Shown in pieces: positions 1 to 64,000 of a stretch of DNA of 64,000 bases. The first letter of the stretch is position 1; every line of letters begins with the position of its first letter. A program made the position numbers and the translations under genes. The stretch lies in contig JAGQWR010000002.1 of NCBI GenBank assembly GCA_020437105.1, positions 1 to 64,000 on the forward strand, read 5' to 3'. This stretch comes from Saprospiraceae bacterium. GTDB lineage: Bacteria > Bacteroidota > Bacteroidia > Chitinophagales > Saprospiraceae. The notes beneath the pieces were generated by a model. That model made no database searches. It was not told where the DNA came from and worked only from the letters and a program-made list of their open reading frames with translations.

Positions 1-219
1 TGCGCCTGCGCCTGCGAATGCGACTGCGCCTGCGACTGCGCCTGCTAATGCGAATGCGCCTGCTAATGCGCCTGCGAATGCGCCTGCGCCTGCGCCTGCG
101 CCTGCGCCTGCGCCTGCGAATGCGCCTGCGAATGCTAATGCGCCTGCGACTGCGACTGCGCCTGCGCCTGCGACTGCGACTGCGAATGCGCCTGCGCCTG
201 CGAATGCGACTGCGAATGC
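1..219 (-). repeat. In-frame hexanucleotide tandem repeat encoding (Ala-Gly/Phe/Val/Leu)n
   Basis: The plus strand shows 36 consecutive hexamers of form TGC-NNN, where NNN is GCC (18), GAA (8), GAC (7) or TAA (3), plus one further TGC. On the minus strand, in the frame of the NACHT gene, each TGC is GCA (Ala) and the partners are GGC (Gly), TTC (Phe), GTC (Val) and TTA (Leu). Every unit therefore codes a small or hydrophobic dipeptide and length changes of whole units keep the frame. The tract continues to base 1, so its full length is unknown. At 73 visible residues it could cross a membrane about three times. Confidence 0.92.
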
Positions 220-2946
220 CATATTAATTGCCACTATTACTAAAACAAATTCTCTGTAAGCGGATATTTTATGATTATTTTGGAGGACAAGGACTAATTT
301 GGAAGGGAAACAAATAATAGGACATTTTAATAAACAGCAAGTGGTTTGATATAAACGGGCTTTTGATAAGAAATCTGAAGATTTTATTTTTTCAATTGAG
401 CCCTTGCTAAACCTGTATTTTAAGAATATGCCTGCCAACCAAAAGCAAGCCATGCTGTTCGCAATTGAGATTGTAGTACGCCACTCTTCATTCTGGATGA
501 AAATAAAACTAATAATAGACAAGATGGCCAAAACCCCAATGGCCAAAAATTGGTTTTGATCTGGGTGCATGCTGAGCCATGCAGTTGATTTTGGAAATAA
601 CCTGCCTCGGATCGGATAGGTATTTAATATCAGTAATTTATATAGTCGCTTTGAATATAGTTTTGGGTTATCAGATATGGTAAGTGGGTTTCTTTCTTGA
701 GAACTTGGTAACTCTATATGGGCCGCGATCAATTCAGCAGTAAATTGTTCTACATCAGGTGAAGTTTTTAATTTCCCATGGCTAAAGTTGGTGCTTATGG
801 CAATTGCATTGACCATCATTAGTAATTGACGGTCATGTTCATTTTGCAGAACAAAGCCACTAAAGAAAGCACTGACCAGATATTCCATGTAGGATTTATG
901 GGCAAATTTAAACAGGTCTCTGCCTGAAAGATCTTGTACCAATAGGCCCCCTGATCGTACATCCTTGAGAATAGTGCCTATTGCGTCGATGTTTTCCCGA
1001 AGGCGGTTTGGCAAAAAATCTTGAGCCATATTGCCTTGCATAGCATCCTGATAGGGCAGAAGTTTAGAAGGGAAATGCTTCCATAGTTTTTCGATCCAGG
1101 TTTTTAAATCCCTGTGTTTGATCTGGTTGGAATATGCACTGTCTATCATCATGCCAACGGCTATGCCCATCATGAAGTAGTGACGCTCAGAGGAGGTTAA
1201 TACTGTTACATTTTTTCTTTCCTGCCGGTTGTAGGCTTTTTTAATGAAGCTGCCGATAACAATGGCAGAGTTTAGATGATCTTTCTGTTTTGCGAGTTCA
1301 CTGTCCCAAACGGTACTTAGTTGGTAGAGCGTAGAGGGCCGACTGATCAATTCGGTAAAATTACTATTACCGCCAGTATTTTCAACAGCTTCAAGTATGC
1401 CATTTTTAGTAGCAGGCTGTACCCCCCGCAATACTTGATCTATTTGATCAGGGCGTAATTTGTCCAGATAAATAGCTTGGGCATAGGGTAGATCTATGCG
1501 TGGTTCTTGGATGCCCAGGGCCATTCTTCTTTCTTCATCATCAGCAAACAGATTAGGCCGGCCGGCGATAAGTAATTGGGAGTTGGGCACCCGAGCTAGT
1601 GTCCACAGCTGGGTAAAGTGATTGAAGAGCAGTTCTGTATCTCCTACCAAATCCATTTCATCAAAGCCATCAAGTATTATGAATAATCTGCCGGAACGGT
1701 GCAGCTCCCAAAGGGCTTCAGCTTTTGCCTGGAAGCGGTTTGCCCACCGTCCAAATATTGCAAATTCATCATCGTTTCGGGGGCTCAAGCCTCGCAGCTC
1801 TATGAGGATAGGGATACGTCCATATACTGAGGGGTGATCCAGCATTTCTTTGACAATCTTGTGCATCAGCACCGTTTTGCCCTGCCCATAATCGCCAAGG
1901 ATGGCCAGGTGTTCGGTGTTGTTTGTGCGCTGACCTTTTGCCCATTCCAGAATGTGCTGCTCTACTGATTCGACGGCCTGGTCTTGATTGAGTTTACCCT
2001 TTTCAACTATCACAGAATGCCCGCCCAAAGGCACATAAATATCAGATAATTTCAGGTTGCTATTTTCCAGCGTGTCCTGATTAAAATAATCACTAATAAA
2101 ATCTTTATATCTGGATAACGGAATGAGGTTGTCTAGCATCTCTGATTCATACCTAACTTCTATGGTATAACCACCGAGAGGTCTATTATCGCTCTGGCCT
2201 TCCCCTGATATTGCCACAACAAGTTTGTGGAATTCTCCACCCCTGCCTTTGATGAAACTCACAAACGCATCCAATCTATCAGTAGAAGGGAATTCTTTGA
2301 GACACAAGACTCCTAGTTTTTCATTCTCTTGACCGTAATAAGATATATAGCATTGATATTCTCCATACCATTGTTCTTCCTTGATCATATATTGCTGATC
2401 CAATAGGCTTAACAGGTTGGCGGCCTTTATGCGCCAGGGGCGAGTGTCGGGTTCATATGGTGAAAATACTTCGGGCGTGGTTTTATCCTTTTCCTTGTAG
2501 ATCTCTATCTCTTTTCGGTGCCTCCTATAATAATGAGTGTCTTTCCAAACATTGGTCTTTCGGCCTGTTTCCTGGAAATCCACTTGCCGAGTGCTACGTG
2601 CTCCATTCCAGTTGCGGTGCATATACGTAATAAGTAGCCAAAGCATGCCGCTACATATAAGGATGAAACCCGCAGTTATAATGGTGTCCTCTGGCTCAAC
2701 ATAAGGAATGTTGTAACCGAAAAACTCATTAATACCGCCAATAAATCCCTCTAGGAACTGATTGCGGGCGAGTAGTAATGTTGCCGCCGAAATCATAAAC
2801 CCGCTAAAGATACTGACGCTGAAAAAGGCAAATCGCTCGCGGGAGTATCGCCGCATAATCCACCATTTATAAAAAGAAATGGCGGCAAAAAATAGAGCAG
2901 CAAGGGTGAAAATTAAAAAGAGAAAGACTTTGCTGGTTTGGTCCAT
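1..2946 (-). CDS. Membrane-anchored NACHT/STAND NTPase with C-terminal Ala-X dipeptide repeat (3' end beyond window)
   Basis: Reading the minus strand from the ATG at 2946 gives at least 982 codons with no stop before the window edge, so the gene is incomplete at its 3' end. Residues 5-27, 38-60 and 88-110 look like membrane segments. A soluble domain I do not recognise spans about 165-290. A NACHT module follows: Walker A GDYGQGKT at 351-358, Walker B LFIILDGFDE ending at 430, a downstream GRPNLF segment, and FAHKSYMEYL near 681, which resembles the helical part of NACHT proteins. Two more hydrophobic helices lie near 800-818 and 823-843. From residue 910 the protein becomes strict Ala-X with X = Gly, Phe, Val or Leu. 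NACHT proteins are signal-responsive ATPases, and many bacterial ones act in anti-phage defence; that role is inference here. The NACHT call is firm; the effector domain is unknown. Confidence 0.88.
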   Translation of the reverse strand, partial: MDQTSKVFLFLIFTLAALFFAAISFYKWWIMRRYSRERFAFFSVSIFSGFMISAATLLLARNQFLEGFIGGINEFFGYNIPYVEPEDTIITAGFILICSGMLWLLITYMHRNWNGARSTRQVDFQETGRKTNVWKDTHYYRRHRKEIEIYKEKDKTTPEVFSPYEPDTRPWRIKAANLLSLLDQQYMIKEEQWYGEYQCYISYYGQENEKLGVLCLKEFPSTDRLDAFVSFIKGRGGEFHKLVVAISGEGQSDNRPLGGYTIEVRYESEMLDNLIPLSRYKDFISDYFNQDTLENSNLKLSDIYVPLGGHSVIVEKGKLNQDQAVESVEQHILEWAKGQRTNNTEHLAILGDYGQGKTVLMHKIVKEMLDHPSVYGRIPILIELRGLSPRNDDEFAIFGRWANRFQAKAEALWELHRSGRLFIILDGFDEMDLVGDTELLFNHFTQLWTLARVPNSQLLIAGRPNLFADDEERRMALGIQEPRIDLPYAQAIYLDKLRPDQIDQVLRGVQPATKNGILEAVENTGGNSNFTELISRPSTLYQLSTVWDSELAKQKDHLNSAIVIGSFIKKAYNRQERKNVTVLTSSERHYFMMGIAVGMMIDSAYSNQIKHRDLKTWIEKLWKHFPSKLLPYQDAMQGNMAQDFLPNRLRENIDAIGTILKDVRSGGLLVQDLSGRDLFKFAHKSYMEYLVSAFFSGFVLQNEHDRQLLMMVNAIAISTNFSHGKLKTSPDVEQFTAELIAAHIELPSSQERNPLTISDNPKLYSKRLYKLLILNTYPIRGRLFPKSTAWLSMHPDQNQFLAIGVLAILSIISFIFIQNEEWRTTISIANSMACFWLAGIFLKYRFSKGSIEKIKSSDFLSKARLYQTTCCLLKCPIICFPSKLVLVLQNNHKISAYREFVLVIVAINMAFAVAFAGAGAFAVAVAGAGAVAVAGALAFAGAFAGAGAGAGAGAGAFAGALAGAFALAGAVAGAVAFAGAGA

Positions 2947-3282
2947 TATTCAGAGTTTTCTCCTATCGGAGTGTTCTCTATAAAGGTAAGGAAGTGGTGA
3001 TGCAAACCAAAATGTATTTTTTAAATGACTAAATTTCAAAAATACATCACCGACCAATGTCCAAGGTACAAGCAAAACGGCTCAAAAATCAAGCAAGATG
3101 ATATACCCAGAATTACCAACTAGGGTGATTAGACCTGCAACAATAAAGTGCAAAAAATTAAAAGTGTAAAGCCACATTATTAATTTATAGGTCTATTCAA
3201 AATACTTTTCTGAAGTTTTATGCCCCAAAGCAGAATCAAGTCTTTTTCTATATCCAAACTGAGTGATTTGGGTTTTTACACC
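2947..3282. other. Intergenic stretch upstream of the NACHT gene with an AT-rich inverted repeat
   Basis: No credible gene is seen in these 336 bases. A perfect 10-base inverted repeat, ATGTATTTTT at 3012-3021 and AAAAATACAT at 3038-3047, encloses a 16-base loop that itself contains AAAT/ATTT. It lies 66-101 bases upstream of the NACHT start codon, where an operator or promoter-proximal structure could sit. It could also be a weak terminator for the minus-strand gene ending at 3283, but no clean T-run follows. Confidence 0.4.
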
Positions 3283-3606
3283 TTACTCCGCCACCCAGCC
3301 CCAATAGCTTAGGAAAAGGACTGGAAGAACGCCAAGTAAAAAAATAATAACAAACTGAATCCAGGACCTAAAACCGGATTTTGCCTTGGAGCCCAATAAG
3401 CTGTTCCATAATAAAAACAGAAGGGCATATATAAAGCCGAAGATTAATACGATATAAAGAATGCCAATAAAGGAGCAATTAGCTTCCGGATACTCGGCAG
3501 TAAGTTGAGCGCTTTTGATAAATTGGAATAATAAACCAGCCGGGATTAAAACTAGCCCGGCCAGCAGTCCACTCAAATTGAGAAAATAGAAGTGCCGGAG
3601 CCTCAT
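3283..3606 (-). CDS. Small three-helix membrane protein of unknown function
   Basis: The 107-residue product begins MRLRHFYFLN and has three hydrophobic segments, roughly residues 6-29, 45-68 and 80-102, with short polar loops. I do not recognise a family. The ATG at 3606 is preferred over an upstream TTG at 3639 because it overlaps the stop codon of the VanZ-like gene in an ATGA arrangement, which suggests translational coupling. It is the last gene of a short minus-strand run (oxidoreductase, VanZ-like, this gene), so a role in the envelope together with the VanZ-like protein is possible but not shown. Confidence 0.6.
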   Translation of the reverse strand: MRLRHFYFLNLSGLLAGLVLIPAGLLFQFIKSAQLTAEYPEANCSFIGILYIVLIFGFIYALLFLLWNSLLGSKAKSGFRSWIQFVIIFLLGVLPVLFLSYWGWVAE

Positions 3607-3965
3607 GCTCCAATCTTTTGAAAGACAGAATCGACCCAAACCTGATTCCCTTTGTAAAAATGATAGGCAAGAACAATCCCCAGGGTATCTGCCAGTCCAT
3701 CAAATAAATCCATGCCCCTTCCGGGAATGAATTGCTGCGCGATTTCTGTAAAAAATCCAAATAGAATTGCCCAAAGGAGCCAGGTGGTCAGCGCTGCCTG
3801 GAATTTATAACAGAGATTGATGCCCAATAAAAAGAAGAGGGAAAAATGAATCAACTTGTCTAATTGAAATCCGATGGCAGCTCCATCCCCTGGCTTTAAG
3901 GTGGCTACCAGGATGAGAAATACCATCGGAATTAAGAAGCGGTTTCGGTTATTTAATTTTGCCAC
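3603..3965 (-). CDS. VanZ-like family membrane protein
   Basis: The 120-residue protein has the VanZ-like layout: an N-terminal helix, a DKLIHFSLFF segment near residue 36, a hydrophobic helix, then TEIAQQFIPGRGMDLFDGL near 73-91, which matches the E-x-x-Q-x-F-x-P-G-R-x-x-D-x-x-D signature of the family. VanZ proteins are small membrane proteins; VanZ itself gives low-level teicoplanin resistance by an unknown mechanism and most homologues are uncharacterised. The stop overlaps the start of the next gene, and only two bases separate its start from the stop of the upstream oxidoreductase, so the three genes probably form one transcript. The catalytic or binding role is unknown. Confidence 0.85.
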   Translation of the reverse strand: MAKLNNRNRFLIPMVFLILVATLKPGDGAAIGFQLDKLIHFSLFFLLGINLCYKFQAALTTWLLWAILFGFFTEIAQQFIPGRGMDLFDGLADTLGIVLAYHFYKGNQVWVDSVFQKIGA

Positions 3966-3967
3966 GC

Positions 3968-4615
3968 TTATTTTTTGAGCAACTTAAAGGCATGACTCCA
4001 TTGGTTGTTGAGAAAGCCTGGGATGCACCAAAGCATGCAGAGTGGTTCTATGGCACGGGCGCTTTCTGCTTTGCCCATGTCTTCCGTTTCCCAGCCAAAC
4101 AGATCCAGGATCTCCCGAACTTCGGTTTTGGCTTCAGCCGAATTTCCGCAGATAAACATGGAAGGTGTTTGGCCGTCAAAATCGGGGTTGACCATAAAAC
4201 TACTGCCAACGCTATTAAAAGCCTTGACAAAATGCGCGTCGGTATAGGTGTTCTGGAGTTTTTCCATCAGGGATTGATCCAGGTTGGTGAAAAATTTCAA
4301 TACGCCATTTTCCGGCGGCTCCGAACCAATGGGATTGGTGGCGTCGATAATCGTTTTGCTACTCAACAATTCGGCCGGGATCGATCGGAGTACCTCTTCA
4401 GCGACATTTCCTTTCAAAGCCAGAATCAGGATATCTCCAAACTGGGCGGCTTTTCCGAAGCTGCCGATCTGAGCAGCTTCTCCGGCTTCAGCTTTCCAAT
4501 CCTCGAGTTTTTCGGGAGAGCGTGTGCCAAGCATCACAGAATAACCGTGTTTGATAAAGCCTTTTCCCAGGGTCTTTCCTACGATTCCGGATCCTATAAT
4601 TCCAATTTTCTGCAT
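3968..4615 (-). CDS. NADPH-dependent F420 reductase-like NAD(P)-binding oxidoreductase
   Basis: The 215-residue protein opens with a Rossmann dinucleotide motif, KIGIIGSGIVGKTLGKGF (GxGxxG near residues 7-12), followed by LGTRSPEKL, where the Arg would favour NADP(H). Conserved family segments such as DILILALKG, IIDATNP and VKAFNSVG are visible. Length and motifs fit the F420-dependent NADP reductase/ProC-like family. Bacteroidota normally lack cofactor F420, so the physiological substrate is probably different. It is the first gene of the run with the VanZ-like and small membrane proteins. The family is secure, the substrate is not. Confidence 0.85.
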   Translation of the reverse strand: MQKIGIIGSGIVGKTLGKGFIKHGYSVMLGTRSPEKLEDWKAEAGEAAQIGSFGKAAQFGDILILALKGNVAEEVLRSIPAELLSSKTIIDATNPIGSEPPENGVLKFFTNLDQSLMEKLQNTYTDAHFVKAFNSVGSSFMVNPDFDGQTPSMFICGNSAEAKTEVREILDLFGWETEDMGKAESARAIEPLCMLWCIPGFLNNQWSHAFKLLKK

Positions 4616-4716
4616 GGTGAGGTGTGAGTTTATAGAACGTGTATCTGAAAAACATCAGAAGAGCTAAAATGGTTAAGAATGGCCGGAGGAATTCGCCGCA
4701 AGGCAAGAAAATTCTT

Positions 4717-5253
4717 CTATGCTCCCGCCAGTTGGTTTAGCTGATCTGCCCGTAGGAGCCATTGATTAACCTCCTGCTCAAAATTAATTGAGCCCGGGAT
4801 CGTCCGGTAGGTTTTAACAAACTCAAAGCCTAACTTTCGAAGGGTGTTGTTTGGTGCCGGATTGTGAGCGTAAGGCTCGCAGTAAAGCTTTTCCAGCTTT
4901 AGTGTCTTAAAAAAATAGGGAATGCTTTGACAAAGGAATTGGTGGCCCAATCCACTTTGTCGGTTGGCAGGATGCCATACATGAAGATGCATATTTGCCT
5001 GCTTCCCGAAGGTGATATTATTCACATTATTATGTCCGATAGGCTGCCCGTCAAGCAGCCAGATCACACAGTATGTTTCTTTGCTTTCTACCGGCTTTTG
5101 GAGTTGATCCCGGAGCATGGATTCAAAATCCTGGCGACCGGGCATCTTGGCCAGATCAACGCCCATTCCAATTAAGTGCTGGTCACTGCTGTGAAACCAG
5201 TAATCCGCTAATAATGGAATATCGGATTCCTGTATTTCCCGAATGGATAACAT
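4717..5253 (-). CDS. GNAT-family N-acetyltransferase
   Basis: From the ATG at 5253 the product is 178 residues and starts MLSIREIQESDIPLLADYW, the usual first strand and helix of GNAT enzymes. The acetyl-CoA binding region is recognisable as NRQSGLGHQFLCQSI, and the C-terminal NNTLRKLGFEFVKTYR is typical of RimJ/RimL-like members. These enzymes transfer acetyl groups from acetyl-CoA to amines; the acceptor cannot be deduced. The start overlaps the stop of the upstream esterase by one base (TAATG), implying co-translation. An upstream TTG at 5280 is possible but would extend into the esterase gene. Confidence 0.82.
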   Translation of the reverse strand: MLSIREIQESDIPLLADYWFHSSDQHLIGMGVDLAKMPGRQDFESMLRDQLQKPVESKETYCVIWLLDGQPIGHNNVNNITFGKQANMHLHVWHPANRQSGLGHQFLCQSIPYFFKTLKLEKLYCEPYAHNPAPNNTLRKLGFEFVKTYRTIPGSINFEQEVNQWLLRADQLNQLAGA

Positions 5254-6134
5254 TATTTTTTCGATTGCTCTAACAGCCATTTATATACTGCCGCATTGGA
5301 ATACATATCCGTCCAGGCATCATGGCTGTCAATATTCATGTAGGAAAAGATCTTTTGATGGTCCAGATACTCCGGATCTTCGGGATCAGTTGTTTTTATT
5401 TTCAGAAATTTTTCTGACCCCAGCTCTTCCAATTTTGCAACCGCTTCCTGCGAATTGGAGAAGTCCACCAGTCCGTCGCCAATATTATGCGCCACCCAGA
5501 GGGGCATTTTTAACAGGGTATTAAAATCCTCTACACCGCGGGTACTGCCGCAAATGGGTACAGCAGCAGCAAATACATCATTCATTCGGGCTGCAAGGCC
5601 CCAGGTGCCGTGTCCGCCCCGGCTCAGGCCCGTTATATAAATGCGCTTGTTGTCAACCCGGTACTGGGATTTTGTCGTTTTTATAATAGATCGGATAACT
5701 GATTCCTGATTATAAAACTGCCGATCCTGATTTGGTCCATCGGTCATGTGTGGCGAAATGACGATAAAAGAATCCAGGAGGTATTGGTTTCTTTCAAGGG
5801 TCATATCCGTTTCAGTGGTCAGTAGCAGGGGGAGCCCCCATTGGTTAATATCCTCGATCTCGCCGCCTACCCCTAAGCCACCTTGCAAAAACATAAGAAT
5901 GGGATACTTGTGTTTCGATTTAGCGTAGCTTTTTGGAAGGTATAAATTGTATCCGTCCACCGCTCCTGTTGGGTCATTCACAGTAACAACGACCGATTTT
6001 CCAGGTAAACCCGCTGCTGCTGCGGCCCGCTGACTAAATCCGCCGTAAGGCAAAAAAATCAAAAAAAAGCAGGCAAGAAGGCCAAAAAACCGGGCACCGG
6101 TAAGTGTACGACCGAAAGGGGGTGTTGGAGACAT
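5253..6134 (-). CDS. Secreted alpha/beta-hydrolase (esterase, PHB-depolymerase/dienelactone-hydrolase-like)
   Basis: The product begins with an export signal ending near GGFSQ, then an alpha/beta-hydrolase domain. The nucleophile elbow is GLSRGGHG, the segment ILMFLQGGLG supplies the oxyanion region, NIGDGLVDFSN contains a likely catalytic Asp, and SHDAWTD a likely catalytic His near the C-terminus. The domain resembles extracellular esterases and peptidase-S9-like hydrolases that cleave esters of polymers or small molecules; the real substrate is unknown. The ATG at 6134 places the signal peptide sensibly; ATG at 6164 is an alternative. It is translationally coupled to the acetyltransferase. 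Confidence 0.8.
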   Translation of the reverse strand: MSPTPPFGRTLTGARFFGLLACFFLIFLPYGGFSQRAAAAAGLPGKSVVVTVNDPTGAVDGYNLYLPKSYAKSKHKYPILMFLQGGLGVGGEIEDINQWGLPLLLTTETDMTLERNQYLLDSFIVISPHMTDGPNQDRQFYNQESVIRSIIKTTKSQYRVDNKRIYITGLSRGGHGTWGLAARMNDVFAAAVPICGSTRGVEDFNTLLKMPLWVAHNIGDGLVDFSNSQEAVAKLEELGSEKFLKIKTTDPEDPEYLDHQKIFSYMNIDSHDAWTDMYSNAAVYKWLLEQSKK

Positions 6135-6189
6135 ATTGGAACGTTTTCCTAAAAAGAGATACATAATCAAATAAAAGTTGCAGCGGTTA

Positions 6190-7242
6190 TTATTCCTTAT
6201 TGGCTAGTTGACCGCAGGCTGCATCAATATCCTTGCCCCGGCTTCTACGCACCGTAACCATTACATCGTGGTCGCGTAAATAGGTGGCAAATCGATCCAA
6301 TTGATGTTCGTTGGATTTGACAAAACTGACACCCTCAATCGGATTGTACTCTATTATGTTGACCCTTACGGGGAAATGCTTGCAAAGTTTGACCAGATTA
6401 GCGGCATCTTCCAGACTGTCGTTGAAATTCTGGAAGGTGATGTATTCGTAGCTGATTCGGTTTTTGGTCGTTTGATAGTAGTATTTCAAAGACTCCATCA
6501 GCACTTCGAGGTTGTTTTGCTCATTGATCGGCATGATCTGATCCCTTTTGGCATCATCTGCTGCGTGAAGGGAAAGGGCCAGATTTACTTTGGTCTGATC
6601 ATCAGCCAAACGCCGAATCATTTTGGCTATGCCGGCCGTGCTGACTGTCAATCTTTTTGCAGACATGCCAATACCATCGGGAGAGGTGAGGAGTTCTATG
6701 CTTTCCATGACCTCTTTGTATGCCAGGAGTGGTTCTCCCATGCCCATATACACTACATTGGTTAGTCTGTGGCCAAATACATCTTCGCATTGTTGGTTTA
6801 CCATGACCACCTGATCATAGATCTCGGCTGCATCCAGGTTGCGCAGTCGTTTCATTTGTCCGGTTGCACAAAATTTGCAGGTGAGGCTGCATCCTACCTG
6901 AGAAGAGACGCAAACGGTAAAACGATTTTCTGCGGGTACGGGTATTAAAACTGATTCGATCAAATGGCCATCATGTAAGCGAAAACGGGTTTTTATCGTG
7001 CCATCTGCACTGCGCTGTACCTTATCTTCCTGGATGGAGTTGATCACAAATTCGGTGTCCAGCAGGGAGCGCATGGCTTTCGGCAGATTGCTCATTTCTT
7101 CAAAGCCAACTGCTGCTTTCATCCAGAGCCATTCGCGGATTTGTTTTGCCCTGAATTTAGGCAAACGCTGCTCCAGTACCCAGTCGAGCAACTGGGCTTC
7201 AGTCATTTTACGAATATCTCGTTTCGCTTTCACTTCGATCAT
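6190..7242 (-). CDS. rlmN: 23S rRNA/tRNA adenine-C2 methyltransferase RlmN
   Basis: This 350-residue radical-SAM enzyme methylates C2 of A2503 in 23S rRNA and A37 in some tRNAs. The cluster-binding motif is CSLTCKFC (CxxxCxxC), followed by MGMGEPLLAY, VNLALSLHA and the C-terminal DAACGQL that carries the cysteine used in the methyl-transfer intermediate. Length is normal. I take the ATG at 7242, since the upstream TTG at 7257 would lie inside the probable promoter. A TAnnTTTG box ends only four bases before this ATG, so the message may be leaderless. Confidence 0.96.
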   Translation of the reverse strand: MIEVKAKRDIRKMTEAQLLDWVLEQRLPKFRAKQIREWLWMKAAVGFEEMSNLPKAMRSLLDTEFVINSIQEDKVQRSADGTIKTRFRLHDGHLIESVLIPVPAENRFTVCVSSQVGCSLTCKFCATGQMKRLRNLDAAEIYDQVVMVNQQCEDVFGHRLTNVVYMGMGEPLLAYKEVMESIELLTSPDGIGMSAKRLTVSTAGIAKMIRRLADDQTKVNLALSLHAADDAKRDQIMPINEQNNLEVLMESLKYYYQTTKNRISYEYITFQNFNDSLEDAANLVKLCKHFPVRVNIIEYNPIEGVSFVKSNEHQLDRFATYLRDHDVMVTVRRSRGKDIDAACGQLANKE

Positions 7243-7246
7243 GGTG

Positions 7247-7273
7247 CAAAGATACAAGATTCTATACCTACAA
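7247..7273 (-). promoter_or_regulatory. Bacteroidota-type promoter of rlmN
   Basis: On the minus strand a perfect -7 element, TATCTTTG (7247-7254), is preceded by TTG at 7271-7273 with a 16-base gap, slightly shorter than usual. The -7 element is four bases from the rlmN ATG, which would give a leaderless or nearly leaderless transcript. The upstream TTG is part of the T-run of the preceding terminator. Confidence 0.6.
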
Positions 7274-7307
7274 AAAAAGAGGCCTTCCCGGAAGGAAAGA
7301 CCTCTTT
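7271..7307 (-). terminator. Rho-independent terminator of the T9SS/Omp28-like gene
   Basis: On the minus strand AAAGAGG and an inner CTTCC-type stem pair around 7276-7307 and are followed by seven T residues. It lies 20 bases after the stop codon at 7327. Confidence 0.8.
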
Positions 7308-7326
7308 AATTTTTTTAAAACTGTTC

Positions 7327-9336
7327 TTATCGAACCAGTTGCACTTTTTTAGTGATCAGTTTATCACCAGCGCGCAGATGTACGAAATATACACCAGGAG
7401 CCAGATCAGCACCGTCAAAAGTCAGTACCGGGTTTCCGTATAGTTGACCGTAGTTGCGGCTTGCAACAGTTGAACCTACACTATTTACAAGAATCATTTC
7501 CACCTCCACAGTTTCTGAAAGTGCTAAACGAATATTCAATTCATTTGTAAATGGATTCGGGAAAACCTCAGCCATATGGTTTGCGAAAGCATTGTTTACA
7601 GAGGTTGTAGATCCTTCAATACCTGTTTCCAATGCATTGTCAACTTCACCATTTGGCATAATAAACATGCTAACAATTTCGATATTGTTTACGTTAACCT
7701 CGGCAGGGATCACGTAAGAATACGTGTACTCATAAGTTTCGCCAGTTGTACCGGTGCCTGGAAGACTTCCGGCAGTACCCTGGTATCCACCCAGAATGGC
7801 GCGACCAACTTCATTGTATGTCATCTGAGCTGCCGGAATAGTACCTGGCAGGTTCTCATAGCCACCCATTGGGCCTGCACCACCACCGGAGTAATAGTTT
7901 GCCTGGTTGTAGCCAGAACCTGTACCTGTTACACCATTTTCGATGATGACTACATTCAGGCGATTGTCGCCGCTGAAATCACTAAGGGCCTCTGCCTGAA
8001 CAGTGATCGTGAGCTCGCCACTGGTTTCATTAAATTCTACCACATTAGCCAGACGTGCCAATGGAGCTTCTGTAACACGGGGTAAAAGATAGCTTTCAAT
8101 CTGTGATGGATCAATGATAAGATCACGTTCTACAGCTACACTTGGGAATCCGGAGAACCCAGGCAGGCTGGTCATGCCATTATCATATTCTGTAATCGTC
8201 ATAGGGTCGCCATTGTGTACAGCAACACCTACAAAATGATCCGGGTAAGTATTAGACATAGAGTCCATGAATACAGCACCACGTGGGCACCAGCCACACC
8301 AGGTGCCGGTAGCCTCTTCGATCAATACACCTTTGTAAGGTGCAGGTGTATAACCTGTAATGGGTTTGCTGGAAGAATCGTTGGCATCATTCATGTCTGT
8401 TTCACCGTTTGGATTTGAAACAGTAACAGTAACAACCTGCGCACCATCCAGGATGCTGTACAAATCAGACATCACAAAATCGGCAGACTCCAAAGAAGCC
8501 AGGTTCAAACCAGACAATGTTTCGGTTCCGCTATTGGTACCGTCGCTCCAGGTCAGATCTACAGAATTAATGGTATTTACACCTGTATTTTTGACAGTAC
8601 CGGCGATTTTAAGCTCCTGACCTGTAAGGCCGGCGCTACGCATATTTAAGCCAGACATTGCCGCATCCCAATCAGGAAGCATAGGCGGGTTGTGCTCAAA
8701 GCTGATGTCATCTACATAGGTATGGGCTGTTCCGCCTGACCAGACCGGGAAAAGATCCAGCATAGACAGTGAGTTTACCGGGTTGTTGAAGCTCGCAATC
8801 AGGTCGCCGTTGACGAAGCAGTTCCAGGAATTAGCAGTCAAATCAATATTGAAATTGATATTAAACCACTCATCTTGTGGAACAACACCATCTCCGTAGG
8901 TACCACTGGTATTGCTTAGAACTAAACCTCCGGAACCATCGATGTAAACCTCCAATGCCCAGGTAGTACCAATAGGCTCCACTGCCTGGAAATTAAAGTA
9001 ACCACCAGTACCACTTTGAACATACATCATCATGTCGAATGTAAATGTACCTTCTGTGTGAACCCCTCCGAAGGGAAGAACCACGTCTGCCGGGCCACCA
9101 CCGGTAGTCTCACTAAATAATTTGAGCGAGTTGTTACCGCTGAACGCCTGCTCACTGGAAACCGGTGCGTCATCTGCTGTACCGCCACCACCCCAGGTAG
9201 TCCAGGTTGTAGATGTTTGGGCAATTAAGTCTCCAGGAGTGTAAGACTCAAAATCGTCGGAAAATGAAGTTTGTGCCAATAGCCCCCAACTTGCTGTGGC
9301 TATTGCAATTGCTACTAATAGTAAGCGTCTTTTCAT
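7327..9336 (-). CDS. T9SS type A sorting domain protein with Omp28-like thioredoxin-fold domain
   Basis: The 669-residue protein has a signal peptide ending near LLAQ, an N-terminal region resembling a concanavalin/LamG-like fold (about 25-215), a CARDB/Ig-like segment around 220-320, and an Omp28-related domain that begins GVLIEEATGTWCGWCPRG, with a thioredoxin-type CxxC. The last about 75 residues (from FPNPFTNELNIRL to KKVQLVR) form a T9SS type A sorting domain, so the mature protein should be secreted across the outer membrane and attached or released. Redox activity is plausible from the CxxC but untested. It is transcribed alone, with a terminator after it. Confidence 0.9.
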   Translation of the reverse strand: MKRRLLLVAIAIATASWGLLAQTSFSDDFESYTPGDLIAQTSTTWTTWGGGGTADDAPVSSEQAFSGNNSLKLFSETTGGGPADVVLPFGGVHTEGTFTFDMMMYVQSGTGGYFNFQAVEPIGTTWALEVYIDGSGGLVLSNTSGTYGDGVVPQDEWFNINFNIDLTANSWNCFVNGDLIASFNNPVNSLSMLDLFPVWSGGTAHTYVDDISFEHNPPMLPDWDAAMSGLNMRSAGLTGQELKIAGTVKNTGVNTINSVDLTWSDGTNSGTETLSGLNLASLESADFVMSDLYSILDGAQVVTVTVSNPNGETDMNDANDSSSKPITGYTPAPYKGVLIEEATGTWCGWCPRGAVFMDSMSNTYPDHFVGVAVHNGDPMTITEYDNGMTSLPGFSGFPSVAVERDLIIDPSQIESYLLPRVTEAPLARLANVVEFNETSGELTITVQAEALSDFSGDNRLNVVIIENGVTGTGSGYNQANYYSGGGAGPMGGYENLPGTIPAAQMTYNEVGRAILGGYQGTAGSLPGTGTTGETYEYTYSYVIPAEVNVNNIEIVSMFIMPNGEVDNALETGIEGSTTSVNNAFANHMAEVFPNPFTNELNIRLALSETVEVEMILVNSVGSTVASRNYGQLYGNPVLTFDGADLAPGVYFVHLRAGDKLITKKVQLVR

Positions 9337-9466
9337 AATGCGTACATTTTTGTTATCGATGGAAAATTAAATAGTCGATTAAGGTACGCAAAATGCTAAA
9401 ATAACTACACTTTATGGGGTAAAGTGTCGGGTAATTGCGTGTGATGCTGCTGCCTGTTTAGCAAAA

Positions 9467-9495
9467 GAAAAAAGGCCTGCGTGGTGCAGACCTTT
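9467..9495 (-). terminator. Terminator of pckA
   Basis: Minus-strand hairpin with arms at 9471-9480 and 9486-9495 (AAAGG...GCAG / CTGC...CCTTT, one mismatch), followed by a T-rich run. It lies 27 bases downstream of the pckA stop. Confidence 0.7.
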
Positions 9496-9521
9496 TATAA
9501 ATAGCTGTATTTCAGTATTTT

Positions 9522-11135
9522 CTAAATGTTTTGCGGGATGACAGGCGCAGCTTTCAACATTTCCGGTGTTGCCTGATCTGCAAATTTGGAAAAATTCTTT
9601 TCGAAAGCAATTGCCAGGCTTTTTGTTTTGGCATCGTAGGCATCCTTGTTGGCCCAGGTATTCCGTGGATTCAATAATTCATCAGGTACACCCGGACAAG
9701 CAGTTGGAATTTTCAGACCAAAAATATCCATGTTCTCAAATGGTACTTTCATCAGTTGCCCGTCAAGTGCAGCATGGATCATAGCCCGGGTATAGCGCAG
9801 TTTCATCCGGGTTCCTTCCCCGTATCCGCCACCGGTCCAGCCGGTATTGACCAGCCAGATATTTACCTGATGCTCCTGTATTTTTTTTCCTAACATGTCG
9901 GCATAAGCCGTTGGATGCAATGGCATAAAAGGGGCTCCGAAACAGGCAGAAAAGGTTGCTTCCGGCTCGGTGATGCCCTCCTCTGTTCCTGCGACCTTTG
10001 CGGTGTAGCCTGAAATGAAGTGGTACATAGCCTGACTCGGATTCAATTTAGAAATAGGAGGCAGTACTCCAAAAGCATCGCAGGTCAGAAAGAAAATATT
10101 CTTCGGTAAACCTGCATACGATGGCACCAAAGCATTCGGAATAAAATGAATAGGATAAGAAACCCGGGTGTTTTCTGTCAGTTCGTCGTTTTCATAATCG
10201 GGCACACGGGTATCTTTGAAGAAGCGGATATTCTCCAGAATAGCACCATGCCTGATGGCACCATAAATTTCAGGCTCCGTTTCTGCTGAAAGATTAATTG
10301 TTTTGGCATAACAGCCCCCTTCAAAATTAAAGATGCCGTTTTCCGACCAACCGTGCTCGTCGTCTCCAATTAAGGCACGACTCGGATCCGCCGAAAGTGT
10401 CGTCTTCCCGGTACCGGAAAGGCCAAAGAAAACAGCTACGTCATCCGCTGCACCCACATTGGCAGAGCAATGCATAGACAGCACATTTTTTTCATGGGGC
10501 AATACAAAGTTTAGCACAGAGAAAATCCCTTTCTTGATTTCACCGGTATAGCCGGTACCTCCGATCAGTATCTCTTTCGCAGAAAAATTGATAATGGCAA
10601 AATTGGCCGCACGCGTGCCATCTATGGCGGGATCTGCTTCAAAACCAGGTGCACAAAGAATGCTCCACTCCGCTTCAAAGGAAGCGATTTCAGCTGGTCC
10701 CGGACGCAGGAACATATTATAGGCAAACAAATTGCTCCATGGATATTCGGATACCAGGCGCAAATTCATGCGGTATTCGGGATCTGCGCAAGCGTATGCA
10801 TCTCGAATAAAAACTTCTTTTTCTTTAAAATAGTCCAGAATCTTTGTCCGGAGGGACGCGTAATTTTCCGGCTCAAAAGAAATGTTTATTGCATTCCAAT
10901 CGACCGCATTCGCAGTTTTAGCATCCTTTACGATAAATCGATCTTTGGGGGAACGCCCTGTGAATTTTCCTGTTTCGACGACTAATGCACCCGTGTCAGA
11001 TAATACGCCCATGTTTCGGCAGATGGTCTGCTCCATTAACATCTCTGGGCTTTGGTTCCAATAGGCTGCACGTACATCTTCTAATCCCAGGTCCAACAAT
11101 GTGACCTGTGGATTTTTCAATCCGGTTTCCTTCAT
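9522..11135 (-). CDS. pckA: Phosphoenolpyruvate carboxykinase (ATP)
   Basis: The 537-residue enzyme converts oxaloacetate and ATP to phosphoenolpyruvate, CO2 and ADP, a first step of gluconeogenesis in the cytoplasm. Diagnostic segments include GKFTGRSPKDRF near the N-terminus, the P-loop FGLSGTGKTTLSADP (kinase-1a), LIGDDEHGW (kinase-2/metal site), FEGGCYAKTINL and NTGWTGGGYGEGTRMKL. Length is typical of the ATP-dependent class. The gene stands alone with its own promoter and terminator, as is common for this catabolically regulated enzyme. Confidence 0.97.
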   Translation of the reverse strand: MKETGLKNPQVTLLDLGLEDVRAAYWNQSPEMLMEQTICRNMGVLSDTGALVVETGKFTGRSPKDRFIVKDAKTANAVDWNAINISFEPENYASLRTKILDYFKEKEVFIRDAYACADPEYRMNLRLVSEYPWSNLFAYNMFLRPGPAEIASFEAEWSILCAPGFEADPAIDGTRAANFAIINFSAKEILIGGTGYTGEIKKGIFSVLNFVLPHEKNVLSMHCSANVGAADDVAVFFGLSGTGKTTLSADPSRALIGDDEHGWSENGIFNFEGGCYAKTINLSAETEPEIYGAIRHGAILENIRFFKDTRVPDYENDELTENTRVSYPIHFIPNALVPSYAGLPKNIFFLTCDAFGVLPPISKLNPSQAMYHFISGYTAKVAGTEEGITEPEATFSACFGAPFMPLHPTAYADMLGKKIQEHQVNIWLVNTGWTGGGYGEGTRMKLRYTRAMIHAALDGQLMKVPFENMDIFGLKIPTACPGVPDELLNPRNTWANKDAYDAKTKSLAIAFEKNFSKFADQATPEMLKAAPVIPQNI

Positions 11136-11200
11136 GGTTAGGGCAAAATTTTGAGCTTTCGAGAAAAGGGCTAGTTCCCGAAAACCGGTTAATGATTATG

Positions 11201-11231
11201 CAAAAATAAGGAAGATGCCCATACGGCAAAA
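11201..11231 (-). promoter_or_regulatory. Promoter of pckA
   Basis: On the minus strand a -33-like TTTTG (11227-11231) is followed after 18 bases by TATTTTTG (11201-11208), a match to the Bacteroidota TTTG-N19-TAnnTTTG consensus. The predicted leader is about 60 bases. A second TAnnTTTG match overlaps the -33 element (11227-11234). Confidence 0.65.
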
Positions 11232-11293
11232 GTAATTCGCTAAGAAGTATTACTTAATGTTGATAATCATTACTTGTAGATGATTAAAAATGG

Positions 11294-12463
11294 CTACACT
11301 TTTTTCAATTCAATAGAAAAGGTAGTTGCTACATTCGGTTCAGACCGCTTGACAAATATTTTACCGGTATGATACGATTCTATGATACGCTTTGCCAGGG
11401 ACAGTCCTAATCCCCAGCCTCTTTTCTTAGTGGTGAAACCAGGCCGGAAAACAGTTTTGAATCGACCCGAAGGGATGCCTTTACCTGTATCAGTAATGTC
11501 TATAATCACCTGATTGTTTTCTTCACTAACCTCTGCAATAATATCGCCACTGCCTTCCATCGCATCCAGGGCATTGCGCAATAAGTTTTCGACCACCCAA
11601 TCAAATAAAGGCGGATTGATCTCAATGTACAACGGGGCATGAATACCTACTTCCGGAAAATGAAAATTGACTTTCCGCGGGGCCCGGATTTCCATATAGG
11701 CCCGGCATTTTTCCAATTCCTCATAGACATCAATACGCTTTAACTCGGGCGTGGACCCAATTTTGCTAAAGCGATCGGCAATAAGATCCAGCCGAAGGAC
11801 ATCATTCGATAATTCGCTGACAATCTCCTGTATCTCTTCATCTTCAGCCCGGATAGATTTCAAATGTTCGATCCAGCCGATAATTGCCGAGATCGGAGTG
11901 CCCAACTGGTGTGCGGTTTCTTTGGCCATGCCTACCCAAACCTGGTTTTGCTCCGACCGCCGGGCGGTGCTGAACGCCAAATATCCGGACAGGATGAAAG
12001 CACTTATTAATATGAGTTGAATAAGTGGAAAGTATTGCAACATGGTCAACAAACTCGATTGTTTGAAATAAACCTTTTGTGCAAAACCTTCTACCGGCTC
12101 TATGCCAGCTGTTTTAAGCCGTTCAATTTCCTGGTTGAGAAAAACAGTGTTGGTGTCCCGGTTTGGACCAAAATTGAAGGCATCAACGATTGTTCCTGTT
12201 TCACTAACCAGGATAACAGGAATAGTAGTATTGGCTTTTAAAATTTCTGTTTGCAGGGTAAAATCACCGCAATCCAAACAATCATCGCTTACGGGGCGGC
12301 TTACTGATTCTAATGCCATCAACCAATGCTGTACTTTTTTCCGTTCCTCATTTGCCAGCTTCCCGGTCAGGTAGTTGGTATAAAACACGGAAATCAACAC
12401 GATTATAATGCCGGCAATTGCCAGGTACCATTTCCAACGTGATTTTCGACTGTAGATATCCAT
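11294..12463 (-). CDS. Membrane sensor histidine kinase (orphan)
   Basis: The 389-residue protein has a membrane helix at about 12-33, a periplasmic sensor of about 110 residues, a second helix near 146-167, then a cytoplasmic kinase core. The phosphoacceptor H185 sits in AKETAHQLGTPIS, the N box is NLLRNALDAM, and the G boxes are DTGKGIP and GWGLGLSLAKRI. The sensor contains a CLDC pair (C62, C65) that could bind a metal or form a disulphide. No response regulator lies next to it, so its partner is elsewhere. The kinase assignment is strong, the signal is unknown. Confidence 0.92.
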   Translation of the reverse strand: MDIYSRKSRWKWYLAIAGIIIVLISVFYTNYLTGKLANEERKKVQHWLMALESVSRPVSDDCLDCGDFTLQTEILKANTTIPVILVSETGTIVDAFNFGPNRDTNTVFLNQEIERLKTAGIEPVEGFAQKVYFKQSSLLTMLQYFPLIQLILISAFILSGYLAFSTARRSEQNQVWVGMAKETAHQLGTPISAIIGWIEHLKSIRAEDEEIQEIVSELSNDVLRLDLIADRFSKIGSTPELKRIDVYEELEKCRAYMEIRAPRKVNFHFPEVGIHAPLYIEINPPLFDWVVENLLRNALDAMEGSGDIIAEVSEENNQVIIDITDTGKGIPSGRFKTVFRPGFTTKKRGWGLGLSLAKRIIESYHTGKIFVKRSEPNVATTFSIELKKV

Positions 12464-12474
12464 TTAGTGGGTTA

Positions 12475-12535
12475 GTGATCCAGTGCCCCGATAACTATCG
12501 GGGGTGGTCCTGTGATCCAGTGAGTTAGTGAGTTT
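12475..12535. repeat. REP-like palindromic element, copy 1
   Basis: An 18-base near-palindrome, CCCCGATAACTATCGGGG (12486-12503), is flanked by 11-base direct repeats GTGATCCAGTG (12475-12485 and 12512-12522), with a related 11-mer GTGGTCCTGTG between (12504-12514, overlapping the next unit). The same palindrome and 11-mers recur in opposite orientation at 22801-22840. It sits in the non-coding gap between the histidine kinase and ugd. Confidence 0.75.
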
Positions 12536-12668
12536 CATTCAAAATTCAAAATTAAGACTTCAGAATTCGAAAGTTACAATTCAAACGCGTAAAACGGGAG
12601 CGCAGTGAACTCGCATTCGAAATTAATCAATGGGAAGCGTAACTTTACGCGCCAAATTGTAAATAAAT

Positions 12669-13991
12669 ATGAATATAACAGTAATTGGAACAGGATACGT
12701 CGGATTAGTAACAGGAACCTGTTTTGCCGAAATTGGAAACCAGGTTACCTGTGTGGATATTGACGCACAAAAAGTCGTCAAAATGCAGGAAGGCGAAGTG
12801 CCGATCTACGAACCCGGTCTGGAGCTTTTGTTTGAACGGAACACCCGACAGGGCCGATTGCATTTCACCACAGATCTGGAAGCCGCCATTCGGGATGCAG
12901 CGATTATATTTCTGGCACTGCCTACACCTCCCGGTGAAAATGGGTCGGCAGACCTGTCCTATGTACTCGGAGTAGCCGACCAATTATCCAAAATCATTAA
13001 AGATTACAAGATCGTAATTGATAAGAGTACGGTGCCTGTAGGAACGGGCGAACTCGTCCATGCCCGGCTTGCTGCAAACTTGTCTGAAGATTTGTTTGAT
13101 GTAGTCTCTAATCCGGAGTTCCTTCGGGAAGGCGTCGCTGTAGATGATTTCATGAAACCCGACCGGGTCGTGATTGGTACTGGTTCGGAGAAGGCCCGGA
13201 AGATCATGGAACAATTGTATAAACCCTTTGTCCGCCAGGGGAACCCCATAATTTTCATGGATGTGCGGTCTGCGGAGATGACCAAATATGCAGCCAATGC
13301 TTATCTGGCTACCCGAATTACTTTTATGAATGAGATTGCCAACCTCTGCGAACGCCTGGGCGCAGATGTGGATATGGTACGCCGGGGTATGGGAAGCGAT
13401 AGCCGAATCGGTAAGCGCTTCCTCTTTCCGGGAGTCGGATTTGGCGGCAGCTGTTTCCCGAAAGATGTGCAGGCACTGGCCATGATGTCTGATGACGCAG
13501 ATTATCATTTTAAGATTCTCCACTCCGTTCTGGAGGTTAACAATGTTCAACGTTGTTTGCTCTATGAAAAAGTTTCGGCTTACTTTGAAGGAGATCTGAA
13601 AGGGAAAACCATTGCACTCTGGGGATTGGCGTTTAAACCGAATACAGATGATATTCGGGAGGCACCGGCACTTTATACGATTGATAAATTGTTGGCCGCT
13701 GGTGCGCATGTCCGGGCATTTGACCCGGAAGCCACCGAGAATGTTGGAGCTATATATGGCGATCAGATCACCTTGGTAAATGAAGCATACGAAGCACTAT
13801 TAGGTGCGGATGCTTTATTGATCCTGACAGAATGGGGTGTGTTCCGTCAGCCTAGTTTCAGCGTTATGAAGGAGTTGTTGAAACAGCCGTTGATTTTTGA
13901 TGGCCGCAATTTATACGATCTGGACCTGATGGAAGAGCAGGGATTTCGGTATGCGAGTATCGGACGAAAAGTCGTAGAACCAACGAATTAA
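12669..13991 (+). CDS. ugd: UDP-glucose 6-dehydrogenase
   Basis: The 440-residue enzyme oxidises UDP-glucose to UDP-glucuronate with two NAD+, feeding exopolysaccharide or lipopolysaccharide synthesis. It starts MNITVIGTGYVGLVTGTCFAE, the family's Rossmann motif, and shows DKSTVPVGTG, NPEFLREGVAV, the catalytic cysteine in GFGGSCFPKD, and ALWGLAFKPNTDDIREAP. Length is usual. Sequence upstream includes a TAACTTTA box that could be its promoter. It is not clustered with glycosyltransferases in this window. Confidence 0.96.
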   Translation: MNITVIGTGYVGLVTGTCFAEIGNQVTCVDIDAQKVVKMQEGEVPIYEPGLELLFERNTRQGRLHFTTDLEAAIRDAAIIFLALPTPPGENGSADLSYVLGVADQLSKIIKDYKIVIDKSTVPVGTGELVHARLAANLSEDLFDVVSNPEFLREGVAVDDFMKPDRVVIGTGSEKARKIMEQLYKPFVRQGNPIIFMDVRSAEMTKYAANAYLATRITFMNEIANLCERLGADVDMVRRGMGSDSRIGKRFLFPGVGFGGSCFPKDVQALAMMSDDADYHFKILHSVLEVNNVQRCLLYEKVSAYFEGDLKGKTIALWGLAFKPNTDDIREAPALYTIDKLLAAGAHVRAFDPEATENVGAIYGDQITLVNEAYEALLGADALLILTEWGVFRQPSFSVMKELLKQPLIFDGRNLYDLDLMEEQGFRYASIGRKVVEPTN

Positions 13992-14076
13992 TAATATTTA
14001 ACCGGATAATGGAGGCCGTTCTTTGGCGTTATACCCTTGATTTTTTGACGGCCAGATTCGAAAAATAGTTTTAAAG

Positions 14077-14694
14077 ATGAAAAGCCCTTTGTTTTTATGC
14101 TTCTTCGGTTTGCTCTTTTTTGCCTGCAACGAACCGCTCGATGAGGTGGAAGTGAAGGATGACTCCGGTCAGGTAATAGAACGATTTACTGTTCTTAAAG
14201 GCACCTTTACCCGGGATGGCAGGTACCAGGCCTTTTATCCTTCCGGCGAATTAATGGAAGAGGCCTATTATGCCAATGACACCCTCAACGGCCTGCGCCG
14301 GATGTTTTATGAAAATGGAACTGTACAAATTGAGGAACATTACGAAATGGGTAAATTCATTGGCTCCTTCAAGGCATACCACGCCAATGGTAAACTGGAA
14401 TTAGCAGGCGAGTATATCAATAATGCCATGGAGGGCGAATGGCGTGGCTATTACGATAATGGCCAGCTTCGCGAAGTCGTCCTTTTTTCCGGCAATCAGG
14501 AAAACGGCCCATTCGTAGAGTACTACGACAATGGGAATGTAAAAGCTGAAGGAACATACCTTAATGGAGATACCGAGCAGGGGCTGCTACAGGAATACAA
14601 TGAGGAAGGTGTGTTGGTACGGAAAGCCGAATGCGACAATGGAGCCTGCAAAACGATCTGGACACTGGAATCAGGTGACGTGCAATCAAACTAA
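14077..14694 (+). CDS. Lipoprotein with YwqK/MORN-type repeats
   Basis: The 205-residue product has a lipoprotein signal with lipobox FFAC (Cys about 17). The body consists of about six repeats of the form F/Y-x-x-G-x-L/V-x-x-E-x-x-Y-x-x-G-x-x-x-G, such as YPSGELMEEAYY, YENGTVQIEEHY, YDNGQLREVVLF and YDNGNVKAEGTY. These match the MORN-variant repeats found in the YwqK family, sometimes labelled antitoxin, though no toxin partner is visible. The gene ends four bases before porQ, so the two are probably co-transcribed, and it likely sits at the inner face of the outer membrane. Confidence 0.8.
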   Translation: MKSPLFLCFFGLLFFACNEPLDEVEVKDDSGQVIERFTVLKGTFTRDGRYQAFYPSGELMEEAYYANDTLNGLRRMFYENGTVQIEEHYEMGKFIGSFKAYHANGKLELAGEYINNAMEGEWRGYYDNGQLREVVLFSGNQENGPFVEYYDNGNVKAEGTYLNGDTEQGLLQEYNEEGVLVRKAECDNGACKTIWTLESGDVQSN

Positions 14695-14698
14695 AAAA

Positions 14699-15757
14699 AT
14701 GAAGAACGCTTTACTACTGCTTACTTTCTTACTGTCTGGTGGCCAACTCCTTGCACAAATTGGGGGTGATGCCGTTTATCAGTTTTTGGAATTGCCTCAA
14801 TCGGCTCGGGTTAGTGCACTTGGCGGTGTGCTGATCACCGTGCTCGATGATGATGTCAGCCTGGCCATGTCTAATCCCGCTGTCGCGAATGCCGGGATGC
14901 ATCAACAATTATCCTTCAATCATAATTTTCACCTGGGGGGTATCCAAAATGGTTATGCAGCTTTTGGCTGGTATGTACCTAAATGGGATGCGACCCTGCA
15001 CGGTGGCATGCAATATGTAGCCTATGGCACCTTTGATGAAACAGATGTTTATGGCGATGTGATCGGTGAGTTTAAAGCAGCTGATTACGCCCTTACAATC
15101 GGCGCCGGAAAAAGTGTTTACGAACGCTTGTCTGTTGGTGCGAATATCCGAGTAATCAATTCCCAATATGCCAATTATGATTCCTGGGGACTCGGCTTTG
15201 ATATGGCCGCTATTTTTCATGATACGGCCAGCCGAATCAATGTCTCCCTGGTTGCCCGAAATGCCGGTTGGCAATTGAATACCTATACTGCTGATAACAG
15301 AGAACCTATGCCATTTGATCTTCAATTAGGCATATCCAAGCAGTTGGCCCACCTGCCTTTTCGCTTTTCAGTTGTTTATCATCACCTGGATCAATGGAAT
15401 ATCCTCTATGATGATCCTAATCAGGTAGAAGACTTTTTGTTTTTTGGGGAGGAGCCTACAAAATCCGGCAACCCGGCTATCGACAACTTATTTAGGCATT
15501 TTATTTTCTCCGGAGAATTTTTGCTGGGCGCGAAAGAAAATCTGCACCTGCGCGTAGGCTATGACCACCAACGTAAAAAAGAATTGAGCGTCAACAATTA
15601 TCGCTCCCTCGCAGGCTTTTCACTCGGCCTTGGCATGAAAATCAGCAAATTTCGGATTGATTACGGACATGCCTTCTACCACCTGGCCGGAGGCATTAAT
15701 CATGTAAGTATTTCAACAAATTTGCGGGCTTTCGGTACAAAACGGATTCTGGAGTAG
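14699..15757 (+). CDS. porQ: Type IX secretion system protein PorQ
   Basis: From the ATG at 14699 the product is 352 residues with a signal peptide ending LLAQ. The segment VYQFLELPQSARVSALGGV is the PorQ hallmark; the rest alternates beta strands and turns as expected for an outer-membrane barrel, ending in HVSISTNLRAFG. PorQ works with PorU, PorV and PorZ at the cell surface in processing and attaching T9SS cargo. The start is chosen over an upstream frame extension that overlaps the preceding gene and lacks a signal peptide. Only four bases separate it from the lipoprotein stop. Confidence 0.9.
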   Translation: MKNALLLLTFLLSGGQLLAQIGGDAVYQFLELPQSARVSALGGVLITVLDDDVSLAMSNPAVANAGMHQQLSFNHNFHLGGIQNGYAAFGWYVPKWDATLHGGMQYVAYGTFDETDVYGDVIGEFKAADYALTIGAGKSVYERLSVGANIRVINSQYANYDSWGLGFDMAAIFHDTASRINVSLVARNAGWQLNTYTADNREPMPFDLQLGISKQLAHLPFRFSVVYHHLDQWNILYDDPNQVEDFLFFGEEPTKSGNPAIDNLFRHFIFSGEFLLGAKENLHLRVGYDHQRKKELSVNNYRSLAGFSLGLGMKISKFRIDYGHAFYHLAGGINHVSISTNLRAFGTKRILE

Positions 15758-16259
15758 AAACGTCGGCTATTAGGCAATTCCCCTTTTTTTTAAATAGCGC
15801 GCTCCGACTCCTGTTTATTCCGGGTTGGTTTATTTTGAAACTATTTTGGGTTCAAAATCGTTGTTTTTTAGAAGAGTATTCGCAAAATAGTTTCAAATAA
15901 GCTGGCTGCCGGCTTACAAAGGGGTGTTTCTGACTGAAAATAAATCCCCGTTTTTACCACTTTCTATCCATAGGCTTCCGTTCTCTGGTTCTAAGCAACC
16001 ACCTATCTTTAAATCTTAGATGGAATTCTGGTATTTTTAGTGATACTCTTAGAATTTGTTCAAATTTTCATAACTGAGCGAAAGCAAGGGAGTGTAGTTT
16101 GCACATTGGATACCTTTTTATCCGGCTTTCGCCATTTTCAGGCAGCGAAAGTATTCTTTACTGTGTCTGTTTAATCGGATGCAGGTCTAAAGAAACCGGA
16201 AGGAACCTCTTTTTTATTGAAGCGGCGCCTGTTTAACTGATTTACAAACCAGCTTTTCA
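15758..16259. other. 502-base intergenic region upstream of the ECF sigma gene, with a 15-base inverted repeat
   Basis: No gene is supported here. The clearest structure is a perfect 15-base inverted repeat, TTTGAAACTATTTTG at 15835-15849 and CAAAATAGTTTCAAA at 15884-15898, with a 34-base spacer. The rest is low-complexity AT-rich sequence with two GCGAAAG words near 16079 and 16146. The size suggests a regulated leader for the sigma factor gene. Confidence 0.5.
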
Positions 16260-16796
16260 TTGAGCGAGCGAGAATTGATCCTGGGGTGCATCCGAGAAGA
16301 TCGGGACTGCCAATTGGAAGTTTTCCAGCGTTACAGCGGAAAAATGCTCTCGGTATGCTTACGGTACGCGCGTCATCAAATGGAAGCAGAAGATATCCTG
16401 CAGGATGCCTTCATAAAAGTGTTTGACAATCTGGAGAAATTTCAGCACAAAGGATCTTTTGAAGGATGGATCCGGCGTATTGTGGTCAATACTGCGCTGA
16501 AAAATTTTCAGAAAAGTTCGGTAAAGAATGAGCGAATCGGATTAGAGGACTACGAGGACCAGGCACTTGAACCCGAGGTGATTTCAAATATGGGTGAAAA
16601 GGAAATCCTGAAGCTGATTAGTCAATTACCGGATGGATACCGGCATGTGTTCAATTTATATGTTATTGAAGGATATAGTCATAAAGAAATTGGCGAGTTG
16701 CTTTCGATAGGAGAAAGTACTTCCAGATCCCAACTTGTTAAGGCTCGAAAAATCCTGAAAAACCAAATTCTAAAATTGCAAATGATCTTCTTATGA
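16260..16796 (+). CDS. ECF-type RNA polymerase sigma factor (RpoE family)
   Basis: The 178-residue protein has sigma region 2, with LEVFQRYSGKMLSVCLRYARHQMEAEDILQDAFIKVF split over about residues 20-57, and region 4 with LPDGYRHVFNLYVIEGYSHKEIGELLSIGESTSRSQLVKAR near 125-165. It should direct RNA polymerase to a set of envelope or stress genes. The only workable start is TTG at 16260, because a stop codon lies upstream in frame with no ATG or GTG between. Its stop overlaps the next gene's ATG (ATGA), so the pair is translationally coupled and probably works as sigma and regulator. Confidence 0.92.
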   Translation: MSERELILGCIREDRDCQLEVFQRYSGKMLSVCLRYARHQMEAEDILQDAFIKVFDNLEKFQHKGSFEGWIRRIVVNTALKNFQKSSVKNERIGLEDYEDQALEPEVISNMGEKEILKLISQLPDGYRHVFNLYVIEGYSHKEIGELLSIGESTSRSQLVKARKILKNQILKLQMIFL

Positions 16797-18124
16797 GTGA
16801 CTTGGATCAACATATGGATGATATCATTCGCGATCGATTAACGGATCACGATGCCGGTGCCCCCATGCACCTGTGGGCAAATATTGTCCAGGAACGAAAA
16901 TCTAAAAAACGCTTAGGATTTTTATTCTTCTTTAAAGGAGGCGCAGTAGGTCTGGCGATATTGGCTGTTTCCTGGGTTTTATGGGCAAACCTATCTGGTA
17001 AAACACTTTCCCCGGAACCAAATTCAACTCCCTTAAATACGGATGTTGAATGGACAAATACCCTTTCCGAAAACATAGAAAATATTCCTGTTTCCGCCGA
17101 TCCGGCAGAATCATCGGAAATGGCCATTGAGGAAGCGCTAAGTTCACAGGTGGTTGAGCAAAAATCAGCTGTTGGCAATGCAGCCTTACAATCAGACGAA
17201 AGTCGGCAGGCAAACAACTCTTTGGTGGATGTACTTACACCAAAATCAGGCTTTACCACCATGCCTGTTTCGGAAGAATCTCCCGAAGCAGCAGTAGAAG
17301 AGGAGGCTTCTGCTGTTTCAGATGTCCTGCTAGAGCCGATTCCGGTCTATGTGCCAGCTCCACTCGAAACAGCTTTGGCTGAAGGTGCCAGACCTGGTAG
17401 CTGCGTGTCTTTTGCTGACCCCAATTGGCGTACCTATGTGGAGTTATACTTTTCTCCCGATTATGCCATACGTTCCCTGACGGCCAAGAGTTCCGAGTTT
17501 GGCGAATACGCCACCCTTCGTGAAAAAGAAGCATTCCAGTTTGCTTTTACCACCGGTATGCGTTGGAATGTGGTTTCACCCAAAGGTTTCGGTATCCGGG
17601 TCGGACTGCAATATGCCCAAATTGGCGAATTATTTACTTATACTGATCCGGGGGCTGTACAGGTAAATATTTCAAATGAATATGAAGATGGGGTCCTGAT
17701 TTCATCAGATACTACCTACGTTTACGGAGACTCTACCTTTGAAATTCATAATTATTACCGGACACTTGATGTGCCTGTTATGCTGGGCTACGAATGGGAG
17801 TTTCAACGGATGTCTTTTTCGGTATATGGAGGTATTGTCGCCAACCTTTGGTTTGGTAAAAAAGGAAAATTCTTAGGCCCTGATTTGGAGCAGGTGCTCA
17901 CCTTTACCGACGGAGACCCCAATGAATATCTGGCTTTTAAAGATAATCTAAGTGCGCATTTTGCTGGTTCTTTTGGATTTCATTACCAGTTTGCTCCCAA
18001 CTATTATATGTTGGTAGAACCGCATTTTCGCTATTTCCCGAATGGTATTACACGGGATGATTATGGATTAACCCAACGCTATTTTGTATCGGGAATCGCA
18101 CTCGGCCTTCGGTATAAATGGTAA
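16793..18124 (+). CDS. Anti-sigma-like N-terminus fused to outer-membrane beta-barrel-like domain
   Basis: The 443-residue protein starts with a short hydrophilic stretch (MSDLDQHMDDIIRDRLTDHD, residues 1-20), WANIVQERKSKKR, then one membrane helix at about 42-66. A low-complexity Ser/Glu/Pro/Val linker spans about 70-200. The C-terminal 235 residues (from YVELYFSPDYAIRS to ALGLRYKW) look like an eight-strand-type outer-membrane barrel ending in an aromatic strand. The coupling to the ECF gene and the N-terminal layout suggest an anti-sigma regulator whose C-terminus could sit in the outer membrane; that is inference. Confidence 0.72.
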   Translation: MSDLDQHMDDIIRDRLTDHDAGAPMHLWANIVQERKSKKRLGFLFFFKGGAVGLAILAVSWVLWANLSGKTLSPEPNSTPLNTDVEWTNTLSENIENIPVSADPAESSEMAIEEALSSQVVEQKSAVGNAALQSDESRQANNSLVDVLTPKSGFTTMPVSEESPEAAVEEEASAVSDVLLEPIPVYVPAPLETALAEGARPGSCVSFADPNWRTYVELYFSPDYAIRSLTAKSSEFGEYATLREKEAFQFAFTTGMRWNVVSPKGFGIRVGLQYAQIGELFTYTDPGAVQVNISNEYEDGVLISSDTTYVYGDSTFEIHNYYRTLDVPVMLGYEWEFQRMSFSVYGGIVANLWFGKKGKFLGPDLEQVLTFTDGDPNEYLAFKDNLSAHFAGSFGFHYQFAPNYYMLVEPHFRYFPNGITRDDYGLTQRYFVSGIALGLRYKW

Positions 18125-18157
18125 AAAAAAGAGGCTGCCTCCCTGGAGAAACAGCCT
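18122..18157 (-). terminator. Terminator of mscL
   Basis: On the minus strand AGGCTG (18152-18157) and CAGCCT (18132-18137) pair with an inner CTCC/GGAG stem and are followed by eight T residues. It lies 30 bases after the mscL stop. Confidence 0.75.
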
Positions 18158-18186
18158 GCTATTATTCTTGCATCTTGATTTCAAAT

Positions 18187-18597
18187 CTACTTCTTCAACA
18201 GATCCCGGATTTCAGCCAACAATTTTTCCTGTGCACTCGGTGCCGGTGGTGCTGCAGGTGCTGCTTCTTCTTTTTTCTGCATACTGTTATAAGTACGTAG
18301 TAGCATGAAGATCGCAAAAGCGATAATTAAAAAGTTAATAATGGTCTGGATAAACATCCCATACCGAATCTGAACAGCAGCATTAATCACATCCCCTTCT
18401 GCTCCGTAGGTCGCATCCTGAATAGTTAATGCCAGGTCAGAAAAGTCAACACCACCGAGCAACATGCCCAGGGGCGGCATAATGATGTCATTTGTAAAAG
18501 AAGTTACAATGGCACCAAAAGCACCTGCAACAATTACCGCAACGGCAAGTTCCAATACATTGCCTTTCATGATAAAGGCCTTAAATTCCTTCCACAT
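18187..18597 (-). CDS. mscL: Large-conductance mechanosensitive channel MscL
   Basis: The 136-residue protein has the MscL pattern: [19 protein letters not shown] followed by a first helix with [20 protein letters not shown], a periplasmic loop, a second helix at about 80-102 ([15 protein letters not shown]) and a charged C-terminal helix ending AEIRDLLKK. The channel pentamer opens under membrane tension and releases solutes during osmotic downshock. The periplasmic loop is of ordinary size, and a Pro/Ala-rich linker precedes the C-terminal bundle. Confidence 0.96.
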
Positions 18598-18636
18598 AGG
18601 TTGAACGTTTTGTTATTAATGAGCTGAAATGTAAAT

Positions 18637-18675
18637 AAAAAAGCCCTAATCCAAATGAATCGGATCAAGGCTTTT
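18637..18675 (-). terminator. Terminator of the aconitase gene
   Basis: Minus-strand hairpin with arms AAAAGCC-TTGATCC and the complementary stretch at 18637-18652, followed by a T-run. It lies 26 bases after the stop codon of the aconitase gene. Confidence 0.72.
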
Positions 18676-18700
18676 GATATTTTAATAGAGTTTATGCGAA

Positions 18701-20974
18701 TTAAGCACTCAATTCCGCGCGAATTTTATTGAGTGCAGAACCTGCCTTTACCCAGTCAATTTGCGCCTGATTGTATGTGTGTAACACCTCAAAAGTATCA
18801 GTGGTACCATCTGAATGATTAAGCGTAATGGAGAGATTCTGACCAGGAGTCATGTGCTCAAAACCATTGATGTCTATTAAATCATCCTGACGAATTTTGT
18901 CATAATCTTCCGGATTAGCGAAAGTCAAAGCAAGCATCCCCTGCTTTTTCAAATTCGTTTCGTGAATCCGGGCAAAGGATTTTACCACCACTGCTTTTAC
19001 CCCTAAATACCGCGGTTCCATAGCCGCGTGCTCTCTGGAAGATCCCTCACCATAGTTTTCTTCTCCAAATACAATGGTATCTATTCCGGCTGCTTTATAC
19101 GCACGGGCAGAATCTGGCACCGCCATGTATTTCGGGTCCGCACCGGAATAATTGATCACATTATTTGCTTCTTCATTGAAGTAGTTAATGGCTCCGATAA
19201 AACAGTTATTGGATATGTTTTCCAGGTGGCCACGGTAAGTCAACCAGGGACCAGCCATCGAAATGTGATCTGTTGTACACTTGCCTTTGGCTTTTAACAG
19301 CAGCCGCATTCCATGTACCTGCTCATCCGTTATTGGTTTAAACGGATCCAATAACTGAATTCGATCAGAATTCGGATCAACAGCGATTTCCACTTTTTCA
19401 CCATCTGAAGCAGGAGCAATATACCCGGAGTCCTCTACATCAAATCCTCTTGGTGGGAGTTCCACACCTTTGGGAGCATCCAGTTTAACCTCCACACCAT
19501 CTTGGTTGATCAGCGTATCTGTCAGCGGATTGAAAGTCAGATCACCGGCAATAGCCAGCGCGGTTACAATCTCCGGAGAAGCCACAAACGCATGGGTTTT
19601 TGGATTTCCGTCGTTCCGCTTGGTGAAGTTTCTATTGAATGACGTAATGATGGAATTTTTTCGGGTTGGGTCATCAGTATGACGTGCCCACTGTCCGATA
19701 CACGGTCCACAGGCATTTGCCAGTACAAGTCCGCCCATATCCTCGAAAGCTTTTAATTGCCCATCACGCGCAACGGTAAAGCGAATCTGCTCAGATCCTG
19801 GTGTAACGGTAAACTCTGATTTTACCTTGAGGTTTTTCTCTACCGCCTGGCGAGCCAAAGAGGCTGCCCGATCTAAATCTTCATAAGAGGAGTTTGTACA
19901 AGAGCCAATCAGACCAACTTCCAATTTGCTTGGGTAGTTGTTTTGTTTGACCGCTTCCGCGAATTTTGAGATAGGCCAGGCCAAATCTGGTGTATAGGGG
20001 CCATTGATATGTGGCTCAAGTGTTGACAGGTCAAGTTCGATAACCCGGTCAAAGTATTTTTCCGGCTCTGCATAGCATTCTGCGTCTCCAGTGAGGTGCT
20101 CTGCTACGGCATCTGCCAGGTCAGCAATTTCTGCCCGATCAGTAGCACGCAGGTAACGGCCCATGGATTCGTCATATCCGAAGGTTGAGGTGGTTGCCCC
20201 AATTTCTGCACCCATGTTGCAAATCGTGCCTTTTCCGGTACAAGACATGGCTTCTGCACCCGGACCAAAATATTCTACAATGGCTCCGGTGCCGCCTTTT
20301 ACGGTCAGAATGCCAGCCACTTTCAGGATAACATCTTTTGCTGAGGTCCAACCGGATAGTTTACCGGTAAGTTTTACACCAATGAGCTTAGGCATTTTTA
20401 ATTCCCATGCCATTCCGGCCATTACATCTACTGCATCTGCACCTCCAACACCAATAGCTACCATGCCCAAACCACCCGCATTCGGGGTGTGCGAATCGGT
20501 TCCGATCATCATTCCGCCAGGGAATGCATAATTTTCCAATACTGTTTGGTGAATAATTCCTGCACCAGGTTTCCAAAAACCAATGCCGTATTTATTGGAT
20601 ACGGTTGTGAGGAAATTATATACTTCCGCGTTGACATCATTTGCCGTTTGAAGGTCGGATGCGGCTCCTGATTCTGCCAGAATCAAGTGATCACAATGTA
20701 CCGTAGAAGGAACCGCAGCTTCTGTACGCCCTGCCATCATAAATTGGAGGAGTGCCATCTGCGCAGTCGCATCCTGCATCGCTACACGATCCGGGTTGAA
20801 AAAAACGTAATCTTTCCCGCGCTCATAGCGCTGAAGTGGAGATTCCGGATGTAAGTGTGTGTAGAGAATTTTTTCAGCCAGGGGGAGCGGACGCCCAAGA
20901 ACCTTTCTGGCGGCAGTAACCCGATCTGCCAATGTCTCATAATAAGACCGGATCATATGAATGTCAAAGGGCAT
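18701..20974 (-). CDS. acn: Aconitate hydratase
   Basis: The 757-residue enzyme interconverts citrate and isocitrate in the TCA cycle using a 4Fe-4S cluster. Cluster cysteines are visible in [13 protein letters not shown] and [10 protein letters not shown]. Other family segments are [45 protein letters not shown] and the swivelling-domain [19 protein letters not shown]. Length and domain order match the mitochondrial-like aconitases common in Bacteroidota. It is divergently arranged with a ScfR/RamB-like regulator and ends in its own terminator. Confidence 0.97.
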
Positions 20975-21165
20975 AATTGCGATCGTTTTTAGTTAAGTAG
21001 TAAAAGGACTGCAAATGTACATTTTTTACGATAAATGCAGGGTTTCCGGTTTGCTGGTAAAAACAACTTTCCGGTATTATTAATAAGGTTCCTGGAGCCG
21101 AAAAGTTTAATACGAGTTAAAAGTGTTGCTTTAAAGATTTTGTGGCGAATTTTCGCTGGAATTTG

Positions 21166-21173
21166 TAGTTTTG
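21166..21173 (+). promoter_or_regulatory. -7 element of the ScfR-like regulator gene
   Basis: TAGTTTTG matches TAnnTTTG exactly. It is three bases before the GTG at 21177, so transcription would begin at or near the start codon (leaderless). The -33 element is weak (TTG at 21140-21142, 23-base gap). Confidence 0.5.
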
Positions 21174-21176
21174 GGT

Positions 21177-22646
21177 GTGGTACAACCAAATCAACGCATT
21201 ATTTTTGGACTTAAAGTAAAGCACCTGCGTCAGGCGCAAGGGCTCTCTTTTTCAGATTTGTCGGAAACATCCGGTATTTCTGTGTCCTATTTAAATGAAA
21301 TTGAAAAGGGGAAAAAATATCCTAAATCAGATCGAATTAATAGCCTGGCTACTGCCCTGCATACTACTTCAGAGCAGTTAATTTCCTCCGAGTTGTCGGA
21401 TGGCCTGGCGCCTGTTGGCGAATTACTGGAATCGAACTTCCTGAATGAATTGCCATTGGATCTATTCGGAATTGATAAGGTTAAGGTCGTGGAGATTATC
21501 GCCAATGCACCCAAGCGGGTTGGTGCTTTCATCTCTACCCTTGTGGACATGGCCCGCAACTACCATTTGGGTGAAGAGAATTTCTATTTTGGGGCACTTC
21601 GGTCGTATCTGGAAATGCACCAAAACTATTTTGAGGAATTAGAAAAAGCGGTAGATAATTGTACAACCAAGTATAAGCTAAATACCCAATCTCGTATTTC
21701 ACTGGAGGATCTGCAACTGATACTTGAAACCGGCTATCAGTACAAGATTCAAATGAATGGCCTCGATGAATATCCGGAACTGGATAACCTGCGTTCGGTC
21801 TATCTGCCTTCCAAAGGCACCTTGTTGCTCAACGGAAATCTAACGGATGTGCAACGCGCTTTTCAGCTCGGTAAGGAACTTGGTTTTCAATATTTAAAGC
21901 TCAAGGATCGGGCTAATACCTCTTCTCTGCTACGGGCTTCATCCTTTGATGAAGTTCTGAATCATTTTAAGGCAGGCTATTTCTCCGCAGCACTCCTCAT
22001 TCCGCGCCAGCGTCTGGTGTCGGAACTAGGGGCTTTTTTTCAAAAAGATACCTGGCAACCGGAGATATTACTCCAAATGCTCAGCACATACGGCGCTTCC
22101 CCGGAAATGCTTTTCCAGCGAATGACCAACCTGCTTCCCGAAGCATTCGGATTGAAGAAACTCTTTCTCATTCGGGTAATTCATGATCATAGCAAAGGCA
22201 GCTTTCGAATCGACAAAGAATTACATTTCGCCGGAAGGCATAACCCGCATGGTAATGGATTATATGAACACTATTGCCGAAGATGGCTTTCCATTTCTGC
22301 CATCCAGCGATTGGAAAAAAACGTATCTGGCGAAATGCTGGCAGCCGCTCAACGATCGACATACCATGGTACAGCGGATTCATTTCTGGTCTTTACCATT
22401 GCTCGCCCAGCCTATCAGGGAAATCGTTCGCATGTGAGTATCACGATCGGGCTGGAAATCAACGATGAGTTGAAGAAACAAGTTCGGTTTTGGGCAGACC
22501 CAAACATTCCGGACATGGAAGTCAATAACACCTGCGAACGCTGTCCTATGACCAATTGCGCAGATAGAATCACCGAACCGCATATCGTACATGCCCGAAA
22601 TAAAAGAAGAGATATTCAGAAAAGATTGCAAAATCTGGAAGAATAA
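21177..22646 (+). CDS. XRE-family regulator of the ScfR/RamB/PrpR type
   Basis: The protein of about 489 residues has an N-terminal Cro/C1 helix-turn-helix (LRQAQGLSFSDLSETSGIS, then YLNEIEKGKKYP), a central IrrE-like segment without a zinc HExxH motif, and a C-terminal DUF2083-like region ending with a cysteine cluster, CERCPMTNC. Family members sense short-chain acyl-CoA or redox state and control acetate, propionate and glyoxylate genes. Divergence from aconitase suggests it controls the TCA or glyoxylate pathway. Start codons are non-ATG: GTG 21177 is preferred to TTG 21171 because of the nearby promoter box. Confidence 0.85.
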   Translation: MVQPNQRIIFGLKVKHLRQAQGLSFSDLSETSGISVSYLNEIEKGKKYPKSDRINSLATALHTTSEQLISSELSDGLAPVGELLESNFLNELPLDLFGIDKVKVVEIIANAPKRVGAFISTLVDMARNYHLGEENFYFGALRSYLEMHQNYFEELEKAVDNCTTKYKLNTQSRISLEDLQLILETGYQYKIQMNGLDEYPELDNLRSVYLPSKGTLLLNGNLTDVQRAFQLGKELGFQYLKLKDRANTSSLLRASSFDEVLNHFKAGYFSAALLIPRQRLVSELGAFFQKDTWQPEILLQMLSTYGASPEMLFQRMTNLLPEAFGLKKLFLIRVIHDHSKGSFRIDKELHFAGRHNPHGNGLYEHYCRRWLSISAIQRLEKNVSGEMLAAAQRSTYHGTADSFLVFTIARPAYQGNRSHVSITIGLEINDELKKQVRFWADPNIPDMEVNNTCERCPMTNCADRITEPHIVHARNKRRDIQKRLQNLEE

Positions 22647-22710
22647 GTCTTAATTTTTAATGAGCGTTCGCTCAGGGTTAAAACGTTTAAATCGTGAAGT
22701 TGTCTCCAAT

Positions 22711-22777
22711 AGACCGGGCGCAGCCCCTAGACCGCAAAGCCGACAGGCGAGCTAGACCAGGCCAAAGGCCCTAGACC
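22711..22777. repeat. Short repeats of TAGACC with small GC palindromes
   Basis: TAGACC occurs at 22711, 22729, 22753 and 22772 (spacings 18, 24, 19). Between the copies lie small palindromic words, GGGCGCAGCCC (22717-22727) and GGCCAAAGGCC (22760-22770). A palindrome TGAGCG-TT-CGCTCA is just upstream (22661-22674). The block sits in the non-coding gap between two convergent genes, together with the REP-like element. Confidence 0.6.
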
Positions 22778-22800
22778 ATAATTTTGAATGAGAACTAACC

Positions 22801-22840
22801 CACAGGACCACCCCCGATAGCTATCGGGGCACAGGACCAC
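22801..22840. repeat. REP-like palindromic element, copy 2
   Basis: A perfect 18-base palindrome, CCCCGATAGCTATCGGGG (22812-22829), is flanked on both sides by the 11-base direct repeat CACAGGACCAC (22801-22811 and 22830-22840). It matches the element at 12475-12535 in reverse orientation with one mismatch in the palindrome. Confidence 0.8.
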
Positions 22841-22849
22841 TCCCAACAA

Positions 22850-23323
22850 CTACTTACTTATCGTAATCACCGGACTTTCCACTTCATTGCTCCAATTGCC
22901 GGCTTCATCTAAAATTCGAATTTTAAAAGTGGTGTTCTCTGTGCTGTTGTCAGAATCCAGGAGAATCGTATTATCTAATATGATGTCGAGAGTGCCCTGG
23001 ATACTGATCTCGCTGCCCTCCGGGGCACGCGGAGACAGGTGATAACCAAAGATCAGGAGGGCAGGATCTCTCTGATCGACCAGCTCAATATTCATTTTGT
23101 CCGGATCAAGGGAGCCAAGGTCACCATCCCCATCCAGGTATTCTATCGTGAAAATGAGCTGGTCTTCATAGGCAACTACACTTTGTTGATTGACCTCCAG
23201 TAGTTCAATTTTTGGTGTGTTTGAAATCGTTGGATTAACCTCGTTTTCGATGGTGTCCTGTGTTTCTTTGGTACAGGAATTGAGTAAAAAGAGTAGGCCG
23301 ATGATAGACAGGAATATCCGCAT
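22850..23323 (-). CDS. Lipoprotein of unknown function, last gene of a five-gene operon
   Basis: The 157-residue product has a lipoprotein signal (lipobox LNSC, Cys about 17). The remainder looks like one beta-sandwich: DQLIFTIEYLDGDGDLGSLDPD carries Asp-rich turns that could bind calcium, followed by FKIRILDEAGNWSNEVESPVI. I do not recognise a named family. It begins 11 bases after the cytochrome-like gene and is probably co-transcribed with it, so it may act in the same outer-membrane complex. Confidence 0.7.
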   Translation of the reverse strand: MRIFLSIIGLLFLLNSCTKETQDTIENEVNPTISNTPKIELLEVNQQSVVAYEDQLIFTIEYLDGDGDLGSLDPDKMNIELVDQRDPALLIFGYHLSPRAPEGSEISIQGTLDIILDNTILLDSDNSTENTTFKIRILDEAGNWSNEVESPVITISK

Positions 23324-23334
23324 CTGGATCAGTT

Positions 23335-24333
23335 TTATTGAAGGATACAGGAAAAATAGGTTTGTATATAAATCTCATTCGCGGCAGTCGGAATCTCTGT
23401 GGGGGTGTCGTGATCACTGTCCTGCACGTAGGTACGCATATACACAATATCTCCCGGAGCAAATCCAAGGCTGGCCGGGTTGACAGTAATCGTTTGGTAA
23501 TACGGAATCGGAAAACCCACCTCCTGACTAAAAACGCTGGAAATGAAATTCGGAATTAAAACAACTTGCATTTGAAGCTCTACGGCATTCGAAAAATCGT
23601 AGGGATCATCCGAAAATTGAATTTTATTGTAAGTCAGCTCATTTCCAAAGATTGTGTCACCAGCCGGCGTTTCATCTATATACAAAAACCACAATTCCAT
23701 ATCCTCTGCTGCCAGGGTCATAAACGGATTGAAAAATACTCCTCCCCGTGCTGTATCTACCCGAAAATCATTAAAATCGGGCAGGTAGGCTGCGAGGCCC
23801 AAAGCAGTAGGTTGCACACTACTCAGGCTGGGTAAGTTGCCGTAAATATCCGGAGCACCGGCTTCAATCCAATTTTGGATTAAATCGAGTTCATGCTGTC
23901 CGAGCGGAATGCCACTGGAAGGCATCTGCTCGAAATTTGGCGGATTATGCATTGTCAACCGGTGCCAGATCATGGAGTTTTCCGGCTCACCCGGAGTAAC
24001 CCGATAGGGGAGAGGATCAACATCGTAATTCTTTTTTATATCGTGATAAACCAGCGAATTATAGGCACTCTGCACTGTCCGGAATTCAGGTTCAAAGGTG
24101 CCGTCATGGCAGCCGGGTTGATTACATGCCTGAGAGAAAATATAGGTATGTAGCCCCAGGAAAGTTGCTGAATCCACTTCGATCTGTGGTATTTCGTTTT
24201 CCGAATAATCGATCCCGTCAAACGGATTTTCGGGTGGATCCGGTAAAGGATCTTCATTTGTGACCAGGCTTTCGCTGCAGGCGAATACCAGGAGGCAAAA
24301 CAGGCTTAACAGAAGTAGGTGGTTCTTAGTCAT
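23335..24333 (-). CDS. Cytochrome-like (PSCyt1-type) lipoprotein
   Basis: From the ATG at 24333 the product is 332 residues with lipobox VFAC. Near residue 75 it has ACNQPGCHDG, a C-x4-C-H heme-type motif rather than the usual C-x2-C-H, and further on NSMIWHRLTMHNPPNFEQMP and NWIEAGAPD, which resemble planctomycete-type cytochrome c (PSCyt1) segments that end with an axial Met and WI-x-GA. The C-terminal half has no recognised domain. It could carry electrons at the outer membrane if heme is attached, but the spacing is unusual and that is unproven. The longer frame upstream overlaps the neighbouring gene and lacks a signal. Confidence 0.72.
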   Translation of the reverse strand: MTKNHLLLLSLFCLLVFACSESLVTNEDPLPDPPENPFDGIDYSENEIPQIEVDSATFLGLHTYIFSQACNQPGCHDGTFEPEFRTVQSAYNSLVYHDIKKNYDVDPLPYRVTPGEPENSMIWHRLTMHNPPNFEQMPSSGIPLGQHELDLIQNWIEAGAPDIYGNLPSLSSVQPTALGLAAYLPDFNDFRVDTARGGVFFNPFMTLAAEDMELWFLYIDETPAGDTIFGNELTYNKIQFSDDPYDFSNAVELQMQVVLIPNFISSVFSQEVGFPIPYYQTITVNPASLGFAPGDIVYMRTYVQDSDHDTPTEIPTAANEIYIQTYFSCILQ

Positions 24334-24355
24334 CTTACAGGATTTTGAGTCTGCT

Positions 24356-25687
24356 TTACAGAAAGGCTTCTTCGAGTACCCTGCCGGGCAACAAATAGCC
24401 TGGAATATCTTCATGTATTCCCAGAATATGGGCAATGGTCGGTACAATGTCGATAGATTCGGCCGCCGGATTCCCCAGTGACCCCAGGCTTTGACCCTGA
24501 ATTACCTTATCATTTGGTCCTACTATCAACGAAAACAATCGCCTTGAATTAGCATCGCCCGTATGGTCGTATGCCCGCAGGCCGTTCTGATCGGTCAGAT
24601 TATTGGAGTCCATATTTCGGCCATGTTCCGGAATACAGATCATGATCGTATCGTCTTTTAAAACCGGGTGGTTTTGGATCTTATTCCAAAGCCAGCCCAC
24701 CCCATAATCTGCTTTGTGCAGGAAGTTGACATACTGACTGAAATCACTGTGGCAGATATCCAGATTGGTCGTATTCACCACCATTAACTCAGGTTGGAAC
24801 CGGTCGAGTACAGACCAGGCTCCGGTGAGGGCAATGAGGTCGCCCGTCAATAAATTATAATCGTTGCCAGGTGTAGGTACTTCGAGTGTTCCGTTTGTAA
24901 TCTGGTCAATTAGCTCGAGGTAGTAGGATTTTATTTCTTCCCGCTCCTCCGGGGTGTTTTGTACACCTGGGAGGGCATCGGCGTCCAGATCAAAATTATT
25001 ATCCAGCATAGCTTTGATCTTATGAATCCGGGCTACATCGTCTGGTTGATAGTTTACAGCATTACTTAACTGATTGAAACCAGCTGCTCCAAATACGCTG
25101 GCAGGGCGCAGATAATTGGCTCCATAAGCGGCACCATAGGCCGGATGCTGGCTATAGTTCAGAGAAGGGTAGGGGCCGAGGCCTTCCGATACCCACCAGG
25201 AGTTTAGCGCTGTTTTTGCCGGATCCGAATGTCGGCGGTAGTATTCGAAGATGGTCGGAAATTCTGGATTAATATTCAGGTTCAAACCTGTTTCCGTATA
25301 GTTTCCGGTCATAGCGACTGTATGTCCGTTGTAGTGCCCGGTAGGGCCTGTTTGGTAATTCACCTCCCGGTATAAGGTTCCCTGTTGGGAGAGCGGAGTG
25401 TTTAGGATTGGGTTCCAGGGTTGGTAAATCAGGTTGCTTGCCGGAGCGGCACCTTGCAGCATATTGCGCATGATATTCCCTTCGGTCGGAAGTCCCTGAT
25501 TAGCCAGATACTGCATTTGAACGGATTCCTGGTTTCGGATGCCCCCACCAAAAAGTACAAACACCACATGGTTGGCAACCCGGCTGCCAGTGGCTGCAAA
25601 TAAGCTTCCGGAAGGTAAAAGAAAAGGGACAGACAAGCTACCGGCTGTGGTGATTGCAGTTCTTTTTATGAATGTTCTGCGTTTCAT
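24356..25687 (-). CDS. Tat-exported alkaline-phosphatase/sulfatase-superfamily protein (DUF1501-like)
   Basis: The 443-residue protein starts MKRRTFIKRTA, a twin-arginine motif, followed by a hydrophobic stretch and an Ala-containing cleavage region near FAATG. The mature part resembles the alkaline-phosphatase superfamily: HVVFVLFGGGIRN near the start, TVAMTGNYT, MICIPEHGRNMDSNN and AYDHTGDANSRRLF, then SIDIVPTIAHILGI, a typical sulfatase-like end. Metal ligands are likely in the HGRN and DH segments. In planctomycete-like clusters DUF1501 proteins accompany cytochrome and DUF1549 proteins, as here. Activity and substrate are unknown. Confidence 0.78.
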   Translation of the reverse strand: MKRRTFIKRTAITTAGSLSVPFLLPSGSLFAATGSRVANHVVFVLFGGGIRNQESVQMQYLANQGLPTEGNIMRNMLQGAAPASNLIYQPWNPILNTPLSQQGTLYREVNYQTGPTGHYNGHTVAMTGNYTETGLNLNINPEFPTIFEYYRRHSDPAKTALNSWWVSEGLGPYPSLNYSQHPAYGAAYGANYLRPASVFGAAGFNQLSNAVNYQPDDVARIHKIKAMLDNNFDLDADALPGVQNTPEEREEIKSYYLELIDQITNGTLEVPTPGNDYNLLTGDLIALTGAWSVLDRFQPELMVVNTTNLDICHSDFSQYVNFLHKADYGVGWLWNKIQNHPVLKDDTIMICIPEHGRNMDSNNLTDQNGLRAYDHTGDANSRRLFSLIVGPNDKVIQGQSLGSLGNPAAESIDIVPTIAHILGIHEDIPGYLLPGRVLEEAFL

Positions 25688-25714
25688 ATCCTATTCATTT
25701 TGGCCAGAAGCCTT

Positions 25715-26227
25715 TTAATAATATTTGTATTCGTTTGAAAGTGCAAAACCCTGGTAAATCAACTCCGGGTTAAGCTCCGAATCTTCTTCAATAGCCTGCC
25801 GAAGTTCATAAAGTTCATAGGGCGTAGGCTTGCGCAGAAAAAAACGCAGATAAGTGTCTTCGATAAACTGATCAATATTTGCGCGCATCTCGCTATCTGA
25901 AGGGATGTTTACCTGACCTGAATTGACATAGTTGTTGAGGATTAATTCATCAACCAGTTGTTTGTCGCCATTTGCCTCCCGCACCTCCGTAAGTTGTGTT
26001 AGTACATTTGCCGGCACGGTTTGTAGAAACAGGTTGGCATACAGGATGGAGATATATTGCTCGGCAGATTTTTGCTTGGTTTTCTCCACATTCGATTGGT
26101 AAACCTCCTCGTTGTTGATGCCGTATATGTAGTTATCGACAACCGTTTCCTTGTTTACGATGGTCTCCTTTTTGCAGCTGCTTAATCCGAAGCAAAGCAG
26201 TAAAAGGAATGGGATAGCTATTCTCAT
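25715..26227 (-). CDS. Small lipoprotein in the cytochrome/Tat operon
   Basis: The 170-residue lipoprotein has lipobox LSSC (Cys about 18), followed by KKETIVNKETVVDNYIYG. The helical C-terminal part contains YLRFFLRKPTPYELYELRQAI, similar to the Y-x-x-x-x-x-R-x-P-x-x-x-E-L helix of DUF1549-type proteins. It precedes the Tat-exported protein by 27 bases. It resembles the upstream 299-residue lipoprotein in both its KKETI start and this helix, so the two may be paralogues. Confidence 0.72.
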   Translation of the reverse strand: MRIAIPFLLLLCFGLSSCKKETIVNKETVVDNYIYGINNEEVYQSNVEKTKQKSAEQYISILYANLFLQTVPANVLTQLTEVREANGDKQLVDELILNNYVNSGQVNIPSDSEMRANIDQFIEDTYLRFFLRKPTPYELYELRQAIEEDSELNPELIYQGFALSNEYKYY

Positions 26228-26249
26228 GATGGATTAGTTTTTTCGAAAA

Positions 26250-27149
26250 TTAAAATCCGGCGTAATCTTCAGAGATCATTAGCTTTCGCTGAATGGATTG
26301 ATAAGAGCCAAACTCAGTAAGTTCCAGTGTACTTTCTCCCATCTCGGCAGAGTCGGGGATTCTGGAGAGCAACTGCTGATAGATGTCAAAAACGAGTCCT
26401 TGATAGAATTCGCCATTGCTTAAGATGATATCTAAGAAATCAGCTTTGTTGTTGCCGTCTTCCAATAGGATTTGGGCAGCAAATCCATCAACCATTGTGA
26501 CAGCAGCGGGTAATTCGGCTTCTGTTGGAAAGCGTTTGAAGAAATGTTCAAAACAGGAAATTACAAAGTTTTCGCTGCCCATATTTATTTCGTCATATAC
26601 CCCGTTGTCGGCTATTCTTCTAAAAAATTCCTTGATGTCAATTAGCCCGTTCTCATAATCAGCGGGCGCATCACGAAGCTTTTCAAATCGAATGATTTCC
26701 TGCATGATCCGTTGGGCAAAAGCGGTGTTTCCGTTTTGGAGCTCATCATTATAAGCCTGAGTATATAGGATGATTTGGAAATTAATATAGTCTTCTGTTA
26801 CATTTTGGAGATATGCCTGATTGTATATTTCCCAAAATCGCGTAAAGTATTCGGCGCTCGACTGGATATCGTCGAGGAAAAGCTCCCGAACCTCCGGGGT
26901 TAATCCACCATCCTTCAGCATGGCCGTACTGAATTCCAGTTCGCTGTCAAGAGGTTCCCGGCCATACAGATCGATGTACACCTTATTGACATAATTATCA
27001 ACCTCCACACTTGTAACGCCATCATAAGGTGGCGCGATGTTCTCGTCAATAATTTGGTTGATGTGGTTGATATCGGTAATGGTTTCCTTTTTAGTGCAGG
27101 AAGCGAAAAAGAAAAGAGCCATTAAAAGGAGCAGGGGCGTTCTCATCAT
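26250..27149 (-). CDS. Lipoprotein with DUF1549-like helical repeats, first gene of the operon
   Basis: The 299-residue lipoprotein has lipobox FASC followed by TKKETITDINHI. Two helical segments, VNKVYIDLYGREPLDSELEF and FEHFFKRFPTEAELPAAV, repeat a pattern also seen in the neighbouring lipoprotein, and the pattern resembles DUF1549 proteins that occur with DUF1501 and PSCyt1 proteins. The gene is separated by 22 bases from the next. The product should be tethered to a membrane facing the periplasm. Function is not known; confidence in the lipoprotein call is high, in the family moderate. Confidence 0.72.
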   Translation of the reverse strand: MMRTPLLLLMALFFFASCTKKETITDINHINQIIDENIAPPYDGVTSVEVDNYVNKVYIDLYGREPLDSELEFSTAMLKDGGLTPEVRELFLDDIQSSAEYFTRFWEIYNQAYLQNVTEDYINFQIILYTQAYNDELQNGNTAFAQRIMQEIIRFEKLRDAPADYENGLIDIKEFFRRIADNGVYDEINMGSENFVISCFEHFFKRFPTEAELPAAVTMVDGFAAQILLEDGNNKADFLDIILSNGEFYQGLVFDIYQQLLSRIPDSAEMGESTLELTEFGSYQSIQRKLMISEDYAGF

Positions 27150-27207
27150 ACCAGTTAATTTTACGCGCTTTGGACTATTGCATAGATTGGAGGTTTAAAA
27201 ATACGGC

Positions 27208-27251
27208 AAAAAAAATCCCGAATTTTGGGCTTTTCCAAAATTCGGGATTTT
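27208..27251 (-). terminator. Terminator of lolA
   Basis: Two perfect 17-base arms (27212-27228 and 27235-27251) with a six-base loop, followed on the minus strand by a T-run. It lies 20 bases after the lolA stop and just upstream of the five-gene operon. Confidence 0.85.
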
Positions 27252-27271
27252 CATGTTTTTTGATCAAACGC

Positions 27272-27958
27272 CTAGTCGATCCGCAGATCTTCGACATAAC
27301 AGTCCGGGCATTCAGACTTGTTCCAAACAAACTTATTATCTGCTAGTGCTTTGTTTGGAGTGAGTTTGTCAATAGAAAGCGTAAATCGGCTCCCGTCTCG
27401 GGAGAACGCTTTGATCCGCTTGATCTTGGCAGTGCTTTTTTCCACTGTCAGACGCATTTTGCTGTATTCTGAATCACGATCCAAAGGCTTGAACTCAATT
27501 TGCTGAACAGCCACTCCGTCTTCCATCGATTCATTGGAGAGTACGTACACGTATTCGCCGGATTCGTATGCCCGGAGTAGATCCGCAGGGGAAAGGATTC
27601 CACTATCTTCACCAAAGTCGGCATTATTGATTTGTACTTCCTTGTTATTGGCTAAAAATAACCACACGGTAGTACCATCGCAAATGATGCTTTGAGTCTC
27701 CATATCAATCCGGTATTTATCACCTTTTTGAAACAGTTTGCCTTTCATGATTTCTACCGGTTCTTCCGGGAATTCAATCTGCAGACTAAAATCTGCCTCT
27801 ACCGAGGAGTAACTCTCATAGGTCGCTTTTACCTTTTTGAGTATAGCTGTTGCTGCCGGATCAGAATCCTTGGAGTCGGTGTAATCTTTTGCAGGTTGTG
27901 CAAATATTGTTGGCAACACCAACAGTGCGGCAAATATGGATACAAGTAATTTTTTCAT
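27272..27958 (-). CDS. lolA: LolA-type outer-membrane lipoprotein carrier
   Basis: The 228-residue periplasmic protein has a signal peptide ending TIFAQ and a single LolA-type half-barrel. Segments KGKLFQKGDKYRIDM, TVWLFLANNKEVQINN and DLLRAYESGEYVYVL fit the family, and a C-terminal pair CPDC is added. LolA carries triacylated lipoproteins released from the inner membrane to the outer membrane, which suits a genome rich in lipoproteins. It is transcribed on its own, divergent from the C39 ABC exporter. Confidence 0.85.
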   Translation of the reverse strand: MKKLLVSIFAALLVLPTIFAQPAKDYTDSKDSDPAATAILKKVKATYESYSSVEADFSLQIEFPEEPVEIMKGKLFQKGDKYRIDMETQSIICDGTTVWLFLANNKEVQINNADFGEDSGILSPADLLRAYESGEYVYVLSNESMEDGVAVQQIEFKPLDRDSEYSKMRLTVEKSTAKIKRIKAFSRDGSRFTLSIDKLTPNKALADNKFVWNKSECPDCYVEDLRID

Positions 27959-28088
27959 GTCGTAGGTATTTCGTTTGAACTAAACCTTTAACGATTCAGA
28001 CGGCTTCATATTGGAAGTGGTTACAAAGGTAATCGTTAAAGTTCTTTTAAGAGTTTGTTTAAATTGTGAACCGGTTATTAAATTCAAC

Positions 28089-30272
28089 TTGTTGAGGCAT
28101 TCGTTTCCCTTATATCGCCAACTTGATGCCCGTGATTGCGGGCCTGCTTGTCTGCGCATGGTTGCAGCCTGGTACGGGAAGGATTTTCCACTTGCAGAGC
28201 TCCGTGATTTAGCCGGAGTGGATCGGGAAGGTGTTTCGGTAGAAGGCTTGATTGGAGCGGCTCGTTCCATTCAACTGGAATCGCTGCCGGTGCAGTTGGC
28301 ACTTCGGGATGATCCGGGATTACTCGACGCACCTTTGCCTTGTATCTTACATTGGGAGCAACGGCACTTTGTGGTACTGTACCGAATTCACAAGGGACAT
28401 TATTATATAGCTGATCCTGCAAAGGGACGTATGCGGCTGGGTGAACGTGCCTTCCTGTCCAAATGGCTGGACGGCCAGGAAAAAGGGATTGCGCTTTTAT
28501 TAGAGCCGGGTGTGTTGTTTTCGCGGCAAACCACCACTGGCTCTAAATCCCTGGATTGGCGGTTTATATGGAATTATTTATCACCTTATAAGGCTCTCTT
28601 TAGGCAACTTATATTAGGCTTGGTAGTGCTGAGTGGTATCCAGTTGGCCTTGCCTTTTATCACCAAAGCAATCGTAGATATCGGAATATCCAATCGCGAT
28701 ATCGGATTAGTCTGGATCTTATTGATTGGGCAACTTGTTTTGGTGCTCGGACAAACCAGTGCCTTGTTTTTCCAGAATTGGATTTTTCTGCATTTGGGGA
28801 CCCGGTTTAACTTATCCCTGCTGAGTACATTTTTGCAAAAGTTGATGCGTTTGCCGCTGCGATTCTTTGATCAGCGACTAATGGGAGATTTGCTCAATCG
28901 GATTCAGGATCACAAACGCATTGAATTGTTTGTAACCCAATCAAGTATGTCGCTCCTGCTTTCCGGGTTTCAATTGTTAGTGTTTGGTACTGTTTTGGCG
29001 CTCTTTCATTTTGGGATATTTTTGATTTTCTTCTTGTCCAGTCTGCTTTATTTTGGCTGGTTAATCCTTTTCTGGAACCAGCGCAGGTTGATCGATGCTG
29101 ATCGCTTTGAAAAAAATTCGGAGAATCAACATGCTCTGATTGAATTGATACAGGGCATGCCCGAGATTAAATTACAGGGTAGCGATACAAAAAGGCGTTG
29201 GAAGTGGGCACAGATCCAGGCCGATTTGTACAAGGTCAATTTACGGGGGCTGCGGATAAGTCAACTACAAGATGGAGGTACCACCCTTATTGCGCAGTTA
29301 AAAGATATCTTCATTTTATTGGTTGCGGCCTTAGCTGTGATCGAGGGACGGATGAGCTTAGGTTCTCTATTGGCCATACAATTTATTGTTGGCCAATTGA
29401 ATCTGCCGCTTCAGCAAATTACCTTGTTTCTACGCCGTGCCCAGGATGCCCGGATAAGCTTCGAGCGGTTTGGAGAAATTCATCAATTGCCGGATGAGGA
29501 TCCGGGAGGAAGTGAAAAAATTTGGAGTGATGGCCCCGGCAATATAGAAGGTCGCGGAATTTCGTTTGCCTACACAAGTGTACAGGAACCGGTGTTAAAA
29601 GAAATTGACTTCTCTATTCCGGCAGGTAAGGTCACTGCCATTGTCGGAAATAGCGGTAGTGGAAAAACTACGCTTCTTAAGTTATTGCTCGGGTTTTACC
29701 AGCCGGGTTCTGGCACATTGTTGTTGGATGAGGTGCCGCTTTCTTCGATGAACAAAGCCTGGTGGCGAAGTCAATGTGGGGCCGTATTACAAGACGGATT
29801 TTTGTTTTCTGATACGATCGCCAATAATATAGCTGAAAGTACGGATGTGCCAGATCCTATCCGCTTAAAAAAAGCCATTGAATTGGCCAGCCTGGAAGAC
29901 TATATCCGGCAACTACCCAATGGATTGAATACCCGGATTGGTGCGCAGGGAAATGGCCTAAGTCAGGGACAAAGACAGCGGCTGTTGATTGCCCGGGCGG
30001 TGTATAAAAATCCACGATTCCTGTTTTTTGATGAAGCGACCAATGCCCTGGATGCCAATAACGAGCGTTCTATTTTGGATCATTTGCGTCAGTTTTATAC
30101 AGGTCGTACGGTACTGGTTGTGGCGCATCGCCTGAGTACGGTGAAAGATGCCGACCAGATTCTGGTAATGGCTGATGGCCGGATCATAGAAAGTGGCACG
30201 CACCAAACACTTTTGGAAAAGCAGGGGGAGTATTATGAGCTGGTACGAAACCAGCTGGAAATAAATGGGTAA
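28089..30272 (+). CDS. C39-peptidase ABC transporter (peptide/bacteriocin-type exporter)
   Basis: The product has an N-terminal C39 cysteine peptidase (ARDCGPACLRM with the nucleophile Cys in DCGPAC, and catalytic His in RHFVVLY), a six-helix transmembrane domain, and an ABC ATPase with Walker A GNSGSGKTT, signature LSQGQRQR and Walker B FLFFDEAT. It would cleave a double-glycine leader and export the peptide. No ATG is available near the start: TTG at 28089 or 28092 gives the usual N-terminus, while a longer frame from 28011 adds 26 residues unlike the family. The HlyD partner follows after 9 bases. No substrate peptide was seen nearby. Confidence 0.92.
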   Translation: MLRHSFPLYRQLDARDCGPACLRMVAAWYGKDFPLAELRDLAGVDREGVSVEGLIGAARSIQLESLPVQLALRDDPGLLDAPLPCILHWEQRHFVVLYRIHKGHYYIADPAKGRMRLGERAFLSKWLDGQEKGIALLLEPGVLFSRQTTTGSKSLDWRFIWNYLSPYKALFRQLILGLVVLSGIQLALPFITKAIVDIGISNRDIGLVWILLIGQLVLVLGQTSALFFQNWIFLHLGTRFNLSLLSTFLQKLMRLPLRFFDQRLMGDLLNRIQDHKRIELFVTQSSMSLLLSGFQLLVFGTVLALFHFGIFLIFFLSSLLYFGWLILFWNQRRLIDADRFEKNSENQHALIELIQGMPEIKLQGSDTKRRWKWAQIQADLYKVNLRGLRISQLQDGGTTLIAQLKDIFILLVAALAVIEGRMSLGSLLAIQFIVGQLNLPLQQITLFLRRAQDARISFERFGEIHQLPDEDPGGSEKIWSDGPGNIEGRGISFAYTSVQEPVLKEIDFSIPAGKVTAIVGNSGSGKTTLLKLLLGFYQPGSGTLLLDEVPLSSMNKAWWRSQCGAVLQDGFLFSDTIANNIAESTDVPDPIRLKKAIELASLEDYIRQLPNGLNTRIGAQGNGLSQGQRQRLLIARAVYKNPRFLFFDEATNALDANNERSILDHLRQFYTGRTVLVVAHRLSTVKDADQILVMADGRIIESGTHQTLLEKQGEYYELVRNQLEING

Positions 30273-30281
30273 TTTAATCCG

Positions 30282-31553
30282 ATGAATCAGGAACAACAAA
30301 CAGACCAGATAGAAGACTTCCAAGGGTTGATCGGTAGTCCGAAAGGCTGGATTTTGCGATGGGGGATGAGTAGTATTTTGTTGATTCTGATCCTGTTTTT
30401 GGTATTTGCGGCGATATTTCGGTATCCGGATAGATTGGAAGCCGATATCCGTGTGACAGCTGGTGGTCTGCCTGTGAAAATCGTTGCCCGGGAAAGCGGA
30501 AGACTGAGTGAAATTTATGTGGAGGACGGGCAGGAAGTCCAGGCTGGTACCTGGCTTGCAGTGATAGAAAATCCGGCTGATCCAACGGCAATCCGGCAAT
30601 TAAAAACAGCGATGGAATCCTGGTCGTTTAATCCGGCACTTCTGGGAGAAATCCAACTTCCTGAATCTTTGAAACTGGGTGAAATAAAGCCTGTGTATGC
30701 GCGGTTTGAACGACATCTGACATTGGTGAAATCCTGGCTTGCAGCCGATCAGACGATATCCCGGAAAAGTCTCTTGCAGGAACAGTTGACAGAATTAGAG
30801 CAGGTGCAAACGAAACTGAAGCAACAGGAGAAATTGTTGGAAGAAGAAATAGAAGTAGCGGCTACCAGCTTTATTCGCCAAAAGGCGCTTTACCAAAAAG
30901 GGGCTATTAGTTTGGTGGAGCTGGAGGCGATTGAACGCCTGCAATTTCAGTACAAACGCGATCTCGCAAACCTCCAGATCAGACAGTCAGAAACAAGTCG
31001 TACCAAGCAAACCATCCGGCAAGCTCAAGTCGAAATAGAGGAATCTCAAGCAAAATGGCTGGCTGATCAAATGCCACTTTTGAGTCAATATAAACAAGAA
31101 CTGGAAAGTGCCCTGAATGCCTGGGAACAGACCTTTGTATTGGTTGCACCAGTAGCGGGTAGCATTAGTTTTGGCCGCTTTCGGGATGAACGGCAACGCG
31201 TGACAACGGGAGATCTGGTTTTTACAATTCTCTCCCGGAGCGATCTTTCAGGCTGGGTTTCGGAGGCAGTGATTTCGAGTCAGGGTGCCGGACGTATTCA
31301 GTTGGGAGATCAGGTCGAGATCGAATTATTTGATTTCCCGGCAGCAGAATTCGGCAAGGTGGAAGGGCAGGTTTCCAGCCTTTCGCTCACGCCGGAGGCC
31401 GGTACATATTCTATACAAATTGCTCTGGCCGATACCCTGCTAACTACTTTTGGGAAGCCCTTGCCTTTTCGTCCGATTTTGGAAGGGAAAGCCTATGTCA
31501 TCACCGACAAACGCAGTTTGCTAAAGCGGATGGTGGGGCGATTTAGGAATTAA
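30282..31553 (+). CDS. HlyD-family periplasmic adaptor
   Basis: The 423-residue protein has a cytoplasmic head of about 27 residues, one membrane helix near 30-48 (SSILLILILFLVF), a lipoyl-like half starting RLSEIYVEDGQEVQAG, a coiled-coil of about 130 residues (TELEQVQTKLKQQEKLLEEE, ending QKAL), and a second lipoyl half with LVAPVAGSISF. Such proteins bridge an ABC exporter to an outer-membrane channel. It follows the C39 transporter directly and should work with it. No TolC-like gene lies in this window. Confidence 0.92.
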   Translation: MNQEQQTDQIEDFQGLIGSPKGWILRWGMSSILLILILFLVFAAIFRYPDRLEADIRVTAGGLPVKIVARESGRLSEIYVEDGQEVQAGTWLAVIENPADPTAIRQLKTAMESWSFNPALLGEIQLPESLKLGEIKPVYARFERHLTLVKSWLAADQTISRKSLLQEQLTELEQVQTKLKQQEKLLEEEIEVAATSFIRQKALYQKGAISLVELEAIERLQFQYKRDLANLQIRQSETSRTKQTIRQAQVEIEESQAKWLADQMPLLSQYKQELESALNAWEQTFVLVAPVAGSISFGRFRDERQRVTTGDLVFTILSRSDLSGWVSEAVISSQGAGRIQLGDQVEIELFDFPAAEFGKVEGQVSSLSLTPEAGTYSIQIALADTLLTTFGKPLPFRPILEGKAYVITDKRSLLKRMVGRFRN

Positions 31554-31556
31554 GGT

Positions 31557-32864
31557 TTAATACGCTTCGTAAATAGCCTCCAGAATCCGTTCCATGGGTT
31601 CTTTTACGGTGCTGGAAGGCCCGGGAAAGTTGTTGTGCATAAAACTGAAAACCAGAATTCGTCCTTTTCTGGTTTTGATATACCCACTAAGGCAGTGTTG
31701 ATTTCTGAAGGTTCCGGTTTTGGCATATACATAGGGCGGATTGGCTGCATACCAATTTCGGATGGTACCGGATTGACCGCCAGCCGGCAGGAGGTTTAAC
31801 AGGCGATCTGTATCTACCTCCTGGTAGATCTTTTGGAGTAGGAATGCCAGACTTCTGGGCGTTGTAAGGTTGTACCTGGAAAGCCCGGATCCGTCAACCC
31901 AGATAGCAGATTGCGGCAGAAATTGGAGGTAATTCTCCTGAGCGTATTCGATCATCGCTTCCGCGGAAAGGGATTTTCCGATTTTTCGGCTACACATTAA
32001 TAAAATCTGCTCGGCCAGGTGGTTGTCGCTTTCCTGGAGCATCCGGCGATACAGGGTGTCTAATGGGACATCCGAATAGAGGATCTTTGTTTGTGTTGCT
32101 CCCAGGGGCAGATAATTGCGAGCTCTGACTGGCCGGCCAATCCGTTGCTCCAATAGTTTGGCCAGCGTTACGCCATCCGCCTGAAAAGGTATTTGGAAAT
32201 TGAGTTTTTGGATCGTGTCTATATTCGCCGGAAGGTAAAAGGTATTCTCGTTGGGTGCCCGGTAAATATGGTCTGTGTTTGGATCGCGATATACATCAAA
32301 CGCAGGCGGAAAGAGCCGGAGCGGGGAGAGGGGCGTTTCTCTGCTTACATTCAGGCTGTTTCGGTAAAGAGATAAGGGTGTTCGTTCCGTTTGAAAACCA
32401 TAATATTGATCATCCCAGGCCCAGCCGGAACCGTATTTGGGGGACTTTTGATTGTCGAGACATAAGTACAGGGTGTCTGTGTCAATAGCCAGGAGGGAGC
32501 GTGCTAAGCCTGGCTCCGCCCAGGAGGATTCCGGAAAGGGAAATAATGGAAATCCGGTACCTCGCAAATAGGTGTAAAATCCTTGTTCATAAACTTCGAA
32601 AACCGGCAGGGGATTATCCAGAATGTGGATAGCAGTATAGAATGTAAAAAGCTTCATATTGGAAGCCGGAAGAAAATAGTGATCGCCCTGGTAATCCTCC
32701 AGTATTTCGCCTGTTTCCGGGTCGAGGAGTACATAGCCTGTCAGGCTTTCCGGAAATTGAGAAGCTATTTGTCCAGCTTGAAATAGCGATTTTGAGCCTC
32801 CACAGGCAGTGAGGAGGAAAATGCTTAAGGTGAGTAGGAGGGCTGAATTGTTTTTATTACTCAT
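31557..32864 (-). CDS. dacB: D-alanyl-D-alanine carboxypeptidase/endopeptidase, PBP4 type (peptidase S13)
   Basis: From the ATG at 32864 the product is 435 residues with lipobox LTAC. Penicillin-binding motifs are present in order: SxxK in PASNMKL near residue 85, SxN in ESDNHLAEQ, and KTG in YAKTGT. Class C PBPs trim or cleave peptide cross-links in peptidoglycan in the periplasm. The insert typical of PBP4 lies between the first and second motifs. The start overlaps the truA stop codon in an ATGA arrangement, so the two are translationally coupled. Confidence 0.92.
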   Translation of the reverse strand: MSNKNNSALLLTLSIFLLTACGGSKSLFQAGQIASQFPESLTGYVLLDPETGEILEDYQGDHYFLPASNMKLFTFYTAIHILDNPLPVFEVYEQGFYTYLRGTGFPLFPFPESSWAEPGLARSLLAIDTDTLYLCLDNQKSPKYGSGWAWDDQYYGFQTERTPLSLYRNSLNVSRETPLSPLRLFPPAFDVYRDPNTDHIYRAPNENTFYLPANIDTIQKLNFQIPFQADGVTLAKLLEQRIGRPVRARNYLPLGATQTKILYSDVPLDTLYRRMLQESDNHLAEQILLMCSRKIGKSLSAEAMIEYAQENYLQFLPQSAIWVDGSGLSRYNLTTPRSLAFLLQKIYQEVDTDRLLNLLPAGGQSGTIRNWYAANPPYVYAKTGTFRNQHCLSGYIKTRKGRILVFSFMHNNFPGPSSTVKEPMERILEAIYEAY

Positions 32865-33616
32865 AGCAGAATAAATGGATATCGAATATCTGTCAGGAAC
32901 AATCCTTCCGGAGGAACGCTCCAACTTTTCTCCAGACGAATCTGCTTGTCTAAAGCTATTTTTACGGATTCCAGATCCAGTTTACTGGTGGCTACATTTA
33001 CGCACATCCCAACGATGAGTCGAACCATACCTCTCAAAAAGCGGTTTGCTGCGATATGAAAAACGAGCTCTTGTTCATCTCCGGATTGTTTCCACTCAGA
33101 TCGAACCAGGTTACATTCCATGGTCTTTACATCGGTATTTGTCTTACAAAATGGGAAAAACTCTTGATAGTCAAGCAATAATGTAGCAGCTTCTTGAAGT
33201 TTTTTAAAATCAGGCCGTAGGGCGTACGGATAAAAGTAGGCAGTTTCCTGACTGAAAGGGTCTTTGTGCATGGTCAGGTGATATTCATATGCCCGATGCG
33301 TTGCATGGAACCGGGCATGGGCATCATCGGCTACCGGAATGATTCTTCTGATAGCTATATCCGGAGGAAGAAATTTATTGATCCTCCGGAGGAATCCGTC
33401 GGGGAATGATCCGGGGAAATCGAAGTGGAAAAAATACTGTTTTGCATGTACGCCACTATCCGTTCTTCCGCATCCGGTGATTTCTGTCTCCTGGCCAAGA
33501 ATGGTTTGGAGTGCCCCTTCAATAACAGACTGGACGCTTATTTGGCCGGGTTGTTTTTGCCACCCACAGTAGGCTTTGCCCAGGTAGGCTGATTCGGCGA
33601 AGTAACGAGCTTGCAT
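32861..33616 (-). CDS. truA: tRNA pseudouridine synthase TruA
   Basis: The 251-residue enzyme modifies uridines 38-40 of the tRNA anticodon arm. The catalytic Asp53 is in GRTDSGVHA. Other matches include YCGWQKQPG near the N-terminus, FHATHRAYEY, and FLRGMVRLIVGM near 195. Length fits the family. It lies immediately upstream of the carboxypeptidase gene and overlaps it by a few bases. Confidence 0.95.
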   Translation of the reverse strand: MQARYFAESAYLGKAYCGWQKQPGQISVQSVIEGALQTILGQETEITGCGRTDSGVHAKQYFFHFDFPGSFPDGFLRRINKFLPPDIAIRRIIPVADDAHARFHATHRAYEYHLTMHKDPFSQETAYFYPYALRPDFKKLQEAATLLLDYQEFFPFCKTNTDVKTMECNLVRSEWKQSGDEQELVFHIAANRFLRGMVRLIVGMCVNVATSKLDLESVKIALDKQIRLEKSWSVPPEGLFLTDIRYPFILL

Positions 33617-33643
33617 TTGGCAAAGCTAGCTGTTTTCAGTTAA

Positions 33644-33678
33644 AAGAAAAGCCGCCTTCCCGTACAGGAAAAGCGGCT
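33644..33678 (-). terminator. Terminator of the DoxX gene
   Basis: Minus-strand hairpin with AGCCGC/GCGGCT arms (33650-33655 and 33672-33678 region) plus an inner TTCC/GGAA stem, followed by a T-rich run. It is about 30 bases after the DoxX stop. Confidence 0.7.
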
Positions 33679-33706
33679 GCTTATTTCGATAGATTTTAGA
33701 TGGTGT

Positions 33707-34084
33707 TTATCCTATAACGGCCGGATCTTTAGCAATGTGTAAACTATATAACCAGGATGCTCCGGCAAGCATGGTGTCTTTAAGAAAACCACCCATGGCC
33801 ATTTGGTTTTCGCCTCCGGATTCAATGACTCCGGGCAAATGGATGGATAAGGCAAAAATTAAAAGCATTAATCCAAGCAGCGCTGTGGCGAGTTTATCCA
33901 TTTTGCCAATCAGGATGGCAACAGCAGCAGCAATATGGGCGATTCCGGTAAGGTAAACCCAAATTTCACCACCTGGAATTGGAACTATGCCTGCCATATC
34001 TTTTGCTCCCATAAGGTGAAACAAACCGAAAATGGCGAATGGAATAGCAAACAAATACTTTCCGAGTCCGAGTAAGGATTTCAT
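33707..34084 (-). CDS. DoxX-family membrane protein
   Basis: The 125-residue protein has four hydrophobic helices at about 7-24, 40-60, 65-85 and 100-117. The motif AIPFAIFGLFHLMGA in the first helix and TGIAHIAAAVAILIGK in the second are typical of DoxX/YphA-like proteins. DoxX relatives are small membrane proteins linked to quinone redox reactions or oxidative stress. No genetic partner is next to it. The family is fairly clear, the role is unknown. Confidence 0.82.
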   Translation of the reverse strand: MKSLLGLGKYLFAIPFAIFGLFHLMGAKDMAGIVPIPGGEIWVYLTGIAHIAAAVAILIGKMDKLATALLGLMLLIFALSIHLPGVIESGGENQMAMGGFLKDTMLAGASWLYSLHIAKDPAVIG

Positions 34085-34186
34085 AGACGCAATGTTTTTT
34101 GTTTAAAAAGTTGTTTCGACAATAAATGTTTTGACATCTAGATATGAAAGTAAGGTTTGCGGTCTGAAAAGCGAAATAAAATAAGG

Positions 34187-34236
34187 AAAAAAAAAGGCTG
34201 ACTACCGGAAAATCCGGTAAAGTCAGCCTTTTTTAG
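34187..34236 (-). terminator. Terminator of the tig-clpP-clpX operon
   Basis: AAGGCTGACT/AGTCAGCCTT arms enclose CCGGAAAATCCGG; a T-run follows on the minus strand. It lies 19 bases after the clpX stop. Confidence 0.85.
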
Positions 34237-34254
34237 AATAAAGAATAATTTAGT

Positions 34255-35511
34255 CTAAGCAGCCTTAAGAGACGATAATTTCGACTTTTTCAACTTTTCA
34301 GTAGCGTATTCTTTGCTTATTTCAAAATGATCCAATTCAGTTTGAGAAGGAATCTCAAACATGGCATCGGTCATAATTGCTTCGCAGATGGATCGCAATC
34401 CACGAGCTCCCAGGTTATACTCCAGTGCTGTTTCAGCGATATAATCAATAGCATCTTCGGTGAAGCTCAATTTGATACCTTCCAGCTCAAATAAGCGGGA
34501 GTATTGTTTGATCAGCGAATTGCGGGGCTCGCTCAAAATCCTTTTAAGTACGTCTTTGGTTAATGGATCCAGGAATGTCAATACGGGTAAGCGGCCGATC
34601 AGCTCCGGAATTAATCCAAATGCTTTCAGGTCGCGGTGGGAAATGTATTGTAACATATTTTCCCGATCGACAATGTTGGTATCATTGCTGCCAAATCCGA
34701 TAACCTGCGTGTTTAATCTTTTAGCGATATTTTTTTCAATACCGTCAAAAGCGCCCCCGCAGATAAACAGGATATTTTGCGTGTTGACCTTGATCAACTT
34801 TTGCTCCGGATGTTTTCGGCCTCCCTGTGGTGGTACGTTTACATCGGTACCTTCCAGCATTTTCAGCATGGCTTGTTGTACACCTTCACCGGAGACATCC
34901 CGCGTAATTGACGGATTATCGCTCTTACGTGCGATTTTGTCAATCTCATCAATATATACGATCCCTTGTTGAGCGGCATCTACATTGTAATCACAAACCT
35001 GAAGCAGTCGGGAAAGGATGCTTTCTACATCTTCTCCAACATAACCGGCTTCCGTAAAGACGGTTGCATCGACAATTGCAAAAGGAACATTCAGCAATTT
35101 AGCGATCGTTTTGGCCAAAAGTGTTTTCCCGGTACCGGTTTGCCCGACAAAAAGAACATTCGATTTTTCAATCTCTACTTCTTCTGTATTGGCATCATGA
35201 CGGAGCCGCTTATAGTGATTATATACGGCAACAGAAAGATACTTTTTAGCTGCATCCTGTCCGATTACGTATTTATCCAGGTGATCTTTAATCATTTTCG
35301 GGGTAATCCCGGAAGGTACTTTAAAGTCTCCCTGCCCACTTTCCTCTTTGGTTTTTCGATCGTGATAGAGTTCTTCTTCAATAATCTCTGTTGCCTGTTC
35401 CACACATACTTCACAGATATGTGCTTCAATACCGGCAATAAGGATTAGTGCTTCCGATTTATCTCTTCCACAGAACGAACAACGATAACTATTCCCTTTG
35501 TTTGTACGCAT
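34255..35511 (-). CDS. clpX: ATP-dependent Clp protease ATP-binding subunit ClpX
   Basis: The 418-residue AAA+ unfoldase starts [20 protein letters not shown], with a zinc-binding domain using CSFC and CEVC (Cys spacing CX2C...CX2C). The ATPase has Walker [13 protein letters not shown] and Walker [11 protein letters not shown], sensor-1 region and [10 protein letters not shown] near the C-terminus. It unfolds tagged proteins and feeds them to ClpP. I use ATG 35511 rather than a longer frame because it gives the usual ClpX start. It is 25 bases downstream of clpP in the tig-clpP-clpX operon. Confidence 0.97.
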
Positions 35512-35536
35512 ACTAAATGGTTGGTTGTGACCTCGC

Positions 35537-36232
35537 TTACTCTTTTGGGCTGGTACGATCCAATACTTCGTCAACCAGGCCATATGCCTTTGCCTCTTCT
35601 GCTGTCATCCAGTTATCCCGATCACAATCCTGTAAGATGGTATCATAATCTTTACCGGTATGGTTTGCCAGAATATCATAAAGCTCTTTTTGCATTTGCT
35701 TAATGAGCTTGTAGGAAATCTCCATATCCGATACCTGGCCCTGCATACCACCTAATGGTTGGTGGATCATTACCCGGCTGTGTTTCAGACAGGTACGTTT
35801 TCCTTTTTGGCCCGCAGTCAGTAAAACAGCTCCCATAGAAGCGGCTAATCCGGTACAAATAGTGGAGATGTCGGGTGATACGTATTGCATCGTATCATAC
35901 ATTCCTAAACCAGCGATCACCGAGCCACCAGGGCTGTTTACAAACATAGTAATATCCCGTTTGGGATCTGCGGATTCCAGGAAAAGGAGCTGGGCCTGTA
36001 CGATATTCGCTACCTGATCTGTAACAGGCGAACCCAAAAAGATGATGCGGTCCATCATCAAACGGGAAAAAACATCCAGCACAGAGATATTCATCTGACG
36101 CTCCTCAATAATATAAGGGGTCATGCTCTGGGGCATATTGCCCAAATTATACTTGGCAAAGTCTTCCACCCGTTGGCTACTCATGCCAAGGTGTTTGGTG
36201 GTGTATTTTAAAAATTCGTCTTTAGGGAACAT
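35537..36232 (-). CDS. clpP: ATP-dependent Clp protease proteolytic subunit ClpP
   Basis: The 231-residue serine protease has the catalytic Ser132 in [12 protein letters not shown], His157 in [10 protein letters not shown] and the C-terminal Asp in [17 protein letters not shown]. Hallmarks [11 protein letters not shown] and MYDTMQYV are also present. It forms the degradation chamber used by ClpX. The N-terminus is slightly longer than in E. coli. The gene is 70 bases from tig and 25 bases from clpX, consistent with one operon. Confidence 0.97.
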
Positions 36233-36302
36233 GTCTTCATTTTAATATGGAACCAATATAGGCTAACCATCTAATAACGCCAGATCAATGCCTGTGGTTG
36301 AA

Positions 36303-37691
36303 TTATCCTTCTACAGGTTTCAAAAATTCTTTCTGGAGCTCGTCAAATTTGTCTTCTTTGACCTTCTTAGGTTCCAGTTTGTAAAGATTTTTGAGTTTTT
36401 CGAAGAGTAATTCTGTGAGCACTTCATTTTGAACGCTTTCCACCTGCTCCTCATTCTCCATTGCCCGATCTATGGTGCTCTCAATGAGTGCTTCGTTGCC
36501 ACGTAAGGCACCCAGGTAGTTTTGGAAGCGGCTTCTGAAGCCATTCCGAATATCTTCTTCCGTAACCTGAATCTCAAAATGGCTAAGCATTTTCTCCTTC
36601 ATGAGGCGCCAGCGCAGGTCCTCCGCAAAAAGCGGATATTCTTCCTCGAGTTGCTCTTGTGTGAGTCCCTGGTCCTCATTGCGGTTTACCAACCAGCGTT
36701 TGAGGAAGGCATCCGGGAGCGTGAGTTGTGCTTCATTTTCTGCCAGCAAATGCTTTTGCACCTGCTTGAACAGGATACCATCTGCCTGGTTATCGTAAAA
36801 TTTCGTAATATCCTCTTCCAGGATTTTTTTGGCTTCATCGGCTGTTTTAGCTCGATCTGGTCCGAAGTATTGGCTGAATATCTCCTCAGTTGGCTCAGCC
36901 GGTTTCAGTCGAACCACTTCATTGATAGTAAGCTCAAAGTTTTCACCTACCTGTTCAGCTTCTTCTGCTTCAAGTTGGAGCAGGTGCTTTAGGGCATGGG
37001 TTCTGTCGGCCTTATCTTCTACTTCATAGATGTTGAAGGCAGCAGAGAAGCCTGCTTTTTTTCCAATGATCTTTTTGGAGGCAGCTTCAGTTAAGTCTTT
37101 TACCGCCATGCTGAATGAAGATTCATGTCCGCCTTCACGCACTTTTTTCCCGTCAAGCTCTTTAGCTGAAATGCGAAGAATATCATCTTCTTCAATTTTT
37201 GCATCGACAGCTTCCTGCGTGCCAAAGCGCTTCAGGACGTTGGTTAACTCCTTGTCCAGCGTTTCTTTGGAAACCTGTACTTCGTACTTAGGAAACTTAG
37301 TCTTTTCATCCATTCCTTTGACCTCAAATGTAGGCACCAGGCCCAAGTCAAATTTGAACTCAAAATCCTGGAGATTATTTACATCAAAATCAAAGGGTTT
37401 TTGCTGCTCAGATGGAATCGGGTTTCCGAGGAAACTCATTTGCTCTTTCACCAGATAATCGGTCATTGCTTTATTGACCTCCTTATCAATGATTTCAGAT
37501 AGAACCTGAGGACCGTACATTTTACGGATCATACTTGCTGGTGTCTTCCCTTTACGGAAGCCAGGCATTTGGGCTTTGCCCCGGATTTTTTTGAGCTCCG
37601 CATTGAATAACGGCTGATACTCCTCTGTATTCAATAGAATAGTTAAAGTCGCGTTAAGCGTGTCAATGTCTTCTCTGACAACATTAGCCAT
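36303..37691 (-). CDS. tig: Trigger factor
   Basis: The 462-residue ribosome-associated chaperone has the ribosome-binding segment with GKAQMPGFRKGKTPASMIRKMYG at its N-terminus, a central PPIase/FKBP-like domain (about 155-250), and a helical C-terminal domain. Bacteroidota trigger factors are this length and diverge in the PPIase domain. It helps nascent chains fold. It is the first gene of the operon with clpP and clpX, a common order. Confidence 0.94.
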   Translation of the reverse strand: MANVVREDIDTLNATLTILLNTEEYQPLFNAELKKIRGKAQMPGFRKGKTPASMIRKMYGPQVLSEIIDKEVNKAMTDYLVKEQMSFLGNPIPSEQQKPFDFDVNNLQDFEFKFDLGLVPTFEVKGMDEKTKFPKYEVQVSKETLDKELTNVLKRFGTQEAVDAKIEEDDILRISAKELDGKKVREGGHESSFSMAVKDLTEAASKKIIGKKAGFSAAFNIYEVEDKADRTHALKHLLQLEAEEAEQVGENFELTINEVVRLKPAEPTEEIFSQYFGPDRAKTADEAKKILEEDITKFYDNQADGILFKQVQKHLLAENEAQLTLPDAFLKRWLVNRNEDQGLTQEQLEEEYPLFAEDLRWRLMKEKMLSHFEIQVTEEDIRNGFRSRFQNYLGALRGNEALIESTIDRAMENEEQVESVQNEVLTELLFEKLKNLYKLEPKKVKEDKFDELQKEFLKPVEG

Positions 37692-37883
37692 AGAACCTTG
37701 GAAAATTTATGCTTAGGAAAAAGTTACCCTCGATAACACTGTCAATTTTGGAAAAGTTGATCAGCTATTCAGAAAGGAGGGGAATATGTTGAAATATTTT
37801 ACCGATCGGCAGCTCCTGCACTTATCGGGCTGGTGGAAGTTGAAAATGAAGGATTTTAATAAAAAACCCTCCATTTTCAGTTG

Positions 37884-37965
37884 TGCGGGTGAAGGGACTC
37901 GAACCCCCACGCCTTGCGGCACTAGATCCTAAGTCTAGCACGTCTACCAATTTCGCCACACCCGC
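37884..37965 (-). tRNA. tRNA-Leu(UAG)
   Basis: The minus strand folds as a tRNA: acceptor GCGGGTG pairing with CACCCGC, D-arm GGCGAAATTGGTAGACGTGC, anticodon arm CTAGA-CTTAGGA-TCTAG with anticodon TAG in the loop (Leu codon CUA), a variable arm GCCGCAAGGC as expected for leucine tRNA, and T-arm GGGGGTTCGAGTCCC. The discriminator base is A. CCA is not encoded (CAA follows). Confidence 0.95.
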
Positions 37966-38211
37966 ATGTGTGTCCACTCTATTGTCAAATTGCCTTTTCG
38001 GAACTCCTTTTTATAAATTTGCGTTATGTCTTGTAAACCAACGTTTTATAAAACATTTTTCACGCAAAACTGAAAAAGCTCTGCAAAGATAAAAGGATTT
38101 CGAAAAAATTACCCCAAAGTCACTAATTTTATAGCTTTGTATATTCCACTAGTATCTGGAATGTACTATTTATAGCGGAAAGAGAAACGAAAGTAGGATA
38201 TCGAGAGTACT

Positions 38212-40431
38212 ATGCCTGAGGTAATTAGTCAACAGGAAGAAGAGAAACGATTGATCCAACGGGCATATCGCCAGTTGCTGCGTACAATCAAGAATCCGGA
38301 TGAGCAAGATTCTCAAAATATCCGGAATGCGTATGAGTTAGCCGTACAGGCACATAGCCAACAGCGGCGTAAAACAGGTGAACCCTACATCCTCCATCCC
38401 ATTGAAGTAGCCCGGATTTGTGCAGAAGAACTAGGCTTAGGACCTACTGCTATTGTTTGTGCCCTTCTGCATGATGTGGTGGAAGATACAGATGTAACGC
38501 TTGCTCAACTGGAGGAAACTTTTGGGGAGCGCATTGCCCGTATTGTTGACGGACTCACCAAATTGGATAGCTCCTATAATTCTGAAAGTCCGCAGGCAGA
38601 AAACTTCAAAAAGGTTTTATCGACACTGGTTGATGACGTACGGGTCATTTTGATCAAAATGGCTGATCGTTTGCACAACATGCGTACAATCGGCTCAATG
38701 CCCCGCCATAAACAGCTTAAAATTGCTGCCGAAACATCTTATATCTATGCTCCACTGGCACACCGGCTGGGATTGTATGCGGTAAAAACAGAGTTTCAGG
38801 ATCTCTGTATGAAAATTACGGATCCGGAGCCTTATTTCGAAATAGCGCGCAAGCTTCAGGAAACAAAAAAAGACCGCGAACGCTACATCAATGAGTTTAT
38901 TAAACCACTGATAAAGCATCTGGATTCGATCAATTTGCCCTATGAGGTTTTTGGCCGGCCAAAATCTATTTTTTCTGTCTGGAATAAGATTAAAACCAAG
39001 CAGGTTCCATTCGAAGAAATCTTTGACCTCTTTGCTGTTCGGATTATTGTAGATGTCGAGAAGGTGCGGGAGAAGTCAATTTGCTGGCAGATTTATTCCG
39101 TTGTAACGGATGTATTTAAGCCCATTCCGGAGCGACTGAAAGACTGGATTACCACGCCAAAGTCAAATGGTTATGAGTCCTTGCATACAACCGTTATTGG
39201 TCCGGGCGGCCGCTTTGTAGAAGTTCAGATTCGTACCGTGCGAATGAATGAGATTGCGGAGCGCGGGTTTGCGGCACACTGGAAGTACAAAGGTTTGTCT
39301 GATGGCCCGGATGTTTATGAGGTATGGCTGGATGGTGTGCGCGAACTTTTAGACTACCCAAATAGTGATGCACTAGAATTTCTGAGTGACTTTAAGACCA
39401 ACCTTTTTAACGAGGAAGTTTATGTTTATACGCCGAAAGGTGATATGAAAATGTTGCCGAAAGGCGCAACAGCGTTGGATTTTGCATTTAGTATCCATAC
39501 TGATATTGGATACCATTGTACTGCCGTAAAGATCAATAACCGTCTGGTGCCCTTGGGTTACAAACTAAAAAACGGCGACCAGATTCAGGTGCAGACCGGA
39601 TCAAAGCAAAAGCCGAACGAGGGTTGGCTAAAATTTGTCGTCACCGGAAAGGCCCGTTCGAAAATCCGTTCGGCCATGAAGGAAGAACGGCGGAAGCAGG
39701 GGACCTTGGGCAAAGAAGCCTTGGAGCGGAAGCTGAAAAACATGAAGGTGGAGTTTGACCTGGGTGTAGAAGCGCTGGTGAAACATTTTAACTACAACTC
39801 GCATGTTGATCTCTATTTTGATCTGGCCACAGACAAGGTGCATGTCAGTGAATTGTTAAAACCTTTTCAGGTGCTAGGCGGGCGATTGGTGTTGATTCCT
39901 CCAAAACTTGTGGAAATTCCGGAGGTGCCGGAACCCGTTGTTGAAAAAAGTTCTAAAAGACGAGATAAAACCAATAAGCCCAAGTTGCTTGTCGGAGGCG
40001 AATCAGCGGATAATTACAGCTATTCCTTTGCTTCCTGTTGTAATCCGGTTCAGGGCGACCATATCTTTGCCTTTCTTACGATGAATTCCGGACTGAAAAT
40101 CCACCGGGCAAATTGTCCGAATGCGATGCACCTGATGGCCAATTACGGTTATCGGATTATGAAGGCTGAATGGGGGGCTCAAACAAATTCCACTTTTGTA
40201 GCGGATCTAAAGATTACCGGAATAGACTCTGGTCCCGGGATGATTCAGCGCCTGAGCCACGAAATTTCTACAAATCTCGGATTGAATATCCGAGCCTTTA
40301 ACATAGGAGGCGATGCGGGATATTTTGAAGGTCAAATCAGTCTTTTGGTGCAAAATACGGACCAATTAAGTCAGGTAATTCAAACCTTGAAGAACCTTGA
40401 CAATGTTTCAACGGTTAGTAGAGTAGAATAA
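38212..40431 (+). CDS. Bifunctional (p)ppGpp synthetase/hydrolase (RelA/SpoT)
   Basis: The 739-residue enzyme controls the stringent response by making and degrading (p)ppGpp. The hydrolase domain has the intact HD site HDVVEDTD, then the synthetase domain with FDLFAVRIIVD and SNGYESLHTTVIGPGGRFVE split over about 280-345, a TGS domain (VYVYTPKGDMKMLPKGATALDF near 400-420) and a C-terminal ACT domain (ISTNLGLNIRAFNI). Both activities look intact, as expected for Rel of Bacteroidota. A TAGCTTTG box at 38132-38139 may be its promoter. Confidence 0.95.
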   Translation: MPEVISQQEEEKRLIQRAYRQLLRTIKNPDEQDSQNIRNAYELAVQAHSQQRRKTGEPYILHPIEVARICAEELGLGPTAIVCALLHDVVEDTDVTLAQLEETFGERIARIVDGLTKLDSSYNSESPQAENFKKVLSTLVDDVRVILIKMADRLHNMRTIGSMPRHKQLKIAAETSYIYAPLAHRLGLYAVKTEFQDLCMKITDPEPYFEIARKLQETKKDRERYINEFIKPLIKHLDSINLPYEVFGRPKSIFSVWNKIKTKQVPFEEIFDLFAVRIIVDVEKVREKSICWQIYSVVTDVFKPIPERLKDWITTPKSNGYESLHTTVIGPGGRFVEVQIRTVRMNEIAERGFAAHWKYKGLSDGPDVYEVWLDGVRELLDYPNSDALEFLSDFKTNLFNEEVYVYTPKGDMKMLPKGATALDFAFSIHTDIGYHCTAVKINNRLVPLGYKLKNGDQIQVQTGSKQKPNEGWLKFVVTGKARSKIRSAMKEERRKQGTLGKEALERKLKNMKVEFDLGVEALVKHFNYNSHVDLYFDLATDKVHVSELLKPFQVLGGRLVLIPPKLVEIPEVPEPVVEKSSKRRDKTNKPKLLVGGESADNYSYSFASCCNPVQGDHIFAFLTMNSGLKIHRANCPNAMHLMANYGYRIMKAEWGAQTNSTFVADLKITGIDSGPGMIQRLSHEISTNLGLNIRAFNIGGDAGYFEGQISLLVQNTDQLSQVIQTLKNLDNVSTVSRVE

Positions 40432-40466
40432 AACGCCATGTTTGTTCACCGGTTTAAGTGCGATAT

Positions 40467-40937
40467 ATGAATATGAAGACAGAAGACTCGGTCATAAAAG
40501 AGGTGAAGAATATTTTTTCTGCCCATCTGGAAAAAAATGGCCTTCGGAAAACACCGGAGCGATACGCTATCCTACAGGAGATCTACCACCGGAATGATCA
40601 TTTCGATGCAGAGGCACTCTATATTCACATGAAAAATCAAAATTATCGGGTTAGCCGTGCCACCGTTTATAATACGCTGGAACTCTTAGTAACCTGTGAT
40701 CTTGTGAAAAAGCACCAGTTTGGCAAAAACCTGGCCCAGTATGAAAAATCGTATGGGTTTAAGCAGCACGACCACCTGATTTGTGTGGATTGTGGCAAGG
40801 TACTGGAGTTTTGTGATCCCCGAATTCAACAGATAAAAGATATGATGGGCGACCTGCTTAAGTTCAGGATAACCCACCATTCGCTCAACCTTTATGGTAA
40901 ATGCGATGGCGCTTGTCCGAGAACCATTGACAAGTGA
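40467..40937 (+). CDS. Fur-family transcriptional regulator
   Basis: From ATG 40467 the product is 156 residues. The winged helix has [14 protein letters not shown] and [12 protein letters not shown], the regulatory half has [17 protein letters not shown] with a CxxC zinc site (Cys pair near 107-110) and a C-terminal second pair in GKCDGACPR. Such proteins sense iron, zinc, manganese or peroxide; which metal cannot be read from the sequence. It lies 35 bases after RelA/SpoT. A GTG start at 40458 is possible. Confidence 0.9.
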
Positions 40938-41068
40938 GGTTCTAATTCTATCCGAAATTTCTAATTTTGCACTTGGTTTTTGGAAAACAGAGGCAAGTAC
41001 TTCGTTTCCAGGAATAAATAATAACTGATATACACCCAGGCTTTTTAGCCGTTAACCTGAATATTCGA

Positions 41069-42355
41069 ATGGCAATTGATGTAATACTAGGCTTGCAGTG
41101 GGGAGATGAAGGGAAAGGTAAGATTGTTGACTATTTAGCTAGTCAATATGATGTGGTTGCCCGTTTTCAGGGAGGCCCAAACGCTGGTCATACCCTTAAA
41201 TTTGATGGACAAAAATTTGTGCTCCACACGATTCCTTCGGGGATATTCCGGAAAAATCTGATTAACCTGATCGGAAATGGAGTAGTTATCGATCCGATCA
41301 CGCTGGAAAAAGAGCTAAAAAAGCTGGACGAAGTAGGCACGGATTACAAAGATCGATTGTTTATCGCGAATAAGGCCCATCTGATCCTGCCAACCCACCG
41401 TTATATTGATGCCGCTTCCGAAGCTGCCAAAGGCGTAGAAAAAATCGGATCAACCCTCAAAGGTATCGGTCCTACTTATATGGACAAAACCGGTCGCAAC
41501 GGTCTGCGGGTAGGCGACGTATTCTCTCCTAATTTCCGGGAAAAATATGAGTTGCTTCGTGCCAAGCATTTGGGGCTGCTAAAATTATATCCCGAATTTG
41601 ATTTTAACCTGGAGAAGGAAGAAGCTGTTTGGTTTGAGAGCATCGAAGTATTAAAGAAACTGATCAATGTGGACGGGGAGTACTTCATTAATGATCAATT
41701 AAAACAGGGGAAAAAAGTGTTGGCAGAAGGAGCCCAAGGCTCTATGCTTGACATTGATTTTGGCACTTATCCATTTGTCACTTCTTCCAATACAGTAACC
41801 TCTGGTGTCTGCAACGGCCTCGGCGTTTCTCCGCATCAGATTGGAGAAGTGATCGGTATTACCAAAGCGTACTGTACGCGGGTAGGCGGCGGCCCATTTC
41901 CTACGGAATTATTAAATGCAACCGGTGAAAGACTCCGGGAAGCAGGTGGCGAATTTGGTGCCACTACCGGCCGGCCGCGTCGGTGTGGTTGGTTGGATAT
42001 TCCACAACTGCGTTATACCATCATGTTGAATGGTGTGACCAAATTGGTCATTACGAAAATTGATGTACTGGATGAGTTTGAGGAAATTGGTGTTTCCCTG
42101 GCTTACCGATATAATGGTACTCTGACAGACCGCATGCCCTTTGATATTTGTGACGGGGTGATCGAACCCGTTTATGAAATGCATGCGGGGTGGAATACTG
42201 TTCTATCCGGAAAAACGGATTTTGACGGCCTGCCGGAAGCAGCAAGCAACTATGTAAAATTTCTGGAAGAGAAGTTGGAGACGCCTATTTCTATTATTTC
42301 AGTGGGTCCGGAAAGAGAGCAGTTAATACTCCGGGATATTATTGAGGTTGTCTGA
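41069..42355 (+). CDS. purA: Adenylosuccinate synthetase
   Basis: The 428-residue cytoplasmic enzyme joins IMP and aspartate using GTP, the first committed step to AMP. Family motifs are GLQWGDEGKGKIVD at the N-terminus, GGPNAGHT, GIGPTYMDKTGR, EGAQGSMLDIDFGTYPFVTSSN and GATTGRPRRCGW. Length is normal. It follows the Fur-family gene by 131 bases with no obvious terminator. Confidence 0.97.
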   Translation: MAIDVILGLQWGDEGKGKIVDYLASQYDVVARFQGGPNAGHTLKFDGQKFVLHTIPSGIFRKNLINLIGNGVVIDPITLEKELKKLDEVGTDYKDRLFIANKAHLILPTHRYIDAASEAAKGVEKIGSTLKGIGPTYMDKTGRNGLRVGDVFSPNFREKYELLRAKHLGLLKLYPEFDFNLEKEEAVWFESIEVLKKLINVDGEYFINDQLKQGKKVLAEGAQGSMLDIDFGTYPFVTSSNTVTSGVCNGLGVSPHQIGEVIGITKAYCTRVGGGPFPTELLNATGERLREAGGEFGATTGRPRRCGWLDIPQLRYTIMLNGVTKLVITKIDVLDEFEEIGVSLAYRYNGTLTDRMPFDICDGVIEPVYEMHAGWNTVLSGKTDFDGLPEAASNYVKFLEEKLETPISIISVGPEREQLILRDIIEVV

Positions 42356-42388
42356 TAGCCCAATTGTCTAATTGAACCGAATAATGAT

Positions 42389-44596
42389 ATGAAACGAATA
42401 TTTCTTATCCTGCCCTTCCTCGTATTGGGGCAGATTCTTCCGATGACGGCTCAAAGCCCGATCAGCCTGGAATCTATCTGGTTGGAATACGAATTTTGGG
42501 CTAACTCGGTACCCGGATTTAATTTCCTCAACGACGGTAGCCATTATTCCCGAAAGGAAGGAGACCAAATAATCCGGTACGATTTACTTAGCGGGTCGCA
42601 AACCGATGTATTATTTGAGGCGACACAACTGGAAGGCCAGGCAGGGTTTAATGGCAAATTCTCTGGTTACACTTTTAGTACGGATGAAAGCAAATTGCTT
42701 ATTGAGTCTGAGTCTGAATCCATATACAGAAGATCCAGTAAGGCGAACTTCTTTGTCTGGGATGGTAAAAAGCTGGACTTGCTATTTGACGAAGGAAAAC
42801 AACAGTATGCCACCTTCAACCCTGCCGCCAACAAGGTGGCCTTTGTATATGAGAATAATCTTTATTACAAAGACCTGATCTCTGGTGCAATCGTACAGAT
42901 AACTGCAGACGGCGCCATGAACCAGATCATCAATGGAGCAGCAGATTGGGTCTATGAGGAGGAATTCTCTTTCGCGAAAGCGTTTTTCTGGTCACCTGAC
43001 GGGCAAAAACTTGCCTATTACCGGTTTGATGAAAGCCAGGTAAAGGAGTTTACCCTGACCAACTACAATGATGAGCTCTATCCGGAATATGTCACCTTTA
43101 AATATCCAAAGGTTGGAGAAGCAAACTCTCTGGTGACTATCCATATCTATGATCTGAATACCAAAAAAAGTGTTTCGGTTGACATTGGAAATGAAACGGA
43201 TCAGTATATACCAAGGCTGAAATGGACAAAAGACCCAAATAAGCTTTGTGTATTTCAGATGAATCGGCATCAAAATCAGCTCAATTTGTTGTTGGCTGAT
43301 GTGAAGACCGGTAAAACCCGGCGTTTATTGCAGGAAACCAGTGACTGGTATATTGATATTCATGATAATCTGACTTTTTTAAAAGACGGTAAACACTTTG
43401 TCTGGACGAGTGAAGACGATGGGTTTAACCACATCTACCTCTATGGGATGGATGGGATACTGAAAAGTCAGATTACTACGGGTAATTGGGAGGTAAGCTC
43501 TTTTTATGGGATCGATGAAACGCAAAACAAAATTTATTTCCAGGCCGCAATAGAGAGTCCGCTCCAGCGGGATATCTATTCAATTGATCTGTTTGGAAGG
43601 GATAGCCCTAAAAAGCTAAATACTGAATCGGGCTGGAATAATGCACAGTTTAGCAGCACCTTTGATTATTATGTGTTGAATCATTCTACGGCAAATAATC
43701 CGTCTTCTTATGCTGTTTATGACCGATCAGGGAAGGAGGTGCGTCTGATTGAAGATAATGCCCTGTTAAAGGAGAAGATGGAATTCTATGGGGTTCAGCC
43801 GGTAGAATTTTTTGATTTTACAACCACAGAGGATGTACGTCTGAATGGCTACATGATCAAACCGCCTGACTTTGATCAGACAAAAGAATATCCGGTATTT
43901 ATGTATCTGTATGGTGGTCCCGGGTCACAGCAGGTAACAGATCGATGGGGTGGACAAAACTACTGGTGGTTTCAGATGCTGGCGCAGCAGGGTTTTATCG
44001 TAGCCTGTGTCGATAATAGAGGAACAGGAGGCCGCGGGGAGGAGTTTAAAAAAATGACTTATCTCGAACTTGGAAAATATGAGACCATTGACCAAATAGA
44101 AGCTGCCCGGTATTTAGGCGGTTTACCTTATGTCGATTCAAACCGGATTGGAATATTTGGTTGGAGTTATGGTGGGTATATGTCCACGCTTTGCCTGTTG
44201 AAGGGAAATGACGCTTTTAAGGCAGCAATTGCGGTGGCACCTGTAACCAGTTGGAAATGGTATGATTCTATTTATACCGAGCGTTATATGCGAACGCTGG
44301 AAGAGAATCCGAGTGGATACGCAGATAACTCACCTGTTTATTTTGCCGATATGTTGGAAGGAAATTATCTCCTCGTACATGGTATGGGGGATGATAATGT
44401 GCATTTTCAACACACTGCTGAAATGGTGAATGCACTGGTTGAAGCTAATAAACAATTTGACACCTATTTTTATCCGAATAGGAATCATGGCATTTATGGC
44501 GGAAATACCCGCTACCATCTGTATCGGAAGATGACTGATTTCCTCAAAGAAAAATTAATGAATGATTTCGATCCGGTAGGAAAGATTGATCCTTAA
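42389..44596 (+). CDS. Dipeptidyl peptidase IV-like peptidase (S9B)
   Basis: The 735-residue exported protease has a signal peptide ending MTAQS, an N-terminal beta-propeller (about 30-480) that includes ADWVYEEEFSFAKAF, a DPP-IV family segment with the substrate-gripping glutamates, and a hydrolase domain. The catalytic residues are Ser593 in GWSYGGYM, Asp668/669 in GMGDDNVHF and His700 in RNHGIYG. It would release X-Pro or X-Ala dipeptides in the periplasm or outside. The gene is 33 bases after purA. Confidence 0.94.
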   Translation: MKRIFLILPFLVLGQILPMTAQSPISLESIWLEYEFWANSVPGFNFLNDGSHYSRKEGDQIIRYDLLSGSQTDVLFEATQLEGQAGFNGKFSGYTFSTDESKLLIESESESIYRRSSKANFFVWDGKKLDLLFDEGKQQYATFNPAANKVAFVYENNLYYKDLISGAIVQITADGAMNQIINGAADWVYEEEFSFAKAFFWSPDGQKLAYYRFDESQVKEFTLTNYNDELYPEYVTFKYPKVGEANSLVTIHIYDLNTKKSVSVDIGNETDQYIPRLKWTKDPNKLCVFQMNRHQNQLNLLLADVKTGKTRRLLQETSDWYIDIHDNLTFLKDGKHFVWTSEDDGFNHIYLYGMDGILKSQITTGNWEVSSFYGIDETQNKIYFQAAIESPLQRDIYSIDLFGRDSPKKLNTESGWNNAQFSSTFDYYVLNHSTANNPSSYAVYDRSGKEVRLIEDNALLKEKMEFYGVQPVEFFDFTTTEDVRLNGYMIKPPDFDQTKEYPVFMYLYGGPGSQQVTDRWGGQNYWWFQMLAQQGFIVACVDNRGTGGRGEEFKKMTYLELGKYETIDQIEAARYLGGLPYVDSNRIGIFGWSYGGYMSTLCLLKGNDAFKAAIAVAPVTSWKWYDSIYTERYMRTLEENPSGYADNSPVYFADMLEGNYLLVHGMGDDNVHFQHTAEMVNALVEANKQFDTYFYPNRNHGIYGGNTRYHLYRKMTDFLKEKLMNDFDPVGKIDP

Positions 44597-44619
44597 CTTC
44601 TGGTATAAAACACATCATC

Positions 44620-44934
44620 ATGCTAATCGTAACAACAGCAGATATTCCGGGTAAAAAAATTGTAGAAGTATTGGATATTGCCCGTGGCAGTACGGTACGT
44701 GCCCGGAATATTGGAAGGGATATTTTTGCCGGCTTGAAGAATATTGTTGGCGGTGAAATTAAAGAATATACGCACCTGATGGCAGATGCCCGGGAGCAGG
44801 CACTTGATCGGATGATCGCTGATGCGGAAACCCTTGGTGCTGATGCAGTAGTCAATGTACGCTTTACGACATCCATGGTGATGCAGGGCTGTTCGGAGAT
44901 ATTGGCTTATGGTACGGCTGTGCGGCTAGGTTAA
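44620..44934 (+). CDS. YbjQ/UPF0145 family protein
   Basis: The 104-residue protein matches the UPF0145 (DUF74) family over its length: TTADIPGKKIVEVLDIARG, RARNIGRDIFAGLKNIVGGEI, and LGADAVVNVRFTTS near the C-terminus. Family proteins form small pentameric beta-rich rings with a putative heavy-metal-binding annotation but no established function. The sequence has no signal peptide and is presumed cytoplasmic. It lies 23 bases after the peptidase gene. Confidence 0.88.
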   Translation: MLIVTTADIPGKKIVEVLDIARGSTVRARNIGRDIFAGLKNIVGGEIKEYTHLMADAREQALDRMIADAETLGADAVVNVRFTTSMVMQGCSEILAYGTAVRLG

Positions 44935-44996
44935 ATGCCTGCCGGAACTTTCAGCGGGAGCATGCTGTTTATGGCAGGGTATTCCCAATAAGAATC

Positions 44997-45461
44997 ATGG
45001 AAAAGAAGAAAAAACAAGCTATTGAAATAGTTAATAGAAAGGCCCGATTTCACTATCATTTTATTGATACGCTGGAAGCCGGACTAATATTGACCGGAAC
45101 GGAAATTAAATCGATTCGTACGGGAGCAGTGAATCTGGCTGATGCGTATTGTACCTTTCGGAAAGGCGAGTTATACATTCGAAGTTTGTATATCAAAGAA
45201 TATGATTTCGGGACGTTGGCAAACCACGAACCCCGTCGTACCCGAAAGCTTTTGCTTAGACGAACAGAACTCCGCAAACTCGAAAAACGGGTAAAAGAAA
45301 AAGGGTTTACTATTGTCCCTTATCGTCTCTATTTATCGGAGCGCGGTATAGCCAAAATTGAGATTGCCTTAGCTCAGGGTAAGAAAAGCTTTGATAAGCG
45401 GGAAACGATCAAAGAAAAAGACCAGAAAAGAGACTTGGATCGTATCCGTAAGATCAAATAG
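44997..45461 (+). CDS. smpB: SsrA-binding protein SmpB
   Basis: The 154-residue protein binds tmRNA for trans-translation of stalled ribosomes. Motifs are IEIVNRKARFHYHF near the N-terminus, TGTEIKSIRTGAVNLADAYC, LYIKEYDFGTLANHEPRRTRKLLL and the Lys/Arg-rich C-terminal tail DKRETIKEKDQKRDL. Length is typical. The tmRNA gene itself is not in the window. Confidence 0.96.
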   Translation: MEKKKKQAIEIVNRKARFHYHFIDTLEAGLILTGTEIKSIRTGAVNLADAYCTFRKGELYIRSLYIKEYDFGTLANHEPRRTRKLLLRRTELRKLEKRVKEKGFTIVPYRLYLSERGIAKIEIALAQGKKSFDKRETIKEKDQKRDLDRIRKIK

Positions 45462-45537
45462 TGTTCGTTCTTTTTCGTTAGTGAAGAATTATTTGATGTT
45501 GGTGACAAAAGTCAATTCCTAAATTCGTTAGAATTAT

Positions 45538-45555
45538 TACCTTTGTCTAGACAAA
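45538..45555 (+). promoter_or_regulatory. feoAB promoter with overlapping 14-base palindrome
   Basis: TACCTTTG (45538-45545) is a -7 match. It overlaps a perfect palindrome, TTTGTCTAGACAAA (45542-45555), located where RNA polymerase would start. The feoA leader would be about 55 bases. This placement suits a repressor site for iron control; which family binds is not known. Confidence 0.6.
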
Positions 45556-45611
45556 TTCTAAATAAAGGCTTTGGGCCGGATTTTTAAGATCAGCCCTAAT
45601 AAATAGCGAGC

Positions 45612-45836
45612 ATGAGAGTCATTTCCCTTCCTGAGTTTGCAACCAGACAAAGTGGTGTTATTGACCGTTTTACAGATGATCGACTGGCAGTTAAAATGAT
45701 GTCGATGGGTGTTTTTCCCGGACGTACGATTGAATTGGTTCGGAAAACTTCATTTGGTGATACACTCTATGTTTTGGTGGACAAGCGCGCTTTAGCCATT
45801 CGTAAAAAGGAAGCTTCATGCATCCTGCTGAAATAG
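45612..45836 (+). CDS. feoA: Ferrous iron transport protein FeoA
   Basis: The 74-residue SH3-like protein carries the FeoA core: LAVKMMSMGVFPGRTIELVRK and LYVLVDKRALAIRKKEASCI. It assists FeoB in ferrous iron uptake. Its last 19 bases overlap the start of feoB in a different frame, indicating a single transcript. The upstream palindrome suggests metal-dependent control. Confidence 0.93.
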   Translation: MRVISLPEFATRQSGVIDRFTDDRLAVKMMSMGVFPGRTIELVRKTSFGDTLYVLVDKRALAIRKKEASCILLK

Positions 45837-47980
45837 AGGAAGAAAAGCATTCCGGTGCAAAACATAAAACTCATCGAATTGCCCTGCTGGGAAATCCCAA
45901 TAGTGGCAAGACTTCCTTATTTAATCAACTGACCGGCCTTCGGCAAAAAGTTGGAAATTTTCCCGGCGTAACTGTAGAAAAGAAAACGGGGCATCTGAGG
46001 CTTTCTGATGGACGAAATGTACAGCTCATCGATTTCCCGGGGACCTATAGTTTACACCCTACCTCAGCAGATGAAAAGGTTGTAGTTAATGCTTTATGCG
46101 ATGTCCAGTCGCCAGAATTTCCGGATGCTATTATTTATGTAGCCGATATTACCCAGCTCGAACAACACCTTTTATTTTTCACCCAATTACTGGATCTGGG
46201 GCTTCCGATCGTGTTGGTACTCAATATGTCAGATCAGGCTGATGTAGCTGGTGGAAAGGAGATTGTGAAGATTCTGGAACGTCGATTCAGGTTGCCTGTT
46301 TTGGCTCTGAGTGCCCGTACCGGTTCCGGATTTACCCAATTAAAAACGGAGATCGAATTACTGCTAAATAAGGGGCAGTCTTTTTTTCGGTATTACCGTC
46401 CGGGGGAGGTAGAAATTGCAGCTATTGAAGTAGTTAAAAAACAAATCCCCAAGCTGGAGGATTATCAGGCCTTGCTGGTTGCCCATCACTACAATTGGTT
46501 GACGTCAGTTCCGGATTCAGATAAGGAATTCTTGCGAGAGGCAATACCTGCTATTGGTTTTCAATCCCTGAATCTTCAGGTAAGAGAAACGATGCAGCGT
46601 TATAATCAGTTCACTCCCTGGATACATGATCTATCTGTACATGGCGGCGCTGATGGAAATAAATCCACTACATCCCGAATCGACCGTATTTTCACAAACC
46701 GTGTTATTGGTCCGATCCTTTTTGCTTTATTAATGATCCTGGTTTTCCAGGCGATCTTTTCCTGGGCTTCCTATCCAATGGATTGGATTGATGGGAGTAT
46801 GACCAGTTTAGGTGCCTGGTTTCAGGATATTATGCCGGAAGCCTGGTACACCAATTTACTCACCGAGGGCATTCTTGCCGGACTTGGGGGGGTATTGATC
46901 TTTATTCCTCAAATTGCCATTCTATTTTTTCTGGTGGCCTTGCTGGAGGAAGTAGGTTATATGGCTCGGGCCGTTTTTCTTTTTGACCGGCTTATGCAAC
47001 GATTCGGTCTGAATGGCAGGAGCGTGGTTGCCCTGATATCTGGAGGCGCATGTGCGATTCCGGCTGTAATGTCCACCCGAACCATTGCAAACAGAAAGGA
47101 GCGATTGATTACCATTCTTGTCACCCCTTTTATTAGTTGTTCTGCCCGAATTCCGGTCTATACTGTGTTGATTGGGTTTGTTGTACCATCTGTAACCATC
47201 GGGATATTTAATTTGCAGGGGCTGGCCTTTATGGGGCTCTACCTTTTGGGTATTGTAACCGCTTTGGGCTCAGCCTGGGTATTCAAAAAGGTGCTCAAAT
47301 CAGACGAACCTGGTTTTTTACTAATGGAATTGCCGGTATATCGATGGCCGGATATGCGCAATGTATTCCTGACCGTTTACGAAAGAGTCCGATCTTTTAC
47401 GGTGGAAGCCGGTAAGATTATTTTCGCGATTTCCATTGTAATTTGGTTTTTGGCATCCTACGGTCCGGGTACGGCAATGAAGGAGGCCAAATCAGAAGCA
47501 ATCCAGCTGGCTACGGATAATAATCTGGATGCGGATGCTACGGCAGATCTACTGGCAGCTCAACAATTGGAGCATTCTTATGCCGGAATTTTAGGTAAAG
47601 CCATTGAACCAGCTATTCAACCGCTGGGTTTTGATTGGAAAATGGGTATTGCGATTATTACCTCCTTTGCTGCCCGGGAAGTATTTGTAAGTACGATGGC
47701 AACCATCTATAGCATTGGCAGCCAGGATAATGAGGGCAGAATCATTGAGCGGCTTGCTGCCGAAAAGGATCCGCTAAACGGTACACCCGTTTATACAACA
47801 GCTACTTCTTTTTCGCTGTTGATCTTCTATGTTTTTGCGATGCAATGTATGAGTACCCTGGCTGTTGTACGACGGGAAACAAGAAGTTGGAAATGGCCAT
47901 TGTTTCAGTTTTTATTTATGACTGGCCTGGCTTACATCTCCAGTTTGATCATATATCAATCCTTCCTTTATTTCGCCTAG
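45818..47980 (+). CDS. feoB: Ferrous iron transporter FeoB
   Basis: The 720-residue inner-membrane transporter has an N-terminal GTPase: G1 GNPNSGKTS, FPGVTVEK for switch I, DFPGTYS (G3) and NMSD (G4). The membrane domain contains two Gate-type regions, including GGACAIPAVMSTRTI and FISCSARIPVYTV with Cys in the pore, and about ten helices. It imports Fe(II) using GTP hydrolysis. The gene overlaps feoA and probably shares its promoter. Confidence 0.96.
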   Translation: MHPAEIEEEKHSGAKHKTHRIALLGNPNSGKTSLFNQLTGLRQKVGNFPGVTVEKKTGHLRLSDGRNVQLIDFPGTYSLHPTSADEKVVVNALCDVQSPEFPDAIIYVADITQLEQHLLFFTQLLDLGLPIVLVLNMSDQADVAGGKEIVKILERRFRLPVLALSARTGSGFTQLKTEIELLLNKGQSFFRYYRPGEVEIAAIEVVKKQIPKLEDYQALLVAHHYNWLTSVPDSDKEFLREAIPAIGFQSLNLQVRETMQRYNQFTPWIHDLSVHGGADGNKSTTSRIDRIFTNRVIGPILFALLMILVFQAIFSWASYPMDWIDGSMTSLGAWFQDIMPEAWYTNLLTEGILAGLGGVLIFIPQIAILFFLVALLEEVGYMARAVFLFDRLMQRFGLNGRSVVALISGGACAIPAVMSTRTIANRKERLITILVTPFISCSARIPVYTVLIGFVVPSVTIGIFNLQGLAFMGLYLLGIVTALGSAWVFKKVLKSDEPGFLLMELPVYRWPDMRNVFLTVYERVRSFTVEAGKIIFAISIVIWFLASYGPGTAMKEAKSEAIQLATDNNLDADATADLLAAQQLEHSYAGILGKAIEPAIQPLGFDWKMGIAIITSFAAREVFVSTMATIYSIGSQDNEGRIIERLAAEKDPLNGTPVYTTATSFSLLIFYVFAMQCMSTLAVVRRETRSWKWPLFQFLFMTGLAYISSLIIYQSFLYFA

Positions 47981-48013
47981 AAATTGTTTGCCACGAATGG
48001 GCCAAAAATGTTC

Positions 48014-48733
48014 TTAATCCAGGTATTCTACAATCCGGAGGAATCGAAGACCGATAGATAGTTCAATTGTAATATTCCGGATATTGCGTTCGCCCACATT
48101 AATAGTTTGAGAAGGATCCCAAGGGGAAGTTACATTGCCAATAGGAGGCTGAATGTACTGTCGGGTAATATCCGGGTTTAGGGTTAGTTCAACTGTTCCG
48201 CCTATCAGTTCGCCAAAAGGAAATTCGATACCACCACCAAAAATTGCTCCAAAAACAAAAGGTCTGACAAAAAAATCATTAGGATAAAAGGCAGATGCCA
48301 ATGATTCAAATCCGCTAAAGTTGGTGCCCAGGTTGTATTCTCCACGTACTCCCAGCATGTAGTATGCTTTCGAATTTCCTGAGATATTATACTTCTTTTT
48401 CGCCCCCAGGCTCAGGCCAACATTCCGGAAAACGTATTCAATTGTTGGCGCTTTAAAAAGCTGATTATTATTGGAAAACTGTTGATTTCGTACTGCGCTT
48501 CCGCGAATATGGTAACCTGCCTGAAGGAAGACCGACACCAGGTCATCTGTCTCACTATAGGATTCAATGAACGCAATGCCGTGGTAACTGAAAAGTGGAT
48601 CACGATCGGCTGAATTCCATTGTTGAATACCCAATATAGGCCCACCCTTAATACCGAATGCAAAACTTTGGGCACCCAGCTGAAAAATACCAAGACAACT
48701 GATCAACAATACAAGCAGATTACGCTTTTTCAT
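48014..48733 (-). CDS. Outer-membrane beta-barrel protein (PorT-like layout)
   Basis: The 239-residue product has a signal peptide ending QLGAQ and alternating short amphipathic strands, such as FGIKGGPILGIQQW, FLQAGYHIRGSAV, AYYMLGVRGEYNLG and NITIELSIGLRFLRI. The layout resembles PorT-like eight-strand outer-membrane barrels of Bacteroidota, but I see no strong T9SS signature, so its role is open. Its start overlaps the glucosaminidase stop (TCAT), implying co-translation. Confidence 0.72.
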   Translation of the reverse strand: MKKRNLLVLLISCLGIFQLGAQSFAFGIKGGPILGIQQWNSADRDPLFSYHGIAFIESYSETDDLVSVFLQAGYHIRGSAVRNQQFSNNNQLFKAPTIEYVFRNVGLSLGAKKKYNISGNSKAYYMLGVRGEYNLGTNFSGFESLASAFYPNDFFVRPFVFGAIFGGGIEFPFGELIGGTVELTLNPDITRQYIQPPIGNVTSPWDPSQTINVGERNIRNITIELSIGLRFLRIVEYLD

Positions 48734-50073
48734 CCCTTTATTCGCAGTTTCTGTCCGACTGAAATGATGTTGCTGCTTAGGTTATTCAGCTGCTTTAATT
48801 TATCCACAGTCGTGCCGTATCGCTTGGAGAGACTGTATAATGTATCTCCTTTAATTACTGTGTGATAAGTCTCTTCCGGTCGAACGGGTTCAATAATGAC
48901 TTCATCTACCTCCGGTTCCGGTATAACGGGTCTGATTACCGGAGGGGAAATTGGTTGAATAGGATCTAACTCCTCTTCATTTGGATCATTGATTGGTGGC
49001 TTTGTCGGATTTGATACCGGAACTGCAACTGCCGGAGACCAAAAATCGTCATCCAAATCAAGTTCTTCCTCATCCATGAAGGCTATTCCGCCGCTTGGCG
49101 CTTCAGTTGACAGCTTAGGCCTGTCCTCCTCTTTTCGGGTTGTTCCCCGGAGTCGGATCTGTTCGCCCGCTGCTGGCTGAGAGCCTTCCGGCATCATATT
49201 ACGCGAATATAGCTTTTTCAATTTCATTCCGTACTTCTGGGAGATTTCATACATCGTTTCTCCCTGCTGTACATAATGATATTTTCGGTTGCCCCGATAG
49301 CTATTTCGCTTGGATTCCAGGTAGATAAATTGTCCTTCAGGAATGGTAGCATCTCGTCCAGGAAGGCTTTCGTTATACTTGCGCAGTTTGTCAATCGGTA
49401 CGCCACTTCGTTCTGCAATGGAAGCCGGAGTGTCTCCTGTACCTACGATAACGACCTTCACATCATTGTTATAGGTGATACCAGCCAGCCGGTCTCCTTC
49501 TGATTTGGTTACAGTAAGACCGGGGATAACATCTTCTGCGCGCATCATATCATATCGATGCAGGTCGTAGCGCTCAATAATGCTGATAAGCTTCTTGTCA
49601 TAAGTAGCACTGGTAGCATAGCCGGATTTTTTAAGTCCCCGTGCCCAGCTGACATAGTCGGATGGATCGATCCGAAAGAGGAAACCATAGCGATATTCTT
49701 TAAATGGATCCCGCAGAAATTCAGAGTGTGCGATATAGGAATCTTCGGCACTTTTATACACCCGGAAACAGGATTTTTGCAGTTCACCATGTTCGTCATA
49801 ATCGTCATCCTTCCGGTAGATTGTTTTGCCATCCCAGTTGTTGCCGCATTTTACGCCGAAGTGATTATTTGCACTGGTGGCCAGGTAACTTGTACCTGCC
49901 GCAGACTCCAATAATCCCTGTGCCAGTTTGATACTTGCCGGGATACCTGCCCGATCCATTTCCATTATGGCAATGTCTTTGTATCGCTCTATGTATTGGA
50001 GTTGATCGCTTGTTTGAGCAAAGCAGGAGTAGGTGGTTACTAAACTCAACAGAGAAATGAGGTAAAATCGCAT
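48730..50073 (-). CDS. Peptidoglycan hydrolase: glucosaminidase with LysM repeats
   Basis: The 447-residue exported protein has a signal peptide ending CFAQ, then a glucosaminidase domain (about 20-170) with catalytic-type Glu in KLAQGLLESAAGTSYLA and NNHFGVKCGNNWDGKTIYR. Three LysM-like repeats follow: one degenerate near 205-250, one YHYVQQGETMYEISQKYGMK and one at the C-terminus HTVIKGDTLYSLSKRYG. A Pro/Glu-rich linker separates the last two. It probably cleaves peptidoglycan during growth. It is coupled to the barrel-protein gene. Confidence 0.9.
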   Translation of the reverse strand: MRFYLISLLSLVTTYSCFAQTSDQLQYIERYKDIAIMEMDRAGIPASIKLAQGLLESAAGTSYLATSANNHFGVKCGNNWDGKTIYRKDDDYDEHGELQKSCFRVYKSAEDSYIAHSEFLRDPFKEYRYGFLFRIDPSDYVSWARGLKKSGYATSATYDKKLISIIERYDLHRYDMMRAEDVIPGLTVTKSEGDRLAGITYNNDVKVVIVGTGDTPASIAERSGVPIDKLRKYNESLPGRDATIPEGQFIYLESKRNSYRGNRKYHYVQQGETMYEISQKYGMKLKKLYSRNMMPEGSQPAAGEQIRLRGTTRKEEDRPKLSTEAPSGGIAFMDEEELDLDDDFWSPAVAVPVSNPTKPPINDPNEEELDPIQPISPPVIRPVIPEPEVDEVIIEPVRPEETYHTVIKGDTLYSLSKRYGTTVDKLKQLNNLSSNIISVGQKLRIKG

Positions 50074-50603
50074 ACTATCAGTTTTTGGATTCGGGATGTG
50101 CTACCCAGTCGGTTGTAAATCGGTTTGCATTTTGAAACGCAGAAAAGTGATGGAAAAATATAAAAAAACCTAAAATGTATGTTTGAAATTCTCAAAATTG
50201 ACTGTTGTAGAAAAGCGCTTTGATCGATTTTTTACCCTAAGCGGTTTGATTGGTTTAGCTTGTGACCCATTTGAGCCGGAAAGGGTAAAGCATATTAAAC
50301 AGTAAAAAATCCAATCACGTTTCTTCAAAGAGCATTTTTGGGCAAAAAAAAGCTCCCGGCTTAAAAAAAACCGGGAGTTGCATCAAAAACAGCAGGATAC
50401 GAAAACCTAACACAAAACAAGCGTTTGAGTAATTTTTGACTTACGCAATGGAGGTACATTGGTTGTCAGTGTTATACTCGTTACAAAGTGGTTTGGGTGT
50501 GAATCCTTCAAACCACATCGTGTCGAGTAAAGGATGTATTCAGAAGTCCACCAAGGACGCTAAGAGTGGTTAATGGCAGAAATCTGAACAAGCTCAAACG
50601 CTT
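50074..50603. other. 530-base intergenic region with a terminator and a possible structured RNA
   Basis: No gene is supported. The region holds the strong terminator at 50345-50380 and, at 50475-50529, a nested stem. TACTCG (50475-50480) pairs with CGAGTA (50524-50529), a symmetric seven-by-seven internal loop follows, and GTGGTTTG (50488-50495) pairs with CAAACCAC (50509-50516) around a 13-base loop. The stem could belong to an unrecognised small RNA or a cis-element. Confidence 0.4.
50345..50380 (-). terminator. Terminator after the S24 repressor gene
   Basis: CTCCCGG (50353-50359) and CCGGGAG (50371-50377) form a stem; the minus strand then has a T-run. It lies about 225 bases downstream of the stop at 50604. 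Confidence 0.75.
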
Positions 50604-51332
50604 TTATATTTCACTGATCTTACGCACCACTTTATAGAGGCGTGTATGAATGTTAACTTCTTCTACAAAAGGGTCATGTTCCAGGTAATTGGCAGAAATC
50701 AACTTGAGGTGGGTAACCCGGCCACCGTGGATAATCCGTTGAACATGTTTAATCCAGATGGAGCCATTATTCTTGATGGCATAAATTTCATTATCGACAA
50801 TATCCTTCACGCCTTCCACCTGGCGGCAGATAACCACATCTCCACTTTTGATGAGCGGCTCCATACTATTACCATCAATTGGAAAGGCAACAAGCCCTGT
50901 GCCACCCAGCCCGGGAAGGGAGAAAAAGGCATTGCGTTCGGGAGCAACAAAAGAGCCTGCATCTACGGAAGTACCGGCAAATGCACTAACTGTTGTAAAC
51001 AAAATGTTGCCATTAGGCGCCGCATCCTCATAAACACCCCGAGGAAGATCCATCCCAAATGGGGTGCCGGTATTGTCCAGCATATAGGCTTCACTGACCC
51101 CATATTCCCTGCAAAGGGTACGGGCCTGACTATAACTGATTACCCGTTTATCTTTTGGGTTTAGGTAAGCACGAATAATGTGCCCATAAGCCCTGTTTCC
51201 AAGGATTTTCTCGGCAAAATCACCCATTCCTTTGCCTCCTCGATCATTTTTAATTACCACCCCGCGGTCTTCAAGTTGCTTGAAAACGTGGATGAATCGA
51301 TCGTTTAATAATATCCGGTCGTCGCCAATCAT
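50604..51332 (-). CDS. S24/LexA-like repressor
   Basis: The 242-residue protein has an N-terminal DNA-binding region (about 1-90, with YGVSEAYMLDNTG) and a C-terminal S24 peptidase. FPIDGNSMEPLIKSGDVVICR contains the nucleophile Ser156, and the Lys195 partner is in SIWIKHVQR. Ala-Gly pairs at 119-120 and 125-126 are candidate autocleavage sites. The layout fits phage CI-like or plasmid-type repressors. It is divergent from parA, with an AT-rich inverted repeat between them, so it may control the partition genes and respond to DNA damage. Confidence 0.88.
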   Translation of the reverse strand: MIGDDRILLNDRFIHVFKQLEDRGVVIKNDRGGKGMGDFAEKILGNRAYGHIIRAYLNPKDKRVISYSQARTLCREYGVSEAYMLDNTGTPFGMDLPRGVYEDAAPNGNILFTTVSAFAGTSVDAGSFVAPERNAFFSLPGLGGTGLVAFPIDGNSMEPLIKSGDVVICRQVEGVKDIVDNEIYAIKNNGSIWIKHVQRIIHGGRVTHLKLISANYLEHDPFVEEVNIHTRLYKVVRKISEI

Positions 51333-51388
51333 TCTTTTTGTTTTAGTGGAACAAATCTGGATGCAAAATAAAACAAAAAATTGTAATT

Positions 51389-51422
51389 AACAATATTTGT
51401 TGAAAAAAGGATGATATTTTTG
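51389..51422 (+). promoter_or_regulatory. Candidate operator and promoter between the S24 repressor and parA
   Basis: AACAA-TAT-TTGTT (51389-51401) is a perfect inverted repeat, next to a related TTGT/ACAA pair at 51381-51392. TATTTTTG (51415-51422) matches the -7 box on the plus strand, 13 bases downstream of the repeat. This is a fitting site for the divergent repressor to block parA. Confidence 0.5.
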
Positions 51423-51529
51423 TTTTAATTCCAACAAGTTGTGTGAAGCAATTATTGGCTCCCTGTATTGGAGCCTTAGTGCAATTTTTTTCCTTACCTT
51501 TCGGCCTTTCAAAAAGGCGAAATTTTCAA

Positions 51530-52288
51530 ATGGGATTAGTTGTTTCTCTATTAAATCATAAAGGGGGTGTTGGGAAAACCACCAGCACCATTAATATAGG
51601 CGCCGGAATGGTAGAGCTGGGGAAGCGGGTATTACTCGTTGATCTGGATCCCCAGGCCAACCTAACGCTTTCACTTGGAGCTCCCCGGGTGAAGGATACG
51701 ATTTACGAAGCACTCCGGGGGGAATGCGAACTTAACCCTGTTCAAATAAAACCCGGACTGGATGTCGTGATCTCCACGCTCGATCTTTCAGGTGCTGAAA
51801 TGGAGCTGATTAATGAGGCCGGACGCGAATTCATCCTCCGGGAATTGTTTGAAACGGTTATTGAAGACTATGACTTTATCTTTATTGACTGTCCGCCCTC
51901 ATTGGGTTTATTGACACTCAATGCCCTGACAAGCAGCAACCTGGTCCTGATTCCGCTTCAAACAGAATTCCTCGCCGTACAGGGCCTTGCCAAAATCAAA
52001 CAGGTCATTGATAAAGTCGGTTTCCGGCTCAATAAAAACCTTCGGATCGGTGGTGTAATCGCGACCATGTTTGATTCCCGAAAGGTGCTCAATAATAATG
52101 TAGTCGAAATTATCCGCAAGCATTTTGGCGATCAGGTTTTTGATACCATGATCCGGGATACCGTTTCCCTGGCTGAAGCACCTTCCGTGCAACAAGATAT
52201 CTTTGCCTATAAACCCGGTAGTAAAGGTGCGGAGGATTACCTGAACCTGTGCAAAGAAATATTAGCCCGGATTGAACGAGAAGGATAG
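51530..52288 (+). CDS. ParA-family partition ATPase
   Basis: From ATG 51530 the product is 252 residues, starting MGLVVSLLNHKGGVGKTTS, with the deviant Walker A KGGVGKTT. Other motifs are VDLDPQANLTLSLG (Walker A') and DFIFIDCPPSLG (Walker B). It would move plasmid or chromosome DNA with a DNA-binding partner. A longer upstream frame adds 29 residues with no homology to the family and is unlikely. The next gene is a probable centromere-binding partner. Similar ParA and small-partner pairs occur in Bacteroides conjugative transposons. Confidence 0.9.
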   Translation: MGLVVSLLNHKGGVGKTTSTINIGAGMVELGKRVLLVDLDPQANLTLSLGAPRVKDTIYEALRGECELNPVQIKPGLDVVISTLDLSGAEMELINEAGREFILRELFETVIEDYDFIFIDCPPSLGLLTLNALTSSNLVLIPLQTEFLAVQGLAKIKQVIDKVGFRLNKNLRIGGVIATMFDSRKVLNNNVVEIIRKHFGDQVFDTMIRDTVSLAEAPSVQQDIFAYKPGSKGAEDYLNLCKEILARIEREG

Positions 52289-52357
52289 CTTTCTCGTTAG
52301 AATACTATTAGCCGCTAAATTCGTTTAGCAGCTAATACTGTTCAAACTTCTAATGCA

Positions 52358-52783
52358 ATGAGTAAAAAGAACTTCTTAACCAACATGGACCACCTTTTTG
52401 AAGGGCTTGGATCCGGGACACTCTCCGAATCCCGGGTGCCGGAGGTGCGTGTGCGGGACAAAGGAAGTTCTAAAACAGATTCCGGCAGAAAACTTTCCGG
52501 ACTGGATGCCCTGTTTCAAAGTGCTTTTGAAGACGGCATGAATCGTCCGAGAGGTACCCGAAAACCACTCCCAAAATCCGGGTTGGACTCCCTTATCCGA
52601 CAAACTGTAGAATCCAGTAAGGTTTCTGTTGATTACGGCGCCCGTAAGCGCGTGACCTTTTTATTTGAGGAGGACAAACTCGATCAATTAAAACAGGTCG
52701 CCCGGGAAGAGAATAAATACCTCAAGGATATCATTAGCCAGATTGTAAGTGAATACCTGGACCGGCATAAAAATGACGAATAA
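52358..52783 (+). CDS. Small ParB-like partner with ribbon-helix-helix C-terminus
   Basis: The 141-residue protein has a Lys/Arg/Ser-rich, probably disordered N-terminus and a C-terminal segment RKRVTFLFEEDKLDQLKQVA followed by EENKYLKDIISQIVSEYL, which reads as one strand and two helices of a ribbon-helix-helix domain. Two similar LDALF/LDSLI segments precede it (about 48-53 and 75-79). By position 69 bases after parA, it is probably the DNA-binding partner. The family is not firmly identified. Confidence 0.72.
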   Translation: MSKKNFLTNMDHLFEGLGSGTLSESRVPEVRVRDKGSSKTDSGRKLSGLDALFQSAFEDGMNRPRGTRKPLPKSGLDSLIRQTVESSKVSVDYGARKRVTFLFEEDKLDQLKQVAREENKYLKDIISQIVSEYLDRHKNDE

Positions 52784-52936
52784 CTAACCTTTGTCCGGTT
52801 TTTGCCCCATTTTTTCGATATATCTCCGGCTGGTCCACTTTTCCGCTTTATATTTAGCTAAGTTATTAAACCAACTGAAAGGCCTGAAAGCCCTACTTTC
52901 GTTTTTTCGCTTTGTGAATCCGTAACCCCTTTTAAT

Positions 52937-54598
52937 ATGAGAATACTTGTCACCTCTTGTTGCCTCTTGCTCGGAATTGGCACCCAATTACAAGCGCAAA
53001 CCACCTATTCCCGCGTTTATGAAATTATGCAGGAAAAATGTGTCCAGTGCCATAATAATGCAGACCCGGAACAGGGGCTTGACCTGGAAGGTGCCGGTGC
53101 CACACTCGATCTGCGTATGCAGGATGTGTTTAGCAATATTGTTGACGTCGTGCCAGCAAACAGCTATGCCGCCAGCGCCGGATTGAATTATATCCGTCCA
53201 GGTCGGCCGGATAAAAGCTTTATTTTCCACAAAATCAATCAGGGCTTAGAGCCTACTATCGAACTTGACCCGGATATGGGGCAGTCGATGCCCGCTTATG
53301 GCGGACCGACAATGAATGAGGTGGAAAAAGAAATGATCCGCCAGTGGATACTGTTTGGAGCCAACTACAGTGGTACTTATGTCAATGAAGACCACCTCGA
53401 GCAATTCTATAATGGCGGAGGTTTAGCCAGTTTTGACGTTCCGCCTCCGGCACCCGCTCCGGCTGAAGGGTTTCAGATTAAAATGGGCCCGTTTTATTTG
53501 AGTCCGGCGGGTGAACCAGGCGATGAGTTGGAGTATTTCCAGAAATACGCACTGGATTTGGGAGCAGAATTAGATGTTAATCAGATCGACATGAAGCTTT
53601 CAGGGTCTTCCCACCACTTTATTATATATAACTACTCCAGTGTAGCTGCAGCCAATAATATACCCGACGGACTCCGTTTGGAATCCTTCCATCAGAATAT
53701 TAACCTGGTATGCGCAGTACAGGAAGCTACTGATCTGAAATTGCCGGAAGGCACAGCCTTTAAATGGCCATCGCAACAAATTTTGGATCTGAACTCGCAT
53801 TACATTAATTATTCGGCGGGCCTTGTATATCAGGCGGAGGTGTATGTCAATATTTATACGCAACCAGGCGGTTCGGCTGCGCAGCAGATGTATTCTGATT
53901 TGGTTGCGAATGGCGATATCTATATTCCAAATAATGGGAATGAAGTAACGCATACCCAGGTTATTCATCCGGTAAACGGAGCTGATGTGTACCTCTGGAA
54001 TATTATGGGGCATACCCATAAATATGGCGTTGCTTATAAGGCCTTTGAGTATAAAGACGGCGCTGTTTCAGATATTATTTACGATGGGGCTTGCGCCGAA
54101 GGTATTCCCGGTTGTGCATCACCATTCTTTGACTACCAGCATATTCCTCCCCGGTATTTCGAACCACTGCGTCCGCTTCCCTTTGATTACTTTAATGGAA
54201 TCAAGCACGAAGCCAGTTGGATTAACGATGGTCCGTCGCCGGTAAATTTTGGTCCGACTTCTGATGATGAAATGATGGTACTGGTACTCATGTACACGCT
54301 TGATTCTGTTGGGGTGAATGTAGCTACGAGCACGAAAACCATTACAAGTAAGCTGGAAGGCGTTTCCGTTAGTCCGAATCCGGCTCAAAAGAATTTAACC
54401 GTTAATTTGCCTGCATCCCTTTCCGGCGAAAGCCGCTTTCAGATTTTTGACCTGACAGGAAAGGCTCTGATGGACCAACGTCAATCTGCCTTTGGCTCTT
54501 TCACGGTTGACCTCCAGCTTCCTGGTGGAATGTATATCTACCAACTTACGGATGCTGCCGGACGACAAGCCAGTGGTAAACTGCGGATAGTTGAATAG
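52937..54598 (+). CDS. Cytochrome c / copper type II monooxygenase-like / T9SS fusion protein
   Basis: The 553-residue protein has a signal peptide ending QAQ, an N-terminal cytochrome c-like domain with CVQCH (C35, C38, H39), and a core resembling peptidylglycine hydroxylating monooxygenase. Copper ligands are visible as H226-H227 in SSHHF, H288 in LNSHYIN, H359 and H361 in MGHTHKYG, and a Met in EMMVLVL near 446-447. The spacing resembles that of the known enzyme. The C-terminal about 80 residues form a T9SS sorting domain (SPNPAQKNLTVNL). It should be secreted and surface-associated. It has no clear partner gene here. Confidence 0.85.
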   Translation: MRILVTSCCLLLGIGTQLQAQTTYSRVYEIMQEKCVQCHNNADPEQGLDLEGAGATLDLRMQDVFSNIVDVVPANSYAASAGLNYIRPGRPDKSFIFHKINQGLEPTIELDPDMGQSMPAYGGPTMNEVEKEMIRQWILFGANYSGTYVNEDHLEQFYNGGGLASFDVPPPAPAPAEGFQIKMGPFYLSPAGEPGDELEYFQKYALDLGAELDVNQIDMKLSGSSHHFIIYNYSSVAAANNIPDGLRLESFHQNINLVCAVQEATDLKLPEGTAFKWPSQQILDLNSHYINYSAGLVYQAEVYVNIYTQPGGSAAQQMYSDLVANGDIYIPNNGNEVTHTQVIHPVNGADVYLWNIMGHTHKYGVAYKAFEYKDGAVSDIIYDGACAEGIPGCASPFFDYQHIPPRYFEPLRPLPFDYFNGIKHEASWINDGPSPVNFGPTSDDEMMVLVLMYTLDSVGVNVATSTKTITSKLEGVSVSPNPAQKNLTVNLPASLSGESRFQIFDLTGKALMDQRQSAFGSFTVDLQLPGGMYIYQLTDAAGRQASGKLRIVE

Positions 54599-54606
54599 TT
54601 GAGGGT

Positions 54607-55308
54607 TTAGAGATCTCCCAATTGCGGCCGGAGGATAATGTCTTCCACCACCGTTACCGGGCTCATTTCCCAGGCATTATAGACTGCTTTGGCAATATCT
54701 TCAGCTGGCATGATCCGCTCAGGAGAAATATCTGATCCGGCCCAGGAGTTAGACCAGGTTGCTCCAGGGTGTACCGCTGTGACCCGGATCCCTTTGTCCT
54801 TCATTTCATCGCGTAAGTTTTGTGAAAAACCATTCATGGCAAACTTGGAGATACTGTAGGAACCGCCGCCCGGATAGGCTTTTAATCCGGCAACGGAACA
54901 TATATTAAAGATATGTCCGCTTTGATTTTTTATCATGCTTCCAATCAGGGCGCGGGTTAGGTAATATGCACTGTACAGATTGGTTTCTATCATGAATTCC
55001 AGCTGGCCATCTGCCTCTGTATGTACATCTCCCGGTTGGAAAATACCAGCATTATTAACCAGCACATCCAGGGAGTTCCAGTTGTGTAGAATCTGCTGTG
55101 CAAACTCCTCAACAGCTGTTTTTTTTTGCATATCGATTTGCAAAAAGAGGGTTTTAATATTCGGAAAGCGTTTTTGGAAGGATGCTTTCATTTCATCCAA
55201 ATCTGATTGGGTGCGGGCACAGACTGCCACGTTAAATCCTGCGTTTGCAAAGTGTTCTGCAATAGCCCGTCCAATTCCTTTGGTAGCTCCACTGATAGCA
55301 ATATTCAT
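54607..55308 (-). CDS. Short-chain dehydrogenase/reductase
   Basis: The 233-residue protein has the SDR cofactor motif SGATKGIGRAIAEHF, NNAGIFQPG, the catalytic Ser in NICSVAG and the YSISK pair (Y and K), and CARTQSDL, which suggests NADP(H). It is similar in size to 3-oxoacyl reductase-like enzymes. The substrate is unknown. It is convergent with the fusion-protein gene and divergent from a Nudix gene. Confidence 0.9.
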   Translation of the reverse strand: MNIAISGATKGIGRAIAEHFANAGFNVAVCARTQSDLDEMKASFQKRFPNIKTLFLQIDMQKKTAVEEFAQQILHNWNSLDVLVNNAGIFQPGDVHTEADGQLEFMIETNLYSAYYLTRALIGSMIKNQSGHIFNICSVAGLKAYPGGGSYSISKFAMNGFSQNLRDEMKDKGIRVTAVHPGATWSNSWAGSDISPERIMPAEDIAKAVYNAWEMSPVTVVEDIILRPQLGDL

Positions 55309-55372
55309 AGTTGAAAATCTAAAATATTTAATAGAATGGGTTTAGTTTTGCCTGATCTTGGCCTAACAAAAC

Positions 55373-55822
55373 ATGGTCAAAAATATTGATTTATTTATGG
55401 TGCGTAAAAATGTTCTCAAGGCAAGGCTTATTCTCTACAGTAAAGGACGGATCCTGTTGTTAAAGCAACGGAAACAAGCAGGAGGGAATTATTCGCTTGT
55501 TGGAGGTACAATAGAATCTACCGAATTTGCTGCTGCGTCTCTGATTCGGGAGAGTTTGGAGGAGGCGGGCATTGTGCTAAAACGCAAGGACCTGGAATTA
55601 GCCCATGTCTTGCACAAGAAGACCCTGTCGGGCGATCGGATTACCCTGTACTTTAAAGCCCAGCGTTGGGAAGGAAAACCACGAGCTCTGGAACCGGAAA
55701 AGTTTAAAAAGGCAGAATGGTTTGATTTGGAAAAACTGCCGACTAATCTGACCCCCACGGTAGGGCATGTTCTTAAAATGTACCGGGCGGGCAAGTTGTA
55801 TTCGGAGTTTGAAGAAAAATAG
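55373..55822 (+). CDS. Nudix hydrolase
   Basis: The 149-residue protein has a Nudix box, GGTIESTEFAAASLIRESLE followed by EAGI, that fits the family GX5EX7REUXEEXGU consensus. Upstream KARLILYSKGRILLLKQ forms the usual first strands. The substrate is not identifiable. ATG at 55397 is an alternative start. A TAGTTTTG box at 55343-55350 may be its promoter, and a bidirectional terminator follows. Confidence 0.9.
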   Translation: MVKNIDLFMVRKNVLKARLILYSKGRILLLKQRKQAGGNYSLVGGTIESTEFAAASLIRESLEEAGIVLKRKDLELAHVLHKKTLSGDRITLYFKAQRWEGKPRALEPEKFKKAEWFDLEKLPTNLTPTVGHVLKMYRAGKLYSEFEEK

Positions 55823-55826
55823 GGCA

Positions 55827-55863
55827 AAAAAAAAGGCTGATCCAATCGGATCAGCCTTTTTTT
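55827..55863. terminator. Bidirectional terminator between the Nudix gene and the Cys-rich gene
   Basis: Perfect 13-base arms (55831-55843 and 55848-55860) with loop AATC and T-runs on both sides. Confidence 0.85.
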
Positions 55864-55877
55864 GAATCGGGACCTAA

Positions 55878-56381
55878 TTAAAAGGTGCCTCCTTTTTTTT
55901 CAGGGTTTGCTACAGGCGTAGCAACAGCTTCGCCATCAGTTGCTGGAGCGGCTGCTTTGGCTTCTGCTGATTTTCCGCTGCAACATGCGCCAGCCTGTGC
56001 ACCACTGCTACAACATCCGGCTGCTTTTGTACCAGTTGCAGTCGCACCGGCACAAGATGATTTGCCTGCAGTACAAGCTTTTTTCTCTGACGGACTGACA
56101 TTAACGAATTTACCACTACGGGTACAATACTCTACTTCCTGAAAAGTAGTAGTACCTGTTTCGGTATTCATAACCGTGCGGACATAGCTTACCTGACCGG
56201 TAGCTGCGGAAGTGCGCGCCTGAATGCTTGCATCTTCTGTAGCAGCAACAGCTGCTGCTTCGGCAGCTTGTTTTTCGATACTTGCTTTATCGGCATCTGC
56301 CTTTGCATGTGAGCAGGTTTGAGCCTCCATATTTAGCGAAAAGAAGCCCGCAAGTGCAAAAAGTAACATCAGTTTTTTCAT
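55878..56381 (-). CDS. Secreted Cys/Ala-rich protein of unknown function
   Basis: The 167-residue protein has a signal peptide (cut near MEAQ), a leading CSHAKAD, an Ala-rich helical stretch (about 30-55), a short beta-like part YVRTVMNTETGTTTFQEVEY, and a low-complexity end with paired cysteines, GCCSSGAQAGACCSGKSAE. The Cys pairs could bind metal or form disulphides. I know no named family. It has a signal but no lipobox or sorting domain, so it may be periplasmic. Confidence 0.65.
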   Translation of the reverse strand: MKKLMLLFALAGFFSLNMEAQTCSHAKADADKASIEKQAAEAAAVAATEDASIQARTSAATGQVSYVRTVMNTETGTTTFQEVEYCTRSGKFVNVSPSEKKACTAGKSSCAGATATGTKAAGCCSSGAQAGACCSGKSAEAKAAAPATDGEAVATPVANPEKKGGTF

Positions 56382-56547
56382 AAGTATTTTTTTTTCTAAG
56401 AATCAAAATTAGTTCAATCAAGCTAATAATCCAGTGCAGAAGCACAATTAACCACAAAATTACTTCAAATTAAAAAAGGTTCTAGCTTTGTTCCAGTCTA
56501 TGGATTGCTTTAGTAATTATTTAACTTTTTTTTAAGACATATAATCA

Positions 56548-57558
56548 TTGGCCAAGGGGAAAATAACGAAAATTCTGGTTATTCGGTTTTCGTCGATTGG
56601 AGATATCGTGTTGACTACACCGATTTTGCGTTGCCTGAGTGTACAAACGGGGGCGGAAATTCATTTTTTAACAAAATCGGCATACAGTAGCTTGCTTCGT
56701 CCGAATCCGTATATTTCAAGAATCTGGGCCCTGGAAGATTCTATGAGCAGCCTGTTGCCTGCCCTTCATCGGGAAGGTTTTGATTACATAGTGGATCTGC
56801 ACAAAAACCTCCGCACCTGGCGAACCCGATTCTTTCTGGGGGTTCCGGGGAGCAGTTTCCCCAAGTTAAATCTGGCGAAATGGTTGATGGTCAATTTGAA
56901 AGTCAACCGGCTACCAGATAGACATATAGTGGACCGCTATTTTGATGCCGTAAAATCCCTTGGTGTTCGGTATGACGGGGCGGGCCTGGATCACTTTTTT
57001 CCGGATGATGATACACCAAAACTGCCTGGTATCCGGGGTGGCCGTATTCCGAAAGATTTGGTTTGTTTTGCTATTGGCGGCGCGCATTCGACAAAACGTT
57101 TGCCGATGGAGCAACTGAAAAAGATTTGTCTGGAATTACCCAATCCAATTGTATTGATTGGCGGGGCATCAGAAGCGTCGGCCGGAAAGCAGTTAGCAGC
57201 ACTGGATCCGGATCGTATCTATGACCTGTGTGGGCAGGTTGGTTTACATGAATCAGCTAAATGGATACGTGAAAGCAGTGTGCTAATTACACATGATACG
57301 GGGATGATGCATTTAGGAGCAGCGCTTCGGAAACGAATTGTTTCGATATGGGGAAATACGATTCCGGCATTTGGGATGTATCCGTTTTACCCGGAAGGGG
57401 CATCTCCGGCCTTTATCTCGGAAGTGTTGGAACTGTCCTGTCGTCCTTGTTCGAAAATAGGTTTTGATGTTTGTCCGAAGGGGCATTTTAACTGTATGCA
57501 GGGCCAGAATATACTGCAGATACTGGATCAGGTAAAAAAAGAAACAGAATTACGTTAA
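56548..57558 (+). CDS. Glycosyltransferase family 9 (heptosyltransferase-like)
   Basis: The 336-residue protein has the GT9 start KILVIRFSSIGDIVLTTPILRC and the nucleotide-binding region GGAHSTKRLP and ITHDTGMMHLGAAL, plus FGMYPFYPEG near the C-terminus. These enzymes add heptose or other sugars to lipopolysaccharide core. No ATG is available in a suitable place, so TTG at 56548 is the likely start. It is isolated from other LPS genes here. Confidence 0.9.
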   Translation: MAKGKITKILVIRFSSIGDIVLTTPILRCLSVQTGAEIHFLTKSAYSSLLRPNPYISRIWALEDSMSSLLPALHREGFDYIVDLHKNLRTWRTRFFLGVPGSSFPKLNLAKWLMVNLKVNRLPDRHIVDRYFDAVKSLGVRYDGAGLDHFFPDDDTPKLPGIRGGRIPKDLVCFAIGGAHSTKRLPMEQLKKICLELPNPIVLIGGASEASAGKQLAALDPDRIYDLCGQVGLHESAKWIRESSVLITHDTGMMHLGAALRKRIVSIWGNTIPAFGMYPFYPEGASPAFISEVLELSCRPCSKIGFDVCPKGHFNCMQGQNILQILDQVKKETELR

Positions 57559-57731
57559 ATCTTTCTATTTGTCGCCCAATAGAAAAATATGCATCCTGGA
57601 TGTTTGGGGTGGCGATTATTTCGCTCTAACTTGCCCGGGAAGAAACCGTATATTGGAATAAATCCATTATATTTCGCTTTCGTGATCAATTTTCCGGCTG
57701 TAAGTGCCAAATTTACTATGACAAATCGCAC

Positions 57732-58784
57732 ATGCGTATGAAATGGCTTAAAGCTTTACTTATTTTTCTTGTGATATCCTCCGCCGGCTCCATGCAGGCT
57801 CAGGATATTCATTTCAGCATGTTCACTATGTCTCCATTGACATTGAACCCTGCTTTCACCGGTGCATACTCCGGTACATTTAGAATAGGAGGTATTTATC
57901 GTTCGCAATGGGCGAGCGTGATAACTCCCTATAAGACACCTTCCTTTTATATTGATGCCCCGATTATCCAAGGGTTTCGTGCTTCCGACTGGGTCGGAAT
58001 TGGCGGAATGTTATACCAGGATGAAGCCGGTGTAGCTGGTTTGACAACTGGTACCTATCAGCTTTCTCTATCGTATCACATAGGCCTGGATAAGAAAGGC
58101 AACTCCGTACTGACAATAGGCACGCAGGGTGGAATGACCCAGCGACGCTTAAAGACTCCGGGGTTCCTGACATTTCAGGATGAGATTGAAGGAGCAATGG
58201 AAAGCCCCGATAGAAATATTGTAGGGTTTAATGAAGATCCTAAAGCAGACGGTGGCCCAAACAGTTCTTATTTTGACCTGAATGCGGGCTTGTTGTTTTC
58301 TCAGGTTCTGGAAGACAAAGGTCATTTCAACATAGGTCTGGGTATGATGCACTTGCTCACACCTGATTATTCTTTGTTGAAAAAGGGTGCAGAGGATCTG
58401 CGTGATCTTCCAATTCGGATTAACGCCCATGCAGAGCTTAGCTATGATCTCGGCGAAAACTGGCTTGTAAACCCGAGCTTCCTGTACAGCTCTATCGGGC
58501 CAGCCAGTGAGGCCAACCTACAGGCTTTAGCCGGAAGGTACTTTGGTGAGAACAGAGACATTGCTGTGAAATTGGGTGGTGGTTACCGTTTTGGTGATGC
58601 TGCAGAAGTTATCCTGGGTATTGATTACAAGCAATTCCGGGCCGGTTTCAGCTATGACCTTAACGTTTCCGAATTACGGGAAGTAACAAATTTGCGAGGT
58701 GGATTTGAGGTAGCTGTGACGTATATTGCACGGATCTTCAAGGAGCCAAAAGTTACCCCTATTATCTTCTGCCCAAGGTTGTAA
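57732..58784 (+). CDS. PorP/SprF family T9SS membrane protein
   Basis: The 350-residue protein has a signal peptide ending MQAQ and DIHFSMFTMSPLTLNPAFTGAYSGTFRIGGIYRSQW split around residue 25-60, the PorP/SprF N-terminal signature. The rest is a beta-barrel with LNAGLLFSQ and GGYRFGDAAEVILGIDYKQF. PorP forms part of the T9SS membrane assembly and SprF helps deliver surface adhesins. It is followed after a terminator by an OmpA-family gene, the common porP/porE-like pairing. Confidence 0.93.
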   Translation: MRMKWLKALLIFLVISSAGSMQAQDIHFSMFTMSPLTLNPAFTGAYSGTFRIGGIYRSQWASVITPYKTPSFYIDAPIIQGFRASDWVGIGGMLYQDEAGVAGLTTGTYQLSLSYHIGLDKKGNSVLTIGTQGGMTQRRLKTPGFLTFQDEIEGAMESPDRNIVGFNEDPKADGGPNSSYFDLNAGLLFSQVLEDKGHFNIGLGMMHLLTPDYSLLKKGAEDLRDLPIRINAHAELSYDLGENWLVNPSFLYSSIGPASEANLQALAGRYFGENRDIAVKLGGGYRFGDAAEVILGIDYKQFRAGFSYDLNVSELREVTNLRGGFEVAVTYIARIFKEPKVTPIIFCPRL

Positions 58785-58870
58785 CATTCGTTTTTGTGTC
58801 TCCCGGAAGCATAAAGCATGCTTCATTTTCCTTTGGGAAATTCTAACTCTAATAAGTAAAAGACGCGGGA

Positions 58871-58914
58871 ACCCGGAAACAAGCAACCCGTTTAGTTGTT
58901 TCCGGGTCCTTTTT
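58871..58914 (+). terminator. Terminator of the PorP/SprF gene
   Basis: Perfect 12-base arms (58871-58882 and 58896-58907), then a T-run. It separates the gene from the OmpA-family gene. Confidence 0.85.
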
Positions 58915-58927
58915 CAAAAAATAGGAT

Positions 58928-61054
58928 ATGAGAAATCTGCTTTTGGTAATCTGTGTGCTGGCTTTTGCCACTGCGTTAAGTGCGCAGCCTTTGCGGGAAT
59001 CGACCTATGCGACTAAGATTCGCAATGCGGAAGAATCCCTCGAAAAGATGGATTATTACAACGCTCTGGATTATTATGAGCAAAGTTATGATGAGCGTAA
59101 AGATTATGATATAGCTATTACAATTGCGGAGCTGCACTATCAGCTTCGGGATTATAAAAAAGCTGCATCCTGGTACACCCGCGTATTGCGTCGCGATAAA
59201 AAAGACGACTATGCTGCCTACCGGTTTGCTTATGCACGCTCGCTCAAAATGAATGGCGAATACGATGAGGCTATCGCTGAATTCCAGAAATTTATTGAAT
59301 CGACAACAGACGAGACTTTAAAAGAACTCGCTCAAAATGAAGTCAATGGCGCTGAATTCGCAAAGGTTGCGCAGGAGGTGGAAGGCTTGACTATCACAAA
59401 TGTCGGTACGAAAGTTAATACCCGGTCTTCCGAGTATTCCCCGTTCCTCGATCCGGATGGTTCTACCATGTATTATTCGGGTCCGAATACAGATGAGCTA
59501 ATTGTAATGGACGATGGCGAAACAATGAGTTATATCCAGGTTTATGCATCTACTAAATCTGATAACGGTTGGGGCGAACCAAGCGCATTGGGCCAGGCCA
59601 TAAACCGCGAAGGGTATCATACAACAGGCGGTGCAGTATCTAAAGATGGACGGCGCATGTATTTTACCCGCAATTTATTGAGTGGGAATGTGCCTTCAGA
59701 AAGTAAAATCTACTACAGTGAAAAAGGCAGTAGTGGTTGGGGACCTGCCACCGAGCTTCAGGGTTTGAATGGTGACTACCTGGCAATGCATCCTTGTCCG
59801 GGAGAGCTTTTTGGAAACGAAGTGCTCTATTTTACTTCCGATATGGAAGGCGGATATGGCGGCAAGGATATTTACTATGCTACCTATAAAGGTGCAGGTG
59901 TTTATGGTGATCCGGTAAACCTGGGTCCTAAGATCAATACTGCCGGTGATGAGGTTACGCCATTTTATCGCGATGGTACTTTGTACTTTAGTTCTACCGG
60001 CCATCCTGGCCTTGGCGGACAAGATATATTTTCAAGTGTTTGGGATGGTGCCCGATGGAGCGAACCTGCCAATATGGGTAAAGGGTATAATACCAGCCTC
60101 GATGAGACTTATTTCATGTTAGATGGTGAAGGTTATACTGGTTTGTTAACTTCCAACCGGGAAGGAACACGTTCGCTGAAAAGCAAAACCTGCTGTGATG
60201 ACATTTACTATGTTAGCCTGAAGGTGATCGAAATTGATCTCCTGGCTAAGATTTATGATTCTGAAACGAATGAGCCACTGAACGGGGCAACATTCCAGAT
60301 CATGGAAATGGTAGAAGATAAACCGGGAAATCTACGCAACAAAACAAATGTTGAAGGCAATGATTTTGCTTTTCCGCTTGAATTGGATCTGCCTTATAAA
60401 ATCATTGTTTCCAGGGAGGATTATTTCCCTGATACAATCGTATTTAATACTGTTGGTATTCTGGACTCTAAAACATTTGAGACCGCAATCAAGCTTGATC
60501 CGGCACCTGTATATGTGACGTTTACCAGCGAGACGCCAATCGTACTTCAAAACATATACTACGACTTTAATGACGATAAGATCCTTGCTGAAGCAGAGCA
60601 GGATTTGCAATTAGTCCTGGAGTTGTTGAATGAATATCCTGATATGGTCATTGAGCTTTCATCTCACACGGATTTCCGTGGAGAAGAGGATTATAACCGG
60701 AACCTGTCTCAGCGTCGGGCTGAATCGGCTCGTCGTTGGTTGCTTGCAGCCCAGGAAGGATTGCCACGTCGTCGGATTCAGGCGAAGGGGTATGGAGAAT
60801 CACAACCGGTTACCATTACCGCAAAACTGGCTGCGGAGTTTCCGTTCCTGAAAGAAGGCGATGTGCTCACTGAAGAGTTTATCAATGCCCTTGAAACAGA
60901 GGAGCAGAAAGAAGCTGCTCACCAGGTTAATCGCCGTACGGAGTTCCGGATTGTTGCCGGACCGACCAGTATTAAAATTGAGGAAACCCGATTGATCCGT
61001 AAGGGTAAAACAGAACTCGATCAGCCTGTCAAGGAAGAAGAAAAAAAAAAGTAG
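58928..61054 (+). CDS. OmpA-family protein with TPR and beta-propeller (PorE-like)
   Basis: The 708-residue protein has a signal peptide ending ALSAQ, TPR-like helices (about 30-140), a WD40/PD40-type propeller (about 150-430, with repeats such as MYYSGPN, MYFTRNL, LYFTSDM and LYFSSTG), a CarboxypepD-like strand region and a C-terminal OmpA domain with SSHTDFRGEEDYNRNLSQRR. This order matches PorE-like proteins that hold T9SS to peptidoglycan. The last codons run into an A10 tract before a TAG stop, discussed with the DUF1573 gene. Confidence 0.92.
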   Translation: MRNLLLVICVLAFATALSAQPLRESTYATKIRNAEESLEKMDYYNALDYYEQSYDERKDYDIAITIAELHYQLRDYKKAASWYTRVLRRDKKDDYAAYRFAYARSLKMNGEYDEAIAEFQKFIESTTDETLKELAQNEVNGAEFAKVAQEVEGLTITNVGTKVNTRSSEYSPFLDPDGSTMYYSGPNTDELIVMDDGETMSYIQVYASTKSDNGWGEPSALGQAINREGYHTTGGAVSKDGRRMYFTRNLLSGNVPSESKIYYSEKGSSGWGPATELQGLNGDYLAMHPCPGELFGNEVLYFTSDMEGGYGGKDIYYATYKGAGVYGDPVNLGPKINTAGDEVTPFYRDGTLYFSSTGHPGLGGQDIFSSVWDGARWSEPANMGKGYNTSLDETYFMLDGEGYTGLLTSNREGTRSLKSKTCCDDIYYVSLKVIEIDLLAKIYDSETNEPLNGATFQIMEMVEDKPGNLRNKTNVEGNDFAFPLELDLPYKIIVSREDYFPDTIVFNTVGILDSKTFETAIKLDPAPVYVTFTSETPIVLQNIYYDFNDDKILAEAEQDLQLVLELLNEYPDMVIELSSHTDFRGEEDYNRNLSQRRAESARRWLLAAQEGLPRRRIQAKGYGESQPVTITAKLAAEFPFLKEGDVLTEEFINALETEEQKEAAHQVNRRTEFRIVAGPTSIKIEETRLIRKGKTELDQPVKEEEKKK
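61031..61054 (+). other. A10 slippery tract at the OmpA stop: candidate -1 frameshift site
   Basis: Ten A residues (61041-61050) lie immediately before the TAG stop (61052-61054). The heptamer A-AAA-AAG is in the correct phase for -1 slippage, as in dnaX, and AAGGAAG (61031-61037) precedes it by about eight bases. After a -1 shift the frame is open with no stop into the DUF1573 gene. An assembly homopolymer error would give the same result. Confidence 0.5.
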
Positions 61055-61077
61055 GTAATTCTAACCCACAACAGGGC

Positions 61078-61461
61078 GTGCCTCAGATCAGTGAGATGTC
61101 CTCCCTGTATGGCAGGAAAGACCTGAAAGGGGTTCCGATTATGCATTTCGACCAACGGGTCGTAAATTTCGGAAAGATGAAACGCGGGGAGAAACGAACA
61201 CATGTTTATGAATTCGTAAACCTCGGAGATACACCTCTTATTCTGGATCTGGTATCAGCTTGTGATTGTACCACGCTAACCTATGAAGAAGGGAAGGTGT
61301 ACAAACCCGGCGAAAAAGGTCAGATCAAAATTGTTTTTGACAGCACAGAAAAAGAGGAATCAGAAGAGATTGACATTGATATACTCCTCGGAAATATGGA
61401 ACCCGGTACGGATCGTCCAATTTTCGAGGTGCTTCGATATTCTTTTGAGATCGTTAAATAG
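61078..61461 (+). CDS. DUF1573 domain protein, possibly translated as a fusion with the OmpA-like protein
   Basis: The 127-residue frame contains one DUF1573 beta-sandwich: FDQRVVNFGKMKRGEKRTH, FVNLGDTPLILDLVSACDC and KIVFDSTEKEE. DUF1573 domains are generally exported, yet no signal peptide is seen, and the frame opens directly from the previous gene after a -1 shift at the A10 tract. Without the shift the start would be GTG 61078 or ATG 61099. A terminator follows. Translation mode is undecided; the domain is clear. Confidence 0.8.
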   Translation: MPQISEMSSLYGRKDLKGVPIMHFDQRVVNFGKMKRGEKRTHVYEFVNLGDTPLILDLVSACDCTTLTYEEGKVYKPGEKGQIKIVFDSTEKEESEEIDIDILLGNMEPGTDRPIFEVLRYSFEIVK

Positions 61462-61482
61462 CCTCTTGAGGCACCTAACATC

Positions 61483-61520
61483 AACGGCTTTTCCGGTTTC
61501 CGGGAAAGCCGTTTTTTTTT
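61483..61520 (+). terminator. Terminator after the DUF1573 gene
   Basis: Arms ACGGCTTT and AAAGCCGT, with an inner TCCGG/CCGGG-like stem, followed by nine T residues on the plus strand. Confidence 0.8.
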
Positions 61521-61546
61521 GATCCAAGCCAACATTAAATTCATCC

Positions 61547-62170
61547 ATGGAAGAATCCACCGGCATTTTCGAACATATTCTCCAACAGGTTCAGGCACAA
61601 AGCTTTTTTGATTGGGGTGCTGTTGTATGTGCCATCCTGTATCTCTATTTGATCAGCCTGGAAAACCCCTGGGGTTGGGGTTGGGGTATAATAAGCTGTG
61701 CCTTCTGGGCTTATGCAGCCTACTTCCAGTACGATCTGTATGTGGACGCGATCCTGCAACTATTTTATATCGTTATTAGTTTTTGGGGAGTTTACCAATG
61801 GTTGAAGGGGGAGAAGGATCAGGAGAAGTTAATGATTAGCTGGCTGCGTACCCGGGATCATATATGGCTGATCAGCACAGGCCTTTTAGCCAGTTTGATT
61901 GGCGGATGGTTGTTTGAAACATATACACAGGCTGCTGCGCCTTACTGGGATGCATTTACTACTGTATTTTCGATCATTACCACCTTTTTAGTGATATACA
62001 AGAAGATTGATAACTGGATTTACTGGTTGTTGATAGATAGCGTGTATGTTGGATTGTATTGGTCCAGAGGCGGATATCTTTTTTCGGTACTCTTTTTGGT
62101 CTATTTGTTTATCGTTGTCAAGGGCTACTTTTCCTGGCGGGTACTGTATAAACAACAGGATGTTGTTTAG
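61547..62170 (+). CDS. pnuC: Nicotinamide riboside/mononucleotide transporter PnuC
   Basis: The 207-residue protein has seven hydrophobic helices and PnuC motifs: LENPWGWGWGIISCAFWAY, SFWGVYQWLKG near 76-86 and DNWIYWLLIDSVYVGLYW near 164-181. PnuC takes up nicotinamide riboside by facilitated diffusion for NAD synthesis. It starts 26 bases after the DUF1573 terminator. Confidence 0.92.
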   Translation: MEESTGIFEHILQQVQAQSFFDWGAVVCAILYLYLISLENPWGWGWGIISCAFWAYAAYFQYDLYVDAILQLFYIVISFWGVYQWLKGEKDQEKLMISWLRTRDHIWLISTGLLASLIGGWLFETYTQAAAPYWDAFTTVFSIITTFLVIYKKIDNWIYWLLIDSVYVGLYWSRGGYLFSVLFLVYLFIVVKGYFSWRVLYKQQDVV

Positions 62171-62239
62171 ATTCGGTCTAAATAAGTTGAAAGGGTCAAG
62201 ATGACAAAAAGGTCTCGGTTAGTAAATCGAAACCTTTTT

Positions 62240-62289
62240 TATCTTTGCGGAGATTTTTAGACTCCGTTAGTCGGATTTCGAAAAAATCC
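62240..62289 (+). promoter_or_regulatory. nqrA promoter and leader hairpins
   Basis: TATCTTTG (62240-62247) matches the -7 box. Two small hairpins follow in the leader: CGGAG/CTCCG (62248-62252, 62262-62266) and GGATTT/AAATCC (62273-62278, 62284-62289). The predicted leader is about 100 bases. Confidence 0.55.
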
Positions 62290-62352
62290 TTGGTTATCAA
62301 GCATTTTTGACTTGTTTCTACGAATATTTTTGAACCAGATCTTATAGCATAA

Positions 62353-63993
62353 ATGAAAAACGGAATAACCAAAGCAAGTCTTTTTTTGCTATTCCTTTTT
62401 ACCACTGATATTTCCTTTGCTCAAGGTGATGCTACGAGTGGTAATTCAATTTTCTCCATTGCGCTGATCGCTATTGCCATATTATTGGTACTGGTCGTCA
62501 TTGTGGTAGTAGGCGACAACCTGCTTGCACTGGAAGCGAAGCGGACGGGAGTATCAGAAAAGGGTGGCAATGTATCGATCTTTCCGAAGTGGGCGGAAAT
62601 AATGCGCCCTAAAATGCCAGCCCATATTGATCCCGATAACGTGACGGTATTGAAACAAGGGCATGACATTTTATTGCTCGGTGAAGCAGCTCCGGATGTC
62701 ATTGAAACAGCATCTGTAACTCGATTTGCCATTCAGCCAAAGAACTTTCGGGGCTTAGCACCAATCCCTAAGATGTTGGTGGAAGAGGGTGTCAGTGTGA
62801 AAGCTGGCGATCCGCTCTTTTTTGACAAGAGCAATCCGGATGTCGTTTTTGGAGCACCTGTCAGTGGTGAGGTTATCTCAATCCACCGGGGCGAAAAACG
62901 GGCAATTGATGAAGTGATCATTCTGGCCGACAAAGAGATTCAATACCGGGATCTTGGGAAAATTGATTTGGAAAAGACCAGCAGAGAAGATCTGGTAAAA
63001 CACCTGATCGGATCCGGAGCATGGAATCTTTTCCGTCAGCGTCCGTTTGACTTAGTCGCCAATCCGGCGGATGTACCCAACAATATTTTTATTTCCACTT
63101 TTGATACAGCACCGCTGGCGCCAGACCTGAATCTGGTAGTAGCCGGTAATGAAGCTGCTTTCCAGGCAGGAATCAACACCCTGGCTAAATTGACAAGTGG
63201 TAAAGTGCACATTGGTCTGGACGGTCGCCGCGAGCTTGCGCCATCTACAGCTTTTACACAGGCGGCTAATGCAGAGGTACACTGGTTTCATGGCAAGCAC
63301 CCTGCCGGGAATGTAGGCATTCAAATACACCATATAGATCCGATCACACCATCCAGCAAGGTATGGACACTTGGTGTGCAGGAAGTTATTTCGCTGGGAA
63401 CACTGATCTCAGAAGGAAAATATGATTGTTCCCGAATGATCGCTCTGGGAGGAAGTGAAGTTATTCGTCCACGATATGTACGCACCTACGCAGGAGCTAA
63501 TATCAAGGAATTATTGCAAGGAGAGATTGCTCCGGGCAATGTTCGGATAATTTCCGGTGATGTACTGTCCGGATCACAGAAGTCAGAAGATCAATTTTTG
63601 AATTTCTATGATGATCAGGTAACAGTTATCAAAGAGGGAGATTATTATGAATTGTTTGGCTGGTTGTTGCCATTATCTCCACGTCCGAGTGTTTCGAATA
63701 CCTTCCCTAATTTTCTGTATCCCAGCTTGAAGTTTGAGGCTGATACCAATACACATGGGGAGAAACGGGCATTTGTAATGACTGGTCAGTACGAGAAAGT
63801 ACTGCCAATGGACATCTACCCGCAGCACCTGATGAAATCTATCATTGTAAATGATTTCGAGCGCATGGAAGGGCTTGGATTATTGGAATTGGTAGAAGAA
63901 GACGTTGCTTTGTGTGAGTTTGTTTGTACATCCAAGCAACCACTTCAGAAGATCCTTCGGGAAGGACTGGATTATATGCAAGAGCAAGCGTAG
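62353..63993 (+). CDS. nqrA: Na+-translocating NADH-quinone reductase subunit A (NqrA) with N-terminal extension
   Basis: The 546-residue protein has the NqrA body: AIQPKNFRGLAPIPKMLVEEG, VFGAPVSGEVISIHRGEKRA, the VGIQIHHIDPI and ALGGSEVIRPRYVRTYAG segments. The known protein is about 450 residues and cytoplasmic, without a signal. This one starts with a signal-like stretch ending SFAQ and a membrane helix (about 32-54, IALIAIAILLVLVVIVVVG), adding about 90 residues. The rest of the nqr operon would lie beyond the window edge. The NqrA call is firm; the extension is unusual. Confidence 0.92.
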   Translation: MKNGITKASLFLLFLFTTDISFAQGDATSGNSIFSIALIAIAILLVLVVIVVVGDNLLALEAKRTGVSEKGGNVSIFPKWAEIMRPKMPAHIDPDNVTVLKQGHDILLLGEAAPDVIETASVTRFAIQPKNFRGLAPIPKMLVEEGVSVKAGDPLFFDKSNPDVVFGAPVSGEVISIHRGEKRAIDEVIILADKEIQYRDLGKIDLEKTSREDLVKHLIGSGAWNLFRQRPFDLVANPADVPNNIFISTFDTAPLAPDLNLVVAGNEAAFQAGINTLAKLTSGKVHIGLDGRRELAPSTAFTQAANAEVHWFHGKHPAGNVGIQIHHIDPITPSSKVWTLGVQEVISLGTLISEGKYDCSRMIALGGSEVIRPRYVRTYAGANIKELLQGEIAPGNVRIISGDVLSGSQKSEDQFLNFYDDQVTVIKEGDYYELFGWLLPLSPRPSVSNTFPNFLYPSLKFEADTNTHGEKRAFVMTGQYEKVLPMDIYPQHLMKSIIVNDFERMEGLGLLELVEEDVALCEFVCTSKQPLQKILREGLDYMQEQA

Positions 63994-64000
63994 AGGAGAT

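Follow-up and report, generated by a model that had tools for sequence, protein, structure and literature searches.

To our knowledge, few chromosomal genes besides insertion sequences and dnaX are known to depend on slippage at a poly-A run. Transcriptional slippage at poly-A has been described for tssM1 of Citrobacter rodentium and tssM3 of Yersinia pseudotuberculosis (PMC4256274), the dnaX slippage sites consist of nine A's in Thermus and ten in the Chlorobi (PMC3711429), and the report on tssM cites slippage at 15–55% efficiency for the Shigella type III secretion genes mxiE, mxiA, spa13 and spa33 (PMC4256274). Transcription errors at A/T runs are mostly insertions of a single nucleotide, whose frequency grows exponentially as the run lengthens (PMC5574713). 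Here we describe a window (a 64,000-nt stretch of contig JAGQWR010000002.1) of the genome of a Saprospiraceae bacterium (G000; 5.27 Mb in 229 contigs, 97.8% complete), in which an OmpA/PorE-like gene runs into a poly-A tract just ahead of its stop codon, beyond which the −1 frame encodes a DUF1573 domain. As a putative slippage site this junction is new and unusually well conserved, and its closest known counterpart is the poly-A slippage in Citrobacter tssM. From the comparisons given below the cell very probably makes both a short and a long protein from it by a slip of RNA polymerase (or of the ribosome). No earlier account of OmpA-DUF1573 slippage was found in the open-access literature searched.

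The OmpA-DUF1573 locus

The locus comprises the following features:

57732..58784, + strand: gene for a PorP/SprF-family type IX secretion membrane protein (PF11751, 156.6 bits; TIGR03519, 183.3 bits)
58928..61054, + strand: OmpA/PorE-like gene, short product of 708 aa (Pfam OmpA, PD40 and TPR)
61009..61051, + strand: overlap of 43 nt in which both frames are open and within which the frame change must fall; contains the A10 run
61041..61050, + strand: A10 run, proposed slippage site (read from the sequence; A9–A11 at the homologous place in 20 species)
61045..61051, + strand: in-phase A_AAA_AAG heptamer at which a ribosome might slip (read from the sequence)
61052..61054, + strand: TAG that ends the short form, 1 nt past the A10 run
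61051..61461, + strand: −1 frame, linker and DUF1573 domain, C-terminal part of the 844-aa long form (PF07610; Ka/Ks 0.042)
61483..61520, + strand: intrinsic terminator, a 14-pair stem then a T run, 3′ of the DUF1573 frame

The OmpA/PorE-like protein has TPR, PD40 beta-propeller and OmpA domains, and a signal peptide was recognised in it by eye. Its best NCBIfam match is T9SS_PorE (NF052230) at 386.6 bits, and as this is below the cut-off of 600 we call the protein PorE-like only; the best PDB match is the PorE C-terminal domain (6TOP, E 4e-32, residues 540–676). The gene upstream scores above the cut-offs of both PF11751 and TIGR03519 (90.55 bits for the latter), and in 133 of the 143 loci with the OmpA gene that gene is preceded by a PorP gene in the same orientation, suggesting that the unit consists of PorP and a PorE-like anchor.

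The last codons of the OmpA/PorE-like reading frame are GAA-AAA-AAA-AAG-TAG, so that the letters within 61021–61060 include GAAGAAG, the ten A's, a G and the stop, and AAGGAAG lies 5′ of the run at 61031–61037. A preliminary description of this DNA, which had proposed a programmed −1 frameshift, named the A10 run ahead of the stop, the in-phase heptamer and the upstream AAGGAAG, all of which are present, and it was equally right that a −1 slip would join OmpA to DUF1573 without a break. The −1 frame has no stop from 61009 until that at 61459–61461, and adding one A to the run gives the uninterrupted 844-aa product, with KKKVGNSNPQQ as the predicted junction peptide (region spanning EEEKKKVGNSNPQQ). 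The DUF1573 domain in the −1 segment is well defined by score (62.8 bits against a gathering cut-off of 26.1) and matches the HYDIN/ASH Ig-like fold. As the same description had also stated, no signal peptide was found when this segment was examined for one, and the only start candidates 5′ of the domain in the window are GTG at 61078 and ATG at 61096. An intrinsic terminator was sought between the OmpA stop and DUF1573 and none was found, which suggests that the two frames are probably one transcription unit; a terminator-like antisense match at 61069–61051 was rejected because there is no gene there for it to terminate. Two further observations concern the domain itself: a CxC pair is invariant in the DUF1573 alignment (61261–61269 in the window), and the domain weakly matches NF041425, a family of (seleno)proteins.

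Distribution and conservation of the A-run

By pattern search, on which the census of A-runs in this genome rests, the whole 5.27-Mb sequence contains about 27 separate A/T runs of at least ten, mostly intergenic, and just two A10 runs that sit deep within a long reading frame. The second (contig C90 of G000, 52175–52184) lies in a gene for a PspC-domain-like membrane protein, where the slipped frames soon end.

Within a first set of relatives, G001, G028, G017 and G006 shared the −1 junction, each with a run of A9–A11. This set was extended by further loci, in a family-wide search that covered 298 genomes, and in that comparison the −1 junction between OmpA and DUF1573 was found in 20 Saprospiraceae species from 11 genera (G000, G001, G006, G017, G028, G063, G078, G094, G103, G105, G114, G147, G163, G186, G192, G194, G220, G251, G293 and G302). 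As species of one genus are related, the number of independent cases is smaller than 20 (11 at the level of genera); those split cases traced to public records are all metagenome assemblies. The preliminary description had suggested comparing relatives for a conserved A-run, and such a run lies inside the frame overlap at every one of the 20 junctions (14 A10, five A9 and one A11). The frame relation is −1 at all 20 and +1 at none, and the stop lies 1 nt 3′ of the run at 13 of them. The junction is not an isolated indel.

For the named genomes the DUF1573 search gave matches with an alignment as query and none with a single protein. Four loci with an overlap lacking an A9 run were set aside, three of them (G172, G173 and G068) because the genes are separate and the second bears a signal peptide itself, and one (G098) as a chance overlap with a distant frame, and G245, in which the frame breaks within DUF1573 and there is no run, was left out of the count. 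The coding linker of G105 holds a perfect 16-bp RNA hairpin 15 nt past the run; in G194 and G251 a hairpin is retained at a similar place with its sequence changed.

The DUF1573 frame 3′ of the run is under purifying selection and evolves as protein, with Ka/Ks values in four pairs of 0.042 (G000/G001), 0.097, 0.053 and 0.072. Between G000 and G001, a member of the same genus (record JAAEZH010000026.1), synonymous sites are saturated (pS 0.74) and all ten A's are retained. The −1 frame of G001 opens only within the run, leaving a window of 10 nt, so that in this species a switch of frame is possible nowhere but in the run.

Most close relatives have instead a single continuous OmpA-DUF1573 gene of about 800–900 aa. 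Nine or more A's occurred in the linker of only one of 37 such genes (G013) but in every one of the 15 split genes known at that stage (Fisher p 4e-12 for these 37 + 15 genes, kinship being ignored). When the split state is mapped on a tree of the OmpA part, eight changes are required, and well-supported branches make at least four of these necessary. An A9–A10 run is kept exactly in the linker and in frame by three continuous genes (G013, G143 and G088), and there a slip would give the short form, since a single extra A brings a stop only a few codons on. Some other relatives carry DUF1573 downstream as a gene apart that encodes a secretory or lipoprotein signal, an arrangement that fits a periplasmic role of DUF1573. 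Two arrangements stand somewhat apart. In genus g120, one species has DUF1573 as an extension that would be reached by slipping and three others have it as a separate signal-bearing gene, a recent gene fission or fusion; and in G019 two tandem DUF1573 domains are fused to the OmpA protein (1008 aa).

Possible origins of the frame change

We consider it probable that the A10 run is a programmed transcriptional slippage site that yields both forms. Most transcripts would leave RNA polymerase with A10 and a fraction with one A inserted; those with A10 would give the 708-aa protein ending just past the OmpA domain, and those with A11 would be read on through DUF1573 to give the 844-aa protein. The two forms would have the same signal peptide at the start and both would be exported, with the result that, of an OmpA/PorE-like protein that would sit in the periplasm and bind peptidoglycan, a minority would bear DUF1573 as an additional Ig-like (ASH/HYDIN-type) domain in the neighbourhood of its PorP/SprF partner. 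A periplasmic anchor of which a fraction bears the additional domain is a likely picture of the product, and by analogy with TssM the purpose may be a fixed ratio of the two forms. We infer that slipping occurs, and that RNA polymerase is the machine that slips. At all 20 junctions the run has at least nine A's, a length adequate for slippage by RNA polymerase (about nine or more), and transcription prone to insertion at A/T runs predicts the −1 relation (PMC5574713).

A programmed −1 shift by the ribosome at A_AAA_AAG or A_AAA_AAA within the A-run, with a downstream hairpin helping in some genera, would make the same two products and is the alternative that fares best, though we regard it as unlikely. 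A slippery heptamer is in phase at all 20 junctions, as is unavoidable in any run of nine or more A's, and the direction is −1 throughout; to the authors of GeneTack a constant direction points to ribosomal frameshifting (PMC3711429). The RNA 3′ of the run is also more structured than that of control linkers (genus-mean z −1.09 vs −0.12, p 0.006), with a hairpin showing compensating changes in genus g104 and strong stems downstream of the run in G293 and G103. Against this, hairpins are missing or weak in genera g28 and g62 and in some of g17, they lie at varying distances from the run, a Shine-Dalgarno-like motif (AAGGA/AGGAG) is present at only 4 of the 20 sites, and the ribosomes of Bacteroidia do not recognise Shine-Dalgarno sequences (PMC9976891). 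The frame change put forward in the preliminary description finds strong support in its conservation in 20 species, whereas the ribosomal details fit less well, given the scarcity of the motif and runs that never fall below nine. RNA polymerase is favoured over the ribosome partly because seven nucleotides are enough for a ribosomal slip site, and yet every run has at least nine A's and none of the 20 species has a run of seven or eight. The three genes with the run in frame, from which a slip would yield the same two products with polarity reversed, as in Yersinia against Citrobacter tssM (PMC4256274), and the in-frame run in dnaX described below also speak for RNA polymerase. Transcriptional slippage and ribosomal frameshifting lead to identical proteins and may both act.

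The remaining explanations, namely ordinary phase variation, independent translation, decay and sequencing error, are poorly supported. Phase variation, in which the run gains or loses A's in the DNA and turns the long form on or off within the population, would suit a long A-run in a cell-envelope gene and the three relatives with the run in frame, but we think it improbable. Random switching predicts frames 0, +1 and −1 about equally, whereas the genes with at least nine A's in the linker number 3, 0 and 20, respectively, and every member of genera g1, g17, g102 and g104 is −1; the frame at the run is not freely variable among relatives, unlike that of phase-variable (contingency) loci.

A further reading takes the two frames as independent overlapping genes, DUF1573 being translated after re-initiation or from a start that belongs to it, GTG 61078 or ATG 61096. 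It recalls the relatives with a separate downstream gene and its own signal peptide, but is highly improbable at this junction. At 9 of the 20 A-run junctions there is no ATG, GTG or TTG in the DUF1573 frame ahead of the domain, conservation of that frame extends upstream of any start, and an independently translated DUF1573 without a signal peptide would not be exported, though the domain is periplasmic elsewhere. The preliminary description had counted a DUF1573 protein with its own signal in relatives as evidence against a frameshift; such proteins do exist, but never at A-run junctions. An assembly or sequencing error, or a recent indel, in a truly continuous A11 gene had been seen there as the main rival and as the finding that would overturn a frameshift, and homopolymers are prone to sequencing error and this genome record is fragmented (229 contigs), but we regard it as extremely improbable, as the same −1 relation recurs in 20 species whose sequences were produced by many separate projects and assemblers, errors would yield +1 as well, and continuous relatives (other than those named above) lack the run.

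Comparison with known slippage systems

Porphyromonas gingivalis PorE binds peptidoglycan via its OmpA-like C-terminal domain (PMC7192894), and the window protein resembles it as a multi-domain periplasmic protein with a C-terminal domain of the same kind, predicted here to bind peptidoglycan. They differ in that PorE is described as an outer-membrane lipoprotein of four domains, whereas no lipoprotein signal was seen by eye in the window protein, which scores below the PorE cut-off and has DUF1573 added, as we propose, by slipping. Automatic annotation splits the OmpA-DUF1573 gene and so hides the link of this PorE-like protein to DUF1573.

The −1 ribosomal frameshift of Escherichia coli dnaX uses the same A_AAA_AAG heptamer in phase (PMC3711429), but there the heptamer and its stimulators suffice, whereas at OmpA-DUF1573 the run always has at least nine A's and stimulators are not general. 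The dnaX sites of Thermus and the Chlorobi are closer in having a run of A9–A10, two C-terminal variants and recurrence across genera; they differ in that dnaX encodes a replication protein and that the slip in Thermus gives the shorter product. In the five genomes compared that have a complete dnaX gene (G000, where it is on contig C220, G001, G017, G103 and G114) an in-frame run of A9–A11 lies past the ATPase domain and stops are soon reached after a slip, so that this run is a probable Thermus-type slippage site giving a gamma-like short form. We suggest tentatively, at somewhat less than an even chance, that in the Saprospiraceae A9–A11 runs may be a general device for making two C-terminal forms through RNA polymerase slippage (OmpA-DUF1573, dnaX and perhaps more), combined with repeated gain and loss of the OmpA-DUF1573 site that would switch one envelope complex between always-long, mixed and separate arrangements.

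The Shigella genes mxiE, mxiA, spa13 and spa33 share with our locus slippage in a secretion-system gene, but the proteins are others and the junction is not one of OmpA with DUF1573. Nearest of all is tssM. In C. rodentium an A11 run lies just ahead of a premature stop, slipping brings back a C-terminal domain that is periplasmic, and the gene belongs to an envelope secretion complex; a relative even has the opposite polarity, the slip giving the short form in Yersinia, as it would in our three continuous genes. TssM is, however, an unrelated protein (of the inner membrane, in type VI secretion) from another phylum, and slippage at 20–25% and the need for both forms are experimental there, while here slippage, ratio and need are inferred. 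The known cases in secretion systems (type III in Shigella, type VI in Citrobacter) rest on a handful of species; the site described here is retained in 20 species as against two for tssM, and these 20 species in 11 genera, standing beside continuous and two-gene relatives, offer a natural experiment on why cells want a mixture.
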